Source: Nonomuraea sp. SYSU D8015 (GTDB taxonomy: Bacteria > Actinomycetota > Actinomycetes > Streptosporangiales > Streptosporangiaceae). From it: a stretch of DNA of 64,000 bases. Position numbers and translations under genes: made by a program. The stretch is from assembly GCF_008065375.1 (NCBI RefSeq), contig NZ_VJYI01000007.1, positions 62,001 to 126,000 of the forward strand, in the 5' to 3' direction. Shown here piece by piece: positions 1-64,000 of the stretch; within the stretch, counting starts at the first letter, position 1; every line of letters starts with the position of its first letter. The notes beneath the pieces were generated by a model. The model searched no databases and was not told the DNA's origin. It saw only the letters and a list, made by a program, of their open reading frames with translations.

Positions 1-234
1 CGACAGGGTCGGCGCGCTGGCCTTGATGATGGCATGGACCCGCTCGGCGATGACCCGATCCGCCTCCGCCATCTCGGCGATCTTCGCGAGCACGTCACGC
101 TCGCCGTCGGCTTTGGCCGCGCGCGAGCCGCGGCGCGCGGCCGTCTTCAGCTCCTGGGCGTGCTCCTTCATCGCGGCTCGTTCCTCGTCCGAGAATCCGT
201 CGAACGTCCTGGTGGCCTTCTTCGTGTCCGTCAC
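1..234 (-). CDS. DUF1801-family protein (YdhG/YjbR-like fold), 3' end cut by window edge
   Basis: The visible 78 residues start at a GTG preceded by an AAAGGAAA ribosome-binding site. They run VTDTKKATRTFDGFSDEERA, then a charged helix of ERAAMKEHAQELK type, then LAKIAEMAEADRVIAERVHA. This is the usual N-terminus of actinobacterial DUF1801 proteins, in which a Lys/Arg-rich stretch precedes the alpha/beta domain. The family is small and cytosolic and its biochemical role is not established. The gene lies 45 bp downstream of the AhpD-like gene on the same strand and may be co-transcribed with it. The C-terminal domain lies outside the window, so the family call rests on the N-terminal part alone. 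Confidence 0.6.
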   Translation of the reverse strand, partial: MTDTKKATRTFDGFSDEERAAMKEHAQELKTAARRGSRAAKADGERDVLAKIAEMAEADRVIAERVHAIIKASAPTLS

Positions 235-279
235 TGGGTTTCCTTTCGATATGCGTTGTCGTGCGAGGGCGCGGGCCCG

Positions 280-735
280 TCAGCCCCAAGCGCCGGCCAT
301 CTGGCGGGTCGTGGCGTTGAGCCGGTTGAACAGGTTGGTGACGCCGATCATCAGGACGATCGCGGCCAGCTGCTTCTCGTCGAAGTAGGTGGCGGCCGCG
401 TCCCAGATCTCGTCGTTCACCGCGTCGGGACGATCGGCCAGCCGCGTCGCGGCCTCGGCCAGCGTGAGCGCCGCCCGCTCCTCCTCGGTGAAGTACGGGG
501 TCTCCCGCCACGCGGCGACCGTGGCCAGCTTCTCGTCGCTCACGCCGGCCTTGCGGGCCGTCTTGGCGCCGGCGTCGACGCAGGCGCTGCAGCCGTTGAT
601 CTGGCTGACCCGCAGATGCACCAGCTCCAGCGTCTGCTCGTCCACCCCACCGGAGTGCACGGCCTTGAAGATCTGCTGGATGGGCTGCATCGCGCCGGAC
701 AGGACGACGGCGGGGTTCTGCATACGAGGCTGCAT
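280..735 (-). CDS. Carboxymuconolactone decarboxylase / AhpD-like family protein
   Basis: This 151-residue protein carries the AhpD-type redox motif CSAC (about residues 49-52) in the context INGCSACVDAGAKTARKAG, and the C-terminal helix pattern LMIGVTNLFNRLNATTRQ of the CMD fold. Such proteins are small all-helical oligomers that act in peroxide defence or as general thiol-disulfide reductants; the substrate here is unknown. The start at 735 has an AGGAG site about 9 nt upstream; a second in-frame ATG lies 12 nt inside. The DUF1801 gene follows 45 bp downstream on the same strand. The family assignment is firm and the substrate is open. Confidence 0.85.
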   Translation of the reverse strand: MQPRMQNPAVVLSGAMQPIQQIFKAVHSGGVDEQTLELVHLRVSQINGCSACVDAGAKTARKAGVSDEKLATVAAWRETPYFTEEERAALTLAEAATRLADRPDAVNDEIWDAAATYFDEKQLAAIVLMIGVTNLFNRLNATTRQMAGAWG

Positions 736-919
736 GTCGGTGTTCTCCTCTTCCGGGTCGGTGCCCCGTTCCCCCCCCCGGGGCGTGACTCCATCTCAGC
801 CGGGCGGGCTTACCATGACCACGGCGGTGGGACACCGTGGGACACGTGAAACAGGCTCGACCAGCGGCGACCCGGCCCGGGAAGTTTCCACCGGGGTGGG
901 ACAGGGAGGCGGGGAGACG

Positions 920-3409
920 ATGGTTGTGCAGCAGCAAAGGACGGCGAAGGCCGACCCGCAGGACGAACTGGCCGCCCGGCTGCGCATGCTCCAGGAGCTG
1001 TCCGGGCGCGGCGTACGGGCCCTCGCACGGGACACGGGTCTCAGCTCGTCGTCGCTGTCGCGCTACCTCAGCGGCCGGACGGCGCCGCCCTGGTCCGCGG
1101 TGATCGCGCTCTGCCGCCTCGTCAAGCGCGACCCCCGCCCACTGCGCCCATTGTGGGAACGCGCCTCGAACCCGCTGCCGGCGCCCCCGAAGACCAGCCG
1201 CCAGGTTCAGCCGCCGTCTCCGCCCGCCGGCGCCCCGCGCCCGCCGCGCAACGATCTGCCGCGTGACGTGCCCGATTTCACCGGACGCCAGGCTCAGCTC
1301 GCCGCCGTGCTCGCCACGGTGGTCACCAGCCGGGTGGTCGCCATCGACGGCATGGCCGGCGTCGGCAAGACCTGCCTGGCGGTGCACGCCGCACACCGGC
1401 TCGCCGCCGACTACCCGGACGCCCAGCTCTATCTGGACCTGCACGGCTTCACCGACGGGCGTCAGCCCCTCGATCCCGATCCCGCCCTGCGGACCTTGCT
1501 CGCCGCGCTCGACGTCCCCTCCGAGAAGATCCCGCAGGAGGGCGGCATCGAGCCGCTGGCCGCCTGCTGGCGCTCCGAACTGGCGAGCCGGCGGGCCGTC
1601 GTGGTCCTCGACAACGCCGCCGACGCCGACCAGGTCCGCCCGCTGCTGCCCGGCGCCGGCCCCTCCGTCGCCCTGATCACCAGCCGCAACCGGCTGCTGG
1701 GCCTGGACGAAGTGCCCCCGGTGTCGCTGGACGTGCTGACCCCCGAGGAGAGCGCGGAGCTGCTGGCCCGCGCCAGCGGCGACCCCAGCGGCCCCGACGG
1801 CCGGCTGGCCCGCGACCCGGAGTCCACGGCCGAGGTGCTGCGGCTGTGCGGCAACCTGCCGCTGGCCCTGCGGCTGACCGCGGCCCGGCTGCGACACCGG
1901 CCGGGCTGGACGGTGGGCATCCTCGCCGAGCGGATGCGGGAGGGCGCGAACGAGTTCGACACCGCGTTCGCCATGTCCGTGCGGCAGCTGGACCGGGGTC
2001 GGCGCCGCTTGTTCCGCCTGCTCGGCCTGCTGCTCGGCTCCACCTTCGACGAGTACGTGGCGGCGGCGCTGGCGGACGTGCCACTGCGCAGCGCCCGCGC
2101 GATGCTGGAGGACCTGCTCGACGCGCACCTCGTCCAGCAGCCGGCGCCCGGCCGCTACCGGCTGCACGACCTGGTGCACCAGCACGCGCGCCGGGCCGCT
2201 GAGGAACGGGACTCGGCGGCGGAGCGGGAGCAGGCCCTGGGCCGGGTGCTCGACTACTACGTGCACGCGGCGGCCGCCGCCGACGCCGCGATGCCGCTCC
2301 TGTCGCGCAGCCGGGTGGCCTCCGCGGGCCCGCCCCCCGCCGAGCTGCCGCGGTTCACCGACAAAAAAGCGGCCCTCATGTGGTTCGTCACTGAATACTC
2401 GAACCTGATGGCCGCCTTCGAGGTGGCGGTCGCCACCGGGGCCGACGCCCATGTGTGCGAGCTGCCGCGCTTCATGCGGGCCTACTTCGCACGGCGTTGC
2501 GGCACCACGCACCTCAACGTCCTCTTCGAGCGGTCCCTGGCCGCCGCGCAGCGCCTGGGCGATCCGCTACAGCTGGCCGAGGCGCACAGCGACCTGGGTT
2601 TCGCCCGGTACAACGCGGGCCGGATGGCGGAGGCCGACGCCGCCTACGAGGCGGCGGCGCCGCTGGTGTCCCAGACGGGCGACACCTGGGCCGAGGCCGA
2701 GCTGACCATGCGCCGCGGCTACCTGAGGTGGGACGAGGGGCGGGTCGAGGAGCCGCTCGAGCTCTTCCGGCTGGCGGGCAAGCTGTACACGCAGGCCGAT
2801 TGCCCGATGGGCGCAGCCCACGCGACCGCGTACGAGGCCTGGGCGATGCTGCAGCTGGGACACCGCGAGGAGGCCGCGCGCCTGGCCCGGCAGGCGCTGG
2901 ACATCCCGCACACCGACCCCGCGTCGGCGCTCCCGCTGACGGCCCGGATCACCCTCGGCGTGGCCATCGCCCATGAGGAACCCGCCGAAGCGGCGGAGCA
3001 CCTGCAGGAGGCGCTGGCGCTGGCCCGCGAGGACGGGCACAAGCACAACGAGGCCTGGTGCCTCAACTGCCTGGGCGTCGCCCTGCGGCAGATGGGCCGC
3101 TACGAGGAGGCGCTGGCCAGCCATCGGCAGGCGTTCGCGCTGCTGGACGAGCTCTTCGAGGAGCACTGGAAGATCCACTTCCTCAACGGCTACGGCGAGA
3201 CCTGCCGGCTGGCGGGCCTGCCCGAAGAGGCCCTGCGGCTGCACCGGCAGGCGCTGGAGCTGGCCCCGAAACTCGGCAACCGGTACGCCGAGGCCCTGGC
3301 TCACGAGGGGATCGCGACCGTGCTCGACGCGACGGACCCGGCCGCGGCAGCCGAGCACCGCGCGGCGGGACAGGCCGTCCTGCGGGAGCTCAACCTCGGA
3401 GCCTATTGA
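920..3409 (+). CDS. HTH (XRE-type) - NB-ARC - TPR transcriptional regulator
   Basis: The 829-residue protein has an XRE-like helix-turn-helix at about residues 15-65 (RALARDTGLSSSSLSRYLSG), a basic/proline linker, an NB-ARC STAND ATPase from about residue 115 with the P-loop GMAGVGKT, and a C-terminal half of TPR helices (repeated LGDPLQLAEAHSDLG and GRYEEALASHRQA patterns). STAND regulators of this kind bind ATP, oligomerise on sensing an unknown signal and activate transcription; many sit near secondary-metabolism or stress loci. The ATG at 920 is preferred because it follows a GGGGAG site and directly precedes the HTH; the frame stays open upstream without a good start. It converges on the ROK gene with a 21-bp gap. 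Confidence 0.85.
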   Translation: MVVQQQRTAKADPQDELAARLRMLQELSGRGVRALARDTGLSSSSLSRYLSGRTAPPWSAVIALCRLVKRDPRPLRPLWERASNPLPAPPKTSRQVQPPSPPAGAPRPPRNDLPRDVPDFTGRQAQLAAVLATVVTSRVVAIDGMAGVGKTCLAVHAAHRLAADYPDAQLYLDLHGFTDGRQPLDPDPALRTLLAALDVPSEKIPQEGGIEPLAACWRSELASRRAVVVLDNAADADQVRPLLPGAGPSVALITSRNRLLGLDEVPPVSLDVLTPEESAELLARASGDPSGPDGRLARDPESTAEVLRLCGNLPLALRLTAARLRHRPGWTVGILAERMREGANEFDTAFAMSVRQLDRGRRRLFRLLGLLLGSTFDEYVAAALADVPLRSARAMLEDLLDAHLVQQPAPGRYRLHDLVHQHARRAAEERDSAAEREQALGRVLDYYVHAAAAADAAMPLLSRSRVASAGPPPAELPRFTDKKAALMWFVTEYSNLMAAFEVAVATGADAHVCELPRFMRAYFARRCGTTHLNVLFERSLAAAQRLGDPLQLAEAHSDLGFARYNAGRMAEADAAYEAAAPLVSQTGDTWAEAELTMRRGYLRWDEGRVEEPLELFRLAGKLYTQADCPMGAAHATAYEAWAMLQLGHREEAARLARQALDIPHTDPASALPLTARITLGVAIAHEEPAEAAEHLQEALALAREDGHKHNEAWCLNCLGVALRQMGRYEEALASHRQAFALLDELFEEHWKIHFLNGYGETCRLAGLPEEALRLHRQALELAPKLGNRYAEALAHEGIATVLDATDPAAAAEHRAAGQAVLRELNLGAY

Positions 3410-3430
3410 TCACGCCGCCGGTCACCGTGG

Positions 3431-4579
3431 TCAGGCCAGGGTCTCCGGGGCGGCCAGGGCCAGGCTCGCGGCTCCGAGGGCGTGCTGGGCGTCGCTCCAA
3501 GGACGGACGATCACTCGAACGCGATGGGCGGCGGTGACCTGGCTGGTCCGCATCGCGGCGGAGAACCCCGGTTCCAGGCCCGGCCAGAGGACGTGATTCT
3601 CGCCGATGACCGTGATCGTGGGCGTGCCGAGCAGGTTGACGACACCGGCGACGGCCCGCCCGAGGATGGCGCCGATCTCGGCGAGGAGGTCCGCCAGCCC
3701 CGGCTCGCGGGAGGCCCACCGCGCGCGGAGCTCCTCGATGGTGGTGGCCGCCTCGGCGAGGCCTCTGCGGCGGGCGGCGCGCAGGATGCCGTGGTCGCTC
3801 GTGAACGTCTCCAGGCACCCCCGGGCGCCGCAGGCGCAGCGCGGTCCGGTGGCGGCCACCGGCGTGTGGCCGAACTCGCCCGAAAGCCCGCTCGGGCCGC
3901 GGTGCACCCGCCGGTGCAGGACCGCGCCGAGCCCGACTCCGTCGCCGATCCCGAGCACCAGGAAGTCGTCGTGCTCAAGCCCTGTCCGGTAGAGGAGCTC
4001 CGCGGTGGTGCTGGCCCTGAGGTCGTTGTCGACCAGCACCGGAATCGCCAGCTCGGCACGCAGCCGTTCGCCGAGGGGAAGGTCGGTCCAGCCGAAGCGG
4101 GGACAGAACCGGATGAAACCGGTGGCCGGGTCAACGGAGGACGGGGTGGCCACCCCCACGGCCTTGAGCCTGGAGCCCACGACCGGGTCGGCCAGCCGGT
4201 GGTTGATCACCGCCAGTAGCTGGGGGATGGGGTCGGCGTGACAGTCGAACGGCGATACATCGGATGAGATCATGCGGCCGTCGAGTCCCGCGACGACGGT
4301 GACGAGGTGGTCGGTGGCGACCCGTACGCCGACGGTCGCGGCGGCTTCCGGCACCACCTGTAGCGGGATGCGGGGCCGCCCGACCACGCCGGCCTGCGGG
4401 GCGAGAGTCCGCAGGTAACCGGAGGCCAGCAGGCGCCGGGTGTGTTCGTGCACGGTCGCGTCGCCGAGTCGGAGGCGGGTCGCGATCTGGCGGCGGTCCA
4501 GGGCGCCCGCGGTGCCGAGAAGCGCCAGGATCTCGACACGGGTCAGATCGCTACGAAGGTGGATTCGGTGGGCAGTCAT
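3431..4579 (-). CDS. ROK-family transcriptional repressor of the adjacent sugar operon
   Basis: The 382-residue NagC/XylR-type regulator has an N-terminal winged helix (about residues 10-65, with RRQIATRLRLGDATVHEHTRR) followed by a sugar-kinase-like ROK domain. The ROK signature is complete: SGEFGH and the zinc-binding motif CACGARGCLE. Such repressors release DNA when they bind a sugar or sugar phosphate. The gene is divergent from the binding-protein gene at 4673, and a 93-bp spacer between them holds a strong promoter with a dyad over its -10 box. The effector is inferred to be a fucose- or oligosaccharide-derived sugar because a GH29 fucosidase ends the divergent operon. The start at 4579 follows a GGAAAT sequence. 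Confidence 0.9.
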   Translation of the reverse strand: MTAHRIHLRSDLTRVEILALLGTAGALDRRQIATRLRLGDATVHEHTRRLLASGYLRTLAPQAGVVGRPRIPLQVVPEAAATVGVRVATDHLVTVVAGLDGRMISSDVSPFDCHADPIPQLLAVINHRLADPVVGSRLKAVGVATPSSVDPATGFIRFCPRFGWTDLPLGERLRAELAIPVLVDNDLRASTTAELLYRTGLEHDDFLVLGIGDGVGLGAVLHRRVHRGPSGLSGEFGHTPVAATGPRCACGARGCLETFTSDHGILRAARRRGLAEAATTIEELRARWASREPGLADLLAEIGAILGRAVAGVVNLLGTPTITVIGENHVLWPGLEPGFSAAMRTSQVTAAHRVRVIVRPWSDAQHALGAASLALAAPETLA

Positions 4580-4603
4580 CGGATATTTCCTACTTCGATC
4601 TCA

Positions 4604-4641
4604 TTGACACTACAGAGCGCGACGCTTATGTTTCACCATAA
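4604..4641 (+). promoter_or_regulatory. Promoter with overlapping dyad operator for the sugar ABC-GH29 operon
   Basis: A perfect -35 box TTGACA (4604-4609) is followed by a 17-bp spacer and TATGTT (4627-4632). The inverted repeat TTATG-TTTCAC-CATAA (4626-4641) overlaps the -10 box and continues downstream, the position expected for a repressor site. The binding-protein ATG lies about 40 bp downstream. The ROK protein encoded divergently is the obvious candidate ligand of the dyad; that link is inference. Confidence 0.65.
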
Positions 4642-4672
4642 TTAACTCGGCCCCGAGCTTATTGGAGCTGCG

Positions 4673-5944
4673 ATGGGCAGGTGGATGCGTGGCGGCCGGC
4701 GATCATTAGCGGCCGCGGTAGCGGTGGTCATCGCGGGGGGACTCACGGCCGGTTGCGGGGGCGACGGCCAGGAATCGTCAGGAGGAAGCAAGGCAGGCGA
4801 CGGCACGGTGACGCTCACCTGGTCGATGTGGGCGTCCGGCACGGAGGACCGCGACGCCTGGCAGAACGTGGCGGCCGCGGTCACCAAGAAATACCCGAAC
4901 ATCAAGGTCACGCTGGAGACCTCGCCGTTCGAGGACTACTTCACCAAGCTCGGCACCCGACTGGCCGGCGGCAGCGCGCCGTGCGTCGTCTCCATGCAGA
5001 GCCTGCGCACGGGCGGCTACGTCAGCGGCATGCGTCCACTTGACGACCTGATCAAGAAGAACGGCCTGGACACCGGCGACTTCGACTCCTCGATCATGGC
5101 TGGGCTCGCCTCGGGCGGCAAGCAGTACGCGTTGCCGTACGATCTCGGCTCGCTGGTCATCACCTACAACAAGGACATGTTCGAGGCGGCCGGTGTGCCC
5201 GCGCCGAAGGTCGGCTGGAGCATGGCGGACTTCGAGTCGGCGGCCAAGAAGCTGACCACCGGCGGCAAGTACGGCTTCGTGGCCTACCCGACGGACCTGA
5301 ACATGTTCTCGATGATCCTGTCGCGGACAGGCGCGGAGCCGGTGGACGCATCCGGCAAGCTCGACCTCACCTCCGGGCCGATGACGACCGGATTCCAGTG
5401 GTTCGCGGACCTGGCGGCCAAGGCGGGGGTCGCGCCCAAGGTGCCCGGCGTGGACAACGACTTCCCCGACACCCAGTTCCTCAACGGCAACGCGGCGATG
5501 TGGGTGAACGGGCCCTGGGCCGTTCTGTCGCTCAAGCAGCAGGCCAAGTTCGACGTGGGCCTGGCCACCATCCCCGCCGGTCCGGACGGGCCCAAGACGT
5601 ACTCGGCCGGGTCCGGCTTCGGCATCTCCCAGTCGTGCCCGTACCCGGACGAGGCGTTCAAGGCGATCAGCGTGATGACCAGCGCCGACGTGCTGGGGCA
5701 GCTCGGCACGCTCGGGCGCGCCTATCCGGCGCGCAAGTCCGTCCAGGGCAAGTGGTACGAGAACGCCTTCGAGGGCGCCAAGGACGTCATCGACGCCGCC
5801 AACGCCTCGGCGAAGCCGTTCCGGGCGACCGCCAACTGGGATCAGGTCAGCAAGCTGCTGGCCCAGTACGGCGTGCCGGCCTTCAACGGGCAGGCCACGG
5901 CGGCGGACGTCCTCAAGCAGGTGCAACAGCAGGCGCCGGCGTAG
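4673..5944 (+). CDS. ABC transporter sugar-binding lipoprotein
   Basis: This 423-residue extracytoplasmic solute-binding protein (family 1, MalE-like) has a twin-Arg-rich n-region, a hydrophobic core and the lipobox LTAGC, with the lipidated Cys at residue 28. The mature part opens with VTLTWSMWASGTEDRDAW, typical of carbohydrate-binding proteins. It should hand its ligand to the two permeases that follow. A GGAG site lies 7 nt before the ATG. The gap to the first permease is 41 bp. The ligand is unknown; the GH29 enzyme downstream suggests a fucosylated glycoside or oligosaccharide. Confidence 0.92.
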   Translation: MGRWMRGGRRSLAAAVAVVIAGGLTAGCGGDGQESSGGSKAGDGTVTLTWSMWASGTEDRDAWQNVAAAVTKKYPNIKVTLETSPFEDYFTKLGTRLAGGSAPCVVSMQSLRTGGYVSGMRPLDDLIKKNGLDTGDFDSSIMAGLASGGKQYALPYDLGSLVITYNKDMFEAAGVPAPKVGWSMADFESAAKKLTTGGKYGFVAYPTDLNMFSMILSRTGAEPVDASGKLDLTSGPMTTGFQWFADLAAKAGVAPKVPGVDNDFPDTQFLNGNAAMWVNGPWAVLSLKQQAKFDVGLATIPAGPDGPKTYSAGSGFGISQSCPYPDEAFKAISVMTSADVLGQLGTLGRAYPARKSVQGKWYENAFEGAKDVIDAANASAKPFRATANWDQVSKLLAQYGVPAFNGQATAADVLKQVQQQAPA

Positions 5945-5985
5945 GGAAAGGCCTGGAGCCCGGCTCCGCCATCGACAGGAGTGAC

Positions 5986-6915
5986 GTGTACGACGACGCC
6001 ATACCCCGACGGGGGGCAGGCGCGCGCGAACGGCGTGCCCGCCGCCTGCGCGGCGACGGAAGAGTCGCCGCCCTGTTCGCCGCGCCCAGCCTGATCGGGT
6101 TGACGCTGTTCACCCTCTTCCCGATCGTGATGTCCTTGGTGATCGCCTTCTTCCGCTGGCCCGCGGTGGGCGCGCGCGCCTTCACCGGGCTGGGGAACTT
6201 CGCGACGCTGTTCGCCGATCCCGTGTTCCGGCGGACGCTGTTCAACACGTTGCTGTTCGTGGTGCTCTACCTGCCGCTCAACCTCGTCGTGTCGGTGGGA
6301 CTGGCCGTGTGGATCTCACCGCGCATGAAGGGCCGCAAAGTGCTGCGGGTGGTGTTCTTCCTGCCCGTGGTCACGCCGATGGTGGCCAACGCGGTCGTCT
6401 GGCGGATGGTCTACCAGCCCGGCGGGCTCATCGACGGCTCGCTCCACGCCGTCACCGGCGTGCACGCGCCGAACTTCCTCGGCGAGCAGGGCTGGGCCAT
6501 GTTCGCCGTCGTCGCGATGAGCGTGTGGCAGGGGTTCGGGTACAACATGCTGGTGTTCTCGGCCGCGCTGGACGCCATCCCGCGGCAGCTCGTGGAGGCG
6601 GCGCAGATCGACGGGGCGGGGCCGTGGCGGCAGTTCTTCCGCATCACGCTGCCGATGATCTCCCCGTCGATGTTCTTCGCCACGACCATGACGCTCATCA
6701 CGTCGTTCCAGGTCTTCACCCAGCCGTTCCTGCTGACCGGCGGAGGTCCTGGCATCGACACCGAGACCCTCATGATGTTCGTCTACAACCAGGGGTTCTC
6801 CGTCTACCAGTTCGGACTCGCCTCCGCCGCGGCCTGGATCCTGTTCGTGCTGATCCTGGGCGTGACCGCGGTGCAGTTCGCCGGCCAGCGCAGATGGGTC
6901 ACCTATGATGTCTGA
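5986..6915 (+). CDS. Sugar ABC transporter permease (MalF-like)
   Basis: The 309-residue integral membrane protein has six predicted hydrophobic segments and the EAA loop EAAQIDGAGPWRQFFRITLP that contacts the ATPase. The GTG at 5986 is chosen because AGGAG sits 4 nt upstream (5977-5981) and because upstream codons in this frame lie antisense-like over the binding-protein gene. A basic N-terminus (RRGAGARERRARRLRGD) precedes the first membrane helix, as in other actinobacterial MalF homologues. It overlaps the next permease by 11 bp, which indicates coupled translation. Confidence 0.92.
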   Translation: MYDDAIPRRGAGARERRARRLRGDGRVAALFAAPSLIGLTLFTLFPIVMSLVIAFFRWPAVGARAFTGLGNFATLFADPVFRRTLFNTLLFVVLYLPLNLVVSVGLAVWISPRMKGRKVLRVVFFLPVVTPMVANAVVWRMVYQPGGLIDGSLHAVTGVHAPNFLGEQGWAMFAVVAMSVWQGFGYNMLVFSAALDAIPRQLVEAAQIDGAGPWRQFFRITLPMISPSMFFATTMTLITSFQVFTQPFLLTGGGPGIDTETLMMFVYNQGFSVYQFGLASAAAWILFVLILGVTAVQFAGQRRWVTYDV

Positions 6916-7771
6916 CCACGTGCACCCCCTTCCGGCCTACCCGTGGGCACGCAGGATCAGGGTGGTCGTCTCGCATCTCGCGCTCTACCTGGTGGCCGCC
7001 GTCTTCCTGTCGCCGCTGGTGTACATGGTGGCCACGTCGCTGAAGCGCGCGGACGAGGTGTTCGGGTCGCCGCCGAGCCTGATCGGGTCGGTGGTCCGGT
7101 GGGAGAACTACCGGGAGGCGTTCGAGTTCCTGCCGTTCGGGCGCTTCGTGATCAACGGCCTCGCCGTCGCCGTCTGCGGCACCATCGTGGTGCTCGTGGC
7201 GTCGAGCATGTCGGCGTACGCCTTCTCGCGGCTGCGCTGGCGCGGTCGCGACGGCGTCTTCCTGGTCTTCCTGTCCACCCTGATGATCCCCCAGGAAGTG
7301 CTGGTCGTGCCGATGTTCATGCTGATGCGCTGGTTCGGATGGGTTGACTCCTACCAGGCGCTGATCTTCCCCTGGGCGTTCACCGCCTTCGGGACGTTCA
7401 TGCTGCGCCAGTTCTTCCTGACCATCCCCGAAGAGATCGCCGAAAGCGCCCGCATCGACGGCGCGGGAGCGGTGCGCGTCTTCACCCGCATCATGCTGCC
7501 GCTGGTCAGGCCCGCGCTCGCGGTGCTGGCGGTCTTCACGTTCATCAACTACTGGAACAGCTTCCTGTGGCCGCTGATCATCATCAACTCGGTGGACGAG
7601 AAGGCCACGGTGCCGCTGGGCCTGCAGCTCTTCTTCGGGCAGCAGGGCACCCAGTGGAACCTCGTCATGGCCGCGTCCATGATCTCCATGGCGCCCACCG
7701 CGGCGCTGCTCATCATCCTGCAGAAACATCTCGTACGCGGGATCGCGACCACCGGTCTCGGCGGCCGGTGA
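6905..7771 (+). CDS. Sugar ABC transporter permease (MalG-like)
   Basis: The 288-residue second permease of the importer has about six membrane spans and the EAA motif ESARIDGAGAVRVFTRIMLP. It starts at overlapping ATGATG codons inside the end of the first permease gene. No ATP-binding subunit follows; the next gene is the GH29 enzyme. In actinobacteria such importers generally use a shared ATPase (MsiK) encoded elsewhere, so its absence here is expected rather than a sign of decay. Confidence 0.92.
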   Translation: MMSDHVHPLPAYPWARRIRVVVSHLALYLVAAVFLSPLVYMVATSLKRADEVFGSPPSLIGSVVRWENYREAFEFLPFGRFVINGLAVAVCGTIVVLVASSMSAYAFSRLRWRGRDGVFLVFLSTLMIPQEVLVVPMFMLMRWFGWVDSYQALIFPWAFTAFGTFMLRQFFLTIPEEIAESARIDGAGAVRVFTRIMLPLVRPALAVLAVFTFINYWNSFLWPLIIINSVDEKATVPLGLQLFFGQQGTQWNLVMAASMISMAPTAALLIILQKHLVRGIATTGLGGR

Positions 7772-7801
7772 TCCTCGAATCTTTCCTGGAAGGAACCTTC
7801 G

Positions 7802-9061
7802 TTGCAGCACCACGCCTGGTTCTCAGAATCCCGGTTCGGCATGTTCGTGCACTGGGGCCTGTACTCTCTGGCCGCCCGGCACGAATGGGTGAAGAACCGC
7901 GAGCGCCTGACCGATGAGGACTATCAGCGGTACTTCGACCACTTCGATCCCGACCTGTACGACCCGGCGGAATGGGCGCGGCTGGCCAAGGATGCCGGCA
8001 TGCGCTACGTCGTCGTCACGACCAAGCACCACGAAGGCTTCTGCCTGTGGGACTCGGCGTACACCGACTACAAGGCGACGCGCACCCCATGCGGTAAGGA
8101 TCTGATCGCGCCGCTGGTGGAGGCCGTCCGGGCCGAAGGGCTGAAGGTCGGTTTCTACCACTCGCTGATCGACTGGCACCACCCGGAGTTCCCCGTCGAC
8201 TCCCTCCACCCTCAGCGCGACGACGAGGCGTACAAAAGCGCCGCCGCGGGCCGCGACATCTCCAAGTACGCCGACTACCTGCACGCTCAGGTGCGCGAAC
8301 TGCTCACCGGGTACGGCCGTATCGACTACCTGTTCTTCGACTTCTCCTACAAGGAGGGCGGGGACTGGGGCGGCAAGGGCGCCGACGACTGGCGCGCGGA
8401 CGAACTGCTCGCGACGGTGAGGGAGCTCCAGCCGTCGATCATCGTGAACGACCGGCTCGGCATCCCCGGCGACTTCGTCACGCCCGAGCAGTACCAGCCC
8501 GCCGGGCCGATGACCGTCGACGGCCGCGAGGTGCCGTGGGAGGCGTGCCAGACCCTCAACGGCAGCTGGGGGTACGACCGGGACAACCTCGACTACAAGT
8601 CCCCGGACCTGCTCGTACGGATGCTGGTCGACAGCGTCGCCAAGGGCGGCAGCCTGCTGCTCAACGTGGGCCCGGACGGGCGCGGCCAGATCGACCCCCG
8701 CGCGCGCCGGACGCTCGGTGACATCGGCGCCTGGATGCGGCTGAACTCCCGCTCCGTCTACGGCTGCGGGCCCAGCGCCTTCACCGCGCCCCCCGACTGC
8801 CGCTACACCCAGCGTGGCGATCGGCTCTACCTGCACGTGTTCGCCTGGCCGTTCGGCCACCTCCACCTGCCGGGACTGGCCGGGCGGGTGAAGTACGCCC
8901 AGTTCCTGCACGACGCGTCAGAGATCCGCACGCGGGTCATCGACCCCGGCCAGAAGGCCGGCCTCACGACGATGGGGGCCCCGGCTCCGGACGCCCTGAC
9001 CCTCGACCTGCCCGTGCAACGCCCCGACGTCGCCGTACCCGTCATCGAGCTGTTCCTCTGA
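7802..9061 (+). CDS. GH29 alpha-L-fucosidase, predicted cytoplasmic
   Basis: This 419-residue enzyme of glycoside hydrolase family 29 shows ESRFGMFVHWGLYS near the N-terminus, the substrate-binding motif TTKHHEGFCLW, and IDYLFFDF, where GH29 enzymes place the aspartate nucleophile. There is no signal peptide, so it most likely hydrolyses imported fucosides inside the cell. It starts at TTG, 30 bp after the second permease, with GGAAGGAA about 9 nt upstream; no ATG fits the family N-terminus. A short C-terminal beta-domain (about residues 320-419) follows the barrel, as in bacterial GH29. It is the last gene of the ROK-controlled operon. Confidence 0.9.
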   Translation: MQHHAWFSESRFGMFVHWGLYSLAARHEWVKNRERLTDEDYQRYFDHFDPDLYDPAEWARLAKDAGMRYVVVTTKHHEGFCLWDSAYTDYKATRTPCGKDLIAPLVEAVRAEGLKVGFYHSLIDWHHPEFPVDSLHPQRDDEAYKSAAAGRDISKYADYLHAQVRELLTGYGRIDYLFFDFSYKEGGDWGGKGADDWRADELLATVRELQPSIIVNDRLGIPGDFVTPEQYQPAGPMTVDGREVPWEACQTLNGSWGYDRDNLDYKSPDLLVRMLVDSVAKGGSLLLNVGPDGRGQIDPRARRTLGDIGAWMRLNSRSVYGCGPSAFTAPPDCRYTQRGDRLYLHVFAWPFGHLHLPGLAGRVKYAQFLHDASEIRTRVIDPGQKAGLTTMGAPAPDALTLDLPVQRPDVAVPVIELFL

Positions 9062-9187
9062 TCTGCAAAGACAAGGGAATGATCATTGTCGGCCGGCTAC
9101 AGGGCAGGGCGGCCGGGGTAGGCCCACACGGGCCAGGCCCGCGACCGACGAGCGGGCGCGCGTGCTCGCTCGACGGGGGAGTGGCCG

Positions 9188-10783
9188 GTGAAAGTCGTCG
9201 TCGACCTGACGCGCTGCCAGGGATACGGGCAGTGCGCCTTCCTCGCGCCGGACGTCTTCACCATGCGGCAAGAGGCGCTCCTGTACGATCTCGAGCCCGG
9301 CGACGAGCGGCGCGAGCAGGTGCTGCGGGCGGCCGCCGCCTGCCCGGTCCAGGCCGTCCATCTCGACTGGACGGCGACGTGGCACGCCGCTGAGCAGCCC
9401 GCACCGCCGGCCCGGAGGAACACCGACGGCCGCATCGTCATCGTCGGGGCCTCGCTGGCCGGGGCGCGGGCCGCCGGTGTGCTGAGGCGGGAGGGCTTCA
9501 CCGGGTCGCTGACGGTGATCGGTGGCGAGAGCCACGAGCCGTACGACCGGCCTCCCCTGTCCAAGCAGGTCCTCACCGGGCAGGTGCCGCACGACCACAC
9601 CATGCTGCCCCACCTGCGCGAGGTCGACGCCGAGTGGCTGTGGGGGGCCCAGGCGACGGCGCTGGACGTGGCCGGCAAGCGGGTGCGGCTGGCCGACGGC
9701 CGCGAGATCGGCTTCGACCGGGTCCTGCTGGCCACGGGCACCCGCGCCCGGCCCTGGCCCAACGAGGCCGAGGCCGCGCTGGAGGGCGTCCACACGCTGC
9801 GCACCCTGGAGGACGCCGCCCGGCTGCGGCAGGCGCTGGCGGCGCGCCCGCGCCGGGTGCTCATCCTCGGCGCGGGATTCACCGGCTCCGAGATCGCCTC
9901 CGTCTGCCGCGAGCTCGACCTGGAGGTGACGGTCGTCGAACGCGGCCCGGCCCCGCTCGTCAGCGCGCTGGGCGGCGTGATCGGCGACGTGGCGGCGCAG
10001 ATGCACCGCGAGCACGGCGTCGACCTGCGGTGCGACACGACGGTCACGGCCCTGGAAGGCGACGCGGACGGGCGGCTGCGCGGAGCCCGCCTGTCGGACG
10101 GCAGCACAGTGGAGGCCGAGGTGGCCGTCGTCGCACTCGGCTCCATCCGCAACGTCGAGTGGCTGCGGGACTCCGGGCTGGCCGCCGGCGTGTGGGGCGT
10201 GGCCTGCGACGCGGGCTGCCGCGCCGTGGACACCAACGGCCTGGTCACCGACGACGTCTTCGTTGCCGGCGACATCGCGCGTTTCCCGCATCCGCTCTAC
10301 CAGTACCAGTTCATGACGCTGGAGCACTGGGGCAACGCGGTCGCCCAGGCCGAGATCGCCGCCCACAACATGGTCAGCGACCAGGCGCACCGCTGGCCGC
10401 ACCTGTCGGTGCCGGTGTTCTGGTCGAGCCAGTTCGGGGTCAACATCAAGTCGGTCGGCGTGCCGACCTTCGCCGACGAGGTCGTCATCACCCAGGGCTC
10501 GACGGCCGAGCGCCGCTTCGTCGCCGTCTACGGGTACCGGGGCCGCGTCACCGCGGCGGTCACCTTCGACCAGGGGCTGTGGCTGGAGTTCTACCAGCGG
10601 CTGATCGAGCGGGCCGCGCCGTTCCCGCCCGAGTTCCGCCACGTCGACCGGCGGGCGGGCGTGGGGCCCGTACCCGCCCGCGTCCCTGAGCGGCTGGTCG
10701 CCACTGCGGGGGCGACCGTCGTGGTGACCGGTCATGATCCGGCGGAACGCCGTGCCTCGCTGCTGCACGCGCCGCAGAGTTGA
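9188..10783 (+). CDS. [3Fe-4S] ferredoxin - ferredoxin reductase fusion
   Basis: The 531-residue protein joins two redox partners. Residues 1-65 are a small ferredoxin of the P450-partner type, with Cys10 and Cys16 in a Cx2Yx2C motif (CQGYGQC) and Cys52 in ACPVQ; the three cysteines predict a [3Fe-4S] cluster. After a proline-rich linker, residues 80-480 are an FAD/NAD(P)H reductase of the putidaredoxin-reductase type. That part has the FAD motif VGASLAGARAAG, the NAD motif GAGFTGSEIA and the C-terminal FAD contact VAGDIARFPHP. The GTG start follows GGGGGAG. The P450 gene begins 39 bp downstream, so the fusion very likely supplies electrons from NAD(P)H to that P450. Confidence 0.9.
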   Translation: MKVVVDLTRCQGYGQCAFLAPDVFTMRQEALLYDLEPGDERREQVLRAAAACPVQAVHLDWTATWHAAEQPAPPARRNTDGRIVIVGASLAGARAAGVLRREGFTGSLTVIGGESHEPYDRPPLSKQVLTGQVPHDHTMLPHLREVDAEWLWGAQATALDVAGKRVRLADGREIGFDRVLLATGTRARPWPNEAEAALEGVHTLRTLEDAARLRQALAARPRRVLILGAGFTGSEIASVCRELDLEVTVVERGPAPLVSALGGVIGDVAAQMHREHGVDLRCDTTVTALEGDADGRLRGARLSDGSTVEAEVAVVALGSIRNVEWLRDSGLAAGVWGVACDAGCRAVDTNGLVTDDVFVAGDIARFPHPLYQYQFMTLEHWGNAVAQAEIAAHNMVSDQAHRWPHLSVPVFWSSQFGVNIKSVGVPTFADEVVITQGSTAERRFVAVYGYRGRVTAAVTFDQGLWLEFYQRLIERAAPFPPEFRHVDRRAGVGPVPARVPERLVATAGATVVVTGHDPAERRASLLHAPQS

Positions 10784-10822
10784 CCACCCCCGCAGGAGAG
10801 CCCCGAAGAAGGAGTGCAGGCC

Positions 10823-12061
10823 ATGACATCGCGCAGCGTCTTCGAGCGGATCCTGGACCCCTCGGGCCGTGCGGACCCCTACCCGCTCTTCGCCGAGCTC
10901 CGCAAGACCCCGGTGGCGCGGCAGGAGGACGGCACCTATGTCGTCAGCACGTACCGCGAGATCGTCGAACTGCTGCACGACCCGCGCGTCAGCTCCGACC
11001 GTCGCAACCTCGGCTCCACGGCCGAGGCGCCGGACGGCGCGCCCTCGTTCATCGGGCTGGACCCGCCCGAGCACGACCGGCTGCGCCGCCTGGCCATGCG
11101 CCACTTCGGGCCGCCGCATTCGCCCCGCATCGTCGACGGGCTGCGCCCGGCGATTCTCGCCCTCACCACCGAGCTGATCGACGGCATCGCGGGCGAGCGC
11201 CGGGCCGACGTCGTCGACGAGGTCGCCTACCCGCTGCCGGTCGCGGTGATCTGCCGGCTGCTCGGCGTACCTCAAGAGGACGAACCGCAGTTCCACGCCT
11301 GGGCCGACCAGATCATCGAGACGCTCGGACCGGGGGAGGAGGACCGGGCCGAGAGGGAGCGGGAACGCCGGGCCGTGGGACTGAAGCTGGAAGGCTACCT
11401 CGCCGAACTCGCCGAGGCCCGCCGGGGGCAGCCAGGGGAGGACATGCTGTCCGGGTTCGTCACTTATCGCGGTCCCGAGGGCGGCATGACGCCGCAGGAG
11501 GTCGTCTCCACCGCCGTGCTGCTGCTGATCGCCGGCCACGAGACCACCATCAACCTCATCGCCAACGGCATGCTGACCTTGCTGCGCCACCCGGACCGGA
11601 TGGAACGCCTCCGCGCGGAGCCCGGCCTCATCGTCCCCGCGGTCGAGGAGCTGCTGCGGTACGAGCCGCCCGTACAGCTCGTGTCCTCGCGGGTCGCCCT
11701 CGACGACATCGACATCGCGGGCACCACCATCCCGGCCGGATCGCCCATCGTCCTGGCGCTGGCGGCGGGCAGCCGCGACCCGGCCCACGTGGCCGATCCC
11801 GACCGCTTCGACCCCTTCCGCGCGCGCAACGAGCACCTGGGTTTCGGCGGCGGCGTCCACTACTGTTTCGGCGCGCCGCTGGCCAGGCTCGAGGCCCAGA
11901 TCGTGCTGGGCGAACTTGTCCGGAGGCTGCGCAATCCCCGGCTCGTCGCCGATCCGCCGCCCTACCGGCCGAGCCCCGTCCTGCGTGGGCCGCGCCACCT
12001 GCTGATCGGGTTCGACGGTGTCGAACCCGATGGTCAGCCATATACGCGTAAAAGAGAATGA
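10823..12061 (+). CDS. Cytochrome P450 monooxygenase
   Basis: This 412-residue soluble bacterial P450 carries the I-helix motif GHETT (oxygen activation), the ExxR motif in EELLRYEPP and the heme-binding loop FGGGVHYCFGAPLAR with the proximal cysteine at about residue 348. The ATG at 10823 has AAGGAG 9 nt upstream; the in-frame GTG at 10814 overlaps that site and is less likely. It is co-directional with the ferredoxin-reductase fusion 39 bp upstream, forming a compact two-gene monooxygenase system. The substrate cannot be read from sequence. The gene family (CYP105/107-like) is a loose impression only. Confidence 0.93.
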   Translation: MTSRSVFERILDPSGRADPYPLFAELRKTPVARQEDGTYVVSTYREIVELLHDPRVSSDRRNLGSTAEAPDGAPSFIGLDPPEHDRLRRLAMRHFGPPHSPRIVDGLRPAILALTTELIDGIAGERRADVVDEVAYPLPVAVICRLLGVPQEDEPQFHAWADQIIETLGPGEEDRAERERERRAVGLKLEGYLAELAEARRGQPGEDMLSGFVTYRGPEGGMTPQEVVSTAVLLLIAGHETTINLIANGMLTLLRHPDRMERLRAEPGLIVPAVEELLRYEPPVQLVSSRVALDDIDIAGTTIPAGSPIVLALAAGSRDPAHVADPDRFDPFRARNEHLGFGGGVHYCFGAPLARLEAQIVLGELVRRLRNPRLVADPPPYRPSPVLRGPRHLLIGFDGVEPDGQPYTRKRE

Positions 12062-12092
12062 ACCTCTCCAGGTTCGGTGCGAGGCTGGGCTC

Positions 12093-12653
12093 GTGAGCGA
12101 CACGCAAACCGTGGTCCTGGTCGAGGGAGCCAGCGACAAGTCGGCCGTCGAAGCATTGGCCGAGCGCCGTGGCCGGAACTTGGCGGCCGAGGGCATCTCC
12201 CTCGTGGCGATGGGCGGCGCCACGAACATCGGGACGTATGTCGGCAGGTACGGCCCTCCCGGTCGCAATCTCCGGCTGGCCGGTCTGTGCGACGCCGGGG
12301 AGGAAGACGACTTCCGGAGGGGTCTCGAGCGCGCCGGCCTTGGATCCGATCTCAGCCGGAGCGATCTGGAGGCGCTCGGATTCTTCGTGTGCGTCGCTGA
12401 CCTGGAAGACGAGCTGATCCGCGCCCTCGGCACCGCCGCGGTCGAGCGCGTCGTCGATGCCGAGGGCGAGCTCAGCTCTTTTCGCACGCTCCAGAAGCAA
12501 CCCGCATGGCGCGGGAGCACCACTCACGATCAGCTGCGCAGGTTCATGGGATCAGGCAGTGGCCGCAAGATCCGCTACTCAGGCCTGCTCGTCGCGGCAC
12601 TCGATCTCGATCGCGTGCCGCGGCCGCTGGACATGCTGCTGGCCCACCTGTGA
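12093..12653 (+). CDS. Orphan TOPRIM-domain protein (OLD-like)
   Basis: The 186-residue protein consists of little more than a TOPRIM domain: VVLVEGASDKSAVEALA with the catalytic Glu at residue 11, then GLCDAGEEDDF with acidic residues from about 67, matching the DxD-type motif. OLD-family nucleases carry this domain after an ABC-type ATPase, but no ATPase is encoded nearby. Metal-dependent nicking or nucleotidyl transfer is therefore possible, but its partner is unknown. The start is uncertain: GTG at 12093 gives a compact domain, while ATG codons at 12018-12030 would overlap the P450 end. Confidence 0.7.
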   Translation: MSDTQTVVLVEGASDKSAVEALAERRGRNLAAEGISLVAMGGATNIGTYVGRYGPPGRNLRLAGLCDAGEEDDFRRGLERAGLGSDLSRSDLEALGFFVCVADLEDELIRALGTAAVERVVDAEGELSSFRTLQKQPAWRGSTTHDQLRRFMGSGSGRKIRYSGLLVAALDLDRVPRPLDMLLAHL

Positions 12654-12689
12654 GGCAGCCGGAGACGGTGATCGCCGGCAGCGCACGGT

Positions 12690-12929
12690 GATGGTCAGAT
12701 CCAGACGGGCAGGTCGGCGTAGCGGGCGCCGAAGCCGCGTCGACCCCACCTGGGATCCGGTCGACGTGATGACCCTGATCACGCAGCTCGCCAGCGCCTG
12801 GATCGGCCAGCCCGAACTCGCCGCCCTCGCCCAGCACGCCGCCGCCGACACGTCCCTCGCCGCCCGCCCCCCGCCGTCGTCCGCGCCGTCCGCACCCTCT
12901 TCCCGCCCCGCACCGCCTACGGCGCGTGA
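12690..12929 (+). pseudogene. C-terminal remnant of a TetR-family regulator, frameshifted
   Basis: One frame reads DPTWDPVDVMTLITQLASAW and then IGQPELAALAQHAA. The sense then continues in another frame after the run of six C at about 12869-12874, as AVVRAVRTLFPPRTAYGA and a stop at 12927-12929. This is the layout of a TetR C-terminal helix (paired AVVxAVRxLF). No HTH is present upstream. The reading is by pattern only; an unrelated short ORF cannot be excluded. Confidence 0.45.
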
Positions 12930-13483
12930 GCGGCGCCGCGCGTAGTCCTGCGGCTCAGCGGGAGGTGGAACCTTGTGTGGTGCTCGAAGTCAGCGACAGG
13001 GCTGAACCCCAGGCGCTCAAGGACGGCGACACTCCTGGAATTGCCATGCGTCACGCCGGCGAACACGTCGGTTGCGCCAAGGACGGCGCGTGCGAAATCG
13101 ATCAACGCACTGCAGGCGACCGTCATGTAGCCCTGGCCGGTGGCTGCTTCGTCGAGCCAGTAACCGATTGAGTACCGGGGTGGATCCACTGGGTTGAGAT
13201 CCGCTCTGCCGATGAGCCGATCGCTCTCCCACACGCCGTATCTGATGTTGCGGTCGGACGGGCTCGTGAAGGAGGTCGTGACGGATTCGCGCGTGGCGGT
13301 CTTGATCTCCTCGTAGTCCCCGTTGCGGGTCAGGTGCTCACGGTTCCTCGCGATGAGGTCGTAGTAGGCGTCTGCGTCGGCCACGGTGAGCGGTCGCAGG
13401 GTGAGCAGTGGCAGGGGTGTCCGAAGGACGGGCAATCCGGCTGGGCATGGTGAACCGTCGGCCACGGTGAGGACCGTAGTCAC
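12917..13483 (-). CDS. GNAT-family N-acetyltransferase (RimJ/RimL-like)
   Basis: This 188-residue acetyltransferase has LRPLTVADADAYYDLIARNREHL at the start, as in RimJ/RimL enzymes that act on protein N-termini or small amines. The acetyl-CoA site appears as YWLDEAATGQGYMTVA, and GVTHGNSRSVAVLERLGF is the conserved C-terminal motif. It is cytosolic and single-domain. It overlaps the decayed TetR remnant by 13 bp on the other strand. The acceptor substrate is unknown. Confidence 0.88.
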   Translation of the reverse strand: MTTVLTVADGSPCPAGLPVLRTPLPLLTLRPLTVADADAYYDLIARNREHLTRNGDYEEIKTATRESVTTSFTSPSDRNIRYGVWESDRLIGRADLNPVDPPRYSIGYWLDEAATGQGYMTVACSALIDFARAVLGATDVFAGVTHGNSRSVAVLERLGFSPVADFEHHTRFHLPLSRRTTRGAAHAP

Positions 13484-13520
13484 CGCGACCCCAAGGCCGC
13501 AACCGACGGTCCCGGTTTCG

Positions 13521-13555
13521 AAAGAGGGCCGGCCACCCTAGGGCGGCCGGCCTTT
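13521..13555 (-). terminator. Hairpin terminator downstream of the DUF899 gene
   Basis: GGCCGGCC (13527-13534) pairs with GGCCGGCC (13545-13552) around a 10-nt loop. Flanking AAAG and CTTT could extend the stem with a small bulge. It lies 14 bp beyond the DUF899 stop codon and upstream of the GNAT start, so it should separate the two minus-strand transcripts. The T-run is short, as is common in GC-rich genomes. Confidence 0.55.
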
Positions 13556-13568
13556 CGTGCTGGTTCGG

Positions 13569-14294
13569 TCAGTGTCCGTTTGCGAGGTCGTCGGAGCGTC
13601 CGGCCTCCAGACGGGACCACTGGGCGGTGGGACGTCCGTTGGTACGGGAATAGTCGCCGGTGATCTGCGGCCAGCCGTCGGGCGAGTCCTCCCACGGCTC
13701 CTGCCGCCCGTACACGGTCCTGTCCAGCAGAGCGTAGGTCTGGTCCATCGCCTCGACGCCCCGGCCGGTCGTCCAGTAGGTCTCGAAGACCCGGTCGCCC
13801 TGCCGCAGGTAGCACGCCAGCATGAACGGGCCGCGCCCCGCCATCAGCACGTCGATGGACTCGGCCGCGGAGTACCACGGCACGTCCCAGCCCATGAAGT
13901 CGCGGTAGCGGACGCTCTCCTCGTACGGGCCCTGGCACAACGTCGCATAGGTGACGTCGCGCGCGTGCAGGTAGGACAGCTCGCGGACCTGGCTGTTGAA
14001 GAACGTGCAGCCCTCGCACTGCTCGGCGGCCGGGTGGCCGGTGTGCCACATGTGGAAGTACGCGATCAGCTGCCGGCGGCCCTCGAACACGTCGAGCAGC
14101 GTGACCGGCCCGTCCGGGCCGATCAGCTTGGCGGTGGCGTCGACCTCCACCATCGGCAGCCGACGGCGAGCAGCCGCGATCGCGTCGCCTTCGCGGGTGT
14201 GCGCCTTCTCCCGGATCCGCAGAGCGTCCAGTTCGGCCTGGTAGCGCGCTCGATCGGTGATCTCGGGGGCCGGCGCGGCGGTATCGGTGTTCAC
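13569..14294 (-). CDS. DUF899 family thioredoxin-like protein, predicted ECF42 target
   Basis: The 241-residue DUF899 protein belongs to a thioredoxin-fold family of unknown function, common in actinobacteria and next to ECF42 sigma factors. It shows LLDVFEGRRQLIAYFHMWH, EQCEGCTFFNSQVREL with a CEGC pair (possible redox site), and the C-terminal GRQEPWEDSPDGWP block. It starts at GTG 14294 with AAGGGAAA upstream. The 80-bp leader to the sigma-factor gene contains a TGTCGA/CGTC promoter and a strong dyad. A second, broken DUF899 copy lies at 22.7-23.1 kb. Confidence 0.88.
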   Translation of the reverse strand: MNTDTAAPAPEITDRARYQAELDALRIREKAHTREGDAIAAARRRLPMVEVDATAKLIGPDGPVTLLDVFEGRRQLIAYFHMWHTGHPAAEQCEGCTFFNSQVRELSYLHARDVTYATLCQGPYEESVRYRDFMGWDVPWYSAAESIDVLMAGRGPFMLACYLRQGDRVFETYWTTGRGVEAMDQTYALLDRTVYGRQEPWEDSPDGWPQITGDYSRTNGRPTAQWSRLEAGRSDDLANGH

Positions 14295-14302
14295 GATGTT
14301 TC

Positions 14303-14340
14303 CCTTCGTCTCCGGTGGACTTTCGCCCCACCGACGAAGG
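14303..14340. repeat. Perfect long dyad in the DUF899 leader
   Basis: CCTTCGTC (14303-14310) pairs with GACGAAGG (14333-14340), and GGTGG (14314-14318) pairs with CCACC (14328-14332), leaving a 3-nt bulge and a 9-nt loop. The arm near the gene covers part of the ribosome-binding site. If transcription starts from the ECF-like promoter at 14333-14359, most of the far arm is not transcribed, so the dyad would then act as DNA (protein binding) rather than as an RNA hairpin. Confidence 0.55.
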
Positions 14341-14359
14341 CGGCCGGACCACATCGACA
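14333..14359 (-). promoter_or_regulatory. ECF42-type promoter for the DUF899 gene
   Basis: Read on the minus strand, TGTCGA (14359-14354) is followed by a 17-nt spacer and CGTC (14336-14333). This matches the promoter reported for ECF42 sigma factors, as I recall it (TGTCGA at -35, CG(A/T)C at -10). The sigma-factor gene lies directly upstream and the DUF899 start about 40 bp downstream. Control of the DUF899 gene by the neighbouring sigma factor is therefore a specific, testable inference. Confidence 0.55.
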
Positions 14360-14374
14360 TCGGCTGGAAAAATC

Positions 14375-15619
14375 TCAAAGTTCTTCGAGCCGGCTGATCA
14401 GGTAGCGGCGCTCGGTCTCGGTCGGTGCCAGCTTCAGTGCCTCCTCGTACGCCGCTTTGGCCTCGCCTGGACGACCGGCCCGGCGCAGCAGATCGGCCCG
14501 GGTCGCGGGCAGCAGGTAGTAGCCCTCGAGCCGGCCGGACGCCGTCAACCGGTCGACCATGGCCAGGCCGGCCGGGATGCCGTCGGCCATCGCGACCGCC
14601 ACGGCGCGGTTGAGGTCCACGACCGGGGACGGCGCCAGCCGGGCCAGCTCGGCGTACAGGCTCGCGATCTGCGGCCAGTCCGTCCTCGCCGCGTCCGGCG
14701 CGGTGGCGTGGCAGGCGGCGATCGCGGCCTGCACCTGGTAGGGCCCGGTACGCCGCATCGCCAGCGCCTGGTCGAGCATCGCCACCCCCTCGGCGATCAG
14801 CGCCCGGTTCCACCGGGACCGGTCCTGGTGCTCCAGGGTGACCAGCACGCCGTGGGCGGTACGCGTCGGGCGCCGCGCCTCGTGCAGCAGCATCAGCGCG
14901 AGCAGCCCGCGCGGCTCGGGCTCGTGCGGCATCAGCCGGACCAGGACACGGGCCAGCCGGATGGCCTCGGCCGTCAGCCCCCGGCGTGCGTCCTCCTCGT
15001 CGTAGCCCTCGTTGAAGATGAGGTAGAGCACCGCGAGGACGCCGGCCAGCCGTCGCGGGAGGAGCTCGGCAGGCGGTACGCGGTACGGGATGCCGGCCTC
15101 GGCGATCTTGCGCTTGGCCCGGACCAGGCGCTGCGCCATCGTGGGCTCGGCCGTCAGGAAGGCTCGGGCGATCTCGGCGGTGGTCAGGCCGGCCAGCGTA
15201 CGCAGGGTGAGCGCGACCCGGGCCGGGAACGGCAGCGCCGGATGACAACAGGTGAAGATCAGCCGCAGCCGCTCGTCCGGGATCTCCTCGACCGGCGACT
15301 CGCCGGGGTCGCCGGCCAGCACGGCGAGCTGGCGCAGCTTGGCCGCACCGGCGGCGTCGCGGCGCAGCCGGTCGATGGCGCGGTGGCGGGCGGTGGTGGT
15401 CAGCCAGGCGCCCGGGCGGTGCGGCACGCCGTCTCGCGGCCAGGTCGCCAGTGCGGCGGCGAAGGCCTCCTGCGCGCAGTCCTCGGCCAGGTCCCAGTCG
15501 CCCGTCGACCCGATCAGGGTCGCGACCACCTGACCCCACTCGTCCCGGAACGCCGCGTCGACGGCCGCCCGGACCCGGTCGTCGGCGCCGTCGTCCGGGC
15601 CGTCGTCCGGCGAGGTCAT
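14375..15619 (-). CDS. ECF42-group RNA polymerase sigma factor with C-terminal TPR-like extension
   Basis: This 414-residue sigma factor has region 2 (DLAEDCAQEAFAAALATWP and WLTTTARHRAIDRLRR) and region 4 (LAGLTTAEIARAFLTAEPTMAQRLVRAKRKI). A long helical C-terminal domain with DUF6596 features (LYLIFNEGYDEEDARRGLTAEAIRL) ends in a TPR-like repeat (RAGRPGEAKAAYEEALKLAP). That extension defines the ECF42 group, which needs it for activity and lacks an anti-sigma factor. The ATG at 15619 overlaps the stop of the DGPF gene (ATGA), so the two are translationally coupled, the hallmark pairing of this group. Confidence 0.92.
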   Translation of the reverse strand: MTSPDDGPDDGADDRVRAAVDAAFRDEWGQVVATLIGSTGDWDLAEDCAQEAFAAALATWPRDGVPHRPGAWLTTTARHRAIDRLRRDAAGAAKLRQLAVLAGDPGESPVEEIPDERLRLIFTCCHPALPFPARVALTLRTLAGLTTAEIARAFLTAEPTMAQRLVRAKRKIAEAGIPYRVPPAELLPRRLAGVLAVLYLIFNEGYDEEDARRGLTAEAIRLARVLVRLMPHEPEPRGLLALMLLHEARRPTRTAHGVLVTLEHQDRSRWNRALIAEGVAMLDQALAMRRTGPYQVQAAIAACHATAPDAARTDWPQIASLYAELARLAPSPVVDLNRAVAVAMADGIPAGLAMVDRLTASGRLEGYYLLPATRADLLRRAGRPGEAKAAYEEALKLAPTETERRYLISRLEEL

Positions 15620-15951
15620 TCCCAGACGGGGCGGATCTCGATGCCGCCCCAGCGCGCGTACGGGTGACCCGCGGCGATCTCGATCGCCTCGTCCAGGTCC
15701 GCGCACTCGACGATCACCAGGCCGCCGACGAAGTCCTTGGTCTCAGCGAACGGCCCGTCCGAGACCAAGGTCTCACCGTCACGGACCCGGACCGTGGTCG
15801 CGTCCACCACGGGACGCAACCGCGCGCCGACGAGCCTGCCGCCCCGCCGGTCCAGATCCGCCAGCCAGGCCTGGTGCACCGGATCGGCCGCGAGTTCCTC
15901 GTTGCTCGGCGAGTGCGTCTCGTCATCACAGATGAGCAGCACGTATTTCAT
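15616..15951 (-). CDS. YCII-related DGPF-domain protein, partner of ECF42
   Basis: The 111-residue protein begins MKYVLLICDDE and contains the signature DGPFAETKDFVGGL (DGPF at residues 65-68), followed by IVECADLDEAIEIAAGHP. DGPF proteins are small dimeric ferredoxin-like alpha/beta proteins that nearly always accompany ECF42 sigma factors; they may sense the activating signal, but the mechanism is unknown. Its stop codon overlaps the sigma-factor start. No TGTCGA-type promoter is visible immediately upstream. That leader instead contains a copied fragment of an ABC-transporter gene. Confidence 0.88.
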   Translation of the reverse strand: MKYVLLICDDETHSPSNEELAADPVHQAWLADLDRRGGRLVGARLRPVVDATTVRVRDGETLVSDGPFAETKDFVGGLVIVECADLDEAIEIAAGHPYARWGGIEIRPVWE

Positions 15952-15999
15952 GCGGTCGATTCTGCCCGACCAGCGTTGTGCGGAATCGCCCGCGGACAC

Positions 16000-16116
16000 C
16001 GGGCCACGGCCAGACGATAGTCCCCGTCGGCGGTGAGGAGCTTCCGGTGCGTGTCCTCCGCGGTGATGACGCCGTCGTCCAGGACGAGGACGAGGACGAG
16101 GACGCGGTCGGCGGCG
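16000..16116 (-). pseudogene. Copied 3' end of the siderophore-operon ABC exporter gene, with expanded hexamer
   Basis: This segment matches 26704-26808 base for base except for one C/G substitution (16041 against 26745) and two extra GAGGAC hexamers. It encodes, on the minus strand, the last 34 or so residues of the ABC exporter subunit, with VLVLDD expanded to VLVLVLVLDD and HRNLL changed to HRKLL. The stop of the parent gene is lost; the frame runs on to a TGA at 15948-15950. The 12-mer TGCGGAATCGCC also flanks both copies (15979-15990 and 26652-26663), so the duplication was probably longer and has lost bases. The rest of 15952-16281 shows nothing recognisable. Confidence 0.8.
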
Positions 16117-16281
16117 ATTGCTTCGGCGTCGGTGAAGTCGTCGGCGCCCTCACCGTCCCGGCAGGTGACGACCCGAGCCGGCTACTTCCACTCCGTGACC
16201 AGATATCGGCGAGACGAGAGTCAACATCGACCGCACAAGCCACCCGTGGCCGTCGTCGGCACCATTGAGGCCAACCGGCTA

Positions 16282-16572
16282 TTAGGGAAGATCCGAGCGC
16301 TGTCGTCGGTCACGAAGTCTCTCCAGCGCGTCCGCGATCTCGCTGACCTGCTCAGGCTGCCGGGTGCACCAATCTGAGACATCGTTGAACCATCGGTTCC
16401 AGACGGAACCGACAGTGTTGGCGGTGATCTCTTCCTCACCGCACACGAGGGTGGTGAGATCACCCACCTCGGGGTCGTACTCGTCTTCAGGAGACCCCAT
16501 GCCCAAAAGACCTTCGGGGTCGTACCGGTTGATCAATGCACGGACAGCAGCGGCCACCTGATCTTCAGTCAT
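16282..16572 (-). CDS. DUF1871-like small protein
   Basis: This 96-residue acidic protein has ALINRYDPEGLLGMGSPEDEYDPEVGDL near the N-terminus, the pattern of DUF1871/YugE-like proteins, where a WDP-like turn precedes a GxPxDEYDxE block. A helical C-terminal half (ERLRDRRQRSD) follows. The family function is unknown; members occur singly and in some toxin-immunity clusters. The start at 16572 has GGAG only 2 nt upstream, so initiation may be weak. It is isolated from its neighbours. Confidence 0.6.
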   Translation of the reverse strand: MTEDQVAAAVRALINRYDPEGLLGMGSPEDEYDPEVGDLTTLVCGEEEITANTVGSVWNRWFNDVSDWCTRQPEQVSEIADALERLRDRRQRSDLP

Positions 16573-16780
16573 GACTCCAGCATGCCGCAGTACAGCGCCC
16601 GTTATCTGAGGTAGTCAAGCGAACTGGCTGGTCAGCCGCCTGGGGGTCGTTCAGGCATGTAAGGCGAGGAGGCTGCTCGCGTTCGGCGCGCAGATGGATG
16701 GTCGAGAGGTCTATCAGCCGCGTGAAAAGACCCCTCCGGACTGGTGGGTGGCAACAGCGTTTGTCGGTCAAGCCGCTGCG

Positions 16781-17344
16781 TTAGCGGTGTCGCCGGTACT
16801 GCAGTTCTAGGATCCCGTTGCTGGAGGCGGTGCTGGAGACCAGGTCGAGCTGGTAGGACTTGGGGACGACGTCGAACAGCCGGGTGCCCTCGCCCGCAAC
16901 GTAGGGGAACATGCTCAGCCGGAGCTCGTCGATCAGGTCGAGCCGCATGAGCGACCGCCAGAGGCTGACGCCGCCCCAGACCACGATGTGGCCGTCGCCG
17001 CCCAGCCTGAGCTTGTCGATCTCTTCTGCCGTGTCACCAGCGGCGATAGTGGTGTTGGCCCAGTCGGCCGTCTTCAGGGTCCGGGAGAAGACGACCTTGC
17101 GCCCGGCGTTCAGGATGTCGGCGAACGGGTGGTCGGTGGAGGTGGTCATGGCCCCGGCGATGCCTTCGTAGGCGGTGCGGCCCATGATGTGCGCGTAGGC
17201 GCTCTGGAGAAAGTCGAGGTGTGCCGGGTCGTCGGGCTGACGGTTTTCGGGCAGGTCGAAGCAGAACTTCCAGAACTCGGTGCCCTCGTCGGCGAGAAGG
17301 CCGTCGAGGGAGTAGTTGAACACTGTCGCTATCAGCTTCCGCAT
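16781..17344 (-). CDS. Dihydrofolate reductase-like (RibD C-terminal domain) protein
   Basis: The 187-residue protein shows KLIATVFNYSLDGLLADE at the start, AYAHIMGRTAYEGIAG, GRKVVFSRTLKTADWANT, and GDGHIVVWGGVSLWRSLMRLDLIDEL, the sequence of landmarks of DHFR-family reductases common in actinobacteria. These bind NADPH; the natural substrate is generally unknown and is often not folate. The ATG at 17344 with GGAG 7 nt upstream is preferred over a TTG two codons earlier. It lies just downstream of the broken molybdoenzyme operon but is transcribed independently as far as can be seen. Confidence 0.88.
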   Translation of the reverse strand: MRKLIATVFNYSLDGLLADEGTEFWKFCFDLPENRQPDDPAHLDFLQSAYAHIMGRTAYEGIAGAMTTSTDHPFADILNAGRKVVFSRTLKTADWANTTIAAGDTAEEIDKLRLGGDGHIVVWGGVSLWRSLMRLDLIDELRLSMFPYVAGEGTRLFDVVPKSYQLDLVSSTASSNGILELQYRRHR

Positions 17345-17633
17345 GATCAAACTCCGTGGTCTCGGGTCGTCTGGGGACCGTGCTTGCTAGAGGAACGTGC
17401 GTTGTCCCGGGCCGCAGCGCTCGCGTGGCCGCGGCGTCTGTGGCCTGTCTCCAGTGCTTTAGACACCAATGGCGCCCGGAAGTCATCGGTGCCCGGTCAA
17501 CTGACTGGTTGCCCGGTAAGGTACCGGGGCGTCTACTCGCGCCGCTGTCGATCGCGGCGGTGCCGCACATGCGCTGGGCCGCAGGTCGGCTGAGTGCTGG
17601 GGGTGCAGCAGGACGTGTCGGTCTCGATTTCGA

Positions 17634-17806
17634 GGCTCCTTCCACGCAGCCTCCGGAGACGCTGCCGACCGCTGTGCCGTCGGTGTTGATGGCGAGTGCG
17701 GTGCCGGGCGGCAGGGATGCGCTGCGCTGATGTGGACGACGGTGGCGAGGGCGAAGGGGCGGCCCTGGCGGCACCAGGTGTGCAGCGTGTCTGCGATGTT
17801 CAGCAT
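17634..17806 (-). pseudogene. XdhC/CoxF-like molybdoenzyme maturation gene, N-terminal remnant
   Basis: The first 28 codons read MLNIADTLHTWCRQGRPFAL then ATVVHISA, a typical XdhC start. The conserved continuation SLPPGTALAINTDGTAVGSV then SGGCVEG appears only after a frame change at about 17722, so bases have been lost between the two. After SGGCVEGA (17634-17651) homology stops, although the frame remains open to about 17530. XdhC proteins carry molybdenum cofactor to xanthine and aldehyde dehydrogenases. Its place after the molybdopterin subunit fits a pao/yag-type operon, now inactivated. Confidence 0.75.
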
Positions 17807-17868
17807 GGCCGGCTCTCCCCGTGAGACGGCGTGGGACGACGGGGTGGGATGAGGGTGTGAGCGGGTGC

Positions 17869-18335
17869 TCAGAGCAGGGCCTCGGCGGTGATGGGCAGTT
17901 CGCGGACGCGGCGGCCGGTGGCGTGGAAGACGGCGTTGGCGATGGCGGGCGCCACGCCGATCTGCACGAGCTCTCCCAGGCCCTTGACGCCGATGGGGTC
18001 GGCCTCGCGGTCGTCGCCGTCGAGGTAGATCGCGCGCAGGTCGGGGACGTCGGCGTTGACGGGGACGAGGTAGTCGGCGAGGTTGGCGTTGACGATGCGG
18101 CCGTCGCGGTGGTCAGTGACCGTGTGCTCCAGCAGGGCCTGGCTGATACCGCCGACCATGCCGCCCAGGGCTTGGCTGTCGGCGAGTTTGGGGCTGATGA
18201 TGCGGCCCGCGTCGTAGACGCCGAGCATCCGCCGCACTCGGACGAGCCCGAGGCGGGCGTCGACGGCGACCTCGGCGAACGTCGCGCCGTAGGCGTACAG
18301 GGAGAACCGTTCCGGCCCTGTGGGCCGGGTGAAGG
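17869..18335 (-). pseudogene. C-terminal part of molybdopterin-binding aldehyde/xanthine dehydrogenase subunit
   Basis: This frame encodes the last roughly 155 residues of a xanthine-dehydrogenase-family large subunit: FSLYAYGATFAEVAVDARLG, then MLGVYDAGRIISPKLADSQA and IGVKGLGELVQIGVAPAIANA. The GxKGxGE stretch carries the catalytic glutamate of the family. The N-terminal three quarters of the same protein lie on the opposite strand at 19259-21004, facing away. The break at about 18340 coincides with one end of the inverted segment. The stop is at 17869, and the xdhC remnant follows 62 bp downstream. Confidence 0.82.
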
Positions 18336-18341
18336 ATCCGA

Positions 18342-19262
18342 GTGCGCGGCCGGTACATCGCCGGCGGCACCACCCTGGTCGACCTGATGCGCGAGACCGT
18401 CGAACGCCCTGAGACGCTGGTCGACATCAGCGCGCTGCCGCTGCGCGAGGTCACCGTCACCGAGCGCGGGGGCCTGCGCATCGGTGCGCTGGTGCGGATG
18501 GCCGAGGCCGCCGCCCACCCCAAGGTGCGCACCCTCTACCCGGTCGTCTCCCAGGCGCTGGAACTGAGCGCGTCGGCCCAGTTGCGCAACATGGCCACCA
18601 TCGGCGGCAACATCATGCAGCGCACCCGGTGCGCGTACTTCCGCGACGTGACGGCCGCCTGCAACAAGCGAGAGCCTGGCTCCGGGTGCGCCGCGTTGGA
18701 GGGCTTCAACCGCACCCACGCGATCGTGGGCACCTCCCGCCAGTGCGTGGCCACGCACCCCTCCGACGTCGCCGTGGCCTTCGCGGCGCTGGAGGCGAGG
18801 GTGCACCTGCTGGGCCCGGACGGGGAGCGCGGCGTCGCCTTCGCGGACTTCCTCCTCAAGCCGGGCAGCACCCCGAACCGTGACCAGTCCCTGCGGCAGG
18901 GCGAGTTGATCACGTCGGTGGAGATCCCCGCCCATCCGCGTCCGCTGAAGTCGGGCTACCTCAAGGTACGCGACCGGCAGTCGTATGAGTTCCCTCTCAC
19001 CTCCGCAGCCGTCGCCCTGCATGTTCGCGGCGGTGTGATCCACGAGGCGAAGGTCGCCGCCGGAGGGGTCGGCACGGTGCCGTGGAAGCTGCCCGCGGTA
19101 GAGCGGCACCTCATCGGCGAACGCTCCTCTCAAGCGCTGTGGACACAGGCCGCGGAACGAGCGGCGCACGGAGCCCGCCCCCTGGCGCACAACCGCTTCA
19201 AGATCGAGCTCCTCAAACGCACCGTCGAACGCCAGCTGCGCATCGTAGGAGGTACCCCGTGA
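18342..19262 (+). pseudogene. FAD-binding subunit of PaoABC-type aldehyde oxidoreductase, 5' end lost to inversion
   Basis: The open frame encodes RGRYIAGGTTLVDLMRE and then a complete remainder of a PaoB/YagS-like FAD subunit, including RNMATIGGNIMQRTRCAYFR and the cysteine cluster CAYFRDVTAACNKREPGSGC. That cluster is the extra [4Fe-4S] site of PaoB-type subunits. The expected first 20-35 residues are missing; their coding sequence (MYPFDFVKVSDTQGALAA) sits in the other orientation at 21005-21060. Its stop overlaps the next start (GTGA) and an AGGAGG site precedes that start. A product might still be made from the GTG at 18342 but would lack part of the FAD domain. Confidence 0.82.
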
Positions 19263-21012
19263 GTCCGCAGCCGCAGGCAGCCGTCGGGGCGCCGCTCTCC
19301 CGGGTGGACGGCCGTCTGAAGGTCACCGGCAAGGCGCTGTACGCCCTCGACCACACCGTCGACCACGACATCGAGGGAACCGTGCACGCCGTCGTCGTCG
19401 ACAGCAGCATCGGCCGAGGCCGCATCACCGGCATCGACAGCCGCGCCGCCCTCGCCCAGCCCGGCGTCCTGAAGGTGATCAGCCACCTCAACGCTCCCAC
19501 GCTGCCCTACCAGCGCAACCCACTGCCACTCAACCGCCGGGCGAGCGACTACACGTCTTCCAGGACGACAAGGTGCGCTTCCACGGGCAGCCGGTCGCCG
19601 TCGTGGTCGCCACCACGCTGGAGGCCGCCCAGCACGCCGCCAGTCTGGTGACGGCGGCCTACGACGCCGAGCAGCCGACGACCGACATGGCCGACATGGC
19701 CGACGCGCCGGCCGGCGAGCCCCAGACCTACGCACGGGGCGACGCGGACCAGGCGCTGGACTCGGCCGCCGTACGCATGGAGATGACCTACCGGCTCGCC
19801 CGCAACCAGCACAACGCGCTGGAGCCGCACGCCACCATCGCCCGCTGGGACGGCGACAAGCTCACCGTCTGGGACAAGACCCAGTGGGTGTTCGGCACGC
19901 AGATGGAACTCGCCACGGTGTTCGGTATGGCACCGGAGTCGGTGCGCGTCATCTCGCCGTTCGTCGGCGGCGGCTTCGGCAGCGCCCTGCGGACCTGGCC
20001 GCACGTCGTCATCGCGGCGCTCGCCGCCCGCGAGACGAAGCGCCCGGTCAAACTCGCCCTGACCCGCAGGCAGCTGTACTTCGGGACGGGCTTTCGGCCC
20101 GCCTACCAGTACGCGGTACGCCTGGGCAGCGACCGGCGCGGGCGGCTGACCGCGATGGTTCACGACGTGCGCGCCGAGACGTCGCGCTACGAGACGTTCA
20201 TGGAGTCCGTCCTCGTCCCGGGGCAGATGCTGTACAGCATGCCCAACGTCCGCCAGGCATACCGGACGGTGCCACTGGACGTGAACACCCCGCTGTACAT
20301 GCGCGGCCCCGGATACACCACCGCCTCCTACGTCATCGAGTCGGCGATGGACGAGCTCGCCCACCACCTGGGCATCGACCCCATCGAGCTGCGGCTGCGC
20401 AACGAGCCCGACGCCGACGAGTCCAGCGGGCTGCCGTTCTCCACCCGCAAGCTGCGCGAATGCTACGCCGTCGGCGCCCGGGAGTTCGGCTGGCACCGGC
20501 GCAACCCCCAACCGCGCTCCACCCGAGACGGCGACTGGCTGATCGGCACCGGCATGGCCGCCGGCGTCTACGACACCGCCCGCAACGACGCCCAGGCGTC
20601 GGTCAGGCTCGACGCCGACGGCACCGCGCTGGTCCAGTCCGCGGCCGGCGACATGGGCCCGGGCACCTACACCTCCCAGACCCAGCTCGCCGCCGACGCC
20701 CTCGGCCTGACGATGCGCAACGTGACGTTCCGCCTCGGCGACTCCCTCATGCCACCTGCCCCGCCGCACGGCGGCTCCTGGACCATGGCCAGCGTCGGAT
20801 CGGCCGTCCGGGACGGCTGCGACAAGCTGCGGCAGCAAGCCATCGAACTCGCCGTCGCCGACGAGAAATCACCGCTGCACGGCGCCGACCCGGCCGACGT
20901 CGTCGTCAGCGCCGGCCGACTGCACGTCAACGGCGACCCGGCACGCGGCGAGACCTGCCAGCAACTCCTGACCCGCAACGAACGCCCCACCTCCAACGCC
21001 CCGGCCGGCCGC
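18346..21012. other. Inverted 2.7-kb segment within the molybdoenzyme operon
   Basis: Everything between about 18340 and 21010 runs opposite to the genes on either side. Turning this block around restores one minus-strand operon in the canonical order: 2Fe-2S subunit, FAD subunit, molybdopterin subunit, XdhC. The block ends at an 8-bp inverted repeat, GCGGCCGG (18346-18353) and CCGGCCGC (21005-21012). Both junctions fall inside genes, splitting the FAD subunit after residue 18 or so and the molybdopterin subunit about 155 residues before its end. A few codons of the FAD gene appear to be lost at the junction. A GAGTGC hexamer also occurs beside each end. Confidence 0.85.
19259..21004 (+). pseudogene. 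Molybdopterin-binding subunit (PaoC-like), frameshifted and lacking its C-terminus
   Basis: From GTG 19259, coupled by GTGA overlap to the FAD gene, the frame reads LSRVDGRLKVTGKALYALDH, typical of PaoC/YagR. At about 19534 one C is missing: the sense passes from PYQRNPLPLN into another frame as PPGERLHVFQDDKVRFHGQP. That frame then runs through the conserved SPFVGGGFGSALRTWPHVV and GDMGPGTYTSQTQ motifs to about 21004. There it meets antisense FAD-subunit sequence at the inversion end. The catalytic-Glu region is stranded at 17869-18335. With a frameshift, a lost C-terminus and a broken partner, the enzyme cannot be made from this copy. Confidence 0.85.
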
Positions 21013-21060
21013 GAGTGCACCTTGGGTGTCGGAGACTTTGACGAAGTCGAAGGGATACAT
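21005..21060 (-). pseudogene. 5' fragment of the FAD-binding subunit
   Basis: ATG at 21060, 12 bp after the 2Fe-2S gene stop, begins MYPFDFVKVSDTQGALAAG, the standard N-terminus of a PaoB/YagS-type FAD subunit. After residue 18 or so the frame enters antisense molybdopterin-subunit sequence and no longer matches. The remainder of the gene is at 18342-19262 on the other strand. Confidence 0.8.
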
Positions 21061-21072
21061 GGGGGCCCGGCC

Positions 21073-21522
21073 TCATTTCCCGTGGACGGTCTGCTCGACC
21101 GCGCGCACGATCTTCACGTAGCAGCCGCAGCGGCAGATGTTGCCGCTCATCCACTCGCGGATCTCCTCGGCGGAGCCGGTGTGCCCTTCCTCGATGCAGC
21201 CGATGCCGGACATGATCTGCCCAGGCGTGCAGAACCCGCACTGGAAGGCGTCCTGCTCGACGAACGCCCGCTGCAGCGGATGCAGTTCACCGTCCTCGCC
21301 ACCTGGGGCGAGCCCCTCGATGGTGGTGACCTCGGCGCCCTCCAGGCGCCCTGCCAGCGTCAGGCAGGAGTTGACCCGCCGCCCGTCGACCAGGACGGTG
21401 CAGGCCCCGCAGGCACCGGCGTTGCAGCCCTTCTTGGTGCCGGTCAGGCCGAACTGTTCGCGCAGCAGGTCCAGCAGCGAGGTCCGGTTGTCGATCGAGG
21501 CGGTGCACCGCTCGCCGTTCAC
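21073..21522 (-). CDS. 2Fe-2S subunit of PaoABC-type aldehyde oxidoreductase (orphaned)
   Basis: The 149-residue product has both cluster-binding regions of the family: KGCNAGACGACTVLVDGRRVNSC and FQCGFCTPGQI with NICRCGCY. The start is unclear. GTG 21522 opens at the second residue of the conserved VNGE, trimming the N-terminus slightly. Upstream, an ATG at 21662 begins a proline-rich leader (STELPESYDPPPEGPAPAPT) that runs into a stop in another frame just before VSLTVNGE, which suggests a 5' frameshift. The subunit itself could fold, but its partner genes are disrupted by the inversion that begins 13 bp beyond its stop. Confidence 0.75.
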   Translation of the reverse strand: MNGERCTASIDNRTSLLDLLREQFGLTGTKKGCNAGACGACTVLVDGRRVNSCLTLAGRLEGAEVTTIEGLAPGGEDGELHPLQRAFVEQDAFQCGFCTPGQIMSGIGCIEEGHTGSAEEIREWMSGNICRCGCYVKIVRAVEQTVHGK

Positions 21523-21662
21523 GGTCAGCGAGACGCGACCGCTGGCGGCGCTACGGCGGTGCCCCCGACGTCGATCGTCGTGGCGATGAACGTGTGGCGC
21601 GTTGGCGCCGGCGCGGGCCCTTCAGGGGGAGGGTCGTATGACTCGGGAAGTTCGGTGGACAT

Positions 21663-22014
21663 GCCCACTCTCTTCGTTCGGTTTGGCGGAAGGTCGGTGG
21701 ACTGACTCGTCGGCGTGCTCGCAGCGCCACCGGTTTGGAGATGGGGTCAGAGTGCGGCGGAGCGAAAACGTACGCTGAGCCCGTTCCTCAGGGTCTGAGC
21801 CGTGTGCGTGCCGGCACGGCCGTCGCGTTGTCGAGGTTGGCAGGCAGGTCCTCGTATCCGAGGAGGTGGAGCACGTTGTCGAAGGCGCCCGCGGTGTCCG
21901 GGTCGCATCTGGACCAGCGACGCTGTTTCCGGCGGGAGGTCCGCCGGTCACCAGATGGCGCCCGCCTTGGCGTAGGGCGTCGGATCGGCGCTGGGCGAGA
22001 GGGCGACGGCGATG
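21663..22014. other. Spacer without a recognisable gene
   Basis: On the minus strand one short frame ends in FDNVLHLLGYEDLPANLDNA (about 21800-21880), which looks protein-like but matches no family I can name and has no start or upstream domain. It may be another gene tail. I see no RNA gene, repeat or convincing promoter in the rest. Confidence 0.4.
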
Positions 22015-22740
22015 TCATACAAGCCCGTCTTTTGCCTGCCCGATCCCCGTGGCGAACGCGGTAGCCGCGTAGCCCGCCAACAGGTCCGCCACCTCTTTGG
22101 GGCGGCTGAGCGCGACGCAGTGGCCGCCCGCGATCTCGTCGGGGACGATACCCAGGCGGTCGAGCACCAGCCGGCGAAAGAAGTCGGGTGGGAAGAAGCG
22201 GTCCTCGCTGCAGAGCACGAACCTCGTCGGCACATTCGGCCACGCATCCAACGGCCACGGAGCGGCCGATGCGGCCGTGGACGGATGGTCACGCTCCTTG
22301 CTCAGCGCCTCCTCGGCCAGCTCCCGGGGTACATCGTGGTAGAAGCTCACGAATGGATCCGCGCTGCCGGTCAAACCGCCATCCCGCTTGGCCTGCTCCT
22401 CCACCGCGCTCTGGTAGCCGGTGTTGGCCCACCACTCATCCGGCGACTCACCCGGCAGCGGGATCATGCCGGCCACCAGGACCAGCACATCGACGGGCAG
22501 CCGATCGGCGACCAACGGGGCGGTGAACGCACCGAACGAGTGACCCACGACGACCAGGTCCTGCTTGTCACCGACGGCCTCGACCACGGCGTCGGCGTAG
22601 TCCGCCAGGGTCTTCGACTCGTCATCACCCGGAAGGTCGGGAGCCACCACGTCGTGCCCACGCGCTCGTAGCTCGGCCTCCACCAGGTGCCAGGACCAGC
22701 CGACGTCTCCCCCGCCGTGGATCAACACGAAGGTGCTCAT
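22015..22740 (-). CDS. Alpha/beta hydrolase
   Basis: This 241-residue alpha/beta-hydrolase-fold protein begins MSTFVLIHGGGDVGWSWHLV and has the nucleophile elbow GHSFG (VVVGHSFGAFTAPLVADRLP), a late acidic residue in LCSEDRFFPPDF and a histidine in GGHCVALSRPKEVADLL. This is the layout of small actinobacterial esterase/MhpC-like hydrolases, often of the EstC/salicylate-esterase type. Its ATG overlaps the stop of the upstream DUF899 remnant (ATGA). The substrate is unknown. Confidence 0.88.
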   Translation of the reverse strand: MSTFVLIHGGGDVGWSWHLVEAELRARGHDVVAPDLPGDDESKTLADYADAVVEAVGDKQDLVVVGHSFGAFTAPLVADRLPVDVLVLVAGMIPLPGESPDEWWANTGYQSAVEEQAKRDGGLTGSADPFVSFYHDVPRELAEEALSKERDHPSTAASAAPWPLDAWPNVPTRFVLCSEDRFFPPDFFRRLVLDRLGIVPDEIAGGHCVALSRPKEVADLLAGYAATAFATGIGQAKDGLV

Positions 22741-23085
22741 GTCGCACTGCTCGACGTACTGGCCGGCTCTTGTCCGTACTCGTCGTGCCGTCGCCACCAC
22801 CATCCGCTGGCCGGCAGCCAACTGCGTCCGGGCGGCTCCTCCCAGGGCTCTTGGCGGCCTAGCGGCGTCAGGTCGAGGTAGTTGAACGTGCCGTTGAGCA
22901 GGTCGGTACCCCGGGCGTAGGTGGAATAGGTGTGGAAGACGTCTGTGCCGTCGCGGAGGAAGACACTGACGCCGGGGCCTTCGCCGGTGGCGTCGTCGCC
23001 CGTGGCCGACAGCTCGGCCTTGTCGCGGTAGTTGTACTCGACCGGGGCCACCGACTCGTCGAGCGTGACGTGGAAGTCGTCGACG
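22737..23085 (-). pseudogene. DUF899 C-terminal remnant fused behind a truncated regulator
   Basis: The frame reads DFHVTLDESVAPVEYNYRDK, GVSVFLRDGTDVFHTYSTYA, GTFNYLDLTPLGRQEPWEEP and RHDEYG, which is the complete C-terminal half of a DUF899 protein. The N-terminal thioredoxin-like half is missing. Upstream, the same frame reads RYVDSGGDALTG, which is the natural continuation of the AraC-type gene at 23102 after a one-base loss. The two gene pieces are thus joined at about 23090-23110. It ends in a TGA overlapping the hydrolase start. Confidence 0.8.
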
Positions 23086-23101
23086 GCAACCTCGTCACCA
23101 G

Positions 23102-23902
23102 TCAGGGCGTCTCCGCCGGAATCGACGTAGCGGGCGGCACACCGAGTTCAGCGGTGAACCGCCGCTGCAGGTGACGCGGGCTCAACCCGGCACGCTCCGC
23201 CAGCTCCAGCAGGCCGTGCCGAGCGCCCGGATCCGCATGGATCGCCTCCACCACCACACGCATCCGGTCGCTGGACGGCTGCGTGGACCACAACGGCACG
23301 CTGAACTGCGACTGGCTGCCCGGGCGGCGCAGGAACAGCACCATCTCGCGGGCCACGTCATGTGCGATGTGCCGCCCGAGATCGTCCTCGACCAGCGCGA
23401 GCGCGAGATCCATCCCCGCGGTTACCCCCGCTGAGGTCCACACGTGACCGTCCCGGATGAAGATCGGATCGCAGTCCACGGTCACCTCGGGATGCTCCCG
23501 GACGAGCTGATCTTCCCTGCGCCAGTGCGTGGTGACCCGGCGGCCGTCCAGCAGGCCGGCCGCGGCGAGCAGGAACACGCCACTGCAGACAGAGGCCACG
23601 CGCCGCGCGGATGCCCCGGCGGCGGCGATCCACCGGATCAGAGCGCTGTCCTGCCGGGCCCTGTTCACACCGTTGCCACCCACAACGATCAGCGTGTCGA
23701 TGCCGCGCGGATCAAGGTCGTCGACATCGTGCCCAGCGTGGACGCACAGGCCACTCTCAGACCGCACCGGCCCGGCTCCGGACGCCACGATCTGGCACAG
23801 GTATTCACCCGGATGGCTGAACACCTCGTACGGGCCGACGAGGTCCAGCGACTGGAAGCCCTCGAAGATGACGAAGGCGACACGTGGTCTGGGGGTCTTC
23901 AC
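23102..23902 (-). CDS. GlxA-type AraC-family regulator, C-terminally truncated
   Basis: The N-terminal DJ-1/PfpI domain is intact (VAFVIFEGFQSLDLVGPYEV; GGNGVNRARQDSALIRWI; SVCSGVFLLAAAGLL with the nucleophile-elbow cysteine). The AraC DNA-binding domain is present only as its first half (GLLELAERAGLSPRHLQRRF); the second helix-turn-helix is missing. After LGVPPA one base seems lost: the expected RYV continues in another frame and runs into DUF899 sequence, while this frame stops at 23102. It probably cannot bind DNA normally. GTG 23902 matches the family start; ATG 23965 would add 21 residues. Confidence 0.8.
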   Translation of the reverse strand: MKTPRPRVAFVIFEGFQSLDLVGPYEVFSHPGEYLCQIVASGAGPVRSESGLCVHAGHDVDDLDPRGIDTLIVVGGNGVNRARQDSALIRWIAAAGASARRVASVCSGVFLLAAAGLLDGRRVTTHWRREDQLVREHPEVTVDCDPIFIRDGHVWTSAGVTAGMDLALALVEDDLGRHIAHDVAREMVLFLRRPGSQSQFSVPLWSTQPSSDRMRVVVEAIHADPGARHGLLELAERAGLSPRHLQRRFTAELGVPPATSIPAETP

Positions 23903-24335
23903 TTCTTGAGCGTCGTTGACGCCCGGCGATGGCGTCAACGCCACATACCCCACATATCGCGCCATGCCGCGCGGCGGCGGGCCACGAGGCCCGCCAAAGG
24001 CGGGCACACCGATCCAGCCACCTGGCGTGACCTGATCTGGCTCGCCGTCCCGAGCACGCCGGGGCCTCCGCGTCCAGGTCCGCGACCTGGTCATCCGGCT
24101 GATCGAGGCCCGTCAACGGCAACCGGGTGATCCGGACATCCTGCTCGCTCGTCTTCGACGCCGCCCGCTGTCCGCCGCAGCGTCCTGGGGCACGGGGTTG
24201 ACCAGCGGGCCCTCACCGCGTTCGATCCCGGAGTCGTAAGCTGCGGAGGACGGCGTTGCTGTGCCGGATGGTCCCGGCAACGCGAGGTCATGGTGATGTC
24301 ATCCGGTGCCGGCTCCCCCAGCCTGCACGACCATG
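23903..24335. other. Non-coding stretch between truncated regulator and LysR gene
   Basis: Open frames on both strands here have no family-like sequence, no ribosome-binding sites and low-complexity Arg/Pro/Ala composition, so I read none as a gene. The part near 23903-23965 may hold the regulator promoter. I see no hairpin or repeat I would trust. Confidence 0.4.
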
Positions 24336-25229
24336 TCACATCTGGTCGGCCAGCTCGTTGGCGGCTTCGACGGCGATGTCGATGGCTCGGGTCGCGAGTG
24401 GCGATTGGGTGCGTCCGGCCGGCCAGTACAGGTACCACGTGGAGGCGGGCGATGGCCGCAGGCGGTGGATGCTGAGCCGGTCGTCGGACCAGGCATCGGA
24501 TCCGTGGAGGGTGAGCCATGGCAGCACCGCCGAGCCTATGCCCGCCCGCACCATCGACACGATGGTTTCGTGGCCGGTGGTTCGAAACACGATCCGTGGC
24601 CGCGCGCCGGCGTGGGCGAGCGCCCGCTCCAGCCATTTCTGGTGATAGGTCGGAGGCCAGGCGACCATGGGAACATCGTCGAGCAGCTTCACCTGCACTG
24701 GGCCATCGGGGAATGCTCCGGCGCCGGCCACCAGGAGGTATGGCTCGTCGAGCAGTTCGACGTGTTCGACGTCGCCTTCGATCCGGCCGTAGTGGAACAA
24801 CAGGTCAAGCTCTCCGATCTGCGGATCCTCCGGTTCCACCTCGGACAGCCTGATGTCGCAGCCGGGATGCTCATCCAGCAGCCGGTGCACGACGGCCGGC
24901 AGGATCAGCCTGGTCGCGCCCTGGAAGGTGCCGATGTCGATCCGGCCGTTACCCGCCCTGAAGCGATCGACGGCGTCGGCCAGCGCCTCCGCCTTGGTGA
25001 GCAGATCGCGCCCGTGGGCCAAGACCACCTCGCCGAGGGGAGTGATCCGTACCGGCCTAGGACCTCCGGGCCGGTCGAAGACGGCGCCACCGACGGCCTT
25101 CTCCAGCGCGGCGATCTGCTGGCTCACCGACGACTGGGTGTAGCCGAGCCGGCCCGCCGCTCGCCCGAACGTTCCTTCCTCGGCGATCGCGGCCATGGTC
25201 CTCAGGTGGCGCAGCTCAACGTCAGCCAT
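24336..25229 (-). CDS. LysR-family transcriptional regulator
   Basis: The 297-residue LysR regulator has the winged HTH at about residues 5-65 (LRHLRTMAAIAEEGTFGRAA and LGYTQSSVSQQIAALEKAV) and a periplasmic-binding-protein-like effector domain from about residue 95 (GRIDIGTFQGATRLILPAVV). It is divergent from an MFS transporter gene with an 85-bp spacer that contains a dyad. By the usual LysR arrangement it should control that transporter and itself; the effector is unknown. Confidence 0.92.
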   Translation of the reverse strand: MADVELRHLRTMAAIAEEGTFGRAAGRLGYTQSSVSQQIAALEKAVGGAVFDRPGGPRPVRITPLGEVVLAHGRDLLTKAEALADAVDRFRAGNGRIDIGTFQGATRLILPAVVHRLLDEHPGCDIRLSEVEPEDPQIGELDLLFHYGRIEGDVEHVELLDEPYLLVAGAGAFPDGPVQVKLLDDVPMVAWPPTYHQKWLERALAHAGARPRIVFRTTGHETIVSMVRAGIGSAVLPWLTLHGSDAWSDDRLSIHRLRPSPASTWYLYWPAGRTQSPLATRAIDIAVEAANELADQM

Positions 25230-25249
25230 AACGCCATATCATAGCCAAT

Positions 25250-25278
25250 AGCGATCGACTCGATCGGATGTAATCGCT
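25250..25278. promoter_or_regulatory. Dyad in the LysR-MFS intergenic region
   Basis: AGCGAT (25250-25255) and ATCGCT (25273-25278) form an inverted repeat with a 17-bp spacer that itself contains CGATCG-like palindromes. It lies between the divergent starts, where LysR proteins bind. The local AT content is higher than its surroundings. Assignment to the LysR protein is inference. Confidence 0.4.
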
Positions 25279-25314
25279 TTTCTTGATGTACACGGCGATT
25301 CTAGGGTCGTTGAC

Positions 25315-26556
25315 ATGACGACCTCCAGCACATCCCTTCCGGACACGGCAGCGCTCGGCAACCGACCATCCCGCCTGCGACTCGACCTGCCCAACCTCGT
25401 CTGGGCCCTGGCGGCGACTCATTTCGTGAGTCGAGCCGGCGGAGTCGCGCAGTCGTTCCTCGTCCTCTATCTGACCCAGGAGCAGCAACTGGCACCGACG
25501 ACCGCGGGTGCGGTGGTAGCGGCGGTTGGAGCCGGAGGCATCGGATCCCAGATGCTCGGCGGCTGGCTGGGCGACCGGATCGGCCGACGCCACACCATGC
25601 TCCTGGGGTTCTTGGGAACCGCTGTGACGCTTGTCGCGCTCGGCTCGGCCGATACGCTCCCCGCGATCTGGGCGGCGGCACTCGGTGTCGGGCTGATGGC
25701 GGACCTGTTCCGTCCGGTCGGGTCGGCTGTGGTGGCCGACCTCCATCCGAGTCAGCGGGTCCGGGCCTTCGGGTTGCTGTTCTGGGCGGCCAACTTCGGC
25801 TTCTCCGTCGCCACGGTCACCGCTGGGGTCCTGGCCCAGCATGGGTATGGACTCTTGTTCTGGATCAATGCCACGGCCTCGATCATCGCGGCGCTGATCG
25901 TCTGGCGCCGGGTTCCGGAGACCCGGCCGCCGACGCCGATACAGCCCCGCCGAGCGCTGTTGCCGGTGCTCCTGCGCGACCGACCGATGATCGCCATGGT
26001 GTTGCTCTACGTCGCCTACTTCACCATGTTCCTGCAGACGTTCGCGACGCTACCGCTGGTCATGGCGGCAGATGGTCACGGCCCTGCAACGTACGGCGCG
26101 GTGCTGGCCCTGAACGGGATCCTCATCGTGGTAGGCCAACCACTGGCGGTACGGCTGCTCGCTGGTCGCGATCCCAGTACTGTGCTGGCTGTATCCATGC
26201 TCATGGTCGGCGCCGGCGTCAGTTTGACCGCCCTCGTAGAGAGTAGTGCCGGCTATGCGGGATCGGTCCTGGTCTGGACCCTTGGCCAGATCGGCATCGC
26301 CGTCATGTTCGGCGCCACCTTCGCCGACCTCGCACCGGCAGACCTGCGCGGCAGGTACATGGGCGTCGCCTCCGCCACCTGGAGTGTCGGTGCCGTGTTC
26401 GGTCCGCTGGTCGGCACCGTACTGCTCGACCATGCCGGACGAGCCGCCCTGGCAGCGGCGTGTGCGATCACCGGGATCGCACTCTTCGTCGGCCAGCAAG
26501 CGCTCGGTCCGGCGCTCCGCTACCGAACAGCAGCGCAAGCGGACGGTCAGCCATGA
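25315..26556 (+). CDS. MFS transporter (DHA1-type, 12 membrane spans)
   Basis: This 413-residue major facilitator has about twelve hydrophobic segments and the motif GGWLGDRIGRRHTMLLGFLG after the second span, the MFS signature. A second, degenerate copy sits mid-protein. The architecture fits the H+-antiporter drug-efflux group (DHA1). It is divergent from a LysR regulator, a common arrangement for inducible export. The start at 25315 is preceded only by a weak AGGG. The substrate is unknown. Confidence 0.88.
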   Translation: MTTSSTSLPDTAALGNRPSRLRLDLPNLVWALAATHFVSRAGGVAQSFLVLYLTQEQQLAPTTAGAVVAAVGAGGIGSQMLGGWLGDRIGRRHTMLLGFLGTAVTLVALGSADTLPAIWAAALGVGLMADLFRPVGSAVVADLHPSQRVRAFGLLFWAANFGFSVATVTAGVLAQHGYGLLFWINATASIIAALIVWRRVPETRPPTPIQPRRALLPVLLRDRPMIAMVLLYVAYFTMFLQTFATLPLVMAADGHGPATYGAVLALNGILIVVGQPLAVRLLAGRDPSTVLAVSMLMVGAGVSLTALVESSAGYAGSVLVWTLGQIGIAVMFGATFADLAPADLRGRYMGVASATWSVGAVFGPLVGTVLLDHAGRAALAAACAITGIALFVGQQALGPALRYRTAAQADGQP

Positions 26557-26699
26557 CAACTGCCCGTCTCGCTCGCACCAACGCGACGCACCCACTGAGC
26601 GGCCCATCAGCAAGACGCCGAAGTCACACCGACCGGTGCCGCCGGGAGACCTGCGGAATCGCCGGAGCAGCGATGCCCGCAACGACCTCTACACCCCGG

Positions 26700-28400
26700 T
26701 CAGCGGGCCACGGCCAGACGATAGTCCCCGTCGGCGGTGAGGAGGTTCCGGTGCGTGTCCTCCGCGGTGATGACGCCGTCGTCCAGGACGAGGACGCGGT
26801 CGGCGGCGTCCAGGAGGGCCGGGCTGCTGGTGATCACGATGGTGGTGCGGCCCCGGCGCAGCTCGGCGACGTTGCGTGCGATGAGCTGTTCGGTGACCGC
26901 GTCCACGGCCGTCGTCGGGTCGTGCAGGACGAGGATGTCGCTGTCGGCGGCGAGGGCGCGGGCCAGGGACAGCCGCTGGCGCTGCCCGCCGGAAAGGTTC
27001 GCGCCGCGGTCGCGGACGCCGTAGTCGAGCCCTTCGCGGTGGAGGGCGACGACGTCGGTCAGCATGGACGCCGCGACGGCCTCGGGGACCATCCGGCTGG
27101 TGCCGGACGGGTCGATGTTCGTGCGGAGGGTGCCCGCGAAGATCTCCCCGTCGTACGGGTTCACCAGCATGTGCTCGCGGACCGCCTCGATCGACAGGTC
27201 CGCGATCTCCTGCCCGCCGACCCGCACCACACCCTCATACGCGCCGGGCGGGACGTTCACGGCCAGGACCGCCGCCAGGTCGGCCGCCGCGCGCGGCTGG
27301 TAGGCGGCGATCGCCACGAACTCGCCGGCGGTCACCTGGAACGTCAGCTTGCGCAGGGACCCGTACCTGACGCGGTCGACCTCGAGGTCTCCGCACGCGG
27401 ACGGGCGCTTCCGCCCCGGGGTCATCACCGGCGGCGCGGCCAGCACCAGGGCCATCCGCTCGGCCGACGCGCGCGCCATCATCACGTACTTCGGCATCTC
27501 TGAGAACAGCTTGAGCGGTTCGATGATGAACTGCGCCAGCCCCACGGCCATGACGAGCTGCCCGATGGTGATCTGGCCCTGGAACGCGAGCCAGCCCGCC
27601 GCCAGGGTCACGGCGGCGGCGAGGATCGCGTTGAGGGCCAGCGCGGCGCCCGCGTACGCACCGTTCACCCTGGCGACGGTGATCGCCTGGCTCTTCGCCT
27701 CCGTGCTGACCTTCCGGTAGGACAGGAACGCCGCGTGGTTGCCGCCGAAGCCGTGCAGCGGGCGCAGGCCCGTGATCAGGTCGGCGACCTTCGCGCCCGC
27801 CCGCGCCACCCGCGCCTGCTGTTCGCGGGTGCTGACGCCGATCCGCTTGGACATCACGCTCAGGATCGACAGGATCGCGACGGTTCCCACGATCACCAGC
27901 AGGCCGAGCCAGATGCTGGCCATGCCCAGCGTCACCGCCGTGATCAGCACCGCGACCAGCGAACTGATCAGCAGCGGCACCACCTCGATGATGTCGGCGG
28001 TCTGATCGGCGTCCTCGGTGGCGATGGTCAGCACCTCGCCTGATTTGAGGTCGACGTCCCTGGCCACCGGCTGGAGGCCGCAGGCCGCGACCCGCACCCG
28101 CCAGCGGTGCGCCTCGGTCGTGTTGGCCTTCTGCAGGATGCGCATCCCGAACCGCCACGACAGCGACACGGTCGTGATGATCACGGCCAGAGCGGCGATC
28201 GACAGGGCGAGCGAGCCGAGGCTCCGGTCCTGCATGGTGTGCTCGACGATCAGGCCGAGCGCGATGGGGAAGGCGGTCTCACCCGCCTGGTACATGCCCA
28301 TGAGGACGGTGCCCCAGGTCATGGCGCCGATGTTGCGGCGCAGCGCGGTCCGCAGGATGCCGGACCCCGGACGGGGTCGCCGCGGGTCAGGTTTCGTCAT
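26700..28400 (-). CDS. ABC exporter half-transporter with degenerate ATP site (LSGGQ-bearing subunit)
   Basis: This 566-residue half-transporter has an N-terminal six-helix domain (residues 20-315) and a C-terminal nucleotide-binding domain. The signature LSGGQRQRLSLARA is perfect (residues 469 on), but the Walker A loop is destroyed: where GxxGxGKS/T is expected it reads AAYQPRAAADLAA (about 365-377). Walker B has His for Asp and Asp for Glu (ILVLHDPTTAVD), and the H-loop histidine is Ser (VITSSP). It can therefore serve only as the signature partner of the subunit encoded upstream, whose stop overlaps its ATG. It ends the siderophore operon. A copy of its tail lies at 16.0 kb. Confidence 0.9.
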   Translation of the reverse strand: MTKPDPRRPRPGSGILRTALRRNIGAMTWGTVLMGMYQAGETAFPIALGLIVEHTMQDRSLGSLALSIAALAVIITTVSLSWRFGMRILQKANTTEAHRWRVRVAACGLQPVARDVDLKSGEVLTIATEDADQTADIIEVVPLLISSLVAVLITAVTLGMASIWLGLLVIVGTVAILSILSVMSKRIGVSTREQQARVARAGAKVADLITGLRPLHGFGGNHAAFLSYRKVSTEAKSQAITVARVNGAYAGAALALNAILAAAVTLAAGWLAFQGQITIGQLVMAVGLAQFIIEPLKLFSEMPKYVMMARASAERMALVLAAPPVMTPGRKRPSACGDLEVDRVRYGSLRKLTFQVTAGEFVAIAAYQPRAAADLAAVLAVNVPPGAYEGVVRVGGQEIADLSIEAVREHMLVNPYDGEIFAGTLRTNIDPSGTSRMVPEAVAASMLTDVVALHREGLDYGVRDRGANLSGGQRQRLSLARALAADSDILVLHDPTTAVDAVTEQLIARNVAELRRGRTTIVITSSPALLDAADRVLVLDDGVITAEDTHRNLLTADGDYRLAVAR

Positions 28401-30190
28401 CGAGGACTGCCTTGCCGCCAGGCCTGCCACAGCCGCGCATACCGGCCGCCCAGAGCCACCAACTCCTCGTGGGTTCCCTGCTCCACCACGCGTCCCGCCT
28501 CCAGCACGGCGATCCGGTCCGCCGCCATCGCCTGGGTCAGCCGGTGCGCCACGAACAACGTGGTCCGGCCCGAGCACGCGGCCAGCACGGCCCGCTCCAG
28601 CTCGGCGGCGCCCTCGCTGCCCGCCTCCGCGGTCGACTCGTCGAGCACCACCACCGGCGACCGGCTCAGCACCAGCCGGGCCAAGGCGATCTGGGCGTCC
28701 TTGGTGACGTCCAGGCGCTCGCCGCCCTCGCCGACCATGGTGTTCAGCCCGTCGGGCAGGGCGTCGACCCACCGGTCGGCGCCGACCGTGCGCAACGCGT
28801 CCATCAGCTCGGCGTCGGTCGCCTCCGGCGCGGCCAGCCGCAGGTCGTCGGCGAGCGAGCCGGAGAACACGTGCGTCTCCTGCGTCAGGATGCTCACCAA
28901 GGTCCGCGCCCCGGCCTCGTCCACGTCCGCGAGGTCGGCCGGTCCGATGCGCACCGATCCGGCCTGCGGGGTGCCGATGCCCGCGATGAGCGCGGCCAGG
29001 GTGGTCTTGCCCGCGCCCGTCGCGCCCACCAGCGCGAGCGAACCGCCGGCCGGGATCGTCAGGTCGACGTCCCGGAGGACCGGCTCCTCGGAGTCGGGGT
29101 AGCTGAACGTGAGTCCCTCCACCGTCACCGGGTACGGCGTGACGTCCGCGGACACGGCGGCGGCACTGCCCACCAGCCGGTCCTCCGCGGCCTCGCCCAT
29201 CACCCCGACCAGCCGGGTCAGGCTCGCGCCCGACTTCTGCGCCTCGTCGAAGGTGAACATGATCATGCCCAGTGGGTTGAACAGCCGGTGGAACAGCAGC
29301 GGGGCCGCCGACACCTCGCCCAGGGTGGCGGCATCGGCCTCCAGCAGGACGTACCCCACCACGATGATCAGGACCAGCCCGATGAACTCGGCGCGGTTCT
29401 CTCTGCCGACGAACCGGCCGAAGAGCCGGAACACCTCGATGCCGAGATCGCGCACCCGCCACGACTCACTGGTGACCTTCTCGCGGAAGGCGTCCTCGAG
29501 GCGGTACGCCCGGACCGTGTCGATCCCGTTCAGACCACTGATCAACGCCTGCGCACGGTCGGCCTGGGCCGCCCGCTGCTTCCGGTAGAGCGGAGCGGAC
29601 CGGGGGAGATACCAGCGCAGGGCCAGCGCGTACGCGGGCAGCGCGCCGGCACCGGCCAGGCCGAGCCGCCAGTCCAGCCCGAACATGCCGACCACGGCGA
29701 TGACGACAAGCACTCCCGCCGAGAACACCGTGGGGACCGCCATGCGGATGCCCTTGGACAGCACGGCGACATCGTCGCCGACCCTCGACAGCACGTCTCC
29801 CCGGCCGACCTGCTCGATCCGCGCGCTCGGCATTCCCAGCACCGCCCGGACGGCGCCCTCCCGCAGCCGCGCCAGCATGTTCGCGCCCAGCCGTCCGATC
29901 AGGTACGTCGACGCCGCGGTGGCGGCCGCGCCGAGAACCGCGGCGGCGACCATCAGCGCGCCGACCGTGACCAGGATCGATCGCGGTTCGCCCTCGATCA
30001 CCCCGTCGACCACCCGGCCGAGCAGGAGCACCGGCAGCACCTGGAGGGCCGCCCCGGCCACCGTGGTGAGGACGGTGGCGATCGTCAGCCATGGCATTTC
30101 GCGGCAGTGCGCCGCGACCCAACGGGTGGCCTCGCGTCCGGTCGCTGTGCGCAGGGTGGCCGGGGCGACGCGGGTGTCGGAGATGCTCAT
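28397..30190 (-). CDS. ABC exporter half-transporter with intact Walker motifs but no LSGGQ
   Basis: This 597-residue half-transporter has six membrane helices (residues 30-310) and an NBD with canonical Walker A GATGAGKTT (389-397), Walker B VVVLDES (D517, E518) and H-loop His549. The signature motif is replaced by LDVTKDAQIALARL. With the following subunit it should form one working ATP site (its Walker A/B with the partner's LSGGQ) and one dead site. Its place 55 bp after the siderophore ATPase gene suggests export of a siderophore or uptake in the IrtAB/YbtPQ manner. No siderophore-interacting reductase domain is present. Confidence 0.9.
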   Translation of the reverse strand: MSISDTRVAPATLRTATGREATRWVAAHCREMPWLTIATVLTTVAGAALQVLPVLLLGRVVDGVIEGEPRSILVTVGALMVAAAVLGAAATAASTYLIGRLGANMLARLREGAVRAVLGMPSARIEQVGRGDVLSRVGDDVAVLSKGIRMAVPTVFSAGVLVVIAVVGMFGLDWRLGLAGAGALPAYALALRWYLPRSAPLYRKQRAAQADRAQALISGLNGIDTVRAYRLEDAFREKVTSESWRVRDLGIEVFRLFGRFVGRENRAEFIGLVLIIVVGYVLLEADAATLGEVSAAPLLFHRLFNPLGMIMFTFDEAQKSGASLTRLVGVMGEAAEDRLVGSAAAVSADVTPYPVTVEGLTFSYPDSEEPVLRDVDLTIPAGGSLALVGATGAGKTTLAALIAGIGTPQAGSVRIGPADLADVDEAGARTLVSILTQETHVFSGSLADDLRLAAPEATDAELMDALRTVGADRWVDALPDGLNTMVGEGGERLDVTKDAQIALARLVLSRSPVVVLDESTAEAGSEGAAELERAVLAACSGRTTLFVAHRLTQAMAADRIAVLEAGRVVEQGTHEELVALGGRYARLWQAWRQGSPR

Positions 30191-30245
30191 GCCCGTGCCG
30201 ACACCGAGCGGTTCGGTGGACCCATGAACATCTAAGAGAGCGCCA

Positions 30246-31019
30246 TCAGGTAGGCACCACCATGGGTGTGCCGGCGACCGGGTCGGGCACCACCACGCAG
30301 GCCAGGCCGAAGACCTTCTCGACCAGCTCGGCGGTGATCACGTCGGTGGGGGCGCCCTCGGCGACGATGGCGCCTTCGGCCATCGCGATGACGTGGTCGC
30401 TGAAGCGGCAGGCGAGGTTGAGGTCGTGCAGCACGGCCACGATGGTCTTGCCGGACTCCGTGTTCAGCTTCCGCAGCAGCCGCAGCAGTTCCACCTGGTG
30501 GTTGATGTCCAGGTAGGTCGTGGGCTCGTCGAGGAGCAGCAGGTCGGTGTCCTGGGCGATCGCCATCGCCACCCAGACGCGTTGCCGCTGGCCGCCGGAC
30601 AGCTGCCGCAGCGGGCGGTTGACCAGGTCGGCGGTGCCGGTGGCGTCGAGGGCCCGGGCGACGGCGTCGTCGTCGCGTTCGGTCCACCGGCGGAACCATC
30701 CCTGATGCGGATACCGGCCGCGGGCGACCAGGTCGGCGACGGTGATGCCGTCGGGTGCGAGCGGGGTCTGCGGGAGCAGGCCGAGTGTCTTGGCCACTTC
30801 GTGGGTGCTCATCTCGGTCAGTGCCTTGCCGTCGAGGGAGACGACGCCGTGGCGGGGCTTGAGCAGCCGGGCCAGGCCGCGCAGCAGTGTGGACTTGCCG
30901 CAGGCGTTGGCGCCCACGATCGCGGTGATCTTGCCGTCGAGGACGTCGACGTCGAGGTTGGTCACGATCGCCTCGTCGTCGTATCCGAGGGTCAGGCCCT
31001 CGGCGCGTAGCCGGGTCAT
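30246..31019 (-). CDS. Iron-siderophore ABC transporter ATP-binding protein (FecE-like)
   Basis: The 257-residue ATPase shows Walker A GANACGKST, signature LSGGQRQRVWVAMA, Walker B LLLLDEPTTYLD and the D-loop/H-loop LHDLNLACRFSDH, which is the FepC/FhuC/FecE pattern. It starts at 31019, overlapping the stop of the second permease (ATGA). It powers uptake of a ferric siderophore through the FecCD-type permeases upstream. The operon sits behind a DtxR/IdeR-like box. Confidence 0.95.
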   Translation of the reverse strand: MTRLRAEGLTLGYDDEAIVTNLDVDVLDGKITAIVGANACGKSTLLRGLARLLKPRHGVVSLDGKALTEMSTHEVAKTLGLLPQTPLAPDGITVADLVARGRYPHQGWFRRWTERDDDAVARALDATGTADLVNRPLRQLSGGQRQRVWVAMAIAQDTDLLLLDEPTTYLDINHQVELLRLLRKLNTESGKTIVAVLHDLNLACRFSDHVIAMAEGAIVAEGAPTDVITAELVEKVFGLACVVVPDPVAGTPMVVPT

Positions 31020-32083
31020 CCGCCCGCTCCTTGCCGGTTGGTGGTGGCCAGCAGCCACAGTAGGTAGGGCGCGCCGACCGCGCCGGTGACCACGCCGGTG
31101 GGCAGCGGCGTCGGCAGCAGGTGGACGGCGACGAGGTCGGCGGTGAGCAGCAGTGTCGCGCCGACCAGCGCGGCCGGGATGATCCCACCTGTGGCGGGGC
31201 CGAGCAGCCGGTTGGCGATCGGTCCGGCGATGAGCGCGACGAAGATGATGGGGCCGGCCACGGCGACGGCCAGTGCCGTCAGCACCACTGCCGTGGCCAG
31301 GAGGCCGCCGCGGCTGAGCTCGGTACGGGTGCCCAGCGCCCGAGCGGTGTCGTCGCCGAGCTCGAGTGCCCGCAGCTGCCGCTGTAGGAGGACCGCGGTG
31401 GGCAGGAGGAGTATCAGGGCTCCGAGGAGGAGCCGTAGCTCGCCGGCTTCGGCCTGCCCGACGGAGCCGGTCAGCCAGTGCATCGCCTGCCGGGCGTCGG
31501 ACAGCTGGGCTTTGGTCAGCATGTAGCCGATGAGGCCGTCGAAGAAAAGCGCGACGCCGATGCCGATGAGGATGAACCGGTAGCCGGCGACGCCGTCGCG
31601 CCAGGCGAGCACGTACATCAGCAGGGCGGCGACGACCGCCCCGCCGAGGGCGAGCGCACTCACGGCCAGCCCGCCGGCCTGCAGCAGCACGATCCCGGTG
31701 ACGGCGGCGAGCCCGGCGCCGGTGTTGATGCCGACGAAATCGGGGGACGCGAGGGGGTTGCGCAGCAGCTGCTGGAAGATTGTCCCGGCCGCGCCGAGGG
31801 CGAGACCGACGGCCAGCGCGGAGGCCGCGGTGGGCAGCCGCAACCCCCGGACGACGAAGTCGACGCTGGGGTCGTCGCGCAGGTACAGCACAGAGGCGAT
31901 GACCTCCTCCGCGCTGAGCTGAAAACTGCCCACCATCATGGTGAGCACGAACAGCGCGCTGACGGCCACAGCCAGCGAGCACGTCACCGCGAGCAGACGG
32001 GCTGCCCGGCGACGCCGGGTGGTGCGGAACGCTCCGGCTGTCGCGGCCTGCGGCGCGGTGGATGCGGTCGCTGCCACGGTCAC
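31016..32083 (-). CDS. Iron-siderophore ABC transporter permease (FecCD-like, second)
   Basis: The 355-residue permease of the FecCD/BtuC family has about nine to ten hydrophobic spans. Landmarks are VRGLRLPTAASALAVGLALG with AGTIFQQLLRNPLASPDFVG, the family signature near the first cytoplasmic loop, and VAGPIIFVALIAGPIANRLL. The GTG start at 32083 overlaps the preceding permease stop (GTGA). An Arg-rich N-terminus precedes the first span. Confidence 0.93.
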   Translation of the reverse strand: MTVAATASTAPQAATAGAFRTTRRRRAARLLAVTCSLAVAVSALFVLTMMVGSFQLSAEEVIASVLYLRDDPSVDFVVRGLRLPTAASALAVGLALGAAGTIFQQLLRNPLASPDFVGINTGAGLAAVTGIVLLQAGGLAVSALALGGAVVAALLMYVLAWRDGVAGYRFILIGIGVALFFDGLIGYMLTKAQLSDARQAMHWLTGSVGQAEAGELRLLLGALILLLPTAVLLQRQLRALELGDDTARALGTRTELSRGGLLATAVVLTALAVAVAGPIIFVALIAGPIANRLLGPATGGIIPAALVGATLLLTADLVAVHLLPTPLPTGVVTGAVGAPYLLWLLATTNRQGAGG

Positions 32084-33108
32084 ACCTCCGACAGCCGGCC
32101 GTAGCGGACGATTCCGACGAATGCCGGTGCCCCGAGCACCCCGAGGACCACACCCACCTGCAGCTCGTCGGGGGCGGCCACCACCCGGCCGAGCACGTCG
32201 GCGAGCAGCAGCACGATGGGAGCCAGCAGCATGGAGTACGGCAGGATCCACCGGTAGTCCGGGCCGCAGATGATCCGCGCGAGGTGTGGCACGACCAGGC
32301 CGACGAAGACGATCGGTCCGCAGGCGGCCGTGGCGGCGCCCGCCAGCACCGCGACCACGGCGAACGCCGCCGCTCGGGTACGGGTGACCTGCTGGCCGAG
32401 ACCGCGGGCCACGTCCTCGCCGAGTGCGAGCCCGTTGAGCGCACGCCCGAACCCCAGCGAGGCGATCAGCCCGAGGATGAGGAACGGCGCGACTCCGGTC
32501 AGGATCGGGGCGTACCGCCCGGCCAGCGACCCCACCTGCCAGAACCGCAGCTCGTTGAGCGCGTCCACATTGGTCATCACGATCCCGGTGGTCACCGAGA
32601 CCAAGCCTGCGGTGACGGCCGCGCCGGCCAAGGCCAGCTTGATCGGGGTGGCGCCCTCCCGGCCGAGTGAGGCGATCGCGTACACCAGCACCAGCGCCGC
32701 GATCGCCCCGGCGAAGGCGAACCAGACGTAGACAGCCGCGCCGCGCACGCCGAGCACCGTGATGGCGAAGACGACGAAGACGGCCGCGCCGGAGTTGATG
32801 CCCATGATCCCCGCGTCGGCCAGTGGGTTGCGGGTGACGCCCTGCAGGATGGCGCCGGCGACGCCGAGGGCGGCGCCCACCAGGATGCCGAGCAGCGTGC
32901 GGGGCACGCGCAGCTCCAGTGTCACCGTGCTGTTGATCGACCCGTCGGTGTCCATGCTGCCTAAGGCGCGCAGCACCTCCGGCAGGCCGATCGAGCGCGA
33001 GCCCAGCGTGACGCTGAGAAAGGCGATCAGGGCCAGTAACACGCACAGCACGGCGAGCCCCGGCCCGAGGACCGAGACTCTGCGTGCGACGTGTGTCGAG
33101 TTGCTCAT
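32080..33108 (-). CDS. Iron-siderophore ABC transporter permease (FecCD-like, first)
   Basis: This 342-residue FecCD-family permease shows LRVPRTLLGILVGAALGVAG followed by ILQGVTRNPLADAGIMGINS, and ACGPIVFVGLVVPHLARIIC with the conserved GLVVPH motif that contacts the ATPase. It starts at an ATG 9 bp after the binding-protein stop and ends by GTGA overlap with the second permease, so translation of the whole block is coupled. Confidence 0.94.
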   Translation of the reverse strand: MSNSTHVARRVSVLGPGLAVLCVLLALIAFLSVTLGSRSIGLPEVLRALGSMDTDGSINSTVTLELRVPRTLLGILVGAALGVAGAILQGVTRNPLADAGIMGINSGAAVFVVFAITVLGVRGAAVYVWFAFAGAIAALVLVYAIASLGREGATPIKLALAGAAVTAGLVSVTTGIVMTNVDALNELRFWQVGSLAGRYAPILTGVAPFLILGLIASLGFGRALNGLALGEDVARGLGQQVTRTRAAAFAVVAVLAGAATAACGPIVFVGLVVPHLARIICGPDYRWILPYSMLLAPIVLLLADVLGRVVAAPDELQVGVVLGVLGAPAFVGIVRYGRLSEV

Positions 33109-33117
33109 TGGCCGGGG

Positions 33118-34143
33118 TCAGTCGCCGATGTTCGGGTCCGCGGACTTCACCGCCGCCGTCAGCTTCTCCAGCTCGGTGGCGAAGTCTCCGTACGTGTGCA
33201 GCCAGTACGCCGGCCACGCCACGACCGCCCCCGCCTTGGCCGCTTTGATCTTGAACCACGTCGGCTGCTTCTTGCCCCACTCTTCATTGGAGGTGGGCTT
33301 GTAGCTGCGGCCGTCAAAGAGGATCAGGTCGGGCTGGTACTTGTCGGCGTTCTCCCAGCTCAGGTTCTCCCAGTACGGGAAGCCGGGGTCCGGCTTCTCC
33401 GGATTGATCACCTTCATGCCCCAGCGCTGGAAGTCGAGCAGTTCGGGCGCGTACTCGGGGTTGGCGAAGTAGAGCTTGTCGTCCGCGGGGGACATTGCGC
33501 CCACTGTGAGGCCCGGCTTGCCCGCGACCGCCTCCTTGAACGTGGCGACCGCCGCCTCGAAGCGCTTCTTGTTCGCTGCGATCTCCGGGGCGTCGACGTC
33601 GGCGCCCAGGCTCTTGGCGAGGTCCTCGTACCCCTTGGCCAGGTCGACGATCGACTTGCCCTGGGAGACGCCCACCACCGGGGCCAGCTCGGCGAGTTTC
33701 TTGCTCTTTTCGTCGACGCCTTCTTCGAAGCCGCTGTGGGCCTTTTCGGCCGGCCACCAGTCGCCGACGATGAGGTCGGGGCGCAGTGCCGCGGCCTTCT
33801 CCACGTCGATCTTGCCCCATTCCTGGCCGAGGATCTCGATGCCGGTCAGGTCGAGGTCTTTGAGATTGGCGTCGGTTTTGACCGACTCGTCGGCGTAGAT
33901 GCCGACCGGTTTGATGCCGAAGGACATCAGCGCGGCGGCCTCGCCGGCGTGTGCGATGATCCGCGTCGGGGTTTTGTCCGCTTTGACGACCTTGCCTGAG
34001 CCGTCGGTGAACGACCACGGGCCGGACGGCGCGGCGGAGGCGGCGGCGGTGGTGGTGCCGGGGGTGCCGGTGGTGGTGGAGCCGCAGCCGGCGAGCACAA
34101 CGCTCAGGGTGGCGAGTGCCAGGACCGGACGCCATGCGCGCAT
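33118..34143 (-). CDS. Iron-siderophore-binding lipoprotein (FecB/FepB-like)
   Basis: The 341-residue binding protein has a signal peptide with lipobox VLAGC (Cys20) and a Thr/Ala-rich linker, then a class III substrate-binding fold: TPTRIIAHAGEAAALMSFGI, KPVGIYADESVK, RPDLIVGDWW and YQPDLILFDGRSYKP. It should capture the ferric siderophore outside the membrane. The start at 34143 (RBS GGAAGC) places it 48 bp downstream of an iron box. It is the first gene of an operon that runs to 26700. Confidence 0.92.
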   Translation of the reverse strand: MRAWRPVLALATLSVVLAGCGSTTTGTPGTTTAAASAAPSGPWSFTDGSGKVVKADKTPTRIIAHAGEAAALMSFGIKPVGIYADESVKTDANLKDLDLTGIEILGQEWGKIDVEKAAALRPDLIVGDWWPAEKAHSGFEEGVDEKSKKLAELAPVVGVSQGKSIVDLAKGYEDLAKSLGADVDAPEIAANKKRFEAAVATFKEAVAGKPGLTVGAMSPADDKLYFANPEYAPELLDFQRWGMKVINPEKPDPGFPYWENLSWENADKYQPDLILFDGRSYKPTSNEEWGKKQPTWFKIKAAKAGAVVAWPAYWLHTYGDFATELEKLTAAVKSADPNIGD

Positions 34144-34191
34144 GGTGGAGCTTCCGTTCTCTTTTGGGGGTGAAGCCTCGCAGGTCAACAG

Positions 34192-34210
34192 TTAGGAAAG
34201 GCTAACCATA
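34192..34210 (-). promoter_or_regulatory. DtxR/IdeR/DmdR-type iron box
   Basis: TTAGGAAAGGCTAACCATA matches 15 of 19 positions of the consensus TTAGGTTAGGCTAACCTAA that I know for actinobacterial IdeR/DmdR1, including both TTAGG and CTAACC half-sites. It lies 48 bp before the start of the siderophore-binding lipoprotein gene. Iron-dependent repression of the operon is the natural reading. Confidence 0.8.
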
Positions 34211-34280
34211 GTTTGGGTAATTTGGCTAGAAGAGTGTGATCGGGTTCACGGGCCCGTGAGGGTCGTGCGCGGGCGGCGCG

Positions 34281-35606
34281 TCAGGCGTCGGCGGCGGGGG
34301 CTTCCGTGCGGACGCCCGCGGCGCGCAGCTCCTGCTGGGCCTCGGCGAGGTCTTTGTCCTCGAGGTGGAAGGCGTTGAAGTGCGACTTCCGGAACGCGAG
34401 CCAGCCGACGAGGAGGCCGATCGCGACCAGGACGGTGAGGACGCCGTACATGAGTTGAGGCGTGTTGAGCAGTGCGGGCGTGACGAGGGCCACGCTGGCG
34501 GCGACGACGCGCGCAAAGGCGATGACGGCACCCTGTGCGGACGAGCGGAGCAGGGTCGGGAACGACTCCTGGGCCCAGATCTTCATGATCGCTTCGAACG
34601 CCCACGCTCCTCCGATCGCGCCGCAGACCATCCCGATGATGATCGTGGTCAGCGAGAAGCCGAGGATCGCGGGGACGGCGTAGGACGCCACCAGGAAGAA
34701 GGCGCCGACGGCGTAGTAGGTCATGCGGCGGCGTCCGTCCGAGATGCGCATGAACCAGAAGGCGAAGAGCATGCCGAGGGGGACGCCGACGAGGCCGATG
34801 AGCGACGCGGTCTGAACCGTCAGCCCGACCACGTTGACGGCCACGTAGGCGCTGAACTGGCCTACCGTGTTCGCGCCGAGATTGGTCAAGGAGTAGAAGC
34901 CGAGCAGGGCGAGGAACGGTACGAGATAGAGCTTCTCGGTCAGCACGTCCCTGATGCCGTGACGCTCGGCGCGCACCGTGTGCGTTCCGGACTCGCGTTC
35001 CCGATGGGCGGCGGTCCACGAGCTCGACTCGGGAATCGTGAACCTCAGGAGCAGCACGATGAGCGCCACGGCGCCGACGTGCCCGAACAGGATCTGACCG
35101 CCGAGGTGCCCCATGCTTCCCGTGAACGTCGCGAGCACGACCGTCGCGAGGATGCCGACGAACCAGAGGATCTGCGAGAAGCTGATGAGCTTGCCCCGGT
35201 TCTCGTCCGTCGCGGCCTCGGAGATCGTCGCCAGGGACACGGGCAGATCCGCTCCACTGCCGAGCCCGACGAGCATCGTTCCGGCGAGGAGCCCGATGAG
35301 GCCGCTGGAGAAGACGAGCAGGCCGGCGCCCGCAACGATCATCGCCATGGTGACGATGAACACCGCGCGCCGTCCGAACGTGTCACCGAGCCGCCCGCCG
35401 GCCAGAGCGCCGATCGCGATGCAGAAGGTCAGAGCCGCCGACAGGATGCCGATCTCGGTCGGCGTGATCCCGATCGTCTGCTGGTACAGAACGAGGGCCG
35501 TTCCCGAGCTGACGATCGCGGCGGCGTCGATGTAGGACGCCATTCCTGAGACGACGCCCACCCACCATGGGTTCGGCGCTTTGACCGCGGACGGTACACG
35601 AGGCAT
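34281..35606 (-). CDS. MFS transporter (sugar/metabolite symporter type)
   Basis: The 441-residue protein has about twelve membrane spans and the MFS motifs GGRLGDTFGRRAVFIVTMAM after span 2, GLGSGADLPVSLATISEAAT, and RISDGRRRMTYYAVG in the central loop. The ATG at 35606 follows AGGAG by 8 nt. It is divergent from the large GH106-like hydrolase, so it may import the sugar released by that enzyme. A MarR-type gene beyond the hydrolase probably regulates both. The transported compound is not evident. Confidence 0.88.
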   Translation of the reverse strand: MPRVPSAVKAPNPWWVGVVSGMASYIDAAAIVSSGTALVLYQQTIGITPTEIGILSAALTFCIAIGALAGGRLGDTFGRRAVFIVTMAMIVAGAGLLVFSSGLIGLLAGTMLVGLGSGADLPVSLATISEAATDENRGKLISFSQILWFVGILATVVLATFTGSMGHLGGQILFGHVGAVALIVLLLRFTIPESSSWTAAHRERESGTHTVRAERHGIRDVLTEKLYLVPFLALLGFYSLTNLGANTVGQFSAYVAVNVVGLTVQTASLIGLVGVPLGMLFAFWFMRISDGRRRMTYYAVGAFFLVASYAVPAILGFSLTTIIIGMVCGAIGGAWAFEAIMKIWAQESFPTLLRSSAQGAVIAFARVVAASVALVTPALLNTPQLMYGVLTVLVAIGLLVGWLAFRKSHFNAFHLEDKDLAEAQQELRAAGVRTEAPAADA

Positions 35607-35785
35607 CGATGTTCTCCTTCGGAAGAGGGCAGGGGAACCGGCAGCAAGATAAATCGTTTTAATCGAGAAGCCGACGTCGGCTGGTCTTCGTGCGTGGGGG
35701 ATGGGCTGTGGCGACGCGCTCGCCCAGGAATTCGCGTACGTTGCGCGGTCGATCGGCGGATGGTGTACGGCTGCGACCTGGGAAG

Positions 35786-35818
35786 TTGCGCACACCGTAC
35801 TGGGCGGTGTGGTCGCAA
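35786..35818. promoter_or_regulatory. Long dyad in the 312-bp MFS-GH106 spacer
   Basis: TTGCG-CACACCG (35786-35797) pairs with CGGTGTG-gt-CGCAA (35805-35818) around a 7-nt loop, with a 2-nt bulge in one arm. It is either a regulator site between divergent genes or a hairpin. The rest of 35607-35918 holds a direct repeat AATCG (35652-35656, 35661-35665) near the MFS start, and the second dyad listed separately. Confidence 0.5.
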
Positions 35819-35823
35819 ACAAG

Positions 35824-35857
35824 TGTCCTGCAGAAAATTTTTAGTTTCCTCAGGACA
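35824..35857 (+). promoter_or_regulatory. Spaced dyad near the GH106 promoter
   Basis: TGTCCTG (35824-35830) and CAGGACA (35851-35857) are perfect inverted copies, 27 bp centre to centre, around an AT-rich core with AAAATTTT. A weak -35/-10 pair follows at once: TTGCCT (35858-35863), an 18-bp spacer, then TAGTGT (35882-35887), 32 bp before the gene. The dyad is well placed for repression or activation by the MarR protein at 38993; that is inference. Confidence 0.5.
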
Positions 35858-35918
35858 TTGCCTTGGCCTCCCGGCGCGGCCTAGTGTCGGTCCATCTCGC
35901 ACCGTTCAAGGAGGACGC

Positions 35919-38873
35919 GTGTCACTCGACGACCTCGCCCGTTTGATCGCCGACCCGTCAATCGAGTTCCGGCCCGAGCTCCGGTGGTGGTTGGCGGAAG
36001 GTCTCCACACCGACGAGACGCTGATCCGCGAGATCCACGCCGCGCACCGGCTGGGCTTCGGCGGGATGGAGTTCCTCGCGATGGACGAGGACGGCATCGA
36101 CCACTCCCGCTACGGCTGGGGGGCGGAGGAGTGGGTGCACGACTCCCAGGTGGTCGTCGAGGAGACGACCAAGCGGAACATGTCGGTGAGCTTCACCTCC
36201 GGCACGAACTGGTCGAACGCGAACCTCCCGACGATCACCCCCGATCACCCGGCCGCGTCTCAGGAGCTCGACGTGGTGTTCGAGGACCTCGCCCCGTCGG
36301 GCTCCCGCAGCGGGGCGCTGCCACGCGTCGACCTCGACGCAGAGCCGCAGTCGACCATGCTTCCCGGCCACCGCGGCAAGGTCGCCGAGCAGCACCTGGT
36401 GGCCGTCGTGGCCGCTCGCGTGCTCGAGACCACCGCGACGGGCACGATCCTCGACGTCGACTCCGTCGTCGACCTCTCCGATCGGGTGCGCGGCGAGACT
36501 CTTGAGTGGACCGCGCCCGCCGAGGGCGAGTGGCGGCTGTTCGTCTTCTGGACGCACGGCACCGGACAGACCGCCTCGCCGTCGGCCTCGGTCAACTACA
36601 CCGTCAACTACCTGGACCGGGACGGAGTCGACGCGGTCATCGACTACTGGGACTCCGTCGTGCTCACGCCGGAGCTGCGCAAGCAGATCGCGCGCAACCC
36701 GCGGGTGCAGATGTACATGGACTCCCTTGAGCTGTCGACCTACGGCGCAGGCGGCATGTTCTGGGGACGCACCCTCGCCCAGGAGTTCCGCGCCCGCCGC
36801 GGCTACGACATCACCCGCTGGCTGCCCTTCCTGACCCGGTCCGCCCCCTTCATGGCGGTCAGTACGGCGTACCACAACGACGCGCGCGAGGAACACCGCG
36901 TCACCGTCGAGAAGGTGCGCTTCGACTACGTACGCACCCTCACCGACCTCTACATCGAGAACATGCTGCGCCCGTTCGCCGCGTTCCTGCACGACAACGG
37001 GATCACGCTCCGCGCCGAGATCAGCTACGGGCTGCCGTTCGAGCTCACGCGACCGGGGCCGGAGGTCGACGGCATCGAGACCGAGTCGCTGGAGTTCGGC
37101 GCGCAGATCGACGCCTACCGCCTGATGGCCGGACCGGCTCACCTGTTCGGCAAGCAGTACTCGTCCGAGACCGGCGCGACCACCCGCAACCACATCCTCG
37201 ACCACCGCTTCTACGACCAGATCATCGCCACCCAGCTGGCGGCGGGGAGCACCAGGACCGTGCTGCACGGCTGGGCGAGCACCGCGGGCGCGGAGGGCGT
37301 CACCCGGTGGCCCGGGCACGAGGGCATGCGGCCGATGTTCTCCGAGCGGTTCGACACACGTCAGCCCGCGGCGGAGTTCTACCCGCTGTGGAACAGGGCG
37401 ATCGGCCGTTATCAGTGCGTCCTGCGGCAGGGCAGGCCGCGGATCGACGTGGGGATCCTCCGTACCGACCACTTCACCGACAACACCTCGGGGCTGTTCT
37501 TCCTCGACCGGGACGGGCGGCGGGTTCGGGACGAGGACGCCTACGGGCGCATGTGGATGCGCGATCGTCAGAACCACTGGTGGCAGGACCTGGGCATGCA
37601 GGACACCGGCTGGACGTATGAGTTCTTCGACGGGTCACTGCTCCTGCGGGAGGAGGTGTCGTTCACGGACGGGCTCGTGCAGCCGCACGGCCCGGGCTAC
37701 CAGGCGCTCATCGTCTACCAGGAGACGCTGGATCCGGACGTGGCGGCCAAGCTCCTGGAGTGGGCGCGGCAAGGACTGAAGCTGCTCATCGTCAACGGGG
37801 CCACCGAGCTCAAGTGGCTCATGACCGGGCAGTACACCATCCACTCCCATGCCGCCGCCCGCACCCCGGGACTCGACGGCCGCGACGAGGAACTCGCCCA
37901 GACGATGGCGCGGCTTCGCGCCCTGCCGACCGTCGCCGAGGTGGACGACCCGTCCGGCACCGTCGGGGCGCTGCGCACCCTCGGCGTCGCCGGACGCGCC
38001 GAGTTCACCACAGGCGACCCCAGCGTGCTCAGCCACCTGCGCGAGGATGGCGAGCTGTTCCACCTGTACCTCTACCACTTCCTCTACGAGACCGGCGAGC
38101 CGACCACGGTCGAGGTCGCCCTTCCCGGCAGCGGAACCGCGCACCGGATCGAGGCCTGGACCGGCGACATCCGCCCCCATCACGGCGTCCGGTACGACGC
38201 GGGGCGCACGATCGTGACCGTGACGCTGGCGCCGGGGGAGACCGCCCTGCTCACGATCGACCGTTCGGCACGGGAGCCGGCGGTCTCCGGTCCCGTCACG
38301 CCGGACGTTCTCCAGGAGATCTCGGAGTGGACGATCGCGGTCGAGAGCTGGGACGCCGGCGGATTCGAGGTGATCAGCGAGGATCGCGGGCTCGGCTACG
38401 AGACCCGGGAGGTGCGGCCCATCACCGCGATCGCCCGCCTCGACGCCGGCCGCGGTCCGCTCCGCCCGTGGAAGGACCTCCCCGAGGTCGGTCCCGAGGT
38501 CAGCGGCGTCGGCCAGTACGAGGCGACGTTCACCCTGGAGGAGACGCCCGCCGCCGGAGCGAGGTACGTGCTCGACCTCGGATCGACGGCGGGCGGTCTC
38601 GGCTCCGTCCGTCTCAACGAGGGCGCGGTCAAGGGCTTCGACACCTCCTGCCCGCGCGTGGACGTCACCTCCGACCTGCGGCGGGGGGAGAACACGGTGA
38701 CGGTCCGGGTGTCGAGTTCCCTGAACAACCGGCTGCTCGCCCGCGGTTACTACGACTCGGTCCCTGACGTCGTCGCGCAGTTGGCCGGCGGCGCTCAGGC
38801 GCAGAAGACGGAGGTCCACGACCACGGGCTGCTGGGCCCGGTACGGCTGCTGCGCGAAGCGACAGGAGGATGA
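35919..38873 (+). CDS. GH106-like glycoside hydrolase (probable alpha-L-rhamnosidase), cytoplasmic
   Basis: This 984-residue enzyme begins with a conserved N-terminal region (ELRWWLAEGLHTDETLIREI, HRLGFGGMEFLAMDED) like GH106 glycosidases. It then has a large barrel region (LYIENMLRPFAAFLHDNGIT, RAEISYGLPFELTRPGPEVD) and ends in a GH2/CBM-like beta-sandwich (GQYEATFTLEETPAAGARYVL, NTVTVRVSSSLNNRLLARGY). There is no signal peptide, which implies hydrolysis of imported glycosides. GTG 35919 has AAGGAGG 5 nt upstream. The length is typical of GH106. The rhamnoside specificity is inferred from the family impression only. Confidence 0.65.
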   Translation: MSLDDLARLIADPSIEFRPELRWWLAEGLHTDETLIREIHAAHRLGFGGMEFLAMDEDGIDHSRYGWGAEEWVHDSQVVVEETTKRNMSVSFTSGTNWSNANLPTITPDHPAASQELDVVFEDLAPSGSRSGALPRVDLDAEPQSTMLPGHRGKVAEQHLVAVVAARVLETTATGTILDVDSVVDLSDRVRGETLEWTAPAEGEWRLFVFWTHGTGQTASPSASVNYTVNYLDRDGVDAVIDYWDSVVLTPELRKQIARNPRVQMYMDSLELSTYGAGGMFWGRTLAQEFRARRGYDITRWLPFLTRSAPFMAVSTAYHNDAREEHRVTVEKVRFDYVRTLTDLYIENMLRPFAAFLHDNGITLRAEISYGLPFELTRPGPEVDGIETESLEFGAQIDAYRLMAGPAHLFGKQYSSETGATTRNHILDHRFYDQIIATQLAAGSTRTVLHGWASTAGAEGVTRWPGHEGMRPMFSERFDTRQPAAEFYPLWNRAIGRYQCVLRQGRPRIDVGILRTDHFTDNTSGLFFLDRDGRRVRDEDAYGRMWMRDRQNHWWQDLGMQDTGWTYEFFDGSLLLREEVSFTDGLVQPHGPGYQALIVYQETLDPDVAAKLLEWARQGLKLLIVNGATELKWLMTGQYTIHSHAAARTPGLDGRDEELAQTMARLRALPTVAEVDDPSGTVGALRTLGVAGRAEFTTGDPSVLSHLREDGELFHLYLYHFLYETGEPTTVEVALPGSGTAHRIEAWTGDIRPHHGVRYDAGRTIVTVTLAPGETALLTIDRSAREPAVSGPVTPDVLQEISEWTIAVESWDAGGFEVISEDRGLGYETREVRPITAIARLDAGRGPLRPWKDLPEVGPEVSGVGQYEATFTLEETPAAGARYVLDLGSTAGGLGSVRLNEGAVKGFDTSCPRVDVTSDLRRGENTVTVRVSSSLNNRLLARGYYDSVPDVVAQLAGGAQAQKTEVHDHGLLGPVRLLREATGG

Positions 38874-38992
38874 CGCCGGCGGCACGGGAGACCGCAGGCG
38901 GGGGCGTGGTCCCGTCACCCGCGCCCCAGCGAGCGGGCAGTAGGGTTCGGGGAGACGGAGATCGCATTCAAGGGGCGCGAGGGAGGCACATC

Positions 38993-39541
38993 ATGGCGCG
39001 GGCGCCACGCTACGGGCTCGACGATCAGGACATCGACCTGACGCCCGTCATCGCGCCGGACCTTCTCGATCTGCGCGTCTCGATCGCCTCGATCGTCCAC
39101 TGGGCGGACAGTCATTCGGTGCGGCTGGCTCTCATGGACGCCGTCGACTTCCCCGTGAACGATGTGCCGATGTTCCTCGTCGTCAATCAGCTCAGCTACC
39201 GGGGAGCGATGCGCCCCAGCGACCTTGCGCTGGCTTTGGGGACGGGACGGGCGAATCTCACCAAGATCGCTCATCGCCTCGACGACGCGGGCCTCATCGT
39301 GCGGGTTCGCGAACCATCGGACGAACGCAGCGTGCTGCTCGCCCTGACTCCCCGCGGACGGGAGATCGGACAGCGCATCATGGAGTACAACCAGCAAGGG
39401 CTCGAGTCGCTCCTCGCCGACTGGAGCGATGAGGACGTGAGAACGCTCAAACGCCTCCTCGCCCGCATAGCCCGCAACGCGATGTGGGATCTGCAGGCAC
39501 CGAGGGGGCATGCCGAGCCGGGCCGCCGCCGCAGACCGTGA
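38993..39541 (+). CDS. MarR-family transcriptional regulator
   Basis: This 182-residue winged-helix regulator reads SYRGAMRPSDLALALGTGRA, then NLTKIAHRLDDAGLIVRVRE for the recognition helix and wing start, and SDERSVLLALTPRGREIGQR for the wing, followed by a dimerisation helix. GGGAGG lies 9 nt before the ATG. It lies 119 bp after the glycosidase gene on the same strand; the two dyads upstream of that gene are its likely sites. The inducer is unknown. Confidence 0.88.
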   Translation: MARAPRYGLDDQDIDLTPVIAPDLLDLRVSIASIVHWADSHSVRLALMDAVDFPVNDVPMFLVVNQLSYRGAMRPSDLALALGTGRANLTKIAHRLDDAGLIVRVREPSDERSVLLALTPRGREIGQRIMEYNQQGLESLLADWSDEDVRTLKRLLARIARNAMWDLQAPRGHAEPGRRRRP

Positions 39542-39601
39542 CCGTGCCGCCCCGCCGCCGCGGCCTCGCTCGACCGGAGGGTGAGAAGAGCGGCGGCGGT
39601 C

Positions 39602-41779
39602 CTAGACCGTCACCGAGGCCGCGGCGCGCCGTCCACCGAGCGGTGCCGCGTCCTCCGCGCGCCGCGCCTCGCCCAGCCGGCCGGCCTGCACCCAGTACCA
39701 GCCGAGTGAGCCGGTGAGCCGCGCGGCCAGGCGCGCGTCGCCCAGGCTCATGGCGGCCTGCAGCGCGCCACGCAGGTTGGCGGTCTCGGCGTCCAGCCGC
39801 CGGAACCAGCGATGCCGGGCTGGTCCGCTCTTGTAAGTCTCGGCGCACTCGGCGAGCTGGGTGTAGTAGGTGGCGTACCAGCGCAGGACGCGGTCGTGCT
39901 CGCCGGCCTCGCGCAGCCGTTCCAGCCCGTAGGCCGCCACGGACTCCAGGAGCCGGTACCTGTCGCCCGACCGCACGACCAGGGACCGATCCACCAGGCG
40001 CGCCAGCAGGTCGGCCACGTCGGCCGGCTCGATGTCCGCCCCGGTGGCGGCAGCCTGCGTCTCGGCGGCCGGCTCGATGTCCGCTGCGGTGGCGGCAGCC
40101 TGCCCGTCGGCGTCGTCCGGCGGACCACCCGGGATGGGCAGGGGCACGACGCAGACCCGTTCGGCGGCTTCCAGCGTGCAGCCGCCCACCTGGACGGCCA
40201 GGCGGCGGAGCACGACACGTTCCGGCTCGGTCAGCAGCTCCCAGCTCCAGTCGATCGCCGCCCTGAGGGTCCGCTGGTGCGCGGGGCCGGCCCGCCGCCC
40301 GGCCGACAGCAGGCGGAAGCGGTCGTCGAGCCGCTCGGCCAGGGCGCGCACGCCCAGCGAACGTACCCGGGCCGCGGCCAGCTCCAGCGCCAGCGGGATG
40401 CCGTCGAGGCGGCGGCAGATCACCTCGACGGCGTCGGCGTCCGCGGCCGTCATCGCGAAGCCCGGCTGCGCGTCAGCGGCGCGGACGGCGAACAGCCGGG
40501 TCGCGGCGCCGGCGTCCAGCGGCGGCACCTCCCGCACGACCTCGCCGGTGACGCCGAGCGGCTCCCGGCTGGTGGCGATGACGCGGGGCTCGGGGCCGAC
40601 GCGCAGCAGCAGCTCGGCGAGCTTGGCCACCGGCTCGACGACGTGCTCGCAGTTGTCGAGGACCAGCAGCGCCCTGCGCGTGCCGAAGGCCGAGGCGATC
40701 CGCTCCTCCGGGTCGCCTGCCCCGCCGTCGTCGCGCAGGCCGAGCGCCGCCGCGACGGCCTCGGCCACGTCCGACACCGGCCCGGCGGGCACGGACGACA
40801 GCTCCACCAGGTGCACGCCGTCGGGAAAGTCGCCGGCCAGCCGGCGGGCGGCCTCCAGCGCGAGGCGGCTCTTGCCCACGCCGGCCGTGCCGGTGAGCGT
40901 CACGAGCCGCGCTGTCCGCGGCAGGGCGACCAGCTCAGGCAGGTCCTCGTCCCTGCCCACGAGGTCGGTGAGCGGCTCGGGGAGGCGGGCGGGCGTGGGC
41001 GCCGGAGGGCTCGGCGGGCGGCGCAGGTCGGGACGCTGCTCCAGGATCGCCTGGTGCAGCGCGACCAGTTCAGGGCCGGGGTCGAGGCCCAGCTCGTCAC
41101 GCATGCGGTCGCGGAGGGCCCGGTAGACCTCGAGCGCCTCGGCCTGCCGTCCGGATCGGTAGAGGGCGCGCATGAGCAGGCCGTGGAAGCGTTCCCTCGT
41201 CGGGTGCTGCGCGGCCAGCTCGGCCAGCTCCCCGACCTGCGAGGCGTCCTGGCCCAGCGCCAGCCGTACGTCGGCGTAGTCCTCGAGGGCGGCCAGTCGC
41301 TGCTCCTCCAGCCGGGCCGCGGCCCGGCGCACGAGCGACTCGCCGGGGATCCCGGCGAGCTCGGCGAAGTCGGAGAAGGCCGGACCGCGCCACCACGACA
41401 GGGCTTCGGCCAGCAGCGCGGCTCTCTCCCGAGGGTCGTCGGCGGCCCGGGCACGGTCGGCGGCCTCCTGGAAGCGGCGCGCGTCGGTGTCGCCATCCAC
41501 CAGGTAGCCGGGCGTCCGGGTGACGACCAGCTCCCTGGCTCCCGGCTCTGCCTCATCGAGCGTCCGGCGCAGCTGCGACACCTTGGCGCGGAGCGCCCCC
41601 AGCGGATTGACCGGCAGCTCCGGCCCCCACAGGCTCTCGATCAGCCGCTCGGCCGGCACGATGTGCCCGTTGTGGGCGAGGAGGCAGGCCAGGAGCGCCC
41701 GCACTTTGAGCTCGGGCACGCGTACGGCGCGGCCGTCGTCGGCGGTCACCTCGAGCGGCCCGAGTACGGCGAAGCGCAT
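39602..41779 (-). CDS. AfsR/SARP-type regulator (OmpR-HTH, BTAD, NB-ARC), short C-terminus
   Basis: The 725-residue protein has an OmpR-like DNA-binding domain (MRFAVLGPLEVTADDGRAVR; VNPLGALRAKVSQLRRTLDE), a bacterial transcriptional activation domain to about residue 245 (YRALRDRMRDELGLDPGPEL), and an ATPase with P-loop GTAGVGKS and LLVLDNCEHV. The protein ends soon after WYWVQAGRLGEARR, where homologues usually continue with several hundred residues of TPR; the tail GGRRAAASVTV looks like a truncation. A 15-residue tandem duplication lies in the linker at 40022-40103. It is divergent from an MFS pump, which it may activate. Confidence 0.88.
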   Translation of the reverse strand: MRFAVLGPLEVTADDGRAVRVPELKVRALLACLLAHNGHIVPAERLIESLWGPELPVNPLGALRAKVSQLRRTLDEAEPGARELVVTRTPGYLVDGDTDARRFQEAADRARAADDPRERAALLAEALSWWRGPAFSDFAELAGIPGESLVRRAAARLEEQRLAALEDYADVRLALGQDASQVGELAELAAQHPTRERFHGLLMRALYRSGRQAEALEVYRALRDRMRDELGLDPGPELVALHQAILEQRPDLRRPPSPPAPTPARLPEPLTDLVGRDEDLPELVALPRTARLVTLTGTAGVGKSRLALEAARRLAGDFPDGVHLVELSSVPAGPVSDVAEAVAAALGLRDDGGAGDPEERIASAFGTRRALLVLDNCEHVVEPVAKLAELLLRVGPEPRVIATSREPLGVTGEVVREVPPLDAGAATRLFAVRAADAQPGFAMTAADADAVEVICRRLDGIPLALELAAARVRSLGVRALAERLDDRFRLLSAGRRAGPAHQRTLRAAIDWSWELLTEPERVVLRRLAVQVGGCTLEAAERVCVVPLPIPGGPPDDADGQAAATAADIEPAAETQAAATGADIEPADVADLLARLVDRSLVVRSGDRYRLLESVAAYGLERLREAGEHDRVLRWYATYYTQLAECAETYKSGPARHRWFRRLDAETANLRGALQAAMSLGDARLAARLTGSLGWYWVQAGRLGEARRAEDAAPLGGRRAAASVTV
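40022..40103. repeat. In-frame 45-bp tandem duplication in the AfsR-like gene
   Basis: A 37-nt core occurs at 40022-40058 and again at 40067-40103 with only two differences, giving a 45-nt period. It adds a second copy of the peptide ADIEPA with flanking AAAT residues in a flexible region between the ATPase helical part and the C-terminal domain. Recent slippage is the simplest cause. The frame is kept. Confidence 0.8.
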
Positions 41780-41797
41780 GAACTCACCCTAAGCAGA

Positions 41798-41820
41798 TCC
41801 GAATCGGACCGGAACGTCCG
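41798..41820. promoter_or_regulatory. Paired palindromes between AfsR-like gene and MFS gene
   Basis: TCCGA-A-TCGGA (41798-41808) is a perfect palindrome, and CGGAC-N6-GTCCG (41805-41820) overlaps it. Both lie in the 58-bp spacer between two divergent starts and so probably control one or both genes. Which protein binds is not known. Confidence 0.45.
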
Positions 41821-41837
41821 CCCTCCAAGCTGATCAC

Positions 41838-43331
41838 ATGACGACTACGACGACCACTACCCGAGCCGGGGGGCGCGCGTGGCTCGGACTGTCCGTGCTC
41901 GCCCTGGCCACGCTGCTGCTCGCCGTGGACAACACGGTGCTGGTGCTCGCGCTGCCTCATTTGGCCGCGGACCTGAGCCCCAGCGCGACCGAGCTGCTGT
42001 GGATCACCGACGTGTACGGGTTCATGATCGCCGGATTCATGATCACCATGGGCTCGCTCGGCGACCGGATCGGCCGGCGAAGGCTGCTGTTGATCGGCGC
42101 GACCGCGTTCGCCGCCGCCTCTGTCGTGGCCGCCTACTCCACCACGACCACGATGCTGATCGCCGCCCGCGTGCTGCTGGGCGTGGCCGGCGCCGCGATG
42201 GGCCCGTCTGCGCTCGCGCTGGTGGCGGGGCTGTTCGCCGACGCCAGGCAGCGTGCCATGGCCATCGGCGTGTTCACCGCCTGCTTCATGGGCGGGGCGG
42301 CGGCCGGGCCGGTGATCGGCGGGTTCCTGCTGGAGAACTTCTGGTGGGGGTCGGTCTTCCTGATGGGGGTGCCGATCATGGCCCTCGTCGTGGTGGGCGG
42401 CCTGGCCCTGCTGCCGGAGACCGCGGCGGAGGGCGCCGGCCGGCTCGATCCGGCCAGCGTCGCGATGTCGATGGCCGCGATCCTGCCGGTCGTCTACGGC
42501 CTGAAGGAGCTGGCCGACGACCCGCGGCAGGTGGCGGCGTACGCGGCGCTCGTCGTCGGCCTGGTGTTCTGCGTGGCGTTCGTGCGACGGCAGCGCCGGC
42601 TGGCGGAGCCGTTGGTGGACCTGCGCCTGTTCGCCAACCGCTCGTTCAGCGCGGCCCTGCTGATCCTGGCGCTCGCCATGGTGGTGCAGGGCGGGGTCTA
42701 TCTGTTCGTGAGCCAGCACCTCCAGCTCGTCGAACGGCTCTCGCCGCTGGTCGCCGGCCTGTGGATGGCGGTTCCCGCTCTGGCTCTGGTGGGGGGTTCC
42801 CTCGCCGCCCCGGTCATCGCCGGCGCGTTCCGGCCCGGCCTGGTCGTCGGGGTGGGGCTGATCGTGTCGGCGGCCGGGTTCGCCCTGGTCCTGGCGGGCG
42901 ACGGCCTCGGCATGCTGGTCACGGGCGTCACCATCGCCTTCCTCGGCATGGCGCCGGTGGGGGCGCTGGGACTCGACCTCATCGTCGGGTCGGCGCCGCC
43001 GGAGCGGTCCGGGTCGGCGTCCGCGCTGGCGGAGTGCGGCGGCGAGCTCGGTGTCGCGCTCGGCATCGCGCTGCTCGGCAGCGTCGGCAACGCCGTCTAC
43101 GGCGGCCTGGTCACCTCGCCGCGAGCGGGCGACTCGCTCAGCGAGGCGCTCGACGCCGCCGCCGGCCTGCCGCCGGGCCCTGCCGCGGCGCTCGTGGGGG
43201 AGGCGCAGGCCGCCTTCGGACAGAGCCTGCTCGTCGTCACGGCCGTGAGCGCGGTGCTCGTGCTCGGCCTGGCCGCAATCTCCATGACGCTGCTGCGGCA
43301 CTTGCGCCCGATCGGCCAGGAGAAGCGATGA
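41838..43331 (+). CDS. MFS efflux transporter (DHA2/EmrB-QacA type)
   Basis: This 497-residue protein has about fourteen membrane spans. Diagnostic motifs are LAVDNTVLVLALPHLAADL in span 1 (motif D1 of the DHA2 group), MGSLGDRIGRRRLLLIGATA (motif A), and GPVIGGFLLENFWWGSVFL (motif C, GxxxGPxxGG-like). Members expel drugs or natural products in exchange for protons. No clear ribosome-binding site precedes the ATG. It is divergent from the AfsR-like regulator and precedes a LexA paralogue by 66 bp. Confidence 0.9.
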   Translation: MTTTTTTTRAGGRAWLGLSVLALATLLLAVDNTVLVLALPHLAADLSPSATELLWITDVYGFMIAGFMITMGSLGDRIGRRRLLLIGATAFAAASVVAAYSTTTTMLIAARVLLGVAGAAMGPSALALVAGLFADARQRAMAIGVFTACFMGGAAAGPVIGGFLLENFWWGSVFLMGVPIMALVVVGGLALLPETAAEGAGRLDPASVAMSMAAILPVVYGLKELADDPRQVAAYAALVVGLVFCVAFVRRQRRLAEPLVDLRLFANRSFSAALLILALAMVVQGGVYLFVSQHLQLVERLSPLVAGLWMAVPALALVGGSLAAPVIAGAFRPGLVVGVGLIVSAAGFALVLAGDGLGMLVTGVTIAFLGMAPVGALGLDLIVGSAPPERSGSASALAECGGELGVALGIALLGSVGNAVYGGLVTSPRAGDSLSEALDAAAGLPPGPAAALVGEAQAAFGQSLLVVTAVSAVLVLGLAAISMTLLRHLRPIGQEKR

Positions 43332-43397
43332 GGGGCAGGGGACGTCGGCCCGTGCGGCGTTCGCGGCGGTGCACGAGATCCCTCTAGCATTTCGCAG

Positions 43398-44057
43398 GTG
43401 ACCGCCTACGACGATCCCGACGCGTTCGAGTATCTGGACTTCTCGGCCCTGCCGCAGCGCCAGCAGCGGATCCTGGCCGCGATCCGCGACTGGGTGGTCA
43501 AATACGGCTACCCTCCCAGCACACGCGAGCTCGGCCGAGCGGTCGGGCTGCGGTCGTCCTCGTCGGTGTCGAAGCACCTGAGGAGCCTGGAGGAGAAGGG
43601 GTTCCTCCGCCGGGGCGCGACGATGAGCCGGCCGATCGACGTGCGCCTGTTCCTGCGGGCCTCGGCTCCGGAACCGGCCGACGACCTGGTGACCGTGCCC
43701 GTGGTCGGAGACATCGCCGCGGGCACCCCCATTCCGGCCGACGAGCACGTGGACGGCGCGCTGACCCTGCCCCGAGACCTCACCGGACGTGGCACCGTGT
43801 TCGGCCTCCGGGTACGCGGGGATTCGATGATCGACGCCGCGATCTGCGACGGCGACATCGTCGTGGTGCGGCAGCAGCCGGAGGCGTACTCGGGTCAGAT
43901 CGTCGCCGCGATGATCGACGGCGAGGCCACCGTCAAGGTGTACCGCCGACGTAACGGGCATGTCTATCTCGAACCGCGTAATCCCGCGTATGACGTCATC
44001 GATGGCGACGGCGCCGTGGTGCTGGGCATCGTGGTCTCGGTCCTGCGCAGCATCTGA
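43398..44057 (+). CDS. LexA-family repressor (second LexA-like protein)
   Basis: The 219-residue protein has the LexA winged helix (RQQRILAAIRDWVVKYGYPP, STRELGRAVGLRSSSSVSKH) and the latent peptidase domain. The self-cleavage pair is Ala108-Gly109 in VVGDIAAGTP, the nucleophile Ser143 in RGDSM and the general base Lys180 in TVKVYRR, so RecA-stimulated cleavage should be possible. It begins at GTG with no Shine-Dalgarno sequence and could be leaderless. The LexA of actinobacteria usually lies near nrdR; that gene is not here, which suggests a paralogue. I see no GAAC-N4-GTTC SOS box upstream. Confidence 0.9.
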   Translation: MTAYDDPDAFEYLDFSALPQRQQRILAAIRDWVVKYGYPPSTRELGRAVGLRSSSSVSKHLRSLEEKGFLRRGATMSRPIDVRLFLRASAPEPADDLVTVPVVGDIAAGTPIPADEHVDGALTLPRDLTGRGTVFGLRVRGDSMIDAAICDGDIVVVRQQPEAYSGQIVAAMIDGEATVKVYRRRNGHVYLEPRNPAYDVIDGDGAVVLGIVVSVLRSI

Positions 44058-44599
44058 GCACCCCGGCCGTCCGCTCGTCTAGGCACGCGCCGGCGACGCG
44101 GCCTGTTGCCGTCCGCGCACGAGGTGCTCGTGCAGGGCGCGGGCAGTGCGTACGAAGCCGCTCGGCCCCTTCCGGGCCGCCACCTCGGCGACCGCCGGGA
44201 CGGTGTCGCGCGCCCCCCGCCCAGCGGGCGGCGTCGATCGCGAAGGCGAGCGCCTGGGTGTGCCCGAGTTGCCACCCGTACTCCACCGCGGGCATGCAGC
44301 CGGCGGCGGCCGCGCCCAGGAGCAGCCCGGCTGCGCTCGGGCTTGGCCGTCGCTCCAGACGCCCCGGCTCCGGACGCGTTCCGCGATCGCCTTCGGAGGT
44401 GATGGCCCTGCGCACGCCCGGCCAGACCCGGCTCTTGGGGGGTGAGTGGTCATGCCGCACACCGTAGAGATCGGCTCCGACAGAACCGGAGCGCCGGCTG
44501 TCGCCGCGCACACGAGCAAAAGGATCAAAACCCTCTCGGCGGCAGGCACCGGATCTACCGTGAAAGTACCGATCTAAGGACTCGCGGGGGGATGGTCTT
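44058..44599. other. Spacer with a possible decayed minus-strand gene
   Basis: On the minus strand, about 44215-44340 reads AGCMPAVEYGWQLGHTQALA then FAIDAARWAGG. The sense seems to continue in another frame at about 44100-44215 as ARDTVPAVAEVAARKGPSGF and ALHEHLVRGR with a stop at 44079. The helical, Ala-rich sequence looks protein-coding but belongs to no family I can name. No intact gene, RNA or repeat is visible. Confidence 0.3.
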
Positions 44600-44830
44600 G
44601 TGACGGTCTCAACAGTTGTGGCGGTCGGCTTCGTGATCGCGTTCACGTGGATCCTCGTGTGGATGGTGTGGTCACTGATCAACGGTCAGGCTTCCATGCG
44701 GAGGGGATCCGGCAACCCCGGCATCCCGTTCGGCAGCGGTTCGGGGGGAAGCGGTTCGGGGGGATCTGGTGACAGTGGCTGCGGCGGCGGCTTTTCGGGC
44801 GGTGACGGGGGTGGAGGCGGAGGCGACTGA
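44600..44830 (+). CDS. Small membrane protein with glycine-rich tail
   Basis: This 76-residue protein starts at GTG (GGGGGGA upstream) and has one strong membrane helix at residues 5-28 (VVAVGFVIAFTWILVWMVWS). A short basic segment follows, and then a Gly/Ser-rich tail ending SGGDGGGGGGD with one cysteine. Such small anchored proteins with Gly-rich tails are common in actinobacteria and have no assigned role. The codon pattern and ribosome-binding site support a real gene, but it has no homologue that I recognise. Confidence 0.6.
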   Translation: MTVSTVVAVGFVIAFTWILVWMVWSLINGQASMRRGSGNPGIPFGSGSGGSGSGGSGDSGCGGGFSGGDGGGGGGD

Positions 44831-44885
44831 CGACCACCCCGTCTCCGGGTGCCAGGATGCGGGCGGGGCGGCCGTCCGCAGGCGC

Positions 44886-45689
44886 TCAATCCCGGGCGTG
44901 CCGGCGCTCGGCGAGGTGGCCCCACGCTGATACGGCAGCGATGGCGACGACGAGCAACACGGCGCTTCCGGCGATGTCGAGCACGTAATGGTTCCCCGTG
45001 ATGAGCACGACCGCCGCCATGCCCAGCGGGAAGATCCACGACAGCGACGCCGAGCGCGGATGGGAGGTCCGCAGCGCGGACCACACGGCATACGCGCACC
45101 ACGACGACCATCCCACGTGCATGCTGGGCATCGCCGAATACAGGTTCTGGCCGCTGCCGATCTCTCGTGAGGCGTGGCCGCCCAGGGTGTCGTGCTCGGC
45201 GATGATGTCGACGACGCCCGGCAGGGCGAACCGAGGGGGCGACATGGGCAGCGCCCAGTAAACGGGCAGCACGAGGAGGGCCATCGCGACGAGCGTCCGG
45301 CGGACCTTGACGTAGACGTCGGCGTGCCGGACGAAGACCCACACCAGCACACCGATGATGACGACGTAGTACAGGCGGTAGTAGTACACCGCCGGCTGGA
45401 TCAGGGCAGGGTGCTCGGTCAGCCACTGGTTCGCCTTCAGCGCGATGTCCAGGTGGAGGGCGTGCTCCATGGATTGCAGGGTCAGCGCGTTGGCGGTGGC
45501 GGCCGCGACGTCCTTCCCGGCGGCGGCATGAAGCCGTGAGAAGAGCACGATCACGAGGAGCAGACCGGCCACTTCGACGAGCGGCGCGGGGCGCCCACCC
45601 GCCCTCCCGGCAAGTGCGGCTGACCGGACACGCGCGACCAGGCGCGATAATCGGCCGCCGGCCACCTCATGCGGGCTCACACGGGTCAC
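44886..45689 (-). CDS. PAP2-superfamily membrane phosphatase (AUR1-like subgroup)
   Basis: The 267-residue multispan protein carries the phosphatase motifs SAMPSMHVGWS (C2-like) and GNHYVLDIAGS (C3-like) near the C-terminus, with QSMEHALHLDIALKANQWL and YYYRLYYVVIIGVLVW in the N-terminal half. This is the arrangement of the inositol-phosphoryl-transfer/PAP2_3 subgroup. It probably dephosphorylates a lipid phosphate at the outer membrane face or transfers a head group. The GTG start at 45689 is plausible; the N-terminus is Arg-rich before the first span. Confidence 0.88.
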   Translation of the reverse strand: MTRVSPHEVAGGRLSRLVARVRSAALAGRAGGRPAPLVEVAGLLLVIVLFSRLHAAAGKDVAAATANALTLQSMEHALHLDIALKANQWLTEHPALIQPAVYYYRLYYVVIIGVLVWVFVRHADVYVKVRRTLVAMALLVLPVYWALPMSPPRFALPGVVDIIAEHDTLGGHASREIGSGQNLYSAMPSMHVGWSSWCAYAVWSALRTSHPRSASLSWIFPLGMAAVVLITGNHYVLDIAGSAVLLVVAIAAVSAWGHLAERRHARD

Positions 45690-45754
45690 GCTAACTCACA
45701 CCGCTTGGCACGCGCGAAAACGCATCGGCATCACCGAGGTCTCAGCGAAATGAT

Positions 45755-46220
45755 CTCACCGATGCTGCCACGCTCGACGTCCCGCGCCACATCGTCGAGT
45801 TCCTCTCCCGTCTCCCGGCCAGGCATCGCCGCCGCTTGCGGACCCCGCGCGGGTCTCGGGCGCCGGCCCCGTTCCGGCAGGCCGTCCTGGTGCTGCCCTG
45901 GCTCAGGGAGCACGGCTGCGTCCACTGTCCGGCCCGCGATACCGGCATCTCGCAGGCCACCGGCTACCGCTACCTGCACGAGGGCATCGACGTCCTCGCC
46001 GACCAGGCCCCTGCCCGCACGAGATCCTGACGCACTGCCAGGCGTCCGGGATGACGCACGTGGTCCTCGACGGGCAAGGCGGCCGCCAAGGGCCTTTCCA
46101 CCCTCGTGGACAAGTGCTACATCGGCGCCGGCGTCCACGTCCCCGTCCGCAGCCCCCCGCGGCCGCTCCGAGCAGGCGACATCGCCCGCGCCGCCCTCGT
46201 CCTCGACGGCCAGTGGAAAT
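45755..46220 (+). pseudogene. Remnant of an IS5-family (DDE_Tnp_4-like) transposase
   Basis: Pieces in different frames read TLDVPRHIVEFLSRL, FRQAVLVLPWLREHGCVHCP, SQATGYRYLHEGIDVLADQA, MTHVVLDGQG and LSTLVDKCYIGAGVHVPVR. Together they follow the order of IS5/ISL2-type actinobacterial transposases (N-terminal HTH, then VVLDG, then the downstream DK-Y-GAG block). At least two frame changes and large losses in the catalytic core are evident, and I see no terminal inverted repeats. The element is dead. Confidence 0.7.
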
Positions 46221-46856
46221 GATCTCCGTTGAGGAAACCCCTCACCATCATCGGCGGCCGCGGACGGAAGCGCACCACGCGGACGGGTATCGGTGAGTTC
46301 GCCGCGATCGGCGCCACCCGGGTGCGTGCGGCCATGCGAGCAGGTCGGCGTGGGCGTCTGGGACAGGAGCAGGATCACGGACGCCCGCGCTCCCGTCGTC
46401 CGTGCAAGGACGCGGACGTACGCGGCCTGGCGTTGCCCTGCTGTGGCCTGCCCTCGTGGCGGCACGGCGGAGCGATCCGTTGCTGTGAGTTCGCTGGGAA
46501 TCGGATCATGCCCGTTCTCAGGCCCGGCGAAGTGATCTGGCCTGTTTACAGACAGTCACATCAACCGTTTGTCGGCGAGACGGGTTTCCTGTGGTGGGTC
46601 TTCACAGCTTGGCTGCCTTGTCGTGGCCATTCGGCGGTGTGTTCGAAAGCCTGCGCCCGTCACGCTGTGTGGTTCTTGACGGTATGTGACGATCTGTGGC
46701 CTGATGTGGGTGTTTGTTCTGGGATCTTTTAGATCCGCCTTATCGCTGTATGTGGAGTGAGTCCATGCCGCCTTGCCTCCAGACGCCTTGGGTCGATCAC
46801 GCAGCGTCGATGTGGCAATCACGCATGGTTGCACAGCAGAACTGGAGATGGATGAA
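46221..46856. other. Gene-free, locally AT-richer stretch before the secreted protein
   Basis: No frame here looks coding. The part from about 46540 is clearly less GC-rich than the rest of the window and probably holds the promoter of the secreted protein at 46857. A perfect dyad, GGATCT-TTT-AGATCC (46722-46736), lies about 120 bp before that gene; it could be an operator or an attenuator-like hairpin. Confidence 0.5.
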
Positions 46857-47903
46857 ATGAAGCGAATATCAGCCGTATTGGCCGTCGGCCTGCTGGTGTC
46901 CGGCCTCGTAGCCGCGCCGGCCGAAGCTTCCAGCGTGACGACGGCCCCTCTGGCCGATACTCAGGCGACCGCTGTCGAGGTGGCGGAGTTCTGGCTCGGC
47001 GATGGCGGCGCCAACCTGAGAAACGCCACTCCGTACAACGTCCAGACCGCCGTCGACAAGGTCTTTCCCCGCAGCGGCATCCCCATGGACACCAAGCCCG
47101 GTGTTGTCCCGCCGTCGCCCCCGTCCACCTCTGACGCAGCGGACGACAATAAGCCCGTCACCTCGGGCAAGGTATTCTTCGTCGGCGCCGACGGACAGCC
47201 GCACTGGTGCACGGGCAGCGCTGTGCAGTCGCAATACCGCAACCTCGTGGCGACCGCAGGGCACTGCGTGTACGACACCCAGCGCGCTGACGCCACCCTG
47301 GACAAGTGGGTGTTCGTTCCCGGCTACACCGGCGGCACGGCTCCGTGGGGTCTTTACGTCGGAAAACTGGTTTTCGGTCATTACGACTTCCGCGCGTACA
47401 ACGACTACGACCGCGACTACGCCTTCGTCACCGTTTACAGTGGCGTCGTCCCCTCCGCCTCGGGTGGATTGACCGACTTCGGAAGGCTGGTCGACAACGT
47501 CGGCGGACAGGGCCTGGCCTGGAGCCAGCCGCTGGACTCCGCAGTCGACGTCTTCGGCTACCCGGCCGGCACTCATCCCGACGGCAAGGGGCATTACACA
47601 GGTGAGACCATCGAATCATCCAGCGGTCGCACGGCGGGCGCGATGGTCCCCATCTTGAAGGCCGAGGAATTCATCGCCGTCGATTCCCCGTTCACCGGTG
47701 AAGGTTCCCTCGGCTCCTCCTGGTTGTCGCGCTATGACAACAGCAGCCGCATGGGATACCTCAACGGCATCACCATCAGCGTCGCCGACACCGATGGCAA
47801 TCTGCGGTACGACACGAGCCTGTCTCCATACTTCGATGGCGAACTGGCAGCGGTTTACGGTGCCGCCAAAGCGTCGTGGAGTGGCTCGCTCCTGCCCGGA
47901 TAA
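46857..47903 (+). CDS. Secreted trypsin-like (V8-type) protein, catalytic serine replaced by leucine
   Basis: The 348-residue protein begins with a Sec signal peptide (KRISAVLAVGLLVSGLVAAP, likely cut after AEA at about residue 24), a proregion, and a chymotrypsin-fold domain. His136 is in ATAGHC and Asp187 in DRDYAF. Where homologues have GEGSSGGPW, this protein reads GEGSLGSSW: the nucleophile position (285) is Leu, and the following GGP is GSS. The frame is intact, so it is probably a secreted non-catalytic homologue. ATG 46857 has GGAG 9 nt upstream. It is convergent with the aromatic operon across a hairpin terminator. Confidence 0.88.
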   Translation: MKRISAVLAVGLLVSGLVAAPAEASSVTTAPLADTQATAVEVAEFWLGDGGANLRNATPYNVQTAVDKVFPRSGIPMDTKPGVVPPSPPSTSDAADDNKPVTSGKVFFVGADGQPHWCTGSAVQSQYRNLVATAGHCVYDTQRADATLDKWVFVPGYTGGTAPWGLYVGKLVFGHYDFRAYNDYDRDYAFVTVYSGVVPSASGGLTDFGRLVDNVGGQGLAWSQPLDSAVDVFGYPAGTHPDGKGHYTGETIESSSGRTAGAMVPILKAEEFIAVDSPFTGEGSLGSSWLSRYDNSSRMGYLNGITISVADTDGNLRYDTSLSPYFDGELAAVYGAAKASWSGSLLPG

Positions 47904-47911
47904 CCGGATCA

Positions 47912-47938
47912 GGCATCCGCCCCTTCGGGAGGGATGCC
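47912..47938. terminator. Bidirectional hairpin terminator with TTCG loop
   Basis: GGCATCC (47912-47918) pairs with GGATGCC (47932-47938), continued by CCC/GGG pairs around a TTCG tetraloop, with a small mismatch. It lies in the 52-bp gap between two convergent genes, where it can stop transcription from both sides. Confidence 0.75.
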
Positions 47939-47955
47939 ACGATCCCGCGAACCGG

Positions 47956-48810
47956 TCACGATGGGCGCGTCGCTGACTGCCGACCGCGGCTGACGACGGG
48001 CGTGCGCAGTGTGCCGAGCCGGTCGATCTCGACCTCCACCACGTCGCCCGGCTGCAGCAGCCACGGCGGGGTTCGGACGTAGCCGACCCCGTCAGGGGTG
48101 CCGGTGGCGATGACGTCACCGGGATTGAGCGTGAGGGTGCGGCTGATCAGGCAGAGCACGTCGCCGACGCCGAAGATCATGTCGCGGGTGTTGCCGTCCT
48201 GCACGATCGTGCCGTTGACGCGGGTCTGGACGCGCAGCCCGTCGCGCAGGTCGCCGACCTCGTCGGCGGTGACGATCGGGCCCAGGGGCCCGCTGCGGTC
48301 GCCGTTCTTGCCGAGCGTCCACTGCGTGGTGAGCTTCTGGGCGCGGCGGGCGGTCAGGTCGTTGAAGGTGGAGTAGCCGAGCACGGCCGACAGCGCCGTG
48401 CCGGGGTCTACATCGGCCAGGGGCTCGGCGACGTACGCGGCGACCTCGCCCTCCCAGTCGAGCCCCGCCTCGCCGGACGGCACGGGCACGGGCACGTCCC
48501 CGACGCTGAGGGAGGCCGTCCAGCGGCCGAACAGGGTCGGGTGGTCCGGCACCTCGAACGAGCCTTCGGCGGCGTGGGCGCGATAGTTGAGGCCGACGCA
48601 GATCACCCGCGCCGACGGGGGCACCGGCGGCGCGAAGCGCACCTCCTCCACGGAGACGCCGGCGCCTGTCAGCTCGGCGGCCTTGGCCGTCCAGCCGCGG
48701 GCGTCGGCCCAGAAGCGGGCCACGTCGGTCACGATCTGGACGGTGTCGCCGTCCAGGCGCGCGACGTGGACCGTGTCGTCTCCGGCCGGCCGCACTCCGG
48801 CGAGCTTCAC
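47956..48810 (-). CDS. Fumarylacetoacetate hydrolase (FAH) family protein
   Basis: This 284-residue enzyme has the FAH C-terminal fold: VICVGLNYRAHAAE, GLDWEGEVAAYVAEPLADVD, GYSTFNDLTARRAQ and NPGDVIATGTPDGVGYVR. The metal-binding acidic residues of the family (E-x-E and D) are visible in WEGEVA and TFNDLTAR. Members hydrolyse or decarboxylate diketo acids in aromatic breakdown. It starts at GTG 48810 with GGAGGAAAAGG upstream and overlaps the dioxygenase stop (GTGA), so it is the last gene of a coupled aromatic operon. Confidence 0.92.
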   Translation of the reverse strand: MKLAGVRPAGDDTVHVARLDGDTVQIVTDVARFWADARGWTAKAAELTGAGVSVEEVRFAPPVPPSARVICVGLNYRAHAAEGSFEVPDHPTLFGRWTASLSVGDVPVPVPSGEAGLDWEGEVAAYVAEPLADVDPGTALSAVLGYSTFNDLTARRAQKLTTQWTLGKNGDRSGPLGPIVTADEVGDLRDGLRVQTRVNGTIVQDGNTRDMIFGVGDVLCLISRTLTLNPGDVIATGTPDGVGYVRTPPWLLQPGDVVEVEIDRLGTLRTPVVSRGRQSATRPS

Positions 48811-49670
48811 GCCTTTTCCTCCGTCCAGTTCACCGAGACCAGCCTCAGGTCGAAGGCGATCTCCTCGAAGGGGCCGTCGATCTCCCATTGCTCGCTGCCG
48901 GTGTCGTGGGCGACGGGGTGGCAGATCAGTTCGTCCTTGACCGCGAAGGCGGCGTCAGAGCCGAGGTAGGGATCGCCGGCCAGGAACACGTGGGTCGTCA
49001 GGGGCCGGTAGCCGTCCGCGGTGACCCGGTAGTGCAGGTGCGCCGGGCGCATCGGATGGCGGCCGATCGCGTGCAGCAGCCTGCCGCCGGTTCCGTCGGT
49101 CGGGACGGGGTAGCTGCTGGGCCGGATGGTGCGGAACCAGTAGCGGCCGTCGGCGTCGGTGGTGAACAGGCCGCGCAGGTTACCGCGGTCCTGGCTGTCG
49201 TCCTGTGTGTCGTACAGGCCGGTGTCGTCGGCCTGCCACAGGTCCACCACGGCGCCGGCCAGCGGGGTGCCGTCGCAGTCGAGGACGCGGCCGTGCACGA
49301 CCGTCGGCACGCCGCGCTCCCGTTCGGGGCCGGAGCTGATCCAGGCGCCGAGCTCGCGTGCGGGCGTGGGGGAGTGGAAGGGGCCTTCCACCGAGGACGG
49401 CGTCATGTTGTCGGGGCCGGCGTGGTTGACGTCGTCCACGGCACTGGTGAGGCCGAGCATGTCGGACAGCAGGATGAACTCGTTCCGGTCAGGTGTGCAC
49501 ATCTTGCCGGTCTCGATCAGGAAGTCCAGCCCGGCGAGCCACTCGCGCTCGGTCGGGCGCACCTCTTCGACGAAGGCGTGCAGGTGGGTGACCAGGGCGG
49601 AGACGAGCTCGTTGAGCCGGGGGTCCGGCCCGTCGACCTGGCTGAGCACCTGGCGCAGCAGCGGCGTCAT
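48807..49670 (-). CDS. Intradiol ring-cleavage dioxygenase (catechol/hydroxyquinol 1,2-dioxygenase type)
   Basis: The 287-residue enzyme has the N-terminal helical dimerisation domain of the catechol/hydroxyquinol group (residues 1-85) and the beta-sandwich with the Fe(III) ligands Tyr153 (DTGLYDTQ), Tyr187 (RPSSYPVP), His211 and His213 (RPAHLHY). It cleaves a 1,2-diol ring between the hydroxyls to give a muconate or maleylacetate. Hydroxyquinol rather than catechol is a guess from the neighbouring flavin monooxygenase. The start at 49670 follows GGAGG, 53 bp after the monooxygenase. Confidence 0.92.
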   Translation of the reverse strand: MTPLLRQVLSQVDGPDPRLNELVSALVTHLHAFVEEVRPTEREWLAGLDFLIETGKMCTPDRNEFILLSDMLGLTSAVDDVNHAGPDNMTPSSVEGPFHSPTPARELGAWISSGPERERGVPTVVHGRVLDCDGTPLAGAVVDLWQADDTGLYDTQDDSQDRGNLRGLFTTDADGRYWFRTIRPSSYPVPTDGTGGRLLHAIGRHPMRPAHLHYRVTADGYRPLTTHVFLAGDPYLGSDAAFAVKDELICHPVAHDTGSEQWEIDGPFEEIAFDLRLVSVNWTEEKA

Positions 49671-49723
49671 GAGACCTCCTTCGTCGGCGGTCAGGGCAGG
49701 CGATCGGGGCGGTCGGAGCGCGG

Positions 49724-50938
49724 TCATGGCGTGTCGGCGGTCTCTTCCAATGCGTCGTCGAAGTCGTAGGCGTAGATCCAGCCGTTCGCCACCAAGGGGT
49801 CCGCGTCGGCGAAGGACTTGTCGCGGGCCTGTTGCTCCGGCCCGTCGGGCAGGTGGTTGACGAACGCCCGGGCGTGACTGACCTCCTGCAACCGGCTGGT
49901 GCGGGGGATGCGCACCCTCTCGTAACGCTGGAGGGCCGCGGCGGGATCGCCCAGGTCGTCGGCGAGACAGCGGGCGAGCACGGCGGCGTCCTCGATGGCC
50001 TGAGCCGCCCCCTGCCCGAAGAAGGGGAACATCGGGTGCGCCGCGTCGCCGAGGAGGGTCACCGGGCCCCTGCTCCATCGCCGCAGCGGCGCGCGATCCA
50101 GCAGGGCCCACCGTCCGGGTGTCCCACCCGCCCGGATGAGCTCGGTCAGCCGCGGATCCCAGCCTTCGAACTCGGCCAGGAACTCCTCCACCGTCGCGGT
50201 CGCGGTCCAGGACTCGACGGCATCGTCCCTGGCCGGGGCGAACGCGACGAGGTTCACGAACCGCCCGGCCGAGACGGGGTAGTGCACCAGATGGTGGTCG
50301 GGCCCGATCCACAGGGTCTGGGCCTTGCGCCGGGCGAAGGCCGGGGCACGCTCGGCCGGCACGAGGGCGCGGAAGGCGCAGATGCCGGAGTAGGTGGCCG
50401 GCGAGGACCCGGCGATCGTGCTGCGCACGACGGAGTGGATGCCGTCTGCTCCGATCACGACGTCGGGCTCGGCGATCTCGCCGTCGGCGAAGCGCAGCAC
50501 GGGCGGGCCGTCGTCGCGGATGGTGAGGCCGACGCATCGTTTGCCCAGGCGGACGTTGCTGTCGGGGACGGCTGATCGCAGTACGTCCAGGAGGTCGGCG
50601 CGGTGCGCGGTGTAGGTGTGCTCGCCGTACAGCTGTTCGCAGGCCGAGGCGAGATCCTCGGCGGACAGCACCGTGCCGTCCTGCCAGCGGCGGAACTCCC
50701 AGCCGATCTCGAGCCGTACGGCACGGTGCAGGAAGTCGTCGAGGACGCCGAGCCGGCGCAGCAGCCGGGCCACGTTCGGCGCCACCACCAATCCCGCACC
50801 CACCTCCCGCAGCACCGGGGCTTGTTCGTAGACGGTGGCGGAGATGCCGGCGCGCCGGAGGAAGGCGCAGGTCGCGAGTCCGCCGATCCCGCCTCCCAGG
50901 ATCGCGATGCGTGGGTTCTCCGCCCCTGCGCCGGCCAT
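49724..50938 (-). CDS. FAD-dependent aromatic monooxygenase (salicylate hydroxylase-like)
   Basis: The 404-residue group A flavin monooxygenase shows the FAD motif IAILGGGIGGLATCAFLRRA, the NADPH/FAD motif VVIGADGIHSVVR and LLGDAAHPMFPFFGQGAAQA. It hydroxylates or decarboxylates an aromatic acid to yield the diol for the dioxygenase encoded next. It is the first gene of the operon, divergent from the IclR regulator; the 156-bp spacer contains a perfect palindrome. The aromatic substrate is not certain; salicylate- or nicotinate-like acids fit the subgroup. Confidence 0.9.
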   Translation of the reverse strand: MAGAGAENPRIAILGGGIGGLATCAFLRRAGISATVYEQAPVLREVGAGLVVAPNVARLLRRLGVLDDFLHRAVRLEIGWEFRRWQDGTVLSAEDLASACEQLYGEHTYTAHRADLLDVLRSAVPDSNVRLGKRCVGLTIRDDGPPVLRFADGEIAEPDVVIGADGIHSVVRSTIAGSSPATYSGICAFRALVPAERAPAFARRKAQTLWIGPDHHLVHYPVSAGRFVNLVAFAPARDDAVESWTATATVEEFLAEFEGWDPRLTELIRAGGTPGRWALLDRAPLRRWSRGPVTLLGDAAHPMFPFFGQGAAQAIEDAAVLARCLADDLGDPAAALQRYERVRIPRTSRLQEVSHARAFVNHLPDGPEQQARDKSFADADPLVANGWIYAYDFDDALEETADTP

Positions 50939-51029
50939 CCCGCTCCGCTTCTGACGTGGTGGTCACCGCGCCCGTTGGCGCGCCCGATGGCGTCATGGTG
51001 CCCGACTGCGATGCCGGAGCGGGTGGGTG

Positions 51030-51046
51030 TGTTCATTCAATGAACA
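51030..51046. promoter_or_regulatory. Perfect 17-bp palindrome, probable IclR operator
   Basis: TGTTCATTCAATGAACA is an 8+1+8 perfect inverted repeat. It lies 48 bp before the IclR-family gene and 91 bp before the divergent monooxygenase gene. IclR regulators bind palindromes of about this length in such spacers. The assignment to the neighbouring regulator is inference. Confidence 0.7.
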
Positions 51047-51094
51047 TGCCTGTTAGGGTGCCACTACCCGAGGAGCGAGGAGGTCCCGCAGGGC

Positions 51095-51886
51095 ATGCCG
51101 CGAACGCGTGAGCCGGGCAGAACGGTGAGCTCCCGCCTCCTGGAGATCCTCTTCGCCTTCCAGCCCGGCCATCCCGACCTGAGCCTGGCCGATCTGGTGC
51201 GCATGACCGGCATTCCGCACCCCACCGTGCGTCGTCTGGCCATGGAGCTGGTCGCGGCGGGCGCCCTGGAGCGCCGCAAGGACGGGCGGTTCACGGTCGG
51301 CCTCCGGTTGTGGCAGCTCGGGACGCTGGCACCGCTGACCGAGTCCTTGCGGAGCCTGGCCCAGCCGTTCATGGAGGATCTGCACAGCGCGCTTCGCCAG
51401 CATGTGCAACTCGCCGTCCTCGAGGGAAACGAGGCAGTGATCATCGAGCGGCTCTCCGCCCCGCACGCCGTGTGCCTGGTGTCGCAGGTCGGCGGGCGGC
51501 TGCCGCTGCATTGTTCCGGCGTGGGGAAGGTGCTGCTCAGCCATGGCGGTCCGGAGCTGATCGAGAGCGTCCTGAACGGCGGGCTTCGTCGCTACACCCC
51601 GCGGACGGTGGTCGATCCGGCGCGGTTGCGCCACGAGATCGCGGCGTGCCGCCGGAGCGGAGTCGCCGGCGTTCGTGGGGAGCTGACCGAGGGAGCCGAC
51701 TCGGTGGCCACGCGCATCGTCGACGGCGACGGCCGTGTCGTCGCGGCCCTGTCGGTGGTGCTCCGGGCGGGCTCGGTCAAGCATCAGGCCGCACTGCCGT
51801 CGGTCCTGGCGAGCGGCTTGGGGATCTCGCGGCGGCTCGGCTGGCGGCCCGGCGTCCGGGTCCGCGAGCCCACCCTCCGGAATTGA
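51095..51886 (+). CDS. IclR-family regulator of the aromatic operon
   Basis: This 263-residue protein has the N-terminal winged helix (SSRLLEILFAFQPGHPDLSL; IPHPTVRRLAMELVAAGALE) and the IclR effector domain with GRLPLHCSGVGKVLLSHGG and GVRGELTEGADSVATRIVDG. Regulators of this family often control ring-cleavage pathways and bind the aromatic substrate or a pathway acid. It is divergent from the monooxygenase-dioxygenase-FAH operon. ATG 51095 is chosen by fit to the family; GAGGAGG lies about 12 nt upstream. Confidence 0.92.
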   Translation: MPRTREPGRTVSSRLLEILFAFQPGHPDLSLADLVRMTGIPHPTVRRLAMELVAAGALERRKDGRFTVGLRLWQLGTLAPLTESLRSLAQPFMEDLHSALRQHVQLAVLEGNEAVIIERLSAPHAVCLVSQVGGRLPLHCSGVGKVLLSHGGPELIESVLNGGLRRYTPRTVVDPARLRHEIAACRRSGVAGVRGELTEGADSVATRIVDGDGRVVAALSVVLRAGSVKHQAALPSVLASGLGISRRLGWRPGVRVREPTLRN

Positions 51887-51928
51887 TGACCTGGTCCCGG
51901 CGACGAAACGGCACGTCAGGAAGATGGG

Positions 51929-53242
51929 CTACCCGCCGAGGCGGAGATCGAGCACCCGCAGGGCCGAGGGGTCGTGCCGCTGGAGGTTTGCTGGTACATG
52001 ACCGACAGGACACGCTCTGCGGCCAGGCGCGCGTAGTCGACGACGACCTCGCCGAAGGCGTTCAGCCCCGCCCCGTCGAAGAGCACGCTCCAGTCGGCCC
52101 AGCCCGAAGCGGCGCTCGCCGCCGCCACGCGCCCGAACGGCAGCACCACGTACGCGTTGTCGGAGGTGTCGAAGACCAGGCGGGAACGGCCCGTGGAATT
52201 CAGCGCGACCGGGATCTCCCGCTTGTGCCAGCCGCCGGCGGCGTCCCGGCGGACGTGGAAGGCCCGGCCGTACGAGCGGCGCTGGGCGGCGTAGGAGGAG
52301 ACGCACTGCGTGAAGCGCCCGGGGACGTAGCTGATGACGACGTGCGGACGCCCGGCGGAGTCGACGGCCTGGCTCTCCTGGTTCATCAACCCGTGGTCCA
52401 CCGTGAGCGGATCGACGACCAGGCCCGGCGAGGCGACCGACACCAGGGCCCCGCCCGTCGTGCCCACCTGGGCGCCCGCGCCGTTGCGCCAGGTGCGTCC
52501 CTGGTCGTCGCTGTCGATGTAGCAGGTGTCGTGGTTGGCGAGCCCTCCCGGGTTGCACAGCACGGCGGTGTTGCCCTCGCGCCAGGTGAAGGCCACGTGC
52601 AGGCGGTTGCCGCGGTACGTCAGGCCGTGGACGTACATGTTGCGGGTCGTGGTTGGTGACGCCGTTGTGGGTGTACGAGCCGGTGGCCGCCGACCACTTG
52701 CCGAGTCTTGTCCAGCCGTTCGGGGTGTAGTCCGCCAGCTCGTTCGTGCCGTTGCCCGAGCCGCCGGTGCGGTAGAAGAGCTGCAGCCGCCCCGACGGCG
52801 CCACGACGAACTGCGGATACGTGATGGCGCCCAGGGACGTCCCGTCGAGGCTCCGCTGCACCGCCCCGAACCGGCTCGCCGACCACGCGCCCGTCCCCGT
52901 CACCAGCCCCGGCTCCGACTTGGTGTAGTAGACGGTGCTGTTGTGGGTGTCCATGGCCACGTGCAGGCGGCCGTCGGCGGGCGAGACGCCCAGGCAGATG
53001 ACGTTGTGGGAGTCGTTGACGCTCAGCCGGTGCGGCAGCGTGATCGCCTGCCAGGCGCCGCCCGGCAGGGCCCGGCGCGCGATCCGCACGTCCCGCGTCG
53101 CGGTGTACCAGGCGGCGTATTGGTGCCCGGCATGCGTCACGATGCCGTTGAGCTGGAACGACTCGACGTTGACCAGCCCGTCGTAGGAGACGAAGTACAG
53201 CGCCGCCGGGTCGAGCAGGGTGTCACCGAGCCGGCTCACCGC
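51929..53242 (-). pseudogene. BNR-repeat (BNR_4-type) protein, broken by two frameshifts
   Basis: The sense reads DTLLDPAALYFVSYDGLVNV, GHQYAAWYTATRDVRIARRA, LHVAMDTHNSTVYYTKSEPG and ITYPQFVVAPSGRLQLFYRT in one frame. It then passes to another frame at about 52645, where ACCA is duplicated (ACCAACCA), and continues MYVHGLTYRGNRLHVAFTWR. Near 51977 it shifts again so that the true end DPSALRVLDLRLGG reaches the TAG at 51929-51931. BNR_4 proteins are beta-propellers found among polysaccharide lyases and other secreted CAZymes. The 5' end is missing: the frame meets an antisense sulfatase fragment at about 53243. Confidence 0.8.
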
Positions 53243-53245
53243 GGG

Positions 53246-53695
53246 ACCATCCGGGTTCCGCTGATCATGAGAGGTCCGGGACTGCCGGCGGGCAAGCACG
53301 TCAAGACGATGGCGGCCAACATCGACCTGGCGCCGACGATCCTCGACGCCGCCAGCGCGACCGCCAGCGTCACCCTCGACGGCCGTTCGCTGCTGCCGAT
53401 CGCCCGCGGCGCCGCCACCATCCCGCGCGCCATCGTGATCGAGACCGGCCCCAAGACGACCGGCAACCCCTGGTACGTCGGCCTGCGGACGCCGCGCTGG
53501 AAATACGTCGAGCGCTCGACGGGCGAGCTGGAGCTCTACGACCTCCAAAGCGACCCCCACGAGCTGACCAGCGTGCACGCCGACCCGCGCTACGACGCCA
53601 CGCGGCAGGCCCTCGCCGATCGCCTGGCACGCCTGCGGACCTGCGCGGGCGCCGACTGCCGCGCATGGGCCCCGGTGCCCGGCCCCAGACCCTGA
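53246..53695 (+). pseudogene. Sulfatase, C-terminal fragment
   Basis: The frame reads IRVPLIMRGPGLPAG, ANIDLAPTILDAASATASVT, LDGRSLLPIARGAA, PRWKYVERSTGELELYDLQS and DPHELTSV, which is the C-terminal third of a type I sulfatase. The N-terminal part with the formylglycine site (CxPxR) is absent; upstream lies antisense BNR sequence. Secreted sulfatases remove sulfate from polysaccharides, which fits the BNR protein beside it, but neither can work here. Confidence 0.82.
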
Positions 53696-53813
53696 GCCCT
53701 CCGCGCGGCGCCGACCCCGGCCGTGCTCTCACGAGGCATGGGGGTACGAGTGGATGGAGCACAGGCGTGACCGCCGCTCGACCTTGATGCATCTACGCCG
53801 GAGGAGTCGGATC

Positions 53814-54347
53814 ATGGCACCAACGGACCCGGCCGCCGAGCCGCGGGCCCATCGGTCGATGGCGGCGGCGGCGCTGATCGGGGCGGCGGTGATGGCGGCG
53901 ATCGATGAGATCGTCTTCCACCAGCTGCTGGGCTGGCACCACTTCTACGATCGCTCGACCCCGGCGGTGGGGCTGCTGTCGGACGGGCTCCTGCACACGG
54001 CCGAGTTGCTGGCCTTGGTGGCCGGGTTCGTGATGTGGGCAGATCTGCGCCGTCGCCGGGCACTGGCCGCCGGGCACGCCTGGGCCGGGCTGTTCCTGGG
54101 CATGGGCGGCTTCCAGCTCTTCGACGGCCTGGTCGACCACAAGGTGCTGCGTGTGCACCAGATCCGCTACGGGGTCGATCTGCTGCCGTACGACCTGGTC
54201 TGGAACGGGGCCGCGCTGCTGCTCGTGGCGGTCGGTGCGGCGCTGGCCCTCCGGGCCCGCCGCGGCGCCCGGCGTGCGGAGCGGAAAGGCGCCCGGCGTG
54301 CGGAGCGGAAAGACGCCCGGCGTGCGGAGCGGAAAGACGCGCGATGA
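53814..54347 (+). CDS. DUF2243 membrane protein
   Basis: The 177-residue protein has four membrane spans and the family motifs IDEIVFHQLLGWHHFYDRST and FQLFDGLVDHKVLRVHQIRY, which carry conserved histidines. DUF2243 genes usually stand next to ctaG, as here, and may assist copper handling or cytochrome oxidase assembly; this is context only. The C-terminus is an Arg/Lys-rich tail made of three 8-residue repeats (ARRAERKG/D). Its stop overlaps the ctaG-like start (ATGA). RBS GGAGGAG lies about 8 nt before the ATG. Confidence 0.88.
   Translation: MAPTDPAAEPRAHRSMAAAALIGAAVMAAIDEIVFHQLLGWHHFYDRSTPAVGLLSDGLLHTAELLALVAGFVMWADLRRRRALAAGHAWAGLFLGMGGFQLFDGLVDHKVLRVHQIRYGVDLLPYDLVWNGAALLLVAVGAALALRARRGARRAERKGARRAERKDARRAERKDAR
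54267..54338. repeat. Three 24-bp tandem repeats at the 3' end of the DUF2243 gene
   Basis: Three consecutive 24-nt units (54267-54290, 54291-54314, 54315-54338) differ by one base (RGC/GAC at the end). They encode ARRAERKG, ARRAERKD, ARRAERKD, a positively charged cytosolic tail. The copy number keeps the frame and may vary between strains. Confidence 0.9.
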
Positions 54348-55135
54348 CGGCCGCCCATGGAGCCGCACCTGCGGCCGTCGCCGCGCTGCTGATGGTCGCC
54401 GTCTATCTGACGGCCGCGCGCCGCCTGCGCCATCGGGGCGATGCCTGGCCGCAGGCGCGGGACGCCTCGTTCGCCGCCGGGGGCATCGCGCTGGCGGCCG
54501 CGATCGCCGTGCCGCCGCCGGCGGCGCCGTTCACGGGGCACATGGCCCAGCACCTGGTGGCCGGCATGGTCGCCCCGCTGCTCCTGGTCCTGGCCCGGCC
54601 GCTCACGCTGGCGCTGCGCGTGCTGCGGCCCGGGCGGGTGCGGCGCGCCCTGCTCGTGGTGGCCCACTCGCGTTATGCGGTGTGGGTGACGTTCCCGCCG
54701 GCGGCGGCGCTGTTCGACGTCGGCGGGTTGTGGCTGCTGTACCGCACGCCGCTGTTCGCGGCCACCCACCACCTGGCGTGGCTCCATGTCGTCGTGCACC
54801 TGCACGTCCTGGCGGCCGGGACGCTGCTGGCCTTCGCGGTGTGCGCCCTGGACCCGCCGCGCAGGCGCTGGAGCCTGCGCTGGCGGGCCGGCGCCCTGCT
54901 GGCCGCCGGCGCCGCCCACGCGGTGCTGGCCAAGACGCTGTACGCGGCGCCTCCGCCCGGCACGACGTTCGCCACGGCAGATCTGCGGGCCGGCGCCCAG
55001 CTGATGTATTACGGCGGCGATCTGGTCGAGCTGGCCCTGGCCGTCACGCTCGCCGTGCAGTGGTACGCGGCCACGGGCCGGGCTCTGGCGGCGGACCGCC
55101 GCCGCAACTCTGTCACCCGCGCTGTCCGCGGCTAG
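54344..55135 (+). CDS. CtaG-family cytochrome c oxidase assembly protein (caa3_CtaG)
   Basis: This 263-residue protein has seven or so membrane spans and the family landmarks FTGHMAQHLVAGMVAPLLLVL, LARPLTLALRVLRPG and LAWLHVVVHLHVLAAGTLLA, rich in conserved His residues. It also has LMYYGGDLVELALAV at the end. Caa3_CtaG proteins help deliver copper to the Cu centres of heme-copper oxidases. It is coupled to DUF2243 by a 4-bp overlap and converges on the hemerythrin-like gene with a 13-bp gap. Confidence 0.9.
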   Translation: MTAAHGAAPAAVAALLMVAVYLTAARRLRHRGDAWPQARDASFAAGGIALAAAIAVPPPAAPFTGHMAQHLVAGMVAPLLLVLARPLTLALRVLRPGRVRRALLVVAHSRYAVWVTFPPAAALFDVGGLWLLYRTPLFAATHHLAWLHVVVHLHVLAAGTLLAFAVCALDPPRRRWSLRWRAGALLAAGAAHAVLAKTLYAAPPPGTTFATADLRAGAQLMYYGGDLVELALAVTLAVQWYAATGRALAADRRRNSVTRAVRG

Positions 55136-55148
55136 ACATGCCGTCGGG

Positions 55149-55733
55149 TCAGCCTCGCTTGCCCATGGCCTGACGGATCACGTCGCGGGCCCGGTCCATC
55201 ATGGCGAGGGGGGTGCCCATGAGCACGTTCTTGATCGCCGATTCGGTGCCCGGGTGCGGGTGGGTGGGGGCCATCGCCTCGGCGGCCTTGACGCCGACGG
55301 CCATGCCGCGGCGCTCGATCTCGGTGGTCTGCGCGCGTAGCCGGGTGAATTCGTAGCGTTCCTCGCTGCGGGCGTGGGCTTCGACGGCGGCGCGCAGCAT
55401 GGCGAGGTTCTGGGCGAAGTCGGGGGCATCCGGGCCGGCCTGATCCATACGCTGCAGGAGCTGCTTGGCCTCGTTCTCCTCCGTCAGGCGGTCCTCGACG
55501 ACGCCGTCGCCGCCCTCGATCTTGCCGCGGGCATAGGGGTGGACGATCTCTTCCTCGGCGGTCTCGTGCACGGCCAGGAGCCGTACCAGCCGGGTGAACG
55601 CCTCGCCGCGCTGATCGGGGGGCGCCTGCTCGACCTCGTCGAACATGTCCCTGATCATCGCGTGCTGCGCGAGCAGCAGATCGATGACATCGCTCTCGCC
55701 CATCGTCTCGGGCATCGTCTTCTGACCGACCAT
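55149..55733 (-). CDS. Hemerythrin (HHE)-domain protein
   Basis: The 194-residue protein begins VIDLLLAQHAMIRDMFDEVE and has VHETAEEEIVHPYAR and VEAHARSEERYEFTRL, giving the His/Glu pattern of a bacterial hemerythrin-like four-helix bundle that binds a di-iron centre. Such proteins bind oxygen or respond to oxidative or nitrosative stress. GGAG lies 7 nt before the ATG. It is divergent from the ferritin-like gene, with a 257-bp spacer; together they look like a non-heme iron stress pair. Confidence 0.88.
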   Translation of the reverse strand: MVGQKTMPETMGESDVIDLLLAQHAMIRDMFDEVEQAPPDQRGEAFTRLVRLLAVHETAEEEIVHPYARGKIEGGDGVVEDRLTEENEAKQLLQRMDQAGPDAPDFAQNLAMLRAAVEAHARSEERYEFTRLRAQTTEIERRGMAVGVKAAEAMAPTHPHPGTESAIKNVLMGTPLAMMDRARDVIRQAMGKRG

Positions 55734-55990
55734 GATCGCTCTCCTCTCGAATACGGCCCCTGCCTACCCTCGGACTCGCTGGTCACGCCTGGGCTTACCA
55801 AGTCCGGGGACTCCGGCGGCGAGACGAGGGGATTGTCCTCGAGGTCCCCGGGTAGGCCCGCTGTCGGCTGTCGTCGCCTCGCTCCGCCGGCCCTTCAGGA
55901 GGGTGCGCTGGGGGTGTATCGGGCGGCTGAGCCCAAGAGCGCAAGGGCACGAGCCCGCGTAGTCGAGCAGCGCGAAGGAGCGCAAGACAC

Positions 55991-57193
55991 ATGACTTTCA
56001 ATCCGTTGCAGGAACGGGGCATCCCGCTGGACAAGCAGCTGCGCAACTGGCGCGAGCTGAACGTCACGCCCATCGACCCCGACCACGCCGACCCGTACAC
56101 CCGGTGCCGGATCATCACGATGAACGGCATCGAGAGCGAGGCGATCTTCTTCAGCCACCACCTCTCCCGCCACTGCCCCGACATCGAGCTCAAGCAGCAG
56201 CTGGCCCGGGTGCGCTACATCGAGGCCCAGCAACAGAGGGTGGTCAACTGGCTGCTACCAGGCCTCGCCTCGGTGCTGGAGACCACCATCGCCTACGAGC
56301 AGGTCGCCGTGGACCTGACCTCCTGGGTGGCCCGCATGGAGCCCGACCCCTACCTGCGGCAGGCTTATGAGTTCGGCGTGCTGGAGGACTTCGACCACCT
56401 CTACCGGTACGCGAACCTGTACGAGATGATCGAGCACCGCAAGGCCGAGAAGATCGTGGACAACCTGACCGAGGTCATGCCCGGTCGGCCCACGATCCGC
56501 CACCACCGCGACCCCCGCGACAACGTGCGTGAGCCGTACGACCGGAACAGCACCGTCCCGATCTCCAAGCTGCACGCGCTGACGATCATGTCGGCCGAGC
56601 AGCAGACCATGAACTTCTACATGAACGTCGGCCCGACATACATGGAGCCGATCGCGCGCCAGCTCTACCAGGAGATCGGGCTGATCGAGGAGGAGCACGT
56701 CACCCACTACGAGTCGCTGGTCGACCCGGGCGAGAGCTGGTGGGAGATGCTGCTCAACCACGAGTACAACGAGTGCTACCTGTACCACTCGTTCATGCAG
56801 ACCGAGTCCGATCCGAAGGTGAAGAGCATCTGGGAGCTGCACCTCAACATGGAGCTGGAGCACCTGCGGCTGGCAGCCGAGCTGTTCAAGAAGCACGACG
56901 GGCGTGACCCGGAGCAGGTGTGCGCGCCGGAGCTGCCGGCTCCGGTGACGTTCGAGCCGAACAAGGGGTTCATCCGCGACCTGATCGCCACCCAGATCGA
57001 CTACACCACTCTCGGGACGGGCTACGTGCAGGAGGCCCACGAGCGGTTCGAGAAGATGCAGGAAGCGCTCATGGGCGGGGAGAAGCCGCCGTCCGAGCGC
57101 GTCATCGACGAAAACCGCGACAAGTCGGGCCGCGAATACCGGCTGGAGACCGAGGGTCCTCACCCGGTGGGAAGCCTGCAACTCCAGCGCTGA
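55991..57193 (+). CDS. Ferritin-like-domain protein of unknown function
   Basis: The 400-residue cytosolic protein is highly charged and helical. It contains several ExxH/ExxQ pairs suited to a di-iron centre: YIEAQQQRVVNWLLP, IGLIEEEHVTHYESL, NHEYNECYLYHSFM and MELEHLRLAAELFKKH. The best description is a ferritin-like superfamily protein; no named family is certain. AAGGAG lies about 9 nt before the ATG. The codon use is normal for the genome. It is divergent from the hemerythrin-like gene and followed at 114 bp by a peroxygenase P450, so a role in peroxide or iron handling is plausible. Confidence 0.65.
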   Translation: MTFNPLQERGIPLDKQLRNWRELNVTPIDPDHADPYTRCRIITMNGIESEAIFFSHHLSRHCPDIELKQQLARVRYIEAQQQRVVNWLLPGLASVLETTIAYEQVAVDLTSWVARMEPDPYLRQAYEFGVLEDFDHLYRYANLYEMIEHRKAEKIVDNLTEVMPGRPTIRHHRDPRDNVREPYDRNSTVPISKLHALTIMSAEQQTMNFYMNVGPTYMEPIARQLYQEIGLIEEEHVTHYESLVDPGESWWEMLLNHEYNECYLYHSFMQTESDPKVKSIWELHLNMELEHLRLAAELFKKHDGRDPEQVCAPELPAPVTFEPNKGFIRDLIATQIDYTTLGTGYVQEAHERFEKMQEALMGGEKPPSERVIDENRDKSGREYRLETEGPHPVGSLQLQR

Positions 57194-57306
57194 CCGGCCG
57201 ACGCCACAAAACGTCGGAGAGCGAACTCACCGGTGAGGCCACCCGACGCGATGCGCGGGCGGAGCACGGCGGTTTCACCGGTGAACCCCCGGGCAGATCG
57301 GAGCCC

Positions 57307-58578
57307 ATGCTTCTACGGGATGAGACGCTTTTCCTGCTGCTCGAAGGCTACGGCTGGCTGCCCGCTCTACGGCGGCGCAGCTCGGGCCAGGTCGCGCAGA
57401 CGAGGCTGATGGGCCGGCGTGCCGTGGGAATGTGCGGACCGGAGGCGGCGCGGTTCTTCTACGACGAGGACCACATCCGCCGCCATACGGCGATTCCCGA
57501 GCCCGTCCTGAGCACGTTACTGGGGCACGGAGCCGTGCACACCCTGGACGGCGACCACCACCGCGTACGCAAGGCGATGTTCATGTCGCTGTTGACCGGT
57601 CCGGGTGTCGCCTCTCTGGTGACGCACACCAGCGCATGCTGGGACGAGGCGGTCGACGCGTGGACCCTCGAGCGGCAGGTCGTGCTTTTCGACGAGGCCG
57701 CCAAGGTCCTGACCCGGGGAGTGTGCCGATGGGCGGGCATACCCCTGGACGAGTCCGAGGTGCCGGCTCTGGCAGCCGGCCTCACGGCCACGGTCGACGG
57801 GTTCGGCAGCGGCGGGCCCCGGCACTGGCGGGCGCGGCTGGCCCGCATCCGCCGCGAGGCGTGGCTGGGCGACCTCGTCCAGCAGGTACGTGACGGCACC
57901 GCCACGGCGGCGACGGGCTCGGCCCTCGATGTGGTCGCAGGCCACCGTGACGCCGACGGCAAGCTGCTCGACCCGCGTCTGGCGGCGGTGGAACTGCTCA
58001 ACGTCATCCGCCCGACCGTGGCCGTGAGCTGGTTCGTGACGTTCGCGGCTCATGCGCTGCACCGCTGGCCCGAGCACCGCGCCGCGTTGCTCAGCGGGGA
58101 TCCGTCCTTCGCCGAGGCGTTCGCGCACGAGGTCCGCCGCTTCTACCCGTTCGCGCCCTTCGTCGCGGGCAGGGCGGTCCGCGAGCTGTCCTGGGCGGGG
58201 GAGAGCATCCCCGCGGGCTCTCTGGTACTGCTCGACGTCTACGGGCAGAACCACGACCCCGGCCTGTGGGACGAGCCCTACACCTTCGACCCGCAGCGGT
58301 TCGTCGGCCGCCAGATGGGCGAGTACGACTTGATCCCGCAGGGTGGCGGGGATCCGGCCACCGGCCACCGGTGCCCGGGAGAAGACATCACGATCGCACT
58401 GCTGCAGACGCTGGCGGTACGGCTCGCCCGGTTGGACTACGACGTGCCGCAACAGGACCTGACCATCTCCCTCCGGCGGATCCCCGCCCGCCCGGCGAGC
58501 GGGTTCGTGATGGCCGTCCCCAGCCCCGCGACCACGCGACAGCCGGCATCGGCGCGGCGTGCGGGCACCGGACTCTGA
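57307..58578 (+). CDS. CYP152-type cytochrome P450 peroxygenase
   Basis: The 423-residue P450 differs from the one at 10823. It has the CYP152 I-helix NVIRPTVAVSWFVTFAAHAL, in which Arg-Pro replaces the acid-alcohol pair and binds the fatty-acid carboxylate, and the heme loop PQGGGDPATGHRCPGED with Cys at about residue 356. CYP152 enzymes use hydrogen peroxide to hydroxylate or decarboxylate fatty acids and need no redox partner; none is encoded near it. The N-terminus DETLFLLLEGYGWLP fits the family, supporting ATG 57307. Confidence 0.9.
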   Translation: MLLRDETLFLLLEGYGWLPALRRRSSGQVAQTRLMGRRAVGMCGPEAARFFYDEDHIRRHTAIPEPVLSTLLGHGAVHTLDGDHHRVRKAMFMSLLTGPGVASLVTHTSACWDEAVDAWTLERQVVLFDEAAKVLTRGVCRWAGIPLDESEVPALAAGLTATVDGFGSGGPRHWRARLARIRREAWLGDLVQQVRDGTATAATGSALDVVAGHRDADGKLLDPRLAAVELLNVIRPTVAVSWFVTFAAHALHRWPEHRAALLSGDPSFAEAFAHEVRRFYPFAPFVAGRAVRELSWAGESIPAGSLVLLDVYGQNHDPGLWDEPYTFDPQRFVGRQMGEYDLIPQGGGDPATGHRCPGEDITIALLQTLAVRLARLDYDVPQQDLTISLRRIPARPASGFVMAVPSPATTRQPASARRAGTGL

Positions 58579-58701
58579 TCCGAACCGCGGCCTGCTGAGG
58601 TCCTCGCTTCCAGCAGCGACCCACCAGGACGCCGGCGTCCGCGGGCTCGGCGACCTCCAGTGTGGCGCGGAAGGTGGTCCCACCGTGCGGCATGTACAGG
58701 T

Positions 58702-59568
58702 TCACCTGCTGATTCCGGCGGTCATGCCGTCGACGATGCGGCGGCCCAGCCAGATGTAGAGCACGATCATGGGGTAGACCAGGATCACGATGCCCGCGAA
58801 CATGCCGCCCCAGTCGGAGCTGTACTGCATGCTGCTGTACAGCCCGAGGAGCGCGGCGGGCAGGTTGCGTTCCTCGGGAAGCGGGGCGATCAGCAGGGCG
58901 AGCAGGGTCTCGTTCCACAGGCCCATGACGTTGAGCACGAACACCGTGGTCAGGCCCGGCCTGGCCACGGGCATGATGACCTGGACGAACGCGCGGAGCG
59001 GGCCGGCGCCGTCGATCTCGGCCGCCTCCTCGATCTCGTGCGGCAGCGAGCGCATGTACCCGGTGAGCACGAACACCGCGAAGGGGACCGACAGCGCCAC
59101 CTGGAAGACCAGCAAGGTGATGCGGTTGTCCCACCAGCCGGTGACCCAGTCCTCCATGAAGGTGTAGACCGACAGTTTGATCACCACGATCGGCACCAGG
59201 ATCGTCTGAATCGGGATGCTCAGCCCTATCGCGAAGTAGTTGACGGCGGGGCCGGCGACGCGCCGGCTCGAGCGTGCCAGCACATACGCGGCGGGGGCCG
59301 ACACCGCCACGATCAACACGGATCCGAACAGGGTCAGCACCACGCTGTTCATGGCCGCGGCGGAGAACTCCGCCGCCTGCCACGCCGAGCTGAAGTTGTC
59401 CCAGCGCGGGGTCTCCGGCAGGGCGAACGGATTCAGCCACACCTCGCCCGATTCCTTCAGCGACTGGATGCCCACCCACGCGATCAGGGCGAGGTTGAAG
59501 GCGACCCAGGCCCACAACGCGACGGCCGTGGCCCTGGGCAGCAGGATGTCCCCGATCAGACGTCTCAT
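58702..59568 (-). CDS. Carbohydrate ABC transporter permease (MalG-like)
   Basis: This 288-residue permease has six membrane spans and the EAA loop EEAAEIDGAGPLRAFVQVIM. It is the last gene of the second sugar importer operon, starting by ATGA overlap with the first permease. The 123 bp after its stop, before the CYP152 stop, contain no clear hairpin. No ATPase is encoded in the operon. Confidence 0.92.
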   Translation of the reverse strand: MRRLIGDILLPRATAVALWAWVAFNLALIAWVGIQSLKESGEVWLNPFALPETPRWDNFSSAWQAAEFSAAAMNSVVLTLFGSVLIVAVSAPAAYVLARSSRRVAGPAVNYFAIGLSIPIQTILVPIVVIKLSVYTFMEDWVTGWWDNRITLLVFQVALSVPFAVFVLTGYMRSLPHEIEEAAEIDGAGPLRAFVQVIMPVARPGLTTVFVLNVMGLWNETLLALLIAPLPEERNLPAALLGLYSSMQYSSDWGGMFAGIVILVYPMIVLYIWLGRRIVDGMTAGISR

Positions 59569-60446
59569 GAAAGCTCCACTCGATCACGCCGGGTGATGCG
59601 CCGGGTCAGCACGATCAGTACGGCCGTCACGAGGAGCGTCATCACGCCCATGGCCGCCGCGCTTCCGAGATCCGGCAGGCCGGCGCCCTTCACCACGATG
59701 AACTGCTGCACCGCGATCGTGCGGGCGGGGATCGGCGGTGCGGCAGCGGTTCCCGCGGTGGTGAAGGCCAGCACGATGTCGAAGATCTTCAGGCTGCCGA
59801 CCACCCAGAGGACGGCGGAGACGGCGAAGACGTCCCAGGTCAACGGCAGCGTGATGTGCCGGAACTGCTCCCATTTGGTGGCCCCGATGAGCTGGGCGTC
59901 CTCGTACACGTGCGCCGGGATGGCGTCGGCCGCCGACATCATCAGCGCGACGTAGAAGCCGGTGCTCGACCAGACCAGGCCGCCCACGATGCAGCGGAAC
60001 ACCATCTCGGGGCCGAGCCAGGGCTGCGGGTCCAGGCCGGACCACTCGAGCACGGTGTTGACCGCGCCCTCGGGGTTGAGCAGGAAGCCCACCGCCGCGC
60101 CGATCGCGATGATCGAGATGACCATCGGCAGGAAGACGACGGCCCGGATGAAGGCCCGCCCCTTGAGCTGCCTGAGCACGACCATCGAGAGGAAGGTGAA
60201 GCCGAAGATCAGCGCGCCGCCGACGATCGCCATCACGAAGGTGTTGGTGAAGGCCGTGGCGAAGACCTCGTTGTGCAGCAGCGCCACGTAGTTGTCCAGC
60301 CCGCGCCAGGCCATTTCCGAGCCGGGTCCCGACCATCTGGTGAAGCTCACCCAGATCCCGAACAGCGAGGGCGCGACGAACAGCAGCGTGTAGACCAGGA
60401 GGGCGGGTAGCAGGAAGGGCCAGAAGGCCCGTTCATAGGTTTTCAT
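59565..60446 (-). CDS. Carbohydrate ABC transporter permease (MalF-like)
   Basis: The 293-residue permease begins MKTYERAFWPFLLPALLVYT and has six spans with a typical EAA-like loop YEDAQLIGATKWEQFRHITLP. It is coupled at both ends by ATGA overlaps to the binding-protein gene and the next permease. It should form the membrane channel with the MalG-like subunit. Confidence 0.92.
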   Translation of the reverse strand: MKTYERAFWPFLLPALLVYTLLFVAPSLFGIWVSFTRWSGPGSEMAWRGLDNYVALLHNEVFATAFTNTFVMAIVGGALIFGFTFLSMVVLRQLKGRAFIRAVVFLPMVISIIAIGAAVGFLLNPEGAVNTVLEWSGLDPQPWLGPEMVFRCIVGGLVWSSTGFYVALMMSAADAIPAHVYEDAQLIGATKWEQFRHITLPLTWDVFAVSAVLWVVGSLKIFDIVLAFTTAGTAAAPPIPARTIAVQQFIVVKGAGLPDLGSAAAMGVMTLLVTAVLIVLTRRITRRDRVELS

Positions 60447-61696
60447 CCGGTCGCCAGGTGCTGGGCCGTCCGCTTCTTGCCCTCCCGGACGAACGCGGTC
60501 GCGTCGATCTTGCCGGAGAGGAGCCTGTCGTTCAGGGGCAGGAACATGTCGCCCCACCAGGTCTTGTCTGCGCCCGCGTAGTCGTAGCTCAGGTGCGTCT
60601 CCTTGGCCTCCAGCACCGCCTTCTGCACGTCCGCCATGTGTGCGGGCGCGGGCACGTCACCGCGCGAGGAGATGTTCAGCGCCACGGTGGAGAACTGCTC
60701 CATGTACTTCTTCTGCAGCGCGAAAGCCAGGAACTTCTTGGCCGTGGCGACGTTCTTGCCCTTGGCGTTGACGGCCCAGCCGAGGGTGCCCACCTCGATG
60801 GACCTCTTGCCGCCCGCGGGCATCTGGAACGAGGCGACCTTGAAGCCGGGAGCCAGCTGGGGCTGGACCTCGCTGGCCAGCCAGGTGCCGTTGATGTTGA
60901 GGTCGTACTTGCCCTGCGCCCAGGCGTTCTGCGCGGCGGGGAACTTGGTCGCCATGAAGTCGCGCTGGAAGTAGCCGCCCTTGGCGAGCTGCTCGACCTT
61001 CTCGGCCGTGTCGAGCACCTGGGGCTTGTCCCAGTTGGCCGGGTCCTTGGCCAGCTCGGCGAGGCTCCCCGCGCCGTTGGCGCCCACCAGCAGACTGTAG
61101 AACCAGAAGACGTTGTAGAAGGCGATCGTGCCGTCCTGGCCGATCGGGGTGCGGCCGGCCTTCTTGGACTCGTCGAGGAAGGCGATGAACTCCTCCCAGG
61201 TCTGCGGGTTCAGCCCGGGATGCTCGGCCGCGTTGTACCAGACGGCGGTGGAGATGATCGTGTGCGGAACATACGCCAGGCCGTTCTTGCCGGAGGAGGC
61301 CCGCCGTACCGGCTCGGGGAGCACCTCCTTGACCGTCTTCCCCTCGCCGGGGATCTGGGTGTTCTCCAGGTCGTCCATCGGGCCGATCAGTTGCTGCGCG
61401 GTCAGGGTGTCGATGTCGCCGGTGGTGGTGTCGAACAGGTCGGGGCCCTGGCCGGAGGCCATCTCGGCGTTGAGGTTCTCGTTGCCGGTGCGGCCGACGA
61501 ACTTCACGTCGACCTTGGTGCCCGTCTCCTTGGCGAAGTCGTCGAAGATCGTCTTGATGATCTTCGCTTGGGGTTCCGCCGCACCCCAGGACGAGCGGTA
61601 GGACAGCGACTGCTGGGCGGATTCGCCGCTGTTCTTCTTGCCGCAGGCGGCCAGGCCGAGGGCGCCGATCAGGAGGACAACCGTCAATTTACGCAT
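60443..61696 (-). CDS. Extracellular sugar-binding lipoprotein
   Basis: The 417-residue binding protein has a signal peptide and lipobox LAAC (Cys18) and a family-1 solute-binding fold (DFAKETGTKVDVKFVGRTGN; YVPHTIISTAVWYNAAEHPG; NINGTWLASEVQPQLAPGFK). It delivers an unidentified sugar to the two permeases. Its start lies inside the end of the oxidoreductase gene (8-bp overlap). The operon order oxidoreductase, binding protein, permease, permease suggests that the imported sugar is oxidised by the first product. Confidence 0.92.
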   Translation of the reverse strand: MRKLTVVLLIGALGLAACGKKNSGESAQQSLSYRSSWGAAEPQAKIIKTIFDDFAKETGTKVDVKFVGRTGNENLNAEMASGQGPDLFDTTTGDIDTLTAQQLIGPMDDLENTQIPGEGKTVKEVLPEPVRRASSGKNGLAYVPHTIISTAVWYNAAEHPGLNPQTWEEFIAFLDESKKAGRTPIGQDGTIAFYNVFWFYSLLVGANGAGSLAELAKDPANWDKPQVLDTAEKVEQLAKGGYFQRDFMATKFPAAQNAWAQGKYDLNINGTWLASEVQPQLAPGFKVASFQMPAGGKRSIEVGTLGWAVNAKGKNVATAKKFLAFALQKKYMEQFSTVALNISSRGDVPAPAHMADVQKAVLEAKETHLSYDYAGADKTWWGDMFLPLNDRLLSGKIDATAFVREGKKRTAQHLATG

Positions 61697-62951
61697 GGTG
61701 GGGGGCCTTTCCTAACGAGACGACGGTTCGGGTGTGCCGGGCCTGTTCAGCGGCCCATACCACCCGGTGCGTGGCGAGGCTGGCTTGTGCGTCGGTCGGG
61801 ACCAGGGCGGGATCGTTGTCGCGGACGGCGGCGACGAACGCCTTCATCAGCGCCCCATCGCCCCCTCCGTGCCCGGAGGCGGCCGAGGCGTCCGCTCCGG
61901 CGAGGGCGTCGACCACCGACACCTCATTGGTGAGGAAGTCGTGGACGCGCAGCGTCTCGCCGTCGCACTCGATCGAGCCGCGCGTGCCGAAGATCCTGGT
62001 CTTCCTGTGCTCGAGCGCGCCGAACGCGGTCATGGTGCAGGTGGCGCTCGTGCCGTCGGCGAACTCCATGATCACCACCTGGCTGTCGACCACGTCGTTG
62101 TCGCAGGCGTAGACGCATCGGCCGTACGGGCCCTCGCGCAGGGCCGTGAGCACGCCCTCCTCGGTGAAGTCGCGGGTGATCGCGCCGAGCGGCCAGACGT
62201 GCCGGTTAGGATCGGCGAGGCACTCCATGTACAACCGCCTGGCCGAATAGGGGCAGGTGGGCTCTATCGAGCAGTCCAGGCATCGGTCGGCAGCCCCCGC
62301 GGGCCTGCTCTCCTTGGTGAAGTGGACGAGCTTGCCGAAGGAGGAGACCCGCTCGGGCACCTCGCCCTTGATGTGCACGATCCAGTCGAGATCATGGCAC
62401 GCCTTGGCGAGTAGCATCGGGGCCGACTCGGCCTCGTTCCGCCAGTTCCCCCGCACGAAGGAGTGTGCCTGGTGCCACCAGCCGACCTGCTCCAGGTGCT
62501 GGATGTTCATGATCTGGCCGATCCTGCCCTCGTCCAGGAGTTCCTTGAGCCTGGTGGTGTAGGGCGCGTAGCGCAGCACATGGCAGACCGCCAGGATCAC
62601 GCCGCTGCGGTCGGCGGCCGCGGCGATGGCCGCGGCGTCCTCCTCCGTCGGCGCCATCGGCTTCTCCAGCAGGATGTGGTAACCCAGGTCGGCCGCGCGT
62701 ACGGCGGGCTGGAGGTGCAGGCGGTCCTGCGTGGCCACGATCACCGCGTCGGCCAGGCGCTCGCCGGCCAGCAGGTCCCGCCAGTCGGCGAAGGCGCGTT
62801 CGGCCGGGATGCCGTGCTCGGCCGCGAAGTCCGCCCGCCTGCCCTGGTCAGGCTCGGCGACGGCCACGACCTCGGCCAACCCGCCTTCGCGTGCCAGCCT
62901 GGCGTAGCCGGTGCCGCGCAGGCCCGCTCCAATGACGGCAAGTGTGACCAT
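61689..62951 (-). CDS. Gfo/Idh/MocA-family oxidoreductase
   Basis: This 420-residue NAD(P)-dependent dehydrogenase has the Rossmann motif VIGAGLRGTGYARLA and the catalytic EKP motif (HILLEKPMAPTEEDAAAI). A C-terminal sheet domain includes a cysteine group (CLDCSIEPTCPYSARRLYM) that is seen in one Gfo/Idh subgroup and may bind metal. It probably oxidises a sugar or cyclitol taken up by the transporter encoded downstream. ATG 62951 (with AGGGG 7 nt upstream) is preferred to ATG 62957, which abuts that site. Confidence 0.9.
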   Translation of the reverse strand: MVTLAVIGAGLRGTGYARLAREGGLAEVVAVAEPDQGRRADFAAEHGIPAERAFADWRDLLAGERLADAVIVATQDRLHLQPAVRAADLGYHILLEKPMAPTEEDAAAIAAAADRSGVILAVCHVLRYAPYTTRLKELLDEGRIGQIMNIQHLEQVGWWHQAHSFVRGNWRNEAESAPMLLAKACHDLDWIVHIKGEVPERVSSFGKLVHFTKESRPAGAADRCLDCSIEPTCPYSARRLYMECLADPNRHVWPLGAITRDFTEEGVLTALREGPYGRCVYACDNDVVDSQVVIMEFADGTSATCTMTAFGALEHRKTRIFGTRGSIECDGETLRVHDFLTNEVSVVDALAGADASAASGHGGGDGALMKAFVAAVRDNDPALVPTDAQASLATHRVVWAAEQARHTRTVVSLGKAPHHA

Positions 62952-62989
62952 CCGCATCCCCTATGAGTTGCACATACTAATGAAGGATG

Positions 62990-63019
62990 TTTTTATTTCT
63001 GCGGCACAGGATCTGTCAA
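62990..63019 (-). promoter_or_regulatory. Promoter of the oxidoreductase-sugar ABC operon
   Basis: On the minus strand TTGACA (63019-63014) is followed by an 18-nt spacer and TAAAAA (62995-62990), 39 bp before the gene. The spacer region overlaps the translation start zone of the divergent ROK gene, so a repressor bound here could affect both. The stretch is AT-rich compared with its surroundings. Confidence 0.5.
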
Positions 63020-63029
63020 GGGGGCAAGC

Positions 63030-64000
63030 GTGACCATTCGCGGCGGCGACACCTCGCGGCTTCGCCGGATCAATCTCGTGACGACGCTCCGCACGGTCCG
63101 GTCGCAGGGGCCGCTCGGACTGACCGACCTCGCCAAGGGGGCCGCGCTCTCCAGGCCGACCGTGGAGGGCCTGGTCGAAGAGCTGCTGGCGGCGGGCTGG
63201 CTCAAGGAGCTGCCGCCGGAGAGCGGCCAGATGGGGCGGCCTGCCAGGTTGTTCGCCTTCCACGCGGCGGGCGGCCACGTGCTCGGGATCGACATCGGCT
63301 CCTACACGCTCAGGGCTGGCGTCGCCGATCTGGAGGGCACGGTCGTGGCCGCGCACGACGAGCAGATCGCCGCCACGGCGGGCCGCGCCGAGCGGCTCGC
63401 GGGCCTCAGGACGGCGATCGCGGCCGCGCTGGAGGCCGCCGGGCTGACCGCCGACCGCATCGCCGCCGTCTGCGCGGGCACCACCGGCGTGGTGACCTCC
63501 GAGGGCGTGGTGAAGCTGTCGGTCGGCCTTCCCGAGTGGACCGGCCTCGACCTGGCGGGCGAGCTGCGCGCGAGCTTCGACTGCCCCGTGCTGGTGGAGA
63601 ACGACTGCAACCTGGCCGCTCTCGCCGAGCGCTGGCGCGGCCAGGCCCGCAACGTCGACGACCTGGTGTTCGTGCTGTCCGGCGTGCGCACGGGCGCGGG
63701 CATCCTGGTGGGCGGCAAGCTGCTCAGAGGCGCCAGGGGCGGCGCGGGCGAGATCGGCGCGCTGCCGCTGGTCGGCTGGCACCGCGCGCCCGTCCATCTG
63801 ACCGGTTTCCAGGGCCTGCCGCCCGGCACGGCGCCGCGGGACGCCGCCGCCCGGGTCTTCGTCGCGGCCAGGTCCGGTGACCCGGCCGCGCAGTGGGCGG
63901 TCGAGCAGTACGCGCGCGACCTGGCGGAAGGCATCGCCGCGTTGGTGCTGACCGTGGATCCCGAGCTGGTGGTGCTCGGCGGCGGAGTCTCGCGCTCGGG
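63030..64000 (+). CDS. ROK-family regulator, 3' end beyond window
   Basis: The visible 323 codons encode a winged helix (LRRINLVTTLRTVRSQGPLG; AALSRPTVEGLVEELLAAGW) and most of a ROK domain (VLGIDIGSYTLRAGVADLEG, VLVENDCNLAALAER, GGAGEIGALPLVG). GAGEIG is present, but the zinc motif CxCGxxGCxE found in most ROK proteins is absent from the part where it should follow. GTG 63030 has AGGGGG upstream. It is divergent from the second sugar operon and is its presumed repressor. The frame is open to the last base. Confidence 0.88.
   Translation, partial: MTIRGGDTSRLRRINLVTTLRTVRSQGPLGLTDLAKGAALSRPTVEGLVEELLAAGWLKELPPESGQMGRPARLFAFHAAGGHVLGIDIGSYTLRAGVADLEGTVVAAHDEQIAATAGRAERLAGLRTAIAAALEAAGLTADRIAAVCAGTTGVVTSEGVVKLSVGLPEWTGLDLAGELRASFDCPVLVENDCNLAALAERWRGQARNVDDLVFVLSGVRTGAGILVGGKLLRGARGGAGEIGALPLVGWHRAPVHLTGFQGLPPGTAPRDAAARVFVAARSGDPAAQWAVEQYARDLAEGIAALVLTVDPELVVLGGGVSRS

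Follow-up and report, generated by a model that had tools for sequence, protein, structure and literature searches.

A predicted secreted trypsin-fold pseudoprotease with leucine at the nucleophile position in Nonomuraea, conserved in a clade of a family that also has Ser-type and other dead paralogues

To our knowledge, pseudoproteases of the trypsin type are familiar mainly from animals, and only a few have been studied in bacteria, one of them being MamO. In insects (serine protease homologues) and in scabies mites (inactivated protease paralogues), dead S1 proteins have multiplied beside active ones. MamO, according to excerpts of its description (PMC4794232), activates an active partner and has a metal-binding surface di-histidine, and excerpts of a survey that covered 966 serine proteases of prokaryotes report 42 predicted inactive homologues (PMC2605481). 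The protein analyzed here is encoded in a 64,000-nucleotide stretch of the genome of Nonomuraea sp. SYSU D8015 (contig NZ_VJYI01000007.1), referred to below as the window, and the solved proteins nearest to it in sequence are Anisep (3WY8, E 1.5e-11) and AL20 (3CP7, E 7.2e-9). The initial annotation of the locus proposed an inactive, secreted homologue of trypsin-like proteases, with a binding or inhibitory role as one possibility; the gene's coordinates, its intact frame and the signal peptide agree with what was given there (Table 1), and the inactivity of the protein is supported by the alignments and the model described below.

Table 1. Features of the pseudoprotease locus (positions within the window)
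Feature	Position	Strand	Remarks
Secreted trypsin-fold pseudoprotease gene (predicted), stand-alone Leu clade	46857..47903	+	intact ORF, 348 aa (sequence, model)
Signal peptide, residues 1-24	46857..46928	+	AxA-type end (Ala22, Ala24); boundary inferred
Pro-region-like segment, residues 25-100	46929..47156	+	alignment, model; boundary inferred
Double-barrel trypsin-like domain, residues 101-345	47157..47891	+	model, structure comparison
His136 codon, catalytic His position	47262..47264	+	retained in 59/61 rows
Asp187 codon, catalytic Asp position	47415..47417	+	retained in 60/61 rows
Leu285 codon (CTC), nucleophile position	47709..47711	+	Leu 58, Ile 1, Val 1, Gln 1 of 61 rows
Low-GC leader, GC 0.564	46481..46856	+	neighbours ~0.70
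Transposase gene remnant, IS5-like	45756..46184		~69-78% identity to IS5-family and other annotated transposase genes
Position aligning with the LexA-box-like operator of near relatives	46794..46812	+	degenerate in the window

The window protein scores 18.1 bits against the Pfam Trypsin family (PF00089), below the gathering cut-off of 20.6, and searches of NCBIfam and PHROGs with it gave zero matches. The AF2 model, calculated from a 55-row alignment (A1), has a pLDDT of 87.9, and all 998 chains aligned to it in the PDB comparison reached Z >= 8, which places the protein among the S1 (chymotrypsin) double beta-barrels. The best matches are Anisep (Z 27.0, rmsd 2.1 over 215 residues) and AL20 (Z 26.6), the next-best chain scoring 21.0. 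Both Ala residues of the AxA end are found in 54 of the 61 rows of the clade to which the gene belongs (the stand-alone clade, see below), and the pro-region-like segment exhibits conserved Trp46, Leu54 and Ala57, with a confidently modelled helix at residues 36-56. Of the His-Asp-Ser triad of active S1 peptidases, the window protein has the His and the Asp, with Leu in place of the Ser. In the phmmer alignment to 3WY8, Leu285 is paired with the nucleophile of that solved protein, which is the second Ser in its GSSGGPW motif, and His136 and Asp187 are kept, as the initial annotation had it.

The comparison of the 61 stand-alone rows with 58 rows of Ser-type relatives revealed that the substitution is one of several (chymotrypsin numbering is derived here from sequence). 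Position 285, Ser in 58/58 Ser-type rows, is Leu in 58 of the 61 stand-alone rows and Leu, Ile or Val in 60, so that the orthologues do share the change. Both members of a cysteine pair are gone: position 277 is Ser in 61/61 stand-alone rows and Cys in 58/58 Ser-type rows, and position 255 is Ser in 56/61 and Cys in 58/58, respectively. An inserted residue at position 282 (Glu in 48/61) corresponds to a gap in all 58 Ser-type rows. Position 288, invariably Pro in the Ser-type group (58/58), has lost it in 57 of the 61 rows (Ser 43, Ala 12, Pro 4, Gly 1, Thr 1). Position 307 is Ser in 57 Ser-type rows (Val in the remaining one) and has Ile 40, Met 9, Leu 4, Val 4, Ala 2 and Thr 2 in the stand-alone clade; it would be the Ser214-like residue, turned hydrophobic in most stand-alone rows. 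Gly283 (60/61), Gly286 and Trp289 (both 61/61) are retained. By these aligned residues, the stand-alone clade possesses a rebuilt site rather than a single lesion.

Two nearby serines might be considered as unusual nucleophiles of a still active hydrolase. Ser284 would come to the nucleophile position if the alignment were anchored upstream of the inserted Glu, and Ser287, two residues upstream of the invariant Trp, is nearly invariant itself (60/61; Gly 53 and Ala 5 in the 58 Ser-type rows). However, position 284 varies across the clade (Ser 49, Ala 10, Trp 2), so that Ser284 is no conserved substitute, the downstream Gly-x-x-Trp anchor sets Leu285 at the nucleophile position, and the putative Ser214 equivalent is lost as well. 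We regard a surviving hydrolase of this kind as very unlikely.

To place the gene among its relatives, family members were gathered from its own genome, 54 genomes of the genus, a sample of 297 genomes of the bacterial family, named genomes and extra fetched stretches. The loci gathered by then contained 268 matching open frames (247 distinct); of the 248 rows including the query, 11 with poor coverage were removed, and thinning of the other 237 at 93% identity left 195. The FastTree tree, calculated without the nucleophile loop, places the window gene inside the stand-alone clade of 61 rows, with the triads HDL (57), HDI, HDV, RDL and QGQ (1 each). A second tree was calculated with a mixture model for 60 rows, omitting the nucleophile loop and two more trait sites, after removal by hand of seven long or odd rows; here the stand-alone clade (23 rows) is set apart from all other rows by a branch with support 99.9, and a wider Leu clade (31 rows) has support 83. 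Since both trees recover the stand-alone clade with its common Leu, the Leu must be older than the split of these species.

According to a tally compiled by hand, an intact stand-alone gene is present in 31 of the 54 genus genomes, 9 of which have two clade rows, and one further genome (G007) has a degenerate copy. The genome of the window itself (G000) also encodes a Ser-type paralogue, e.g. at C6:19876-20952. Decayed copies are found at loci L053 and L142, and L053 and L084 lack a usable start. In a class-wide sample 61 of 345 genomes gave a match at E 1e-12; of 20 distant stretches taken from 17 of these genomes (18 stretches, from 15 genomes, lie outside the bacterial family), 17 have the Ser motif, two are unreadable (L163, L165) and one, L147 from genome G390, is of the Leu type. 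The latter, found outside the bacterial family, is split over two frames, has His replaced by Gln, and looks like a transferred, decaying gene. The larger family, i.e. the stand-alone genes together with the tandem arrays described below, is seen almost only in one bacterial family, which we take, from the named relatives, to be the Streptosporangiaceae.

The initial annotation offered loss under relaxed selection as one explanation of the Leu; this is not supported, as the Leu is common to almost all of a deep orthologous clade, and relaxed selection is rejected by the codon model (IQ-TREE GY+F3X4, residues 101-345). For 14 rows near the window gene omega is 0.123 (lnL -5411.9, compared with -5777.7 at best for omega 1), and for 13 Ser-type rows it is 0.049. 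For the array and Asp-type sets IQ-TREE left omega at its start value of 1.0, and a grid was used instead; the optimum was 0.07 in the array set (14 rows) and 0.05 in the Asp-type set (9 of the 10 chosen rows, one having been thinned out). Pairwise NG86 ratios are 0.27-0.37 for the window gene and the 12 relatives nearest to it, have a median of 0.56 over all pairs of the stand-alone clade, and lie between 0.5 and 1.7, in some cases above 1, for many close pairs. We attribute the high values to the codon bias of these GC-rich genes and to saturation, and we trust the codon model over NG86 because GC-rich third positions saturate. The stand-alone clade is under purifying selection, and its conservation shows that the gene is maintained. 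The window protein itself combines a retained fold and a lost catalytic residue with conservation by selection, as expected from the sequence of a pseudoprotease.

The unusually AT-rich leader and the dead transposase pointed out in the initial annotation are both supported (the ORFs of the latter gave no Pfam family match), and both are local to the window copy and leave the Leu change unexplained. The leader is at least 8 points lower in GC than the sequence farther upstream in only 14 of 58 stand-alone orthologues, i.e. it is no common trait; it matched nothing in Rfam and no promoter-like consensus in a promoter scan, and its predicted folding is not notable (z -0.12). Around the 61 loci (60 orthologues and the window) there are no conserved neighbours: apart from the gene's own overlapping frames, the largest flank cluster comprises 9 loci and is the sole one above 6. 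Over 20 kb the window has only the gene in common with genomes G046, G002 and G023, whereas the entire surroundings of the gene in G002 match those in G023 at 94-95%. The GC3 of the window gene is 0.80, compared with 0.886 and 0.897 for two neighbours and a clade median of 0.906. The distribution fits an accessory gene that moves, and the window copy itself could be ageing, given its low GC3 and the absence of the operator discussed below.

These features, i.e. the transposase remnant nearby, the low GC3 and missing operator, together with the decayed copies elsewhere (L053, L142), might suggest that the window gene was inactivated by chance recently and is decaying under relaxed selection in this strain. 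As regards the substitution, this is already contradicted, because the Leu is common to nearly the whole clade; moreover, omega is low, and all 39 places in the genus genomes matching at E < 1e-100 are free of internal stops. We therefore consider recent inactivation highly improbable.

LexA-box-like sites occur upstream of members of the stand-alone clade. The LexA consensus of S. venezuelae is tCGAAC-N4-GNNCGa, according to excerpts of PMC9380542. Two of the 61 rows have no usable start; among the other 59 stand-alone genes, the exact pattern TCGAAC-N4-GNNCG was found in the 250 bp upstream of 14, compared with 0.39 expected and at most 3 in 200 shuffles; as the rows are related, the 14 represent fewer independent events. 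The same pattern was found upstream of none of 118 paralogues (0/64 other dead genes, 0/54 Ser-type genes). Candidate operators lie upstream of L025, L026, L027, L029, L030, L033, L067, L045 and others. In footprints of two subclades the site is preserved, with opposite orientations, and the sequence on either side of it is mostly unconserved. A broader pattern, CGAWC-N4-GWTCK, occurs upstream of 30/59 genes; since it was picked after seeing the data, we rely on the published consensus. The window gene has no tCGAAC-N4-GNNCGa box within 600 bp upstream, and thus the sites bear on the clade rather than on the window copy. The perfect palindrome TCGAAC-N4-GTTCGA is absent in G000, G046 and G034. 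In the genus, recA has TCGAAC-N4-GTTCGG in 29/29 readable loci (of 30).

A LexA-like repressor gene is located about 2.8 kb upstream of the window gene (43398-44057, plus strand); as it was found in just 18 of 30 genus genomes (E 1e-60), it is probably an accessory LexA. For the protease-inhibitor gene sti of S. mobaraensis, LexA was found to bind the promoter and to activate it (excerpts of PMC11157053), which would be an encouraging parallel, by analogy only, for a possible LexA control of the pseudoproteases. If the operators are real, secreted pseudoproteases would be tied to the DNA-damage response.

Other dead paralogues occur in tandem arrays. Of 43 arrays, 34 combine Ser-type with dead genes, 5 have no dead gene and 4 no Ser-type gene (ten overlapping loci were omitted by hand, and a few of the arrays counted belong to longer ones); as a dead protein served as the query, this tally gives no unbiased frequency. 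Neighbouring array genes lie on one strand in 107 of 108 pairs. The alignments suggest that the Asp-type clade is a second conserved dead class: 25 of its 29 rows have the triad HDD (2 HDN, 1 SDN, 1 Ser), with His and Asp kept and the GGP loop otherwise intact (GADGGPW, GYDGGPW), e.g. in L146:1177-2751 (+), L145:7113-8333 (-) and L144:8598-13778 (+). A third class has Ala at the nucleophile position, e.g. L089:4241-5383 (+), L092:2998-4149 (-) and L101:2998-4104 (-); these genes, of a clade of 6 rows (GSAGAPW, GAAGGPW), lie next to Ser-type genes. Some members of the array Leu/Ile clade have His replaced by Ser, Asn or Arg, or Asp by Asn. A degenerate clade comprises 8 rows. The array members L102:5753-7042 (-), L114:4215-7018 (-) and L103:3-2824 (+) have lost all three triad residues (motifs GSC or GNC, RNY, and Leu) in frames that are still open. 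One origin for the Leu, Asp and Ala types was rejected (p-AU 0.0002, with one Ala row in the test); a single origin of the Leu and Asp types is not rejected (p-AU 0.18), and hence we claim at least two losses of the nucleophile rather than three.

In 27 long members the segment between the barrels is hypervariable (alignment A2): for 32 pairs with 80-90% identical scaffolds, the inserts have a median identity of 29%. A second model was calculated for a long array member of the Asp type. Its overall quality is low (pLDDT 54.6), but the insert is locally confident (residues about 207-366 of L146:1225-2751); the PDB matches listed are all protease folds with Z < 9. A malic enzyme gene, e.g. L146:8110-9606 (-), lies beside the arrays in many genomes (clusters of overlapping frames at this place in 21/34 loci); it was taken as ordinary.

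The arrays also bear on the idea that the stand-alone protein is a non-peptidase enzyme employing the His-Asp pair. These residues are almost invariant in the clade, but no family match points to another enzyme, and array paralogues have lost His, or have Asn for Asp, while their frames stay open. We regard such an activity as very unlikely.

As the alignments and the model show, the nucleophile Ser gave way to Leu in the ancestor of the stand-alone clade, with the cleft remodelled alongside and the product kept by purifying selection. Since dozens of relatives have the Leu as well, the window protein looks kept on purpose, for a job other than cutting, rather than broken, and it is very probably a conserved non-peptidase pseudoprotease of the S1 (chymotrypsin) fold, secreted and close to the Anisep/AL20 group. 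It would work without catalysis, by binding; this is a reasoned guess. The likeliest role would be to tune proteolysis outside the cell: the protein may be a decoy that draws off something directed at active proteases, e.g. an inhibitor protein, or it may act together with an active paralogue as its partner. This role is possible, and we propose it tentatively: the dead and Ser-type genes side by side in the arrays and the precedent of MamO speak for it, while the stand-alone gene has no conserved neighbour and does not adjoin an active paralogue, so that the partner idea rests on the arrays. Against these readings can be set the decay of some copies and an omega higher than that of the Ser-type group (0.12 vs 0.05). 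Weighed together, the pseudoprotease and tuning readings appear fairly probable.

Or perhaps the protein binds something unrelated to proteolysis, such as a metal, a glycan or a surface ligand? The metal binding of MamO, the retained His-Asp pair and the accessory, non-syntenic distribution would agree with this, but no ligand motif was identified at the level of sequence, and we consider it rather unlikely. A wider and more doubtful reading of the whole family, to which we incline less than to the tuning role, is that of a secreted protease/pseudoprotease system of the Streptosporangiaceae, in which active genes would be aligned with recurrently born dead paralogues (Leu, Asp, Ala, some with a hypervariable inserted domain) and accompanied by mobile stand-alone genes of the Leu type, many of them under damage control of the LexA type; the dead members would be the decoys or modulators of an arms race fought over proteolysis outside the cell. 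With dead and active genes adjacent in many species and more than one loss of the nucleophile, the question why a dead protease is kept becomes testable, and removal of the gene in these culturable soil bacteria could address it.

Pseudoproteases as a kind are already known, also in bacteria (MamO), while a description of the family reported here and its dead/active arrays was not met in searches of an open-access library. Dead S1 proteins of insects and scabies mites are animal proteins, and their lineage and loss events are unrelated to those of the bacterial clade. The survey of prokaryotic serine proteases agrees with our findings in reporting inactive homologues in bacterial genomes, and its excerpts describe neither a family nor a dead/active array of the window type (PMC2605481). 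MamO and the inactive MamE copies of magnetotactic bacteria resemble the clade as bacterial trypsin-like pseudoproteases with repeated loss beside an active copy, according to excerpts of PMC4794232, where position 193 of MamO is given as nonglycine; in the stand-alone clade the presumed equivalent, Gly283, is kept in 60/61 rows. MamO and MamE belong to a magnetosome setting, whereas the window clade has no such setting and is predicted to be secreted. Anisep and AL20 share with the window protein the fold and 23-26% sequence identity over about 215 residues; they are active, with a Ser nucleophile (GSSGGPW in 3WY8), in contrast to the window clade with its Leu and its changed loop and cysteines.
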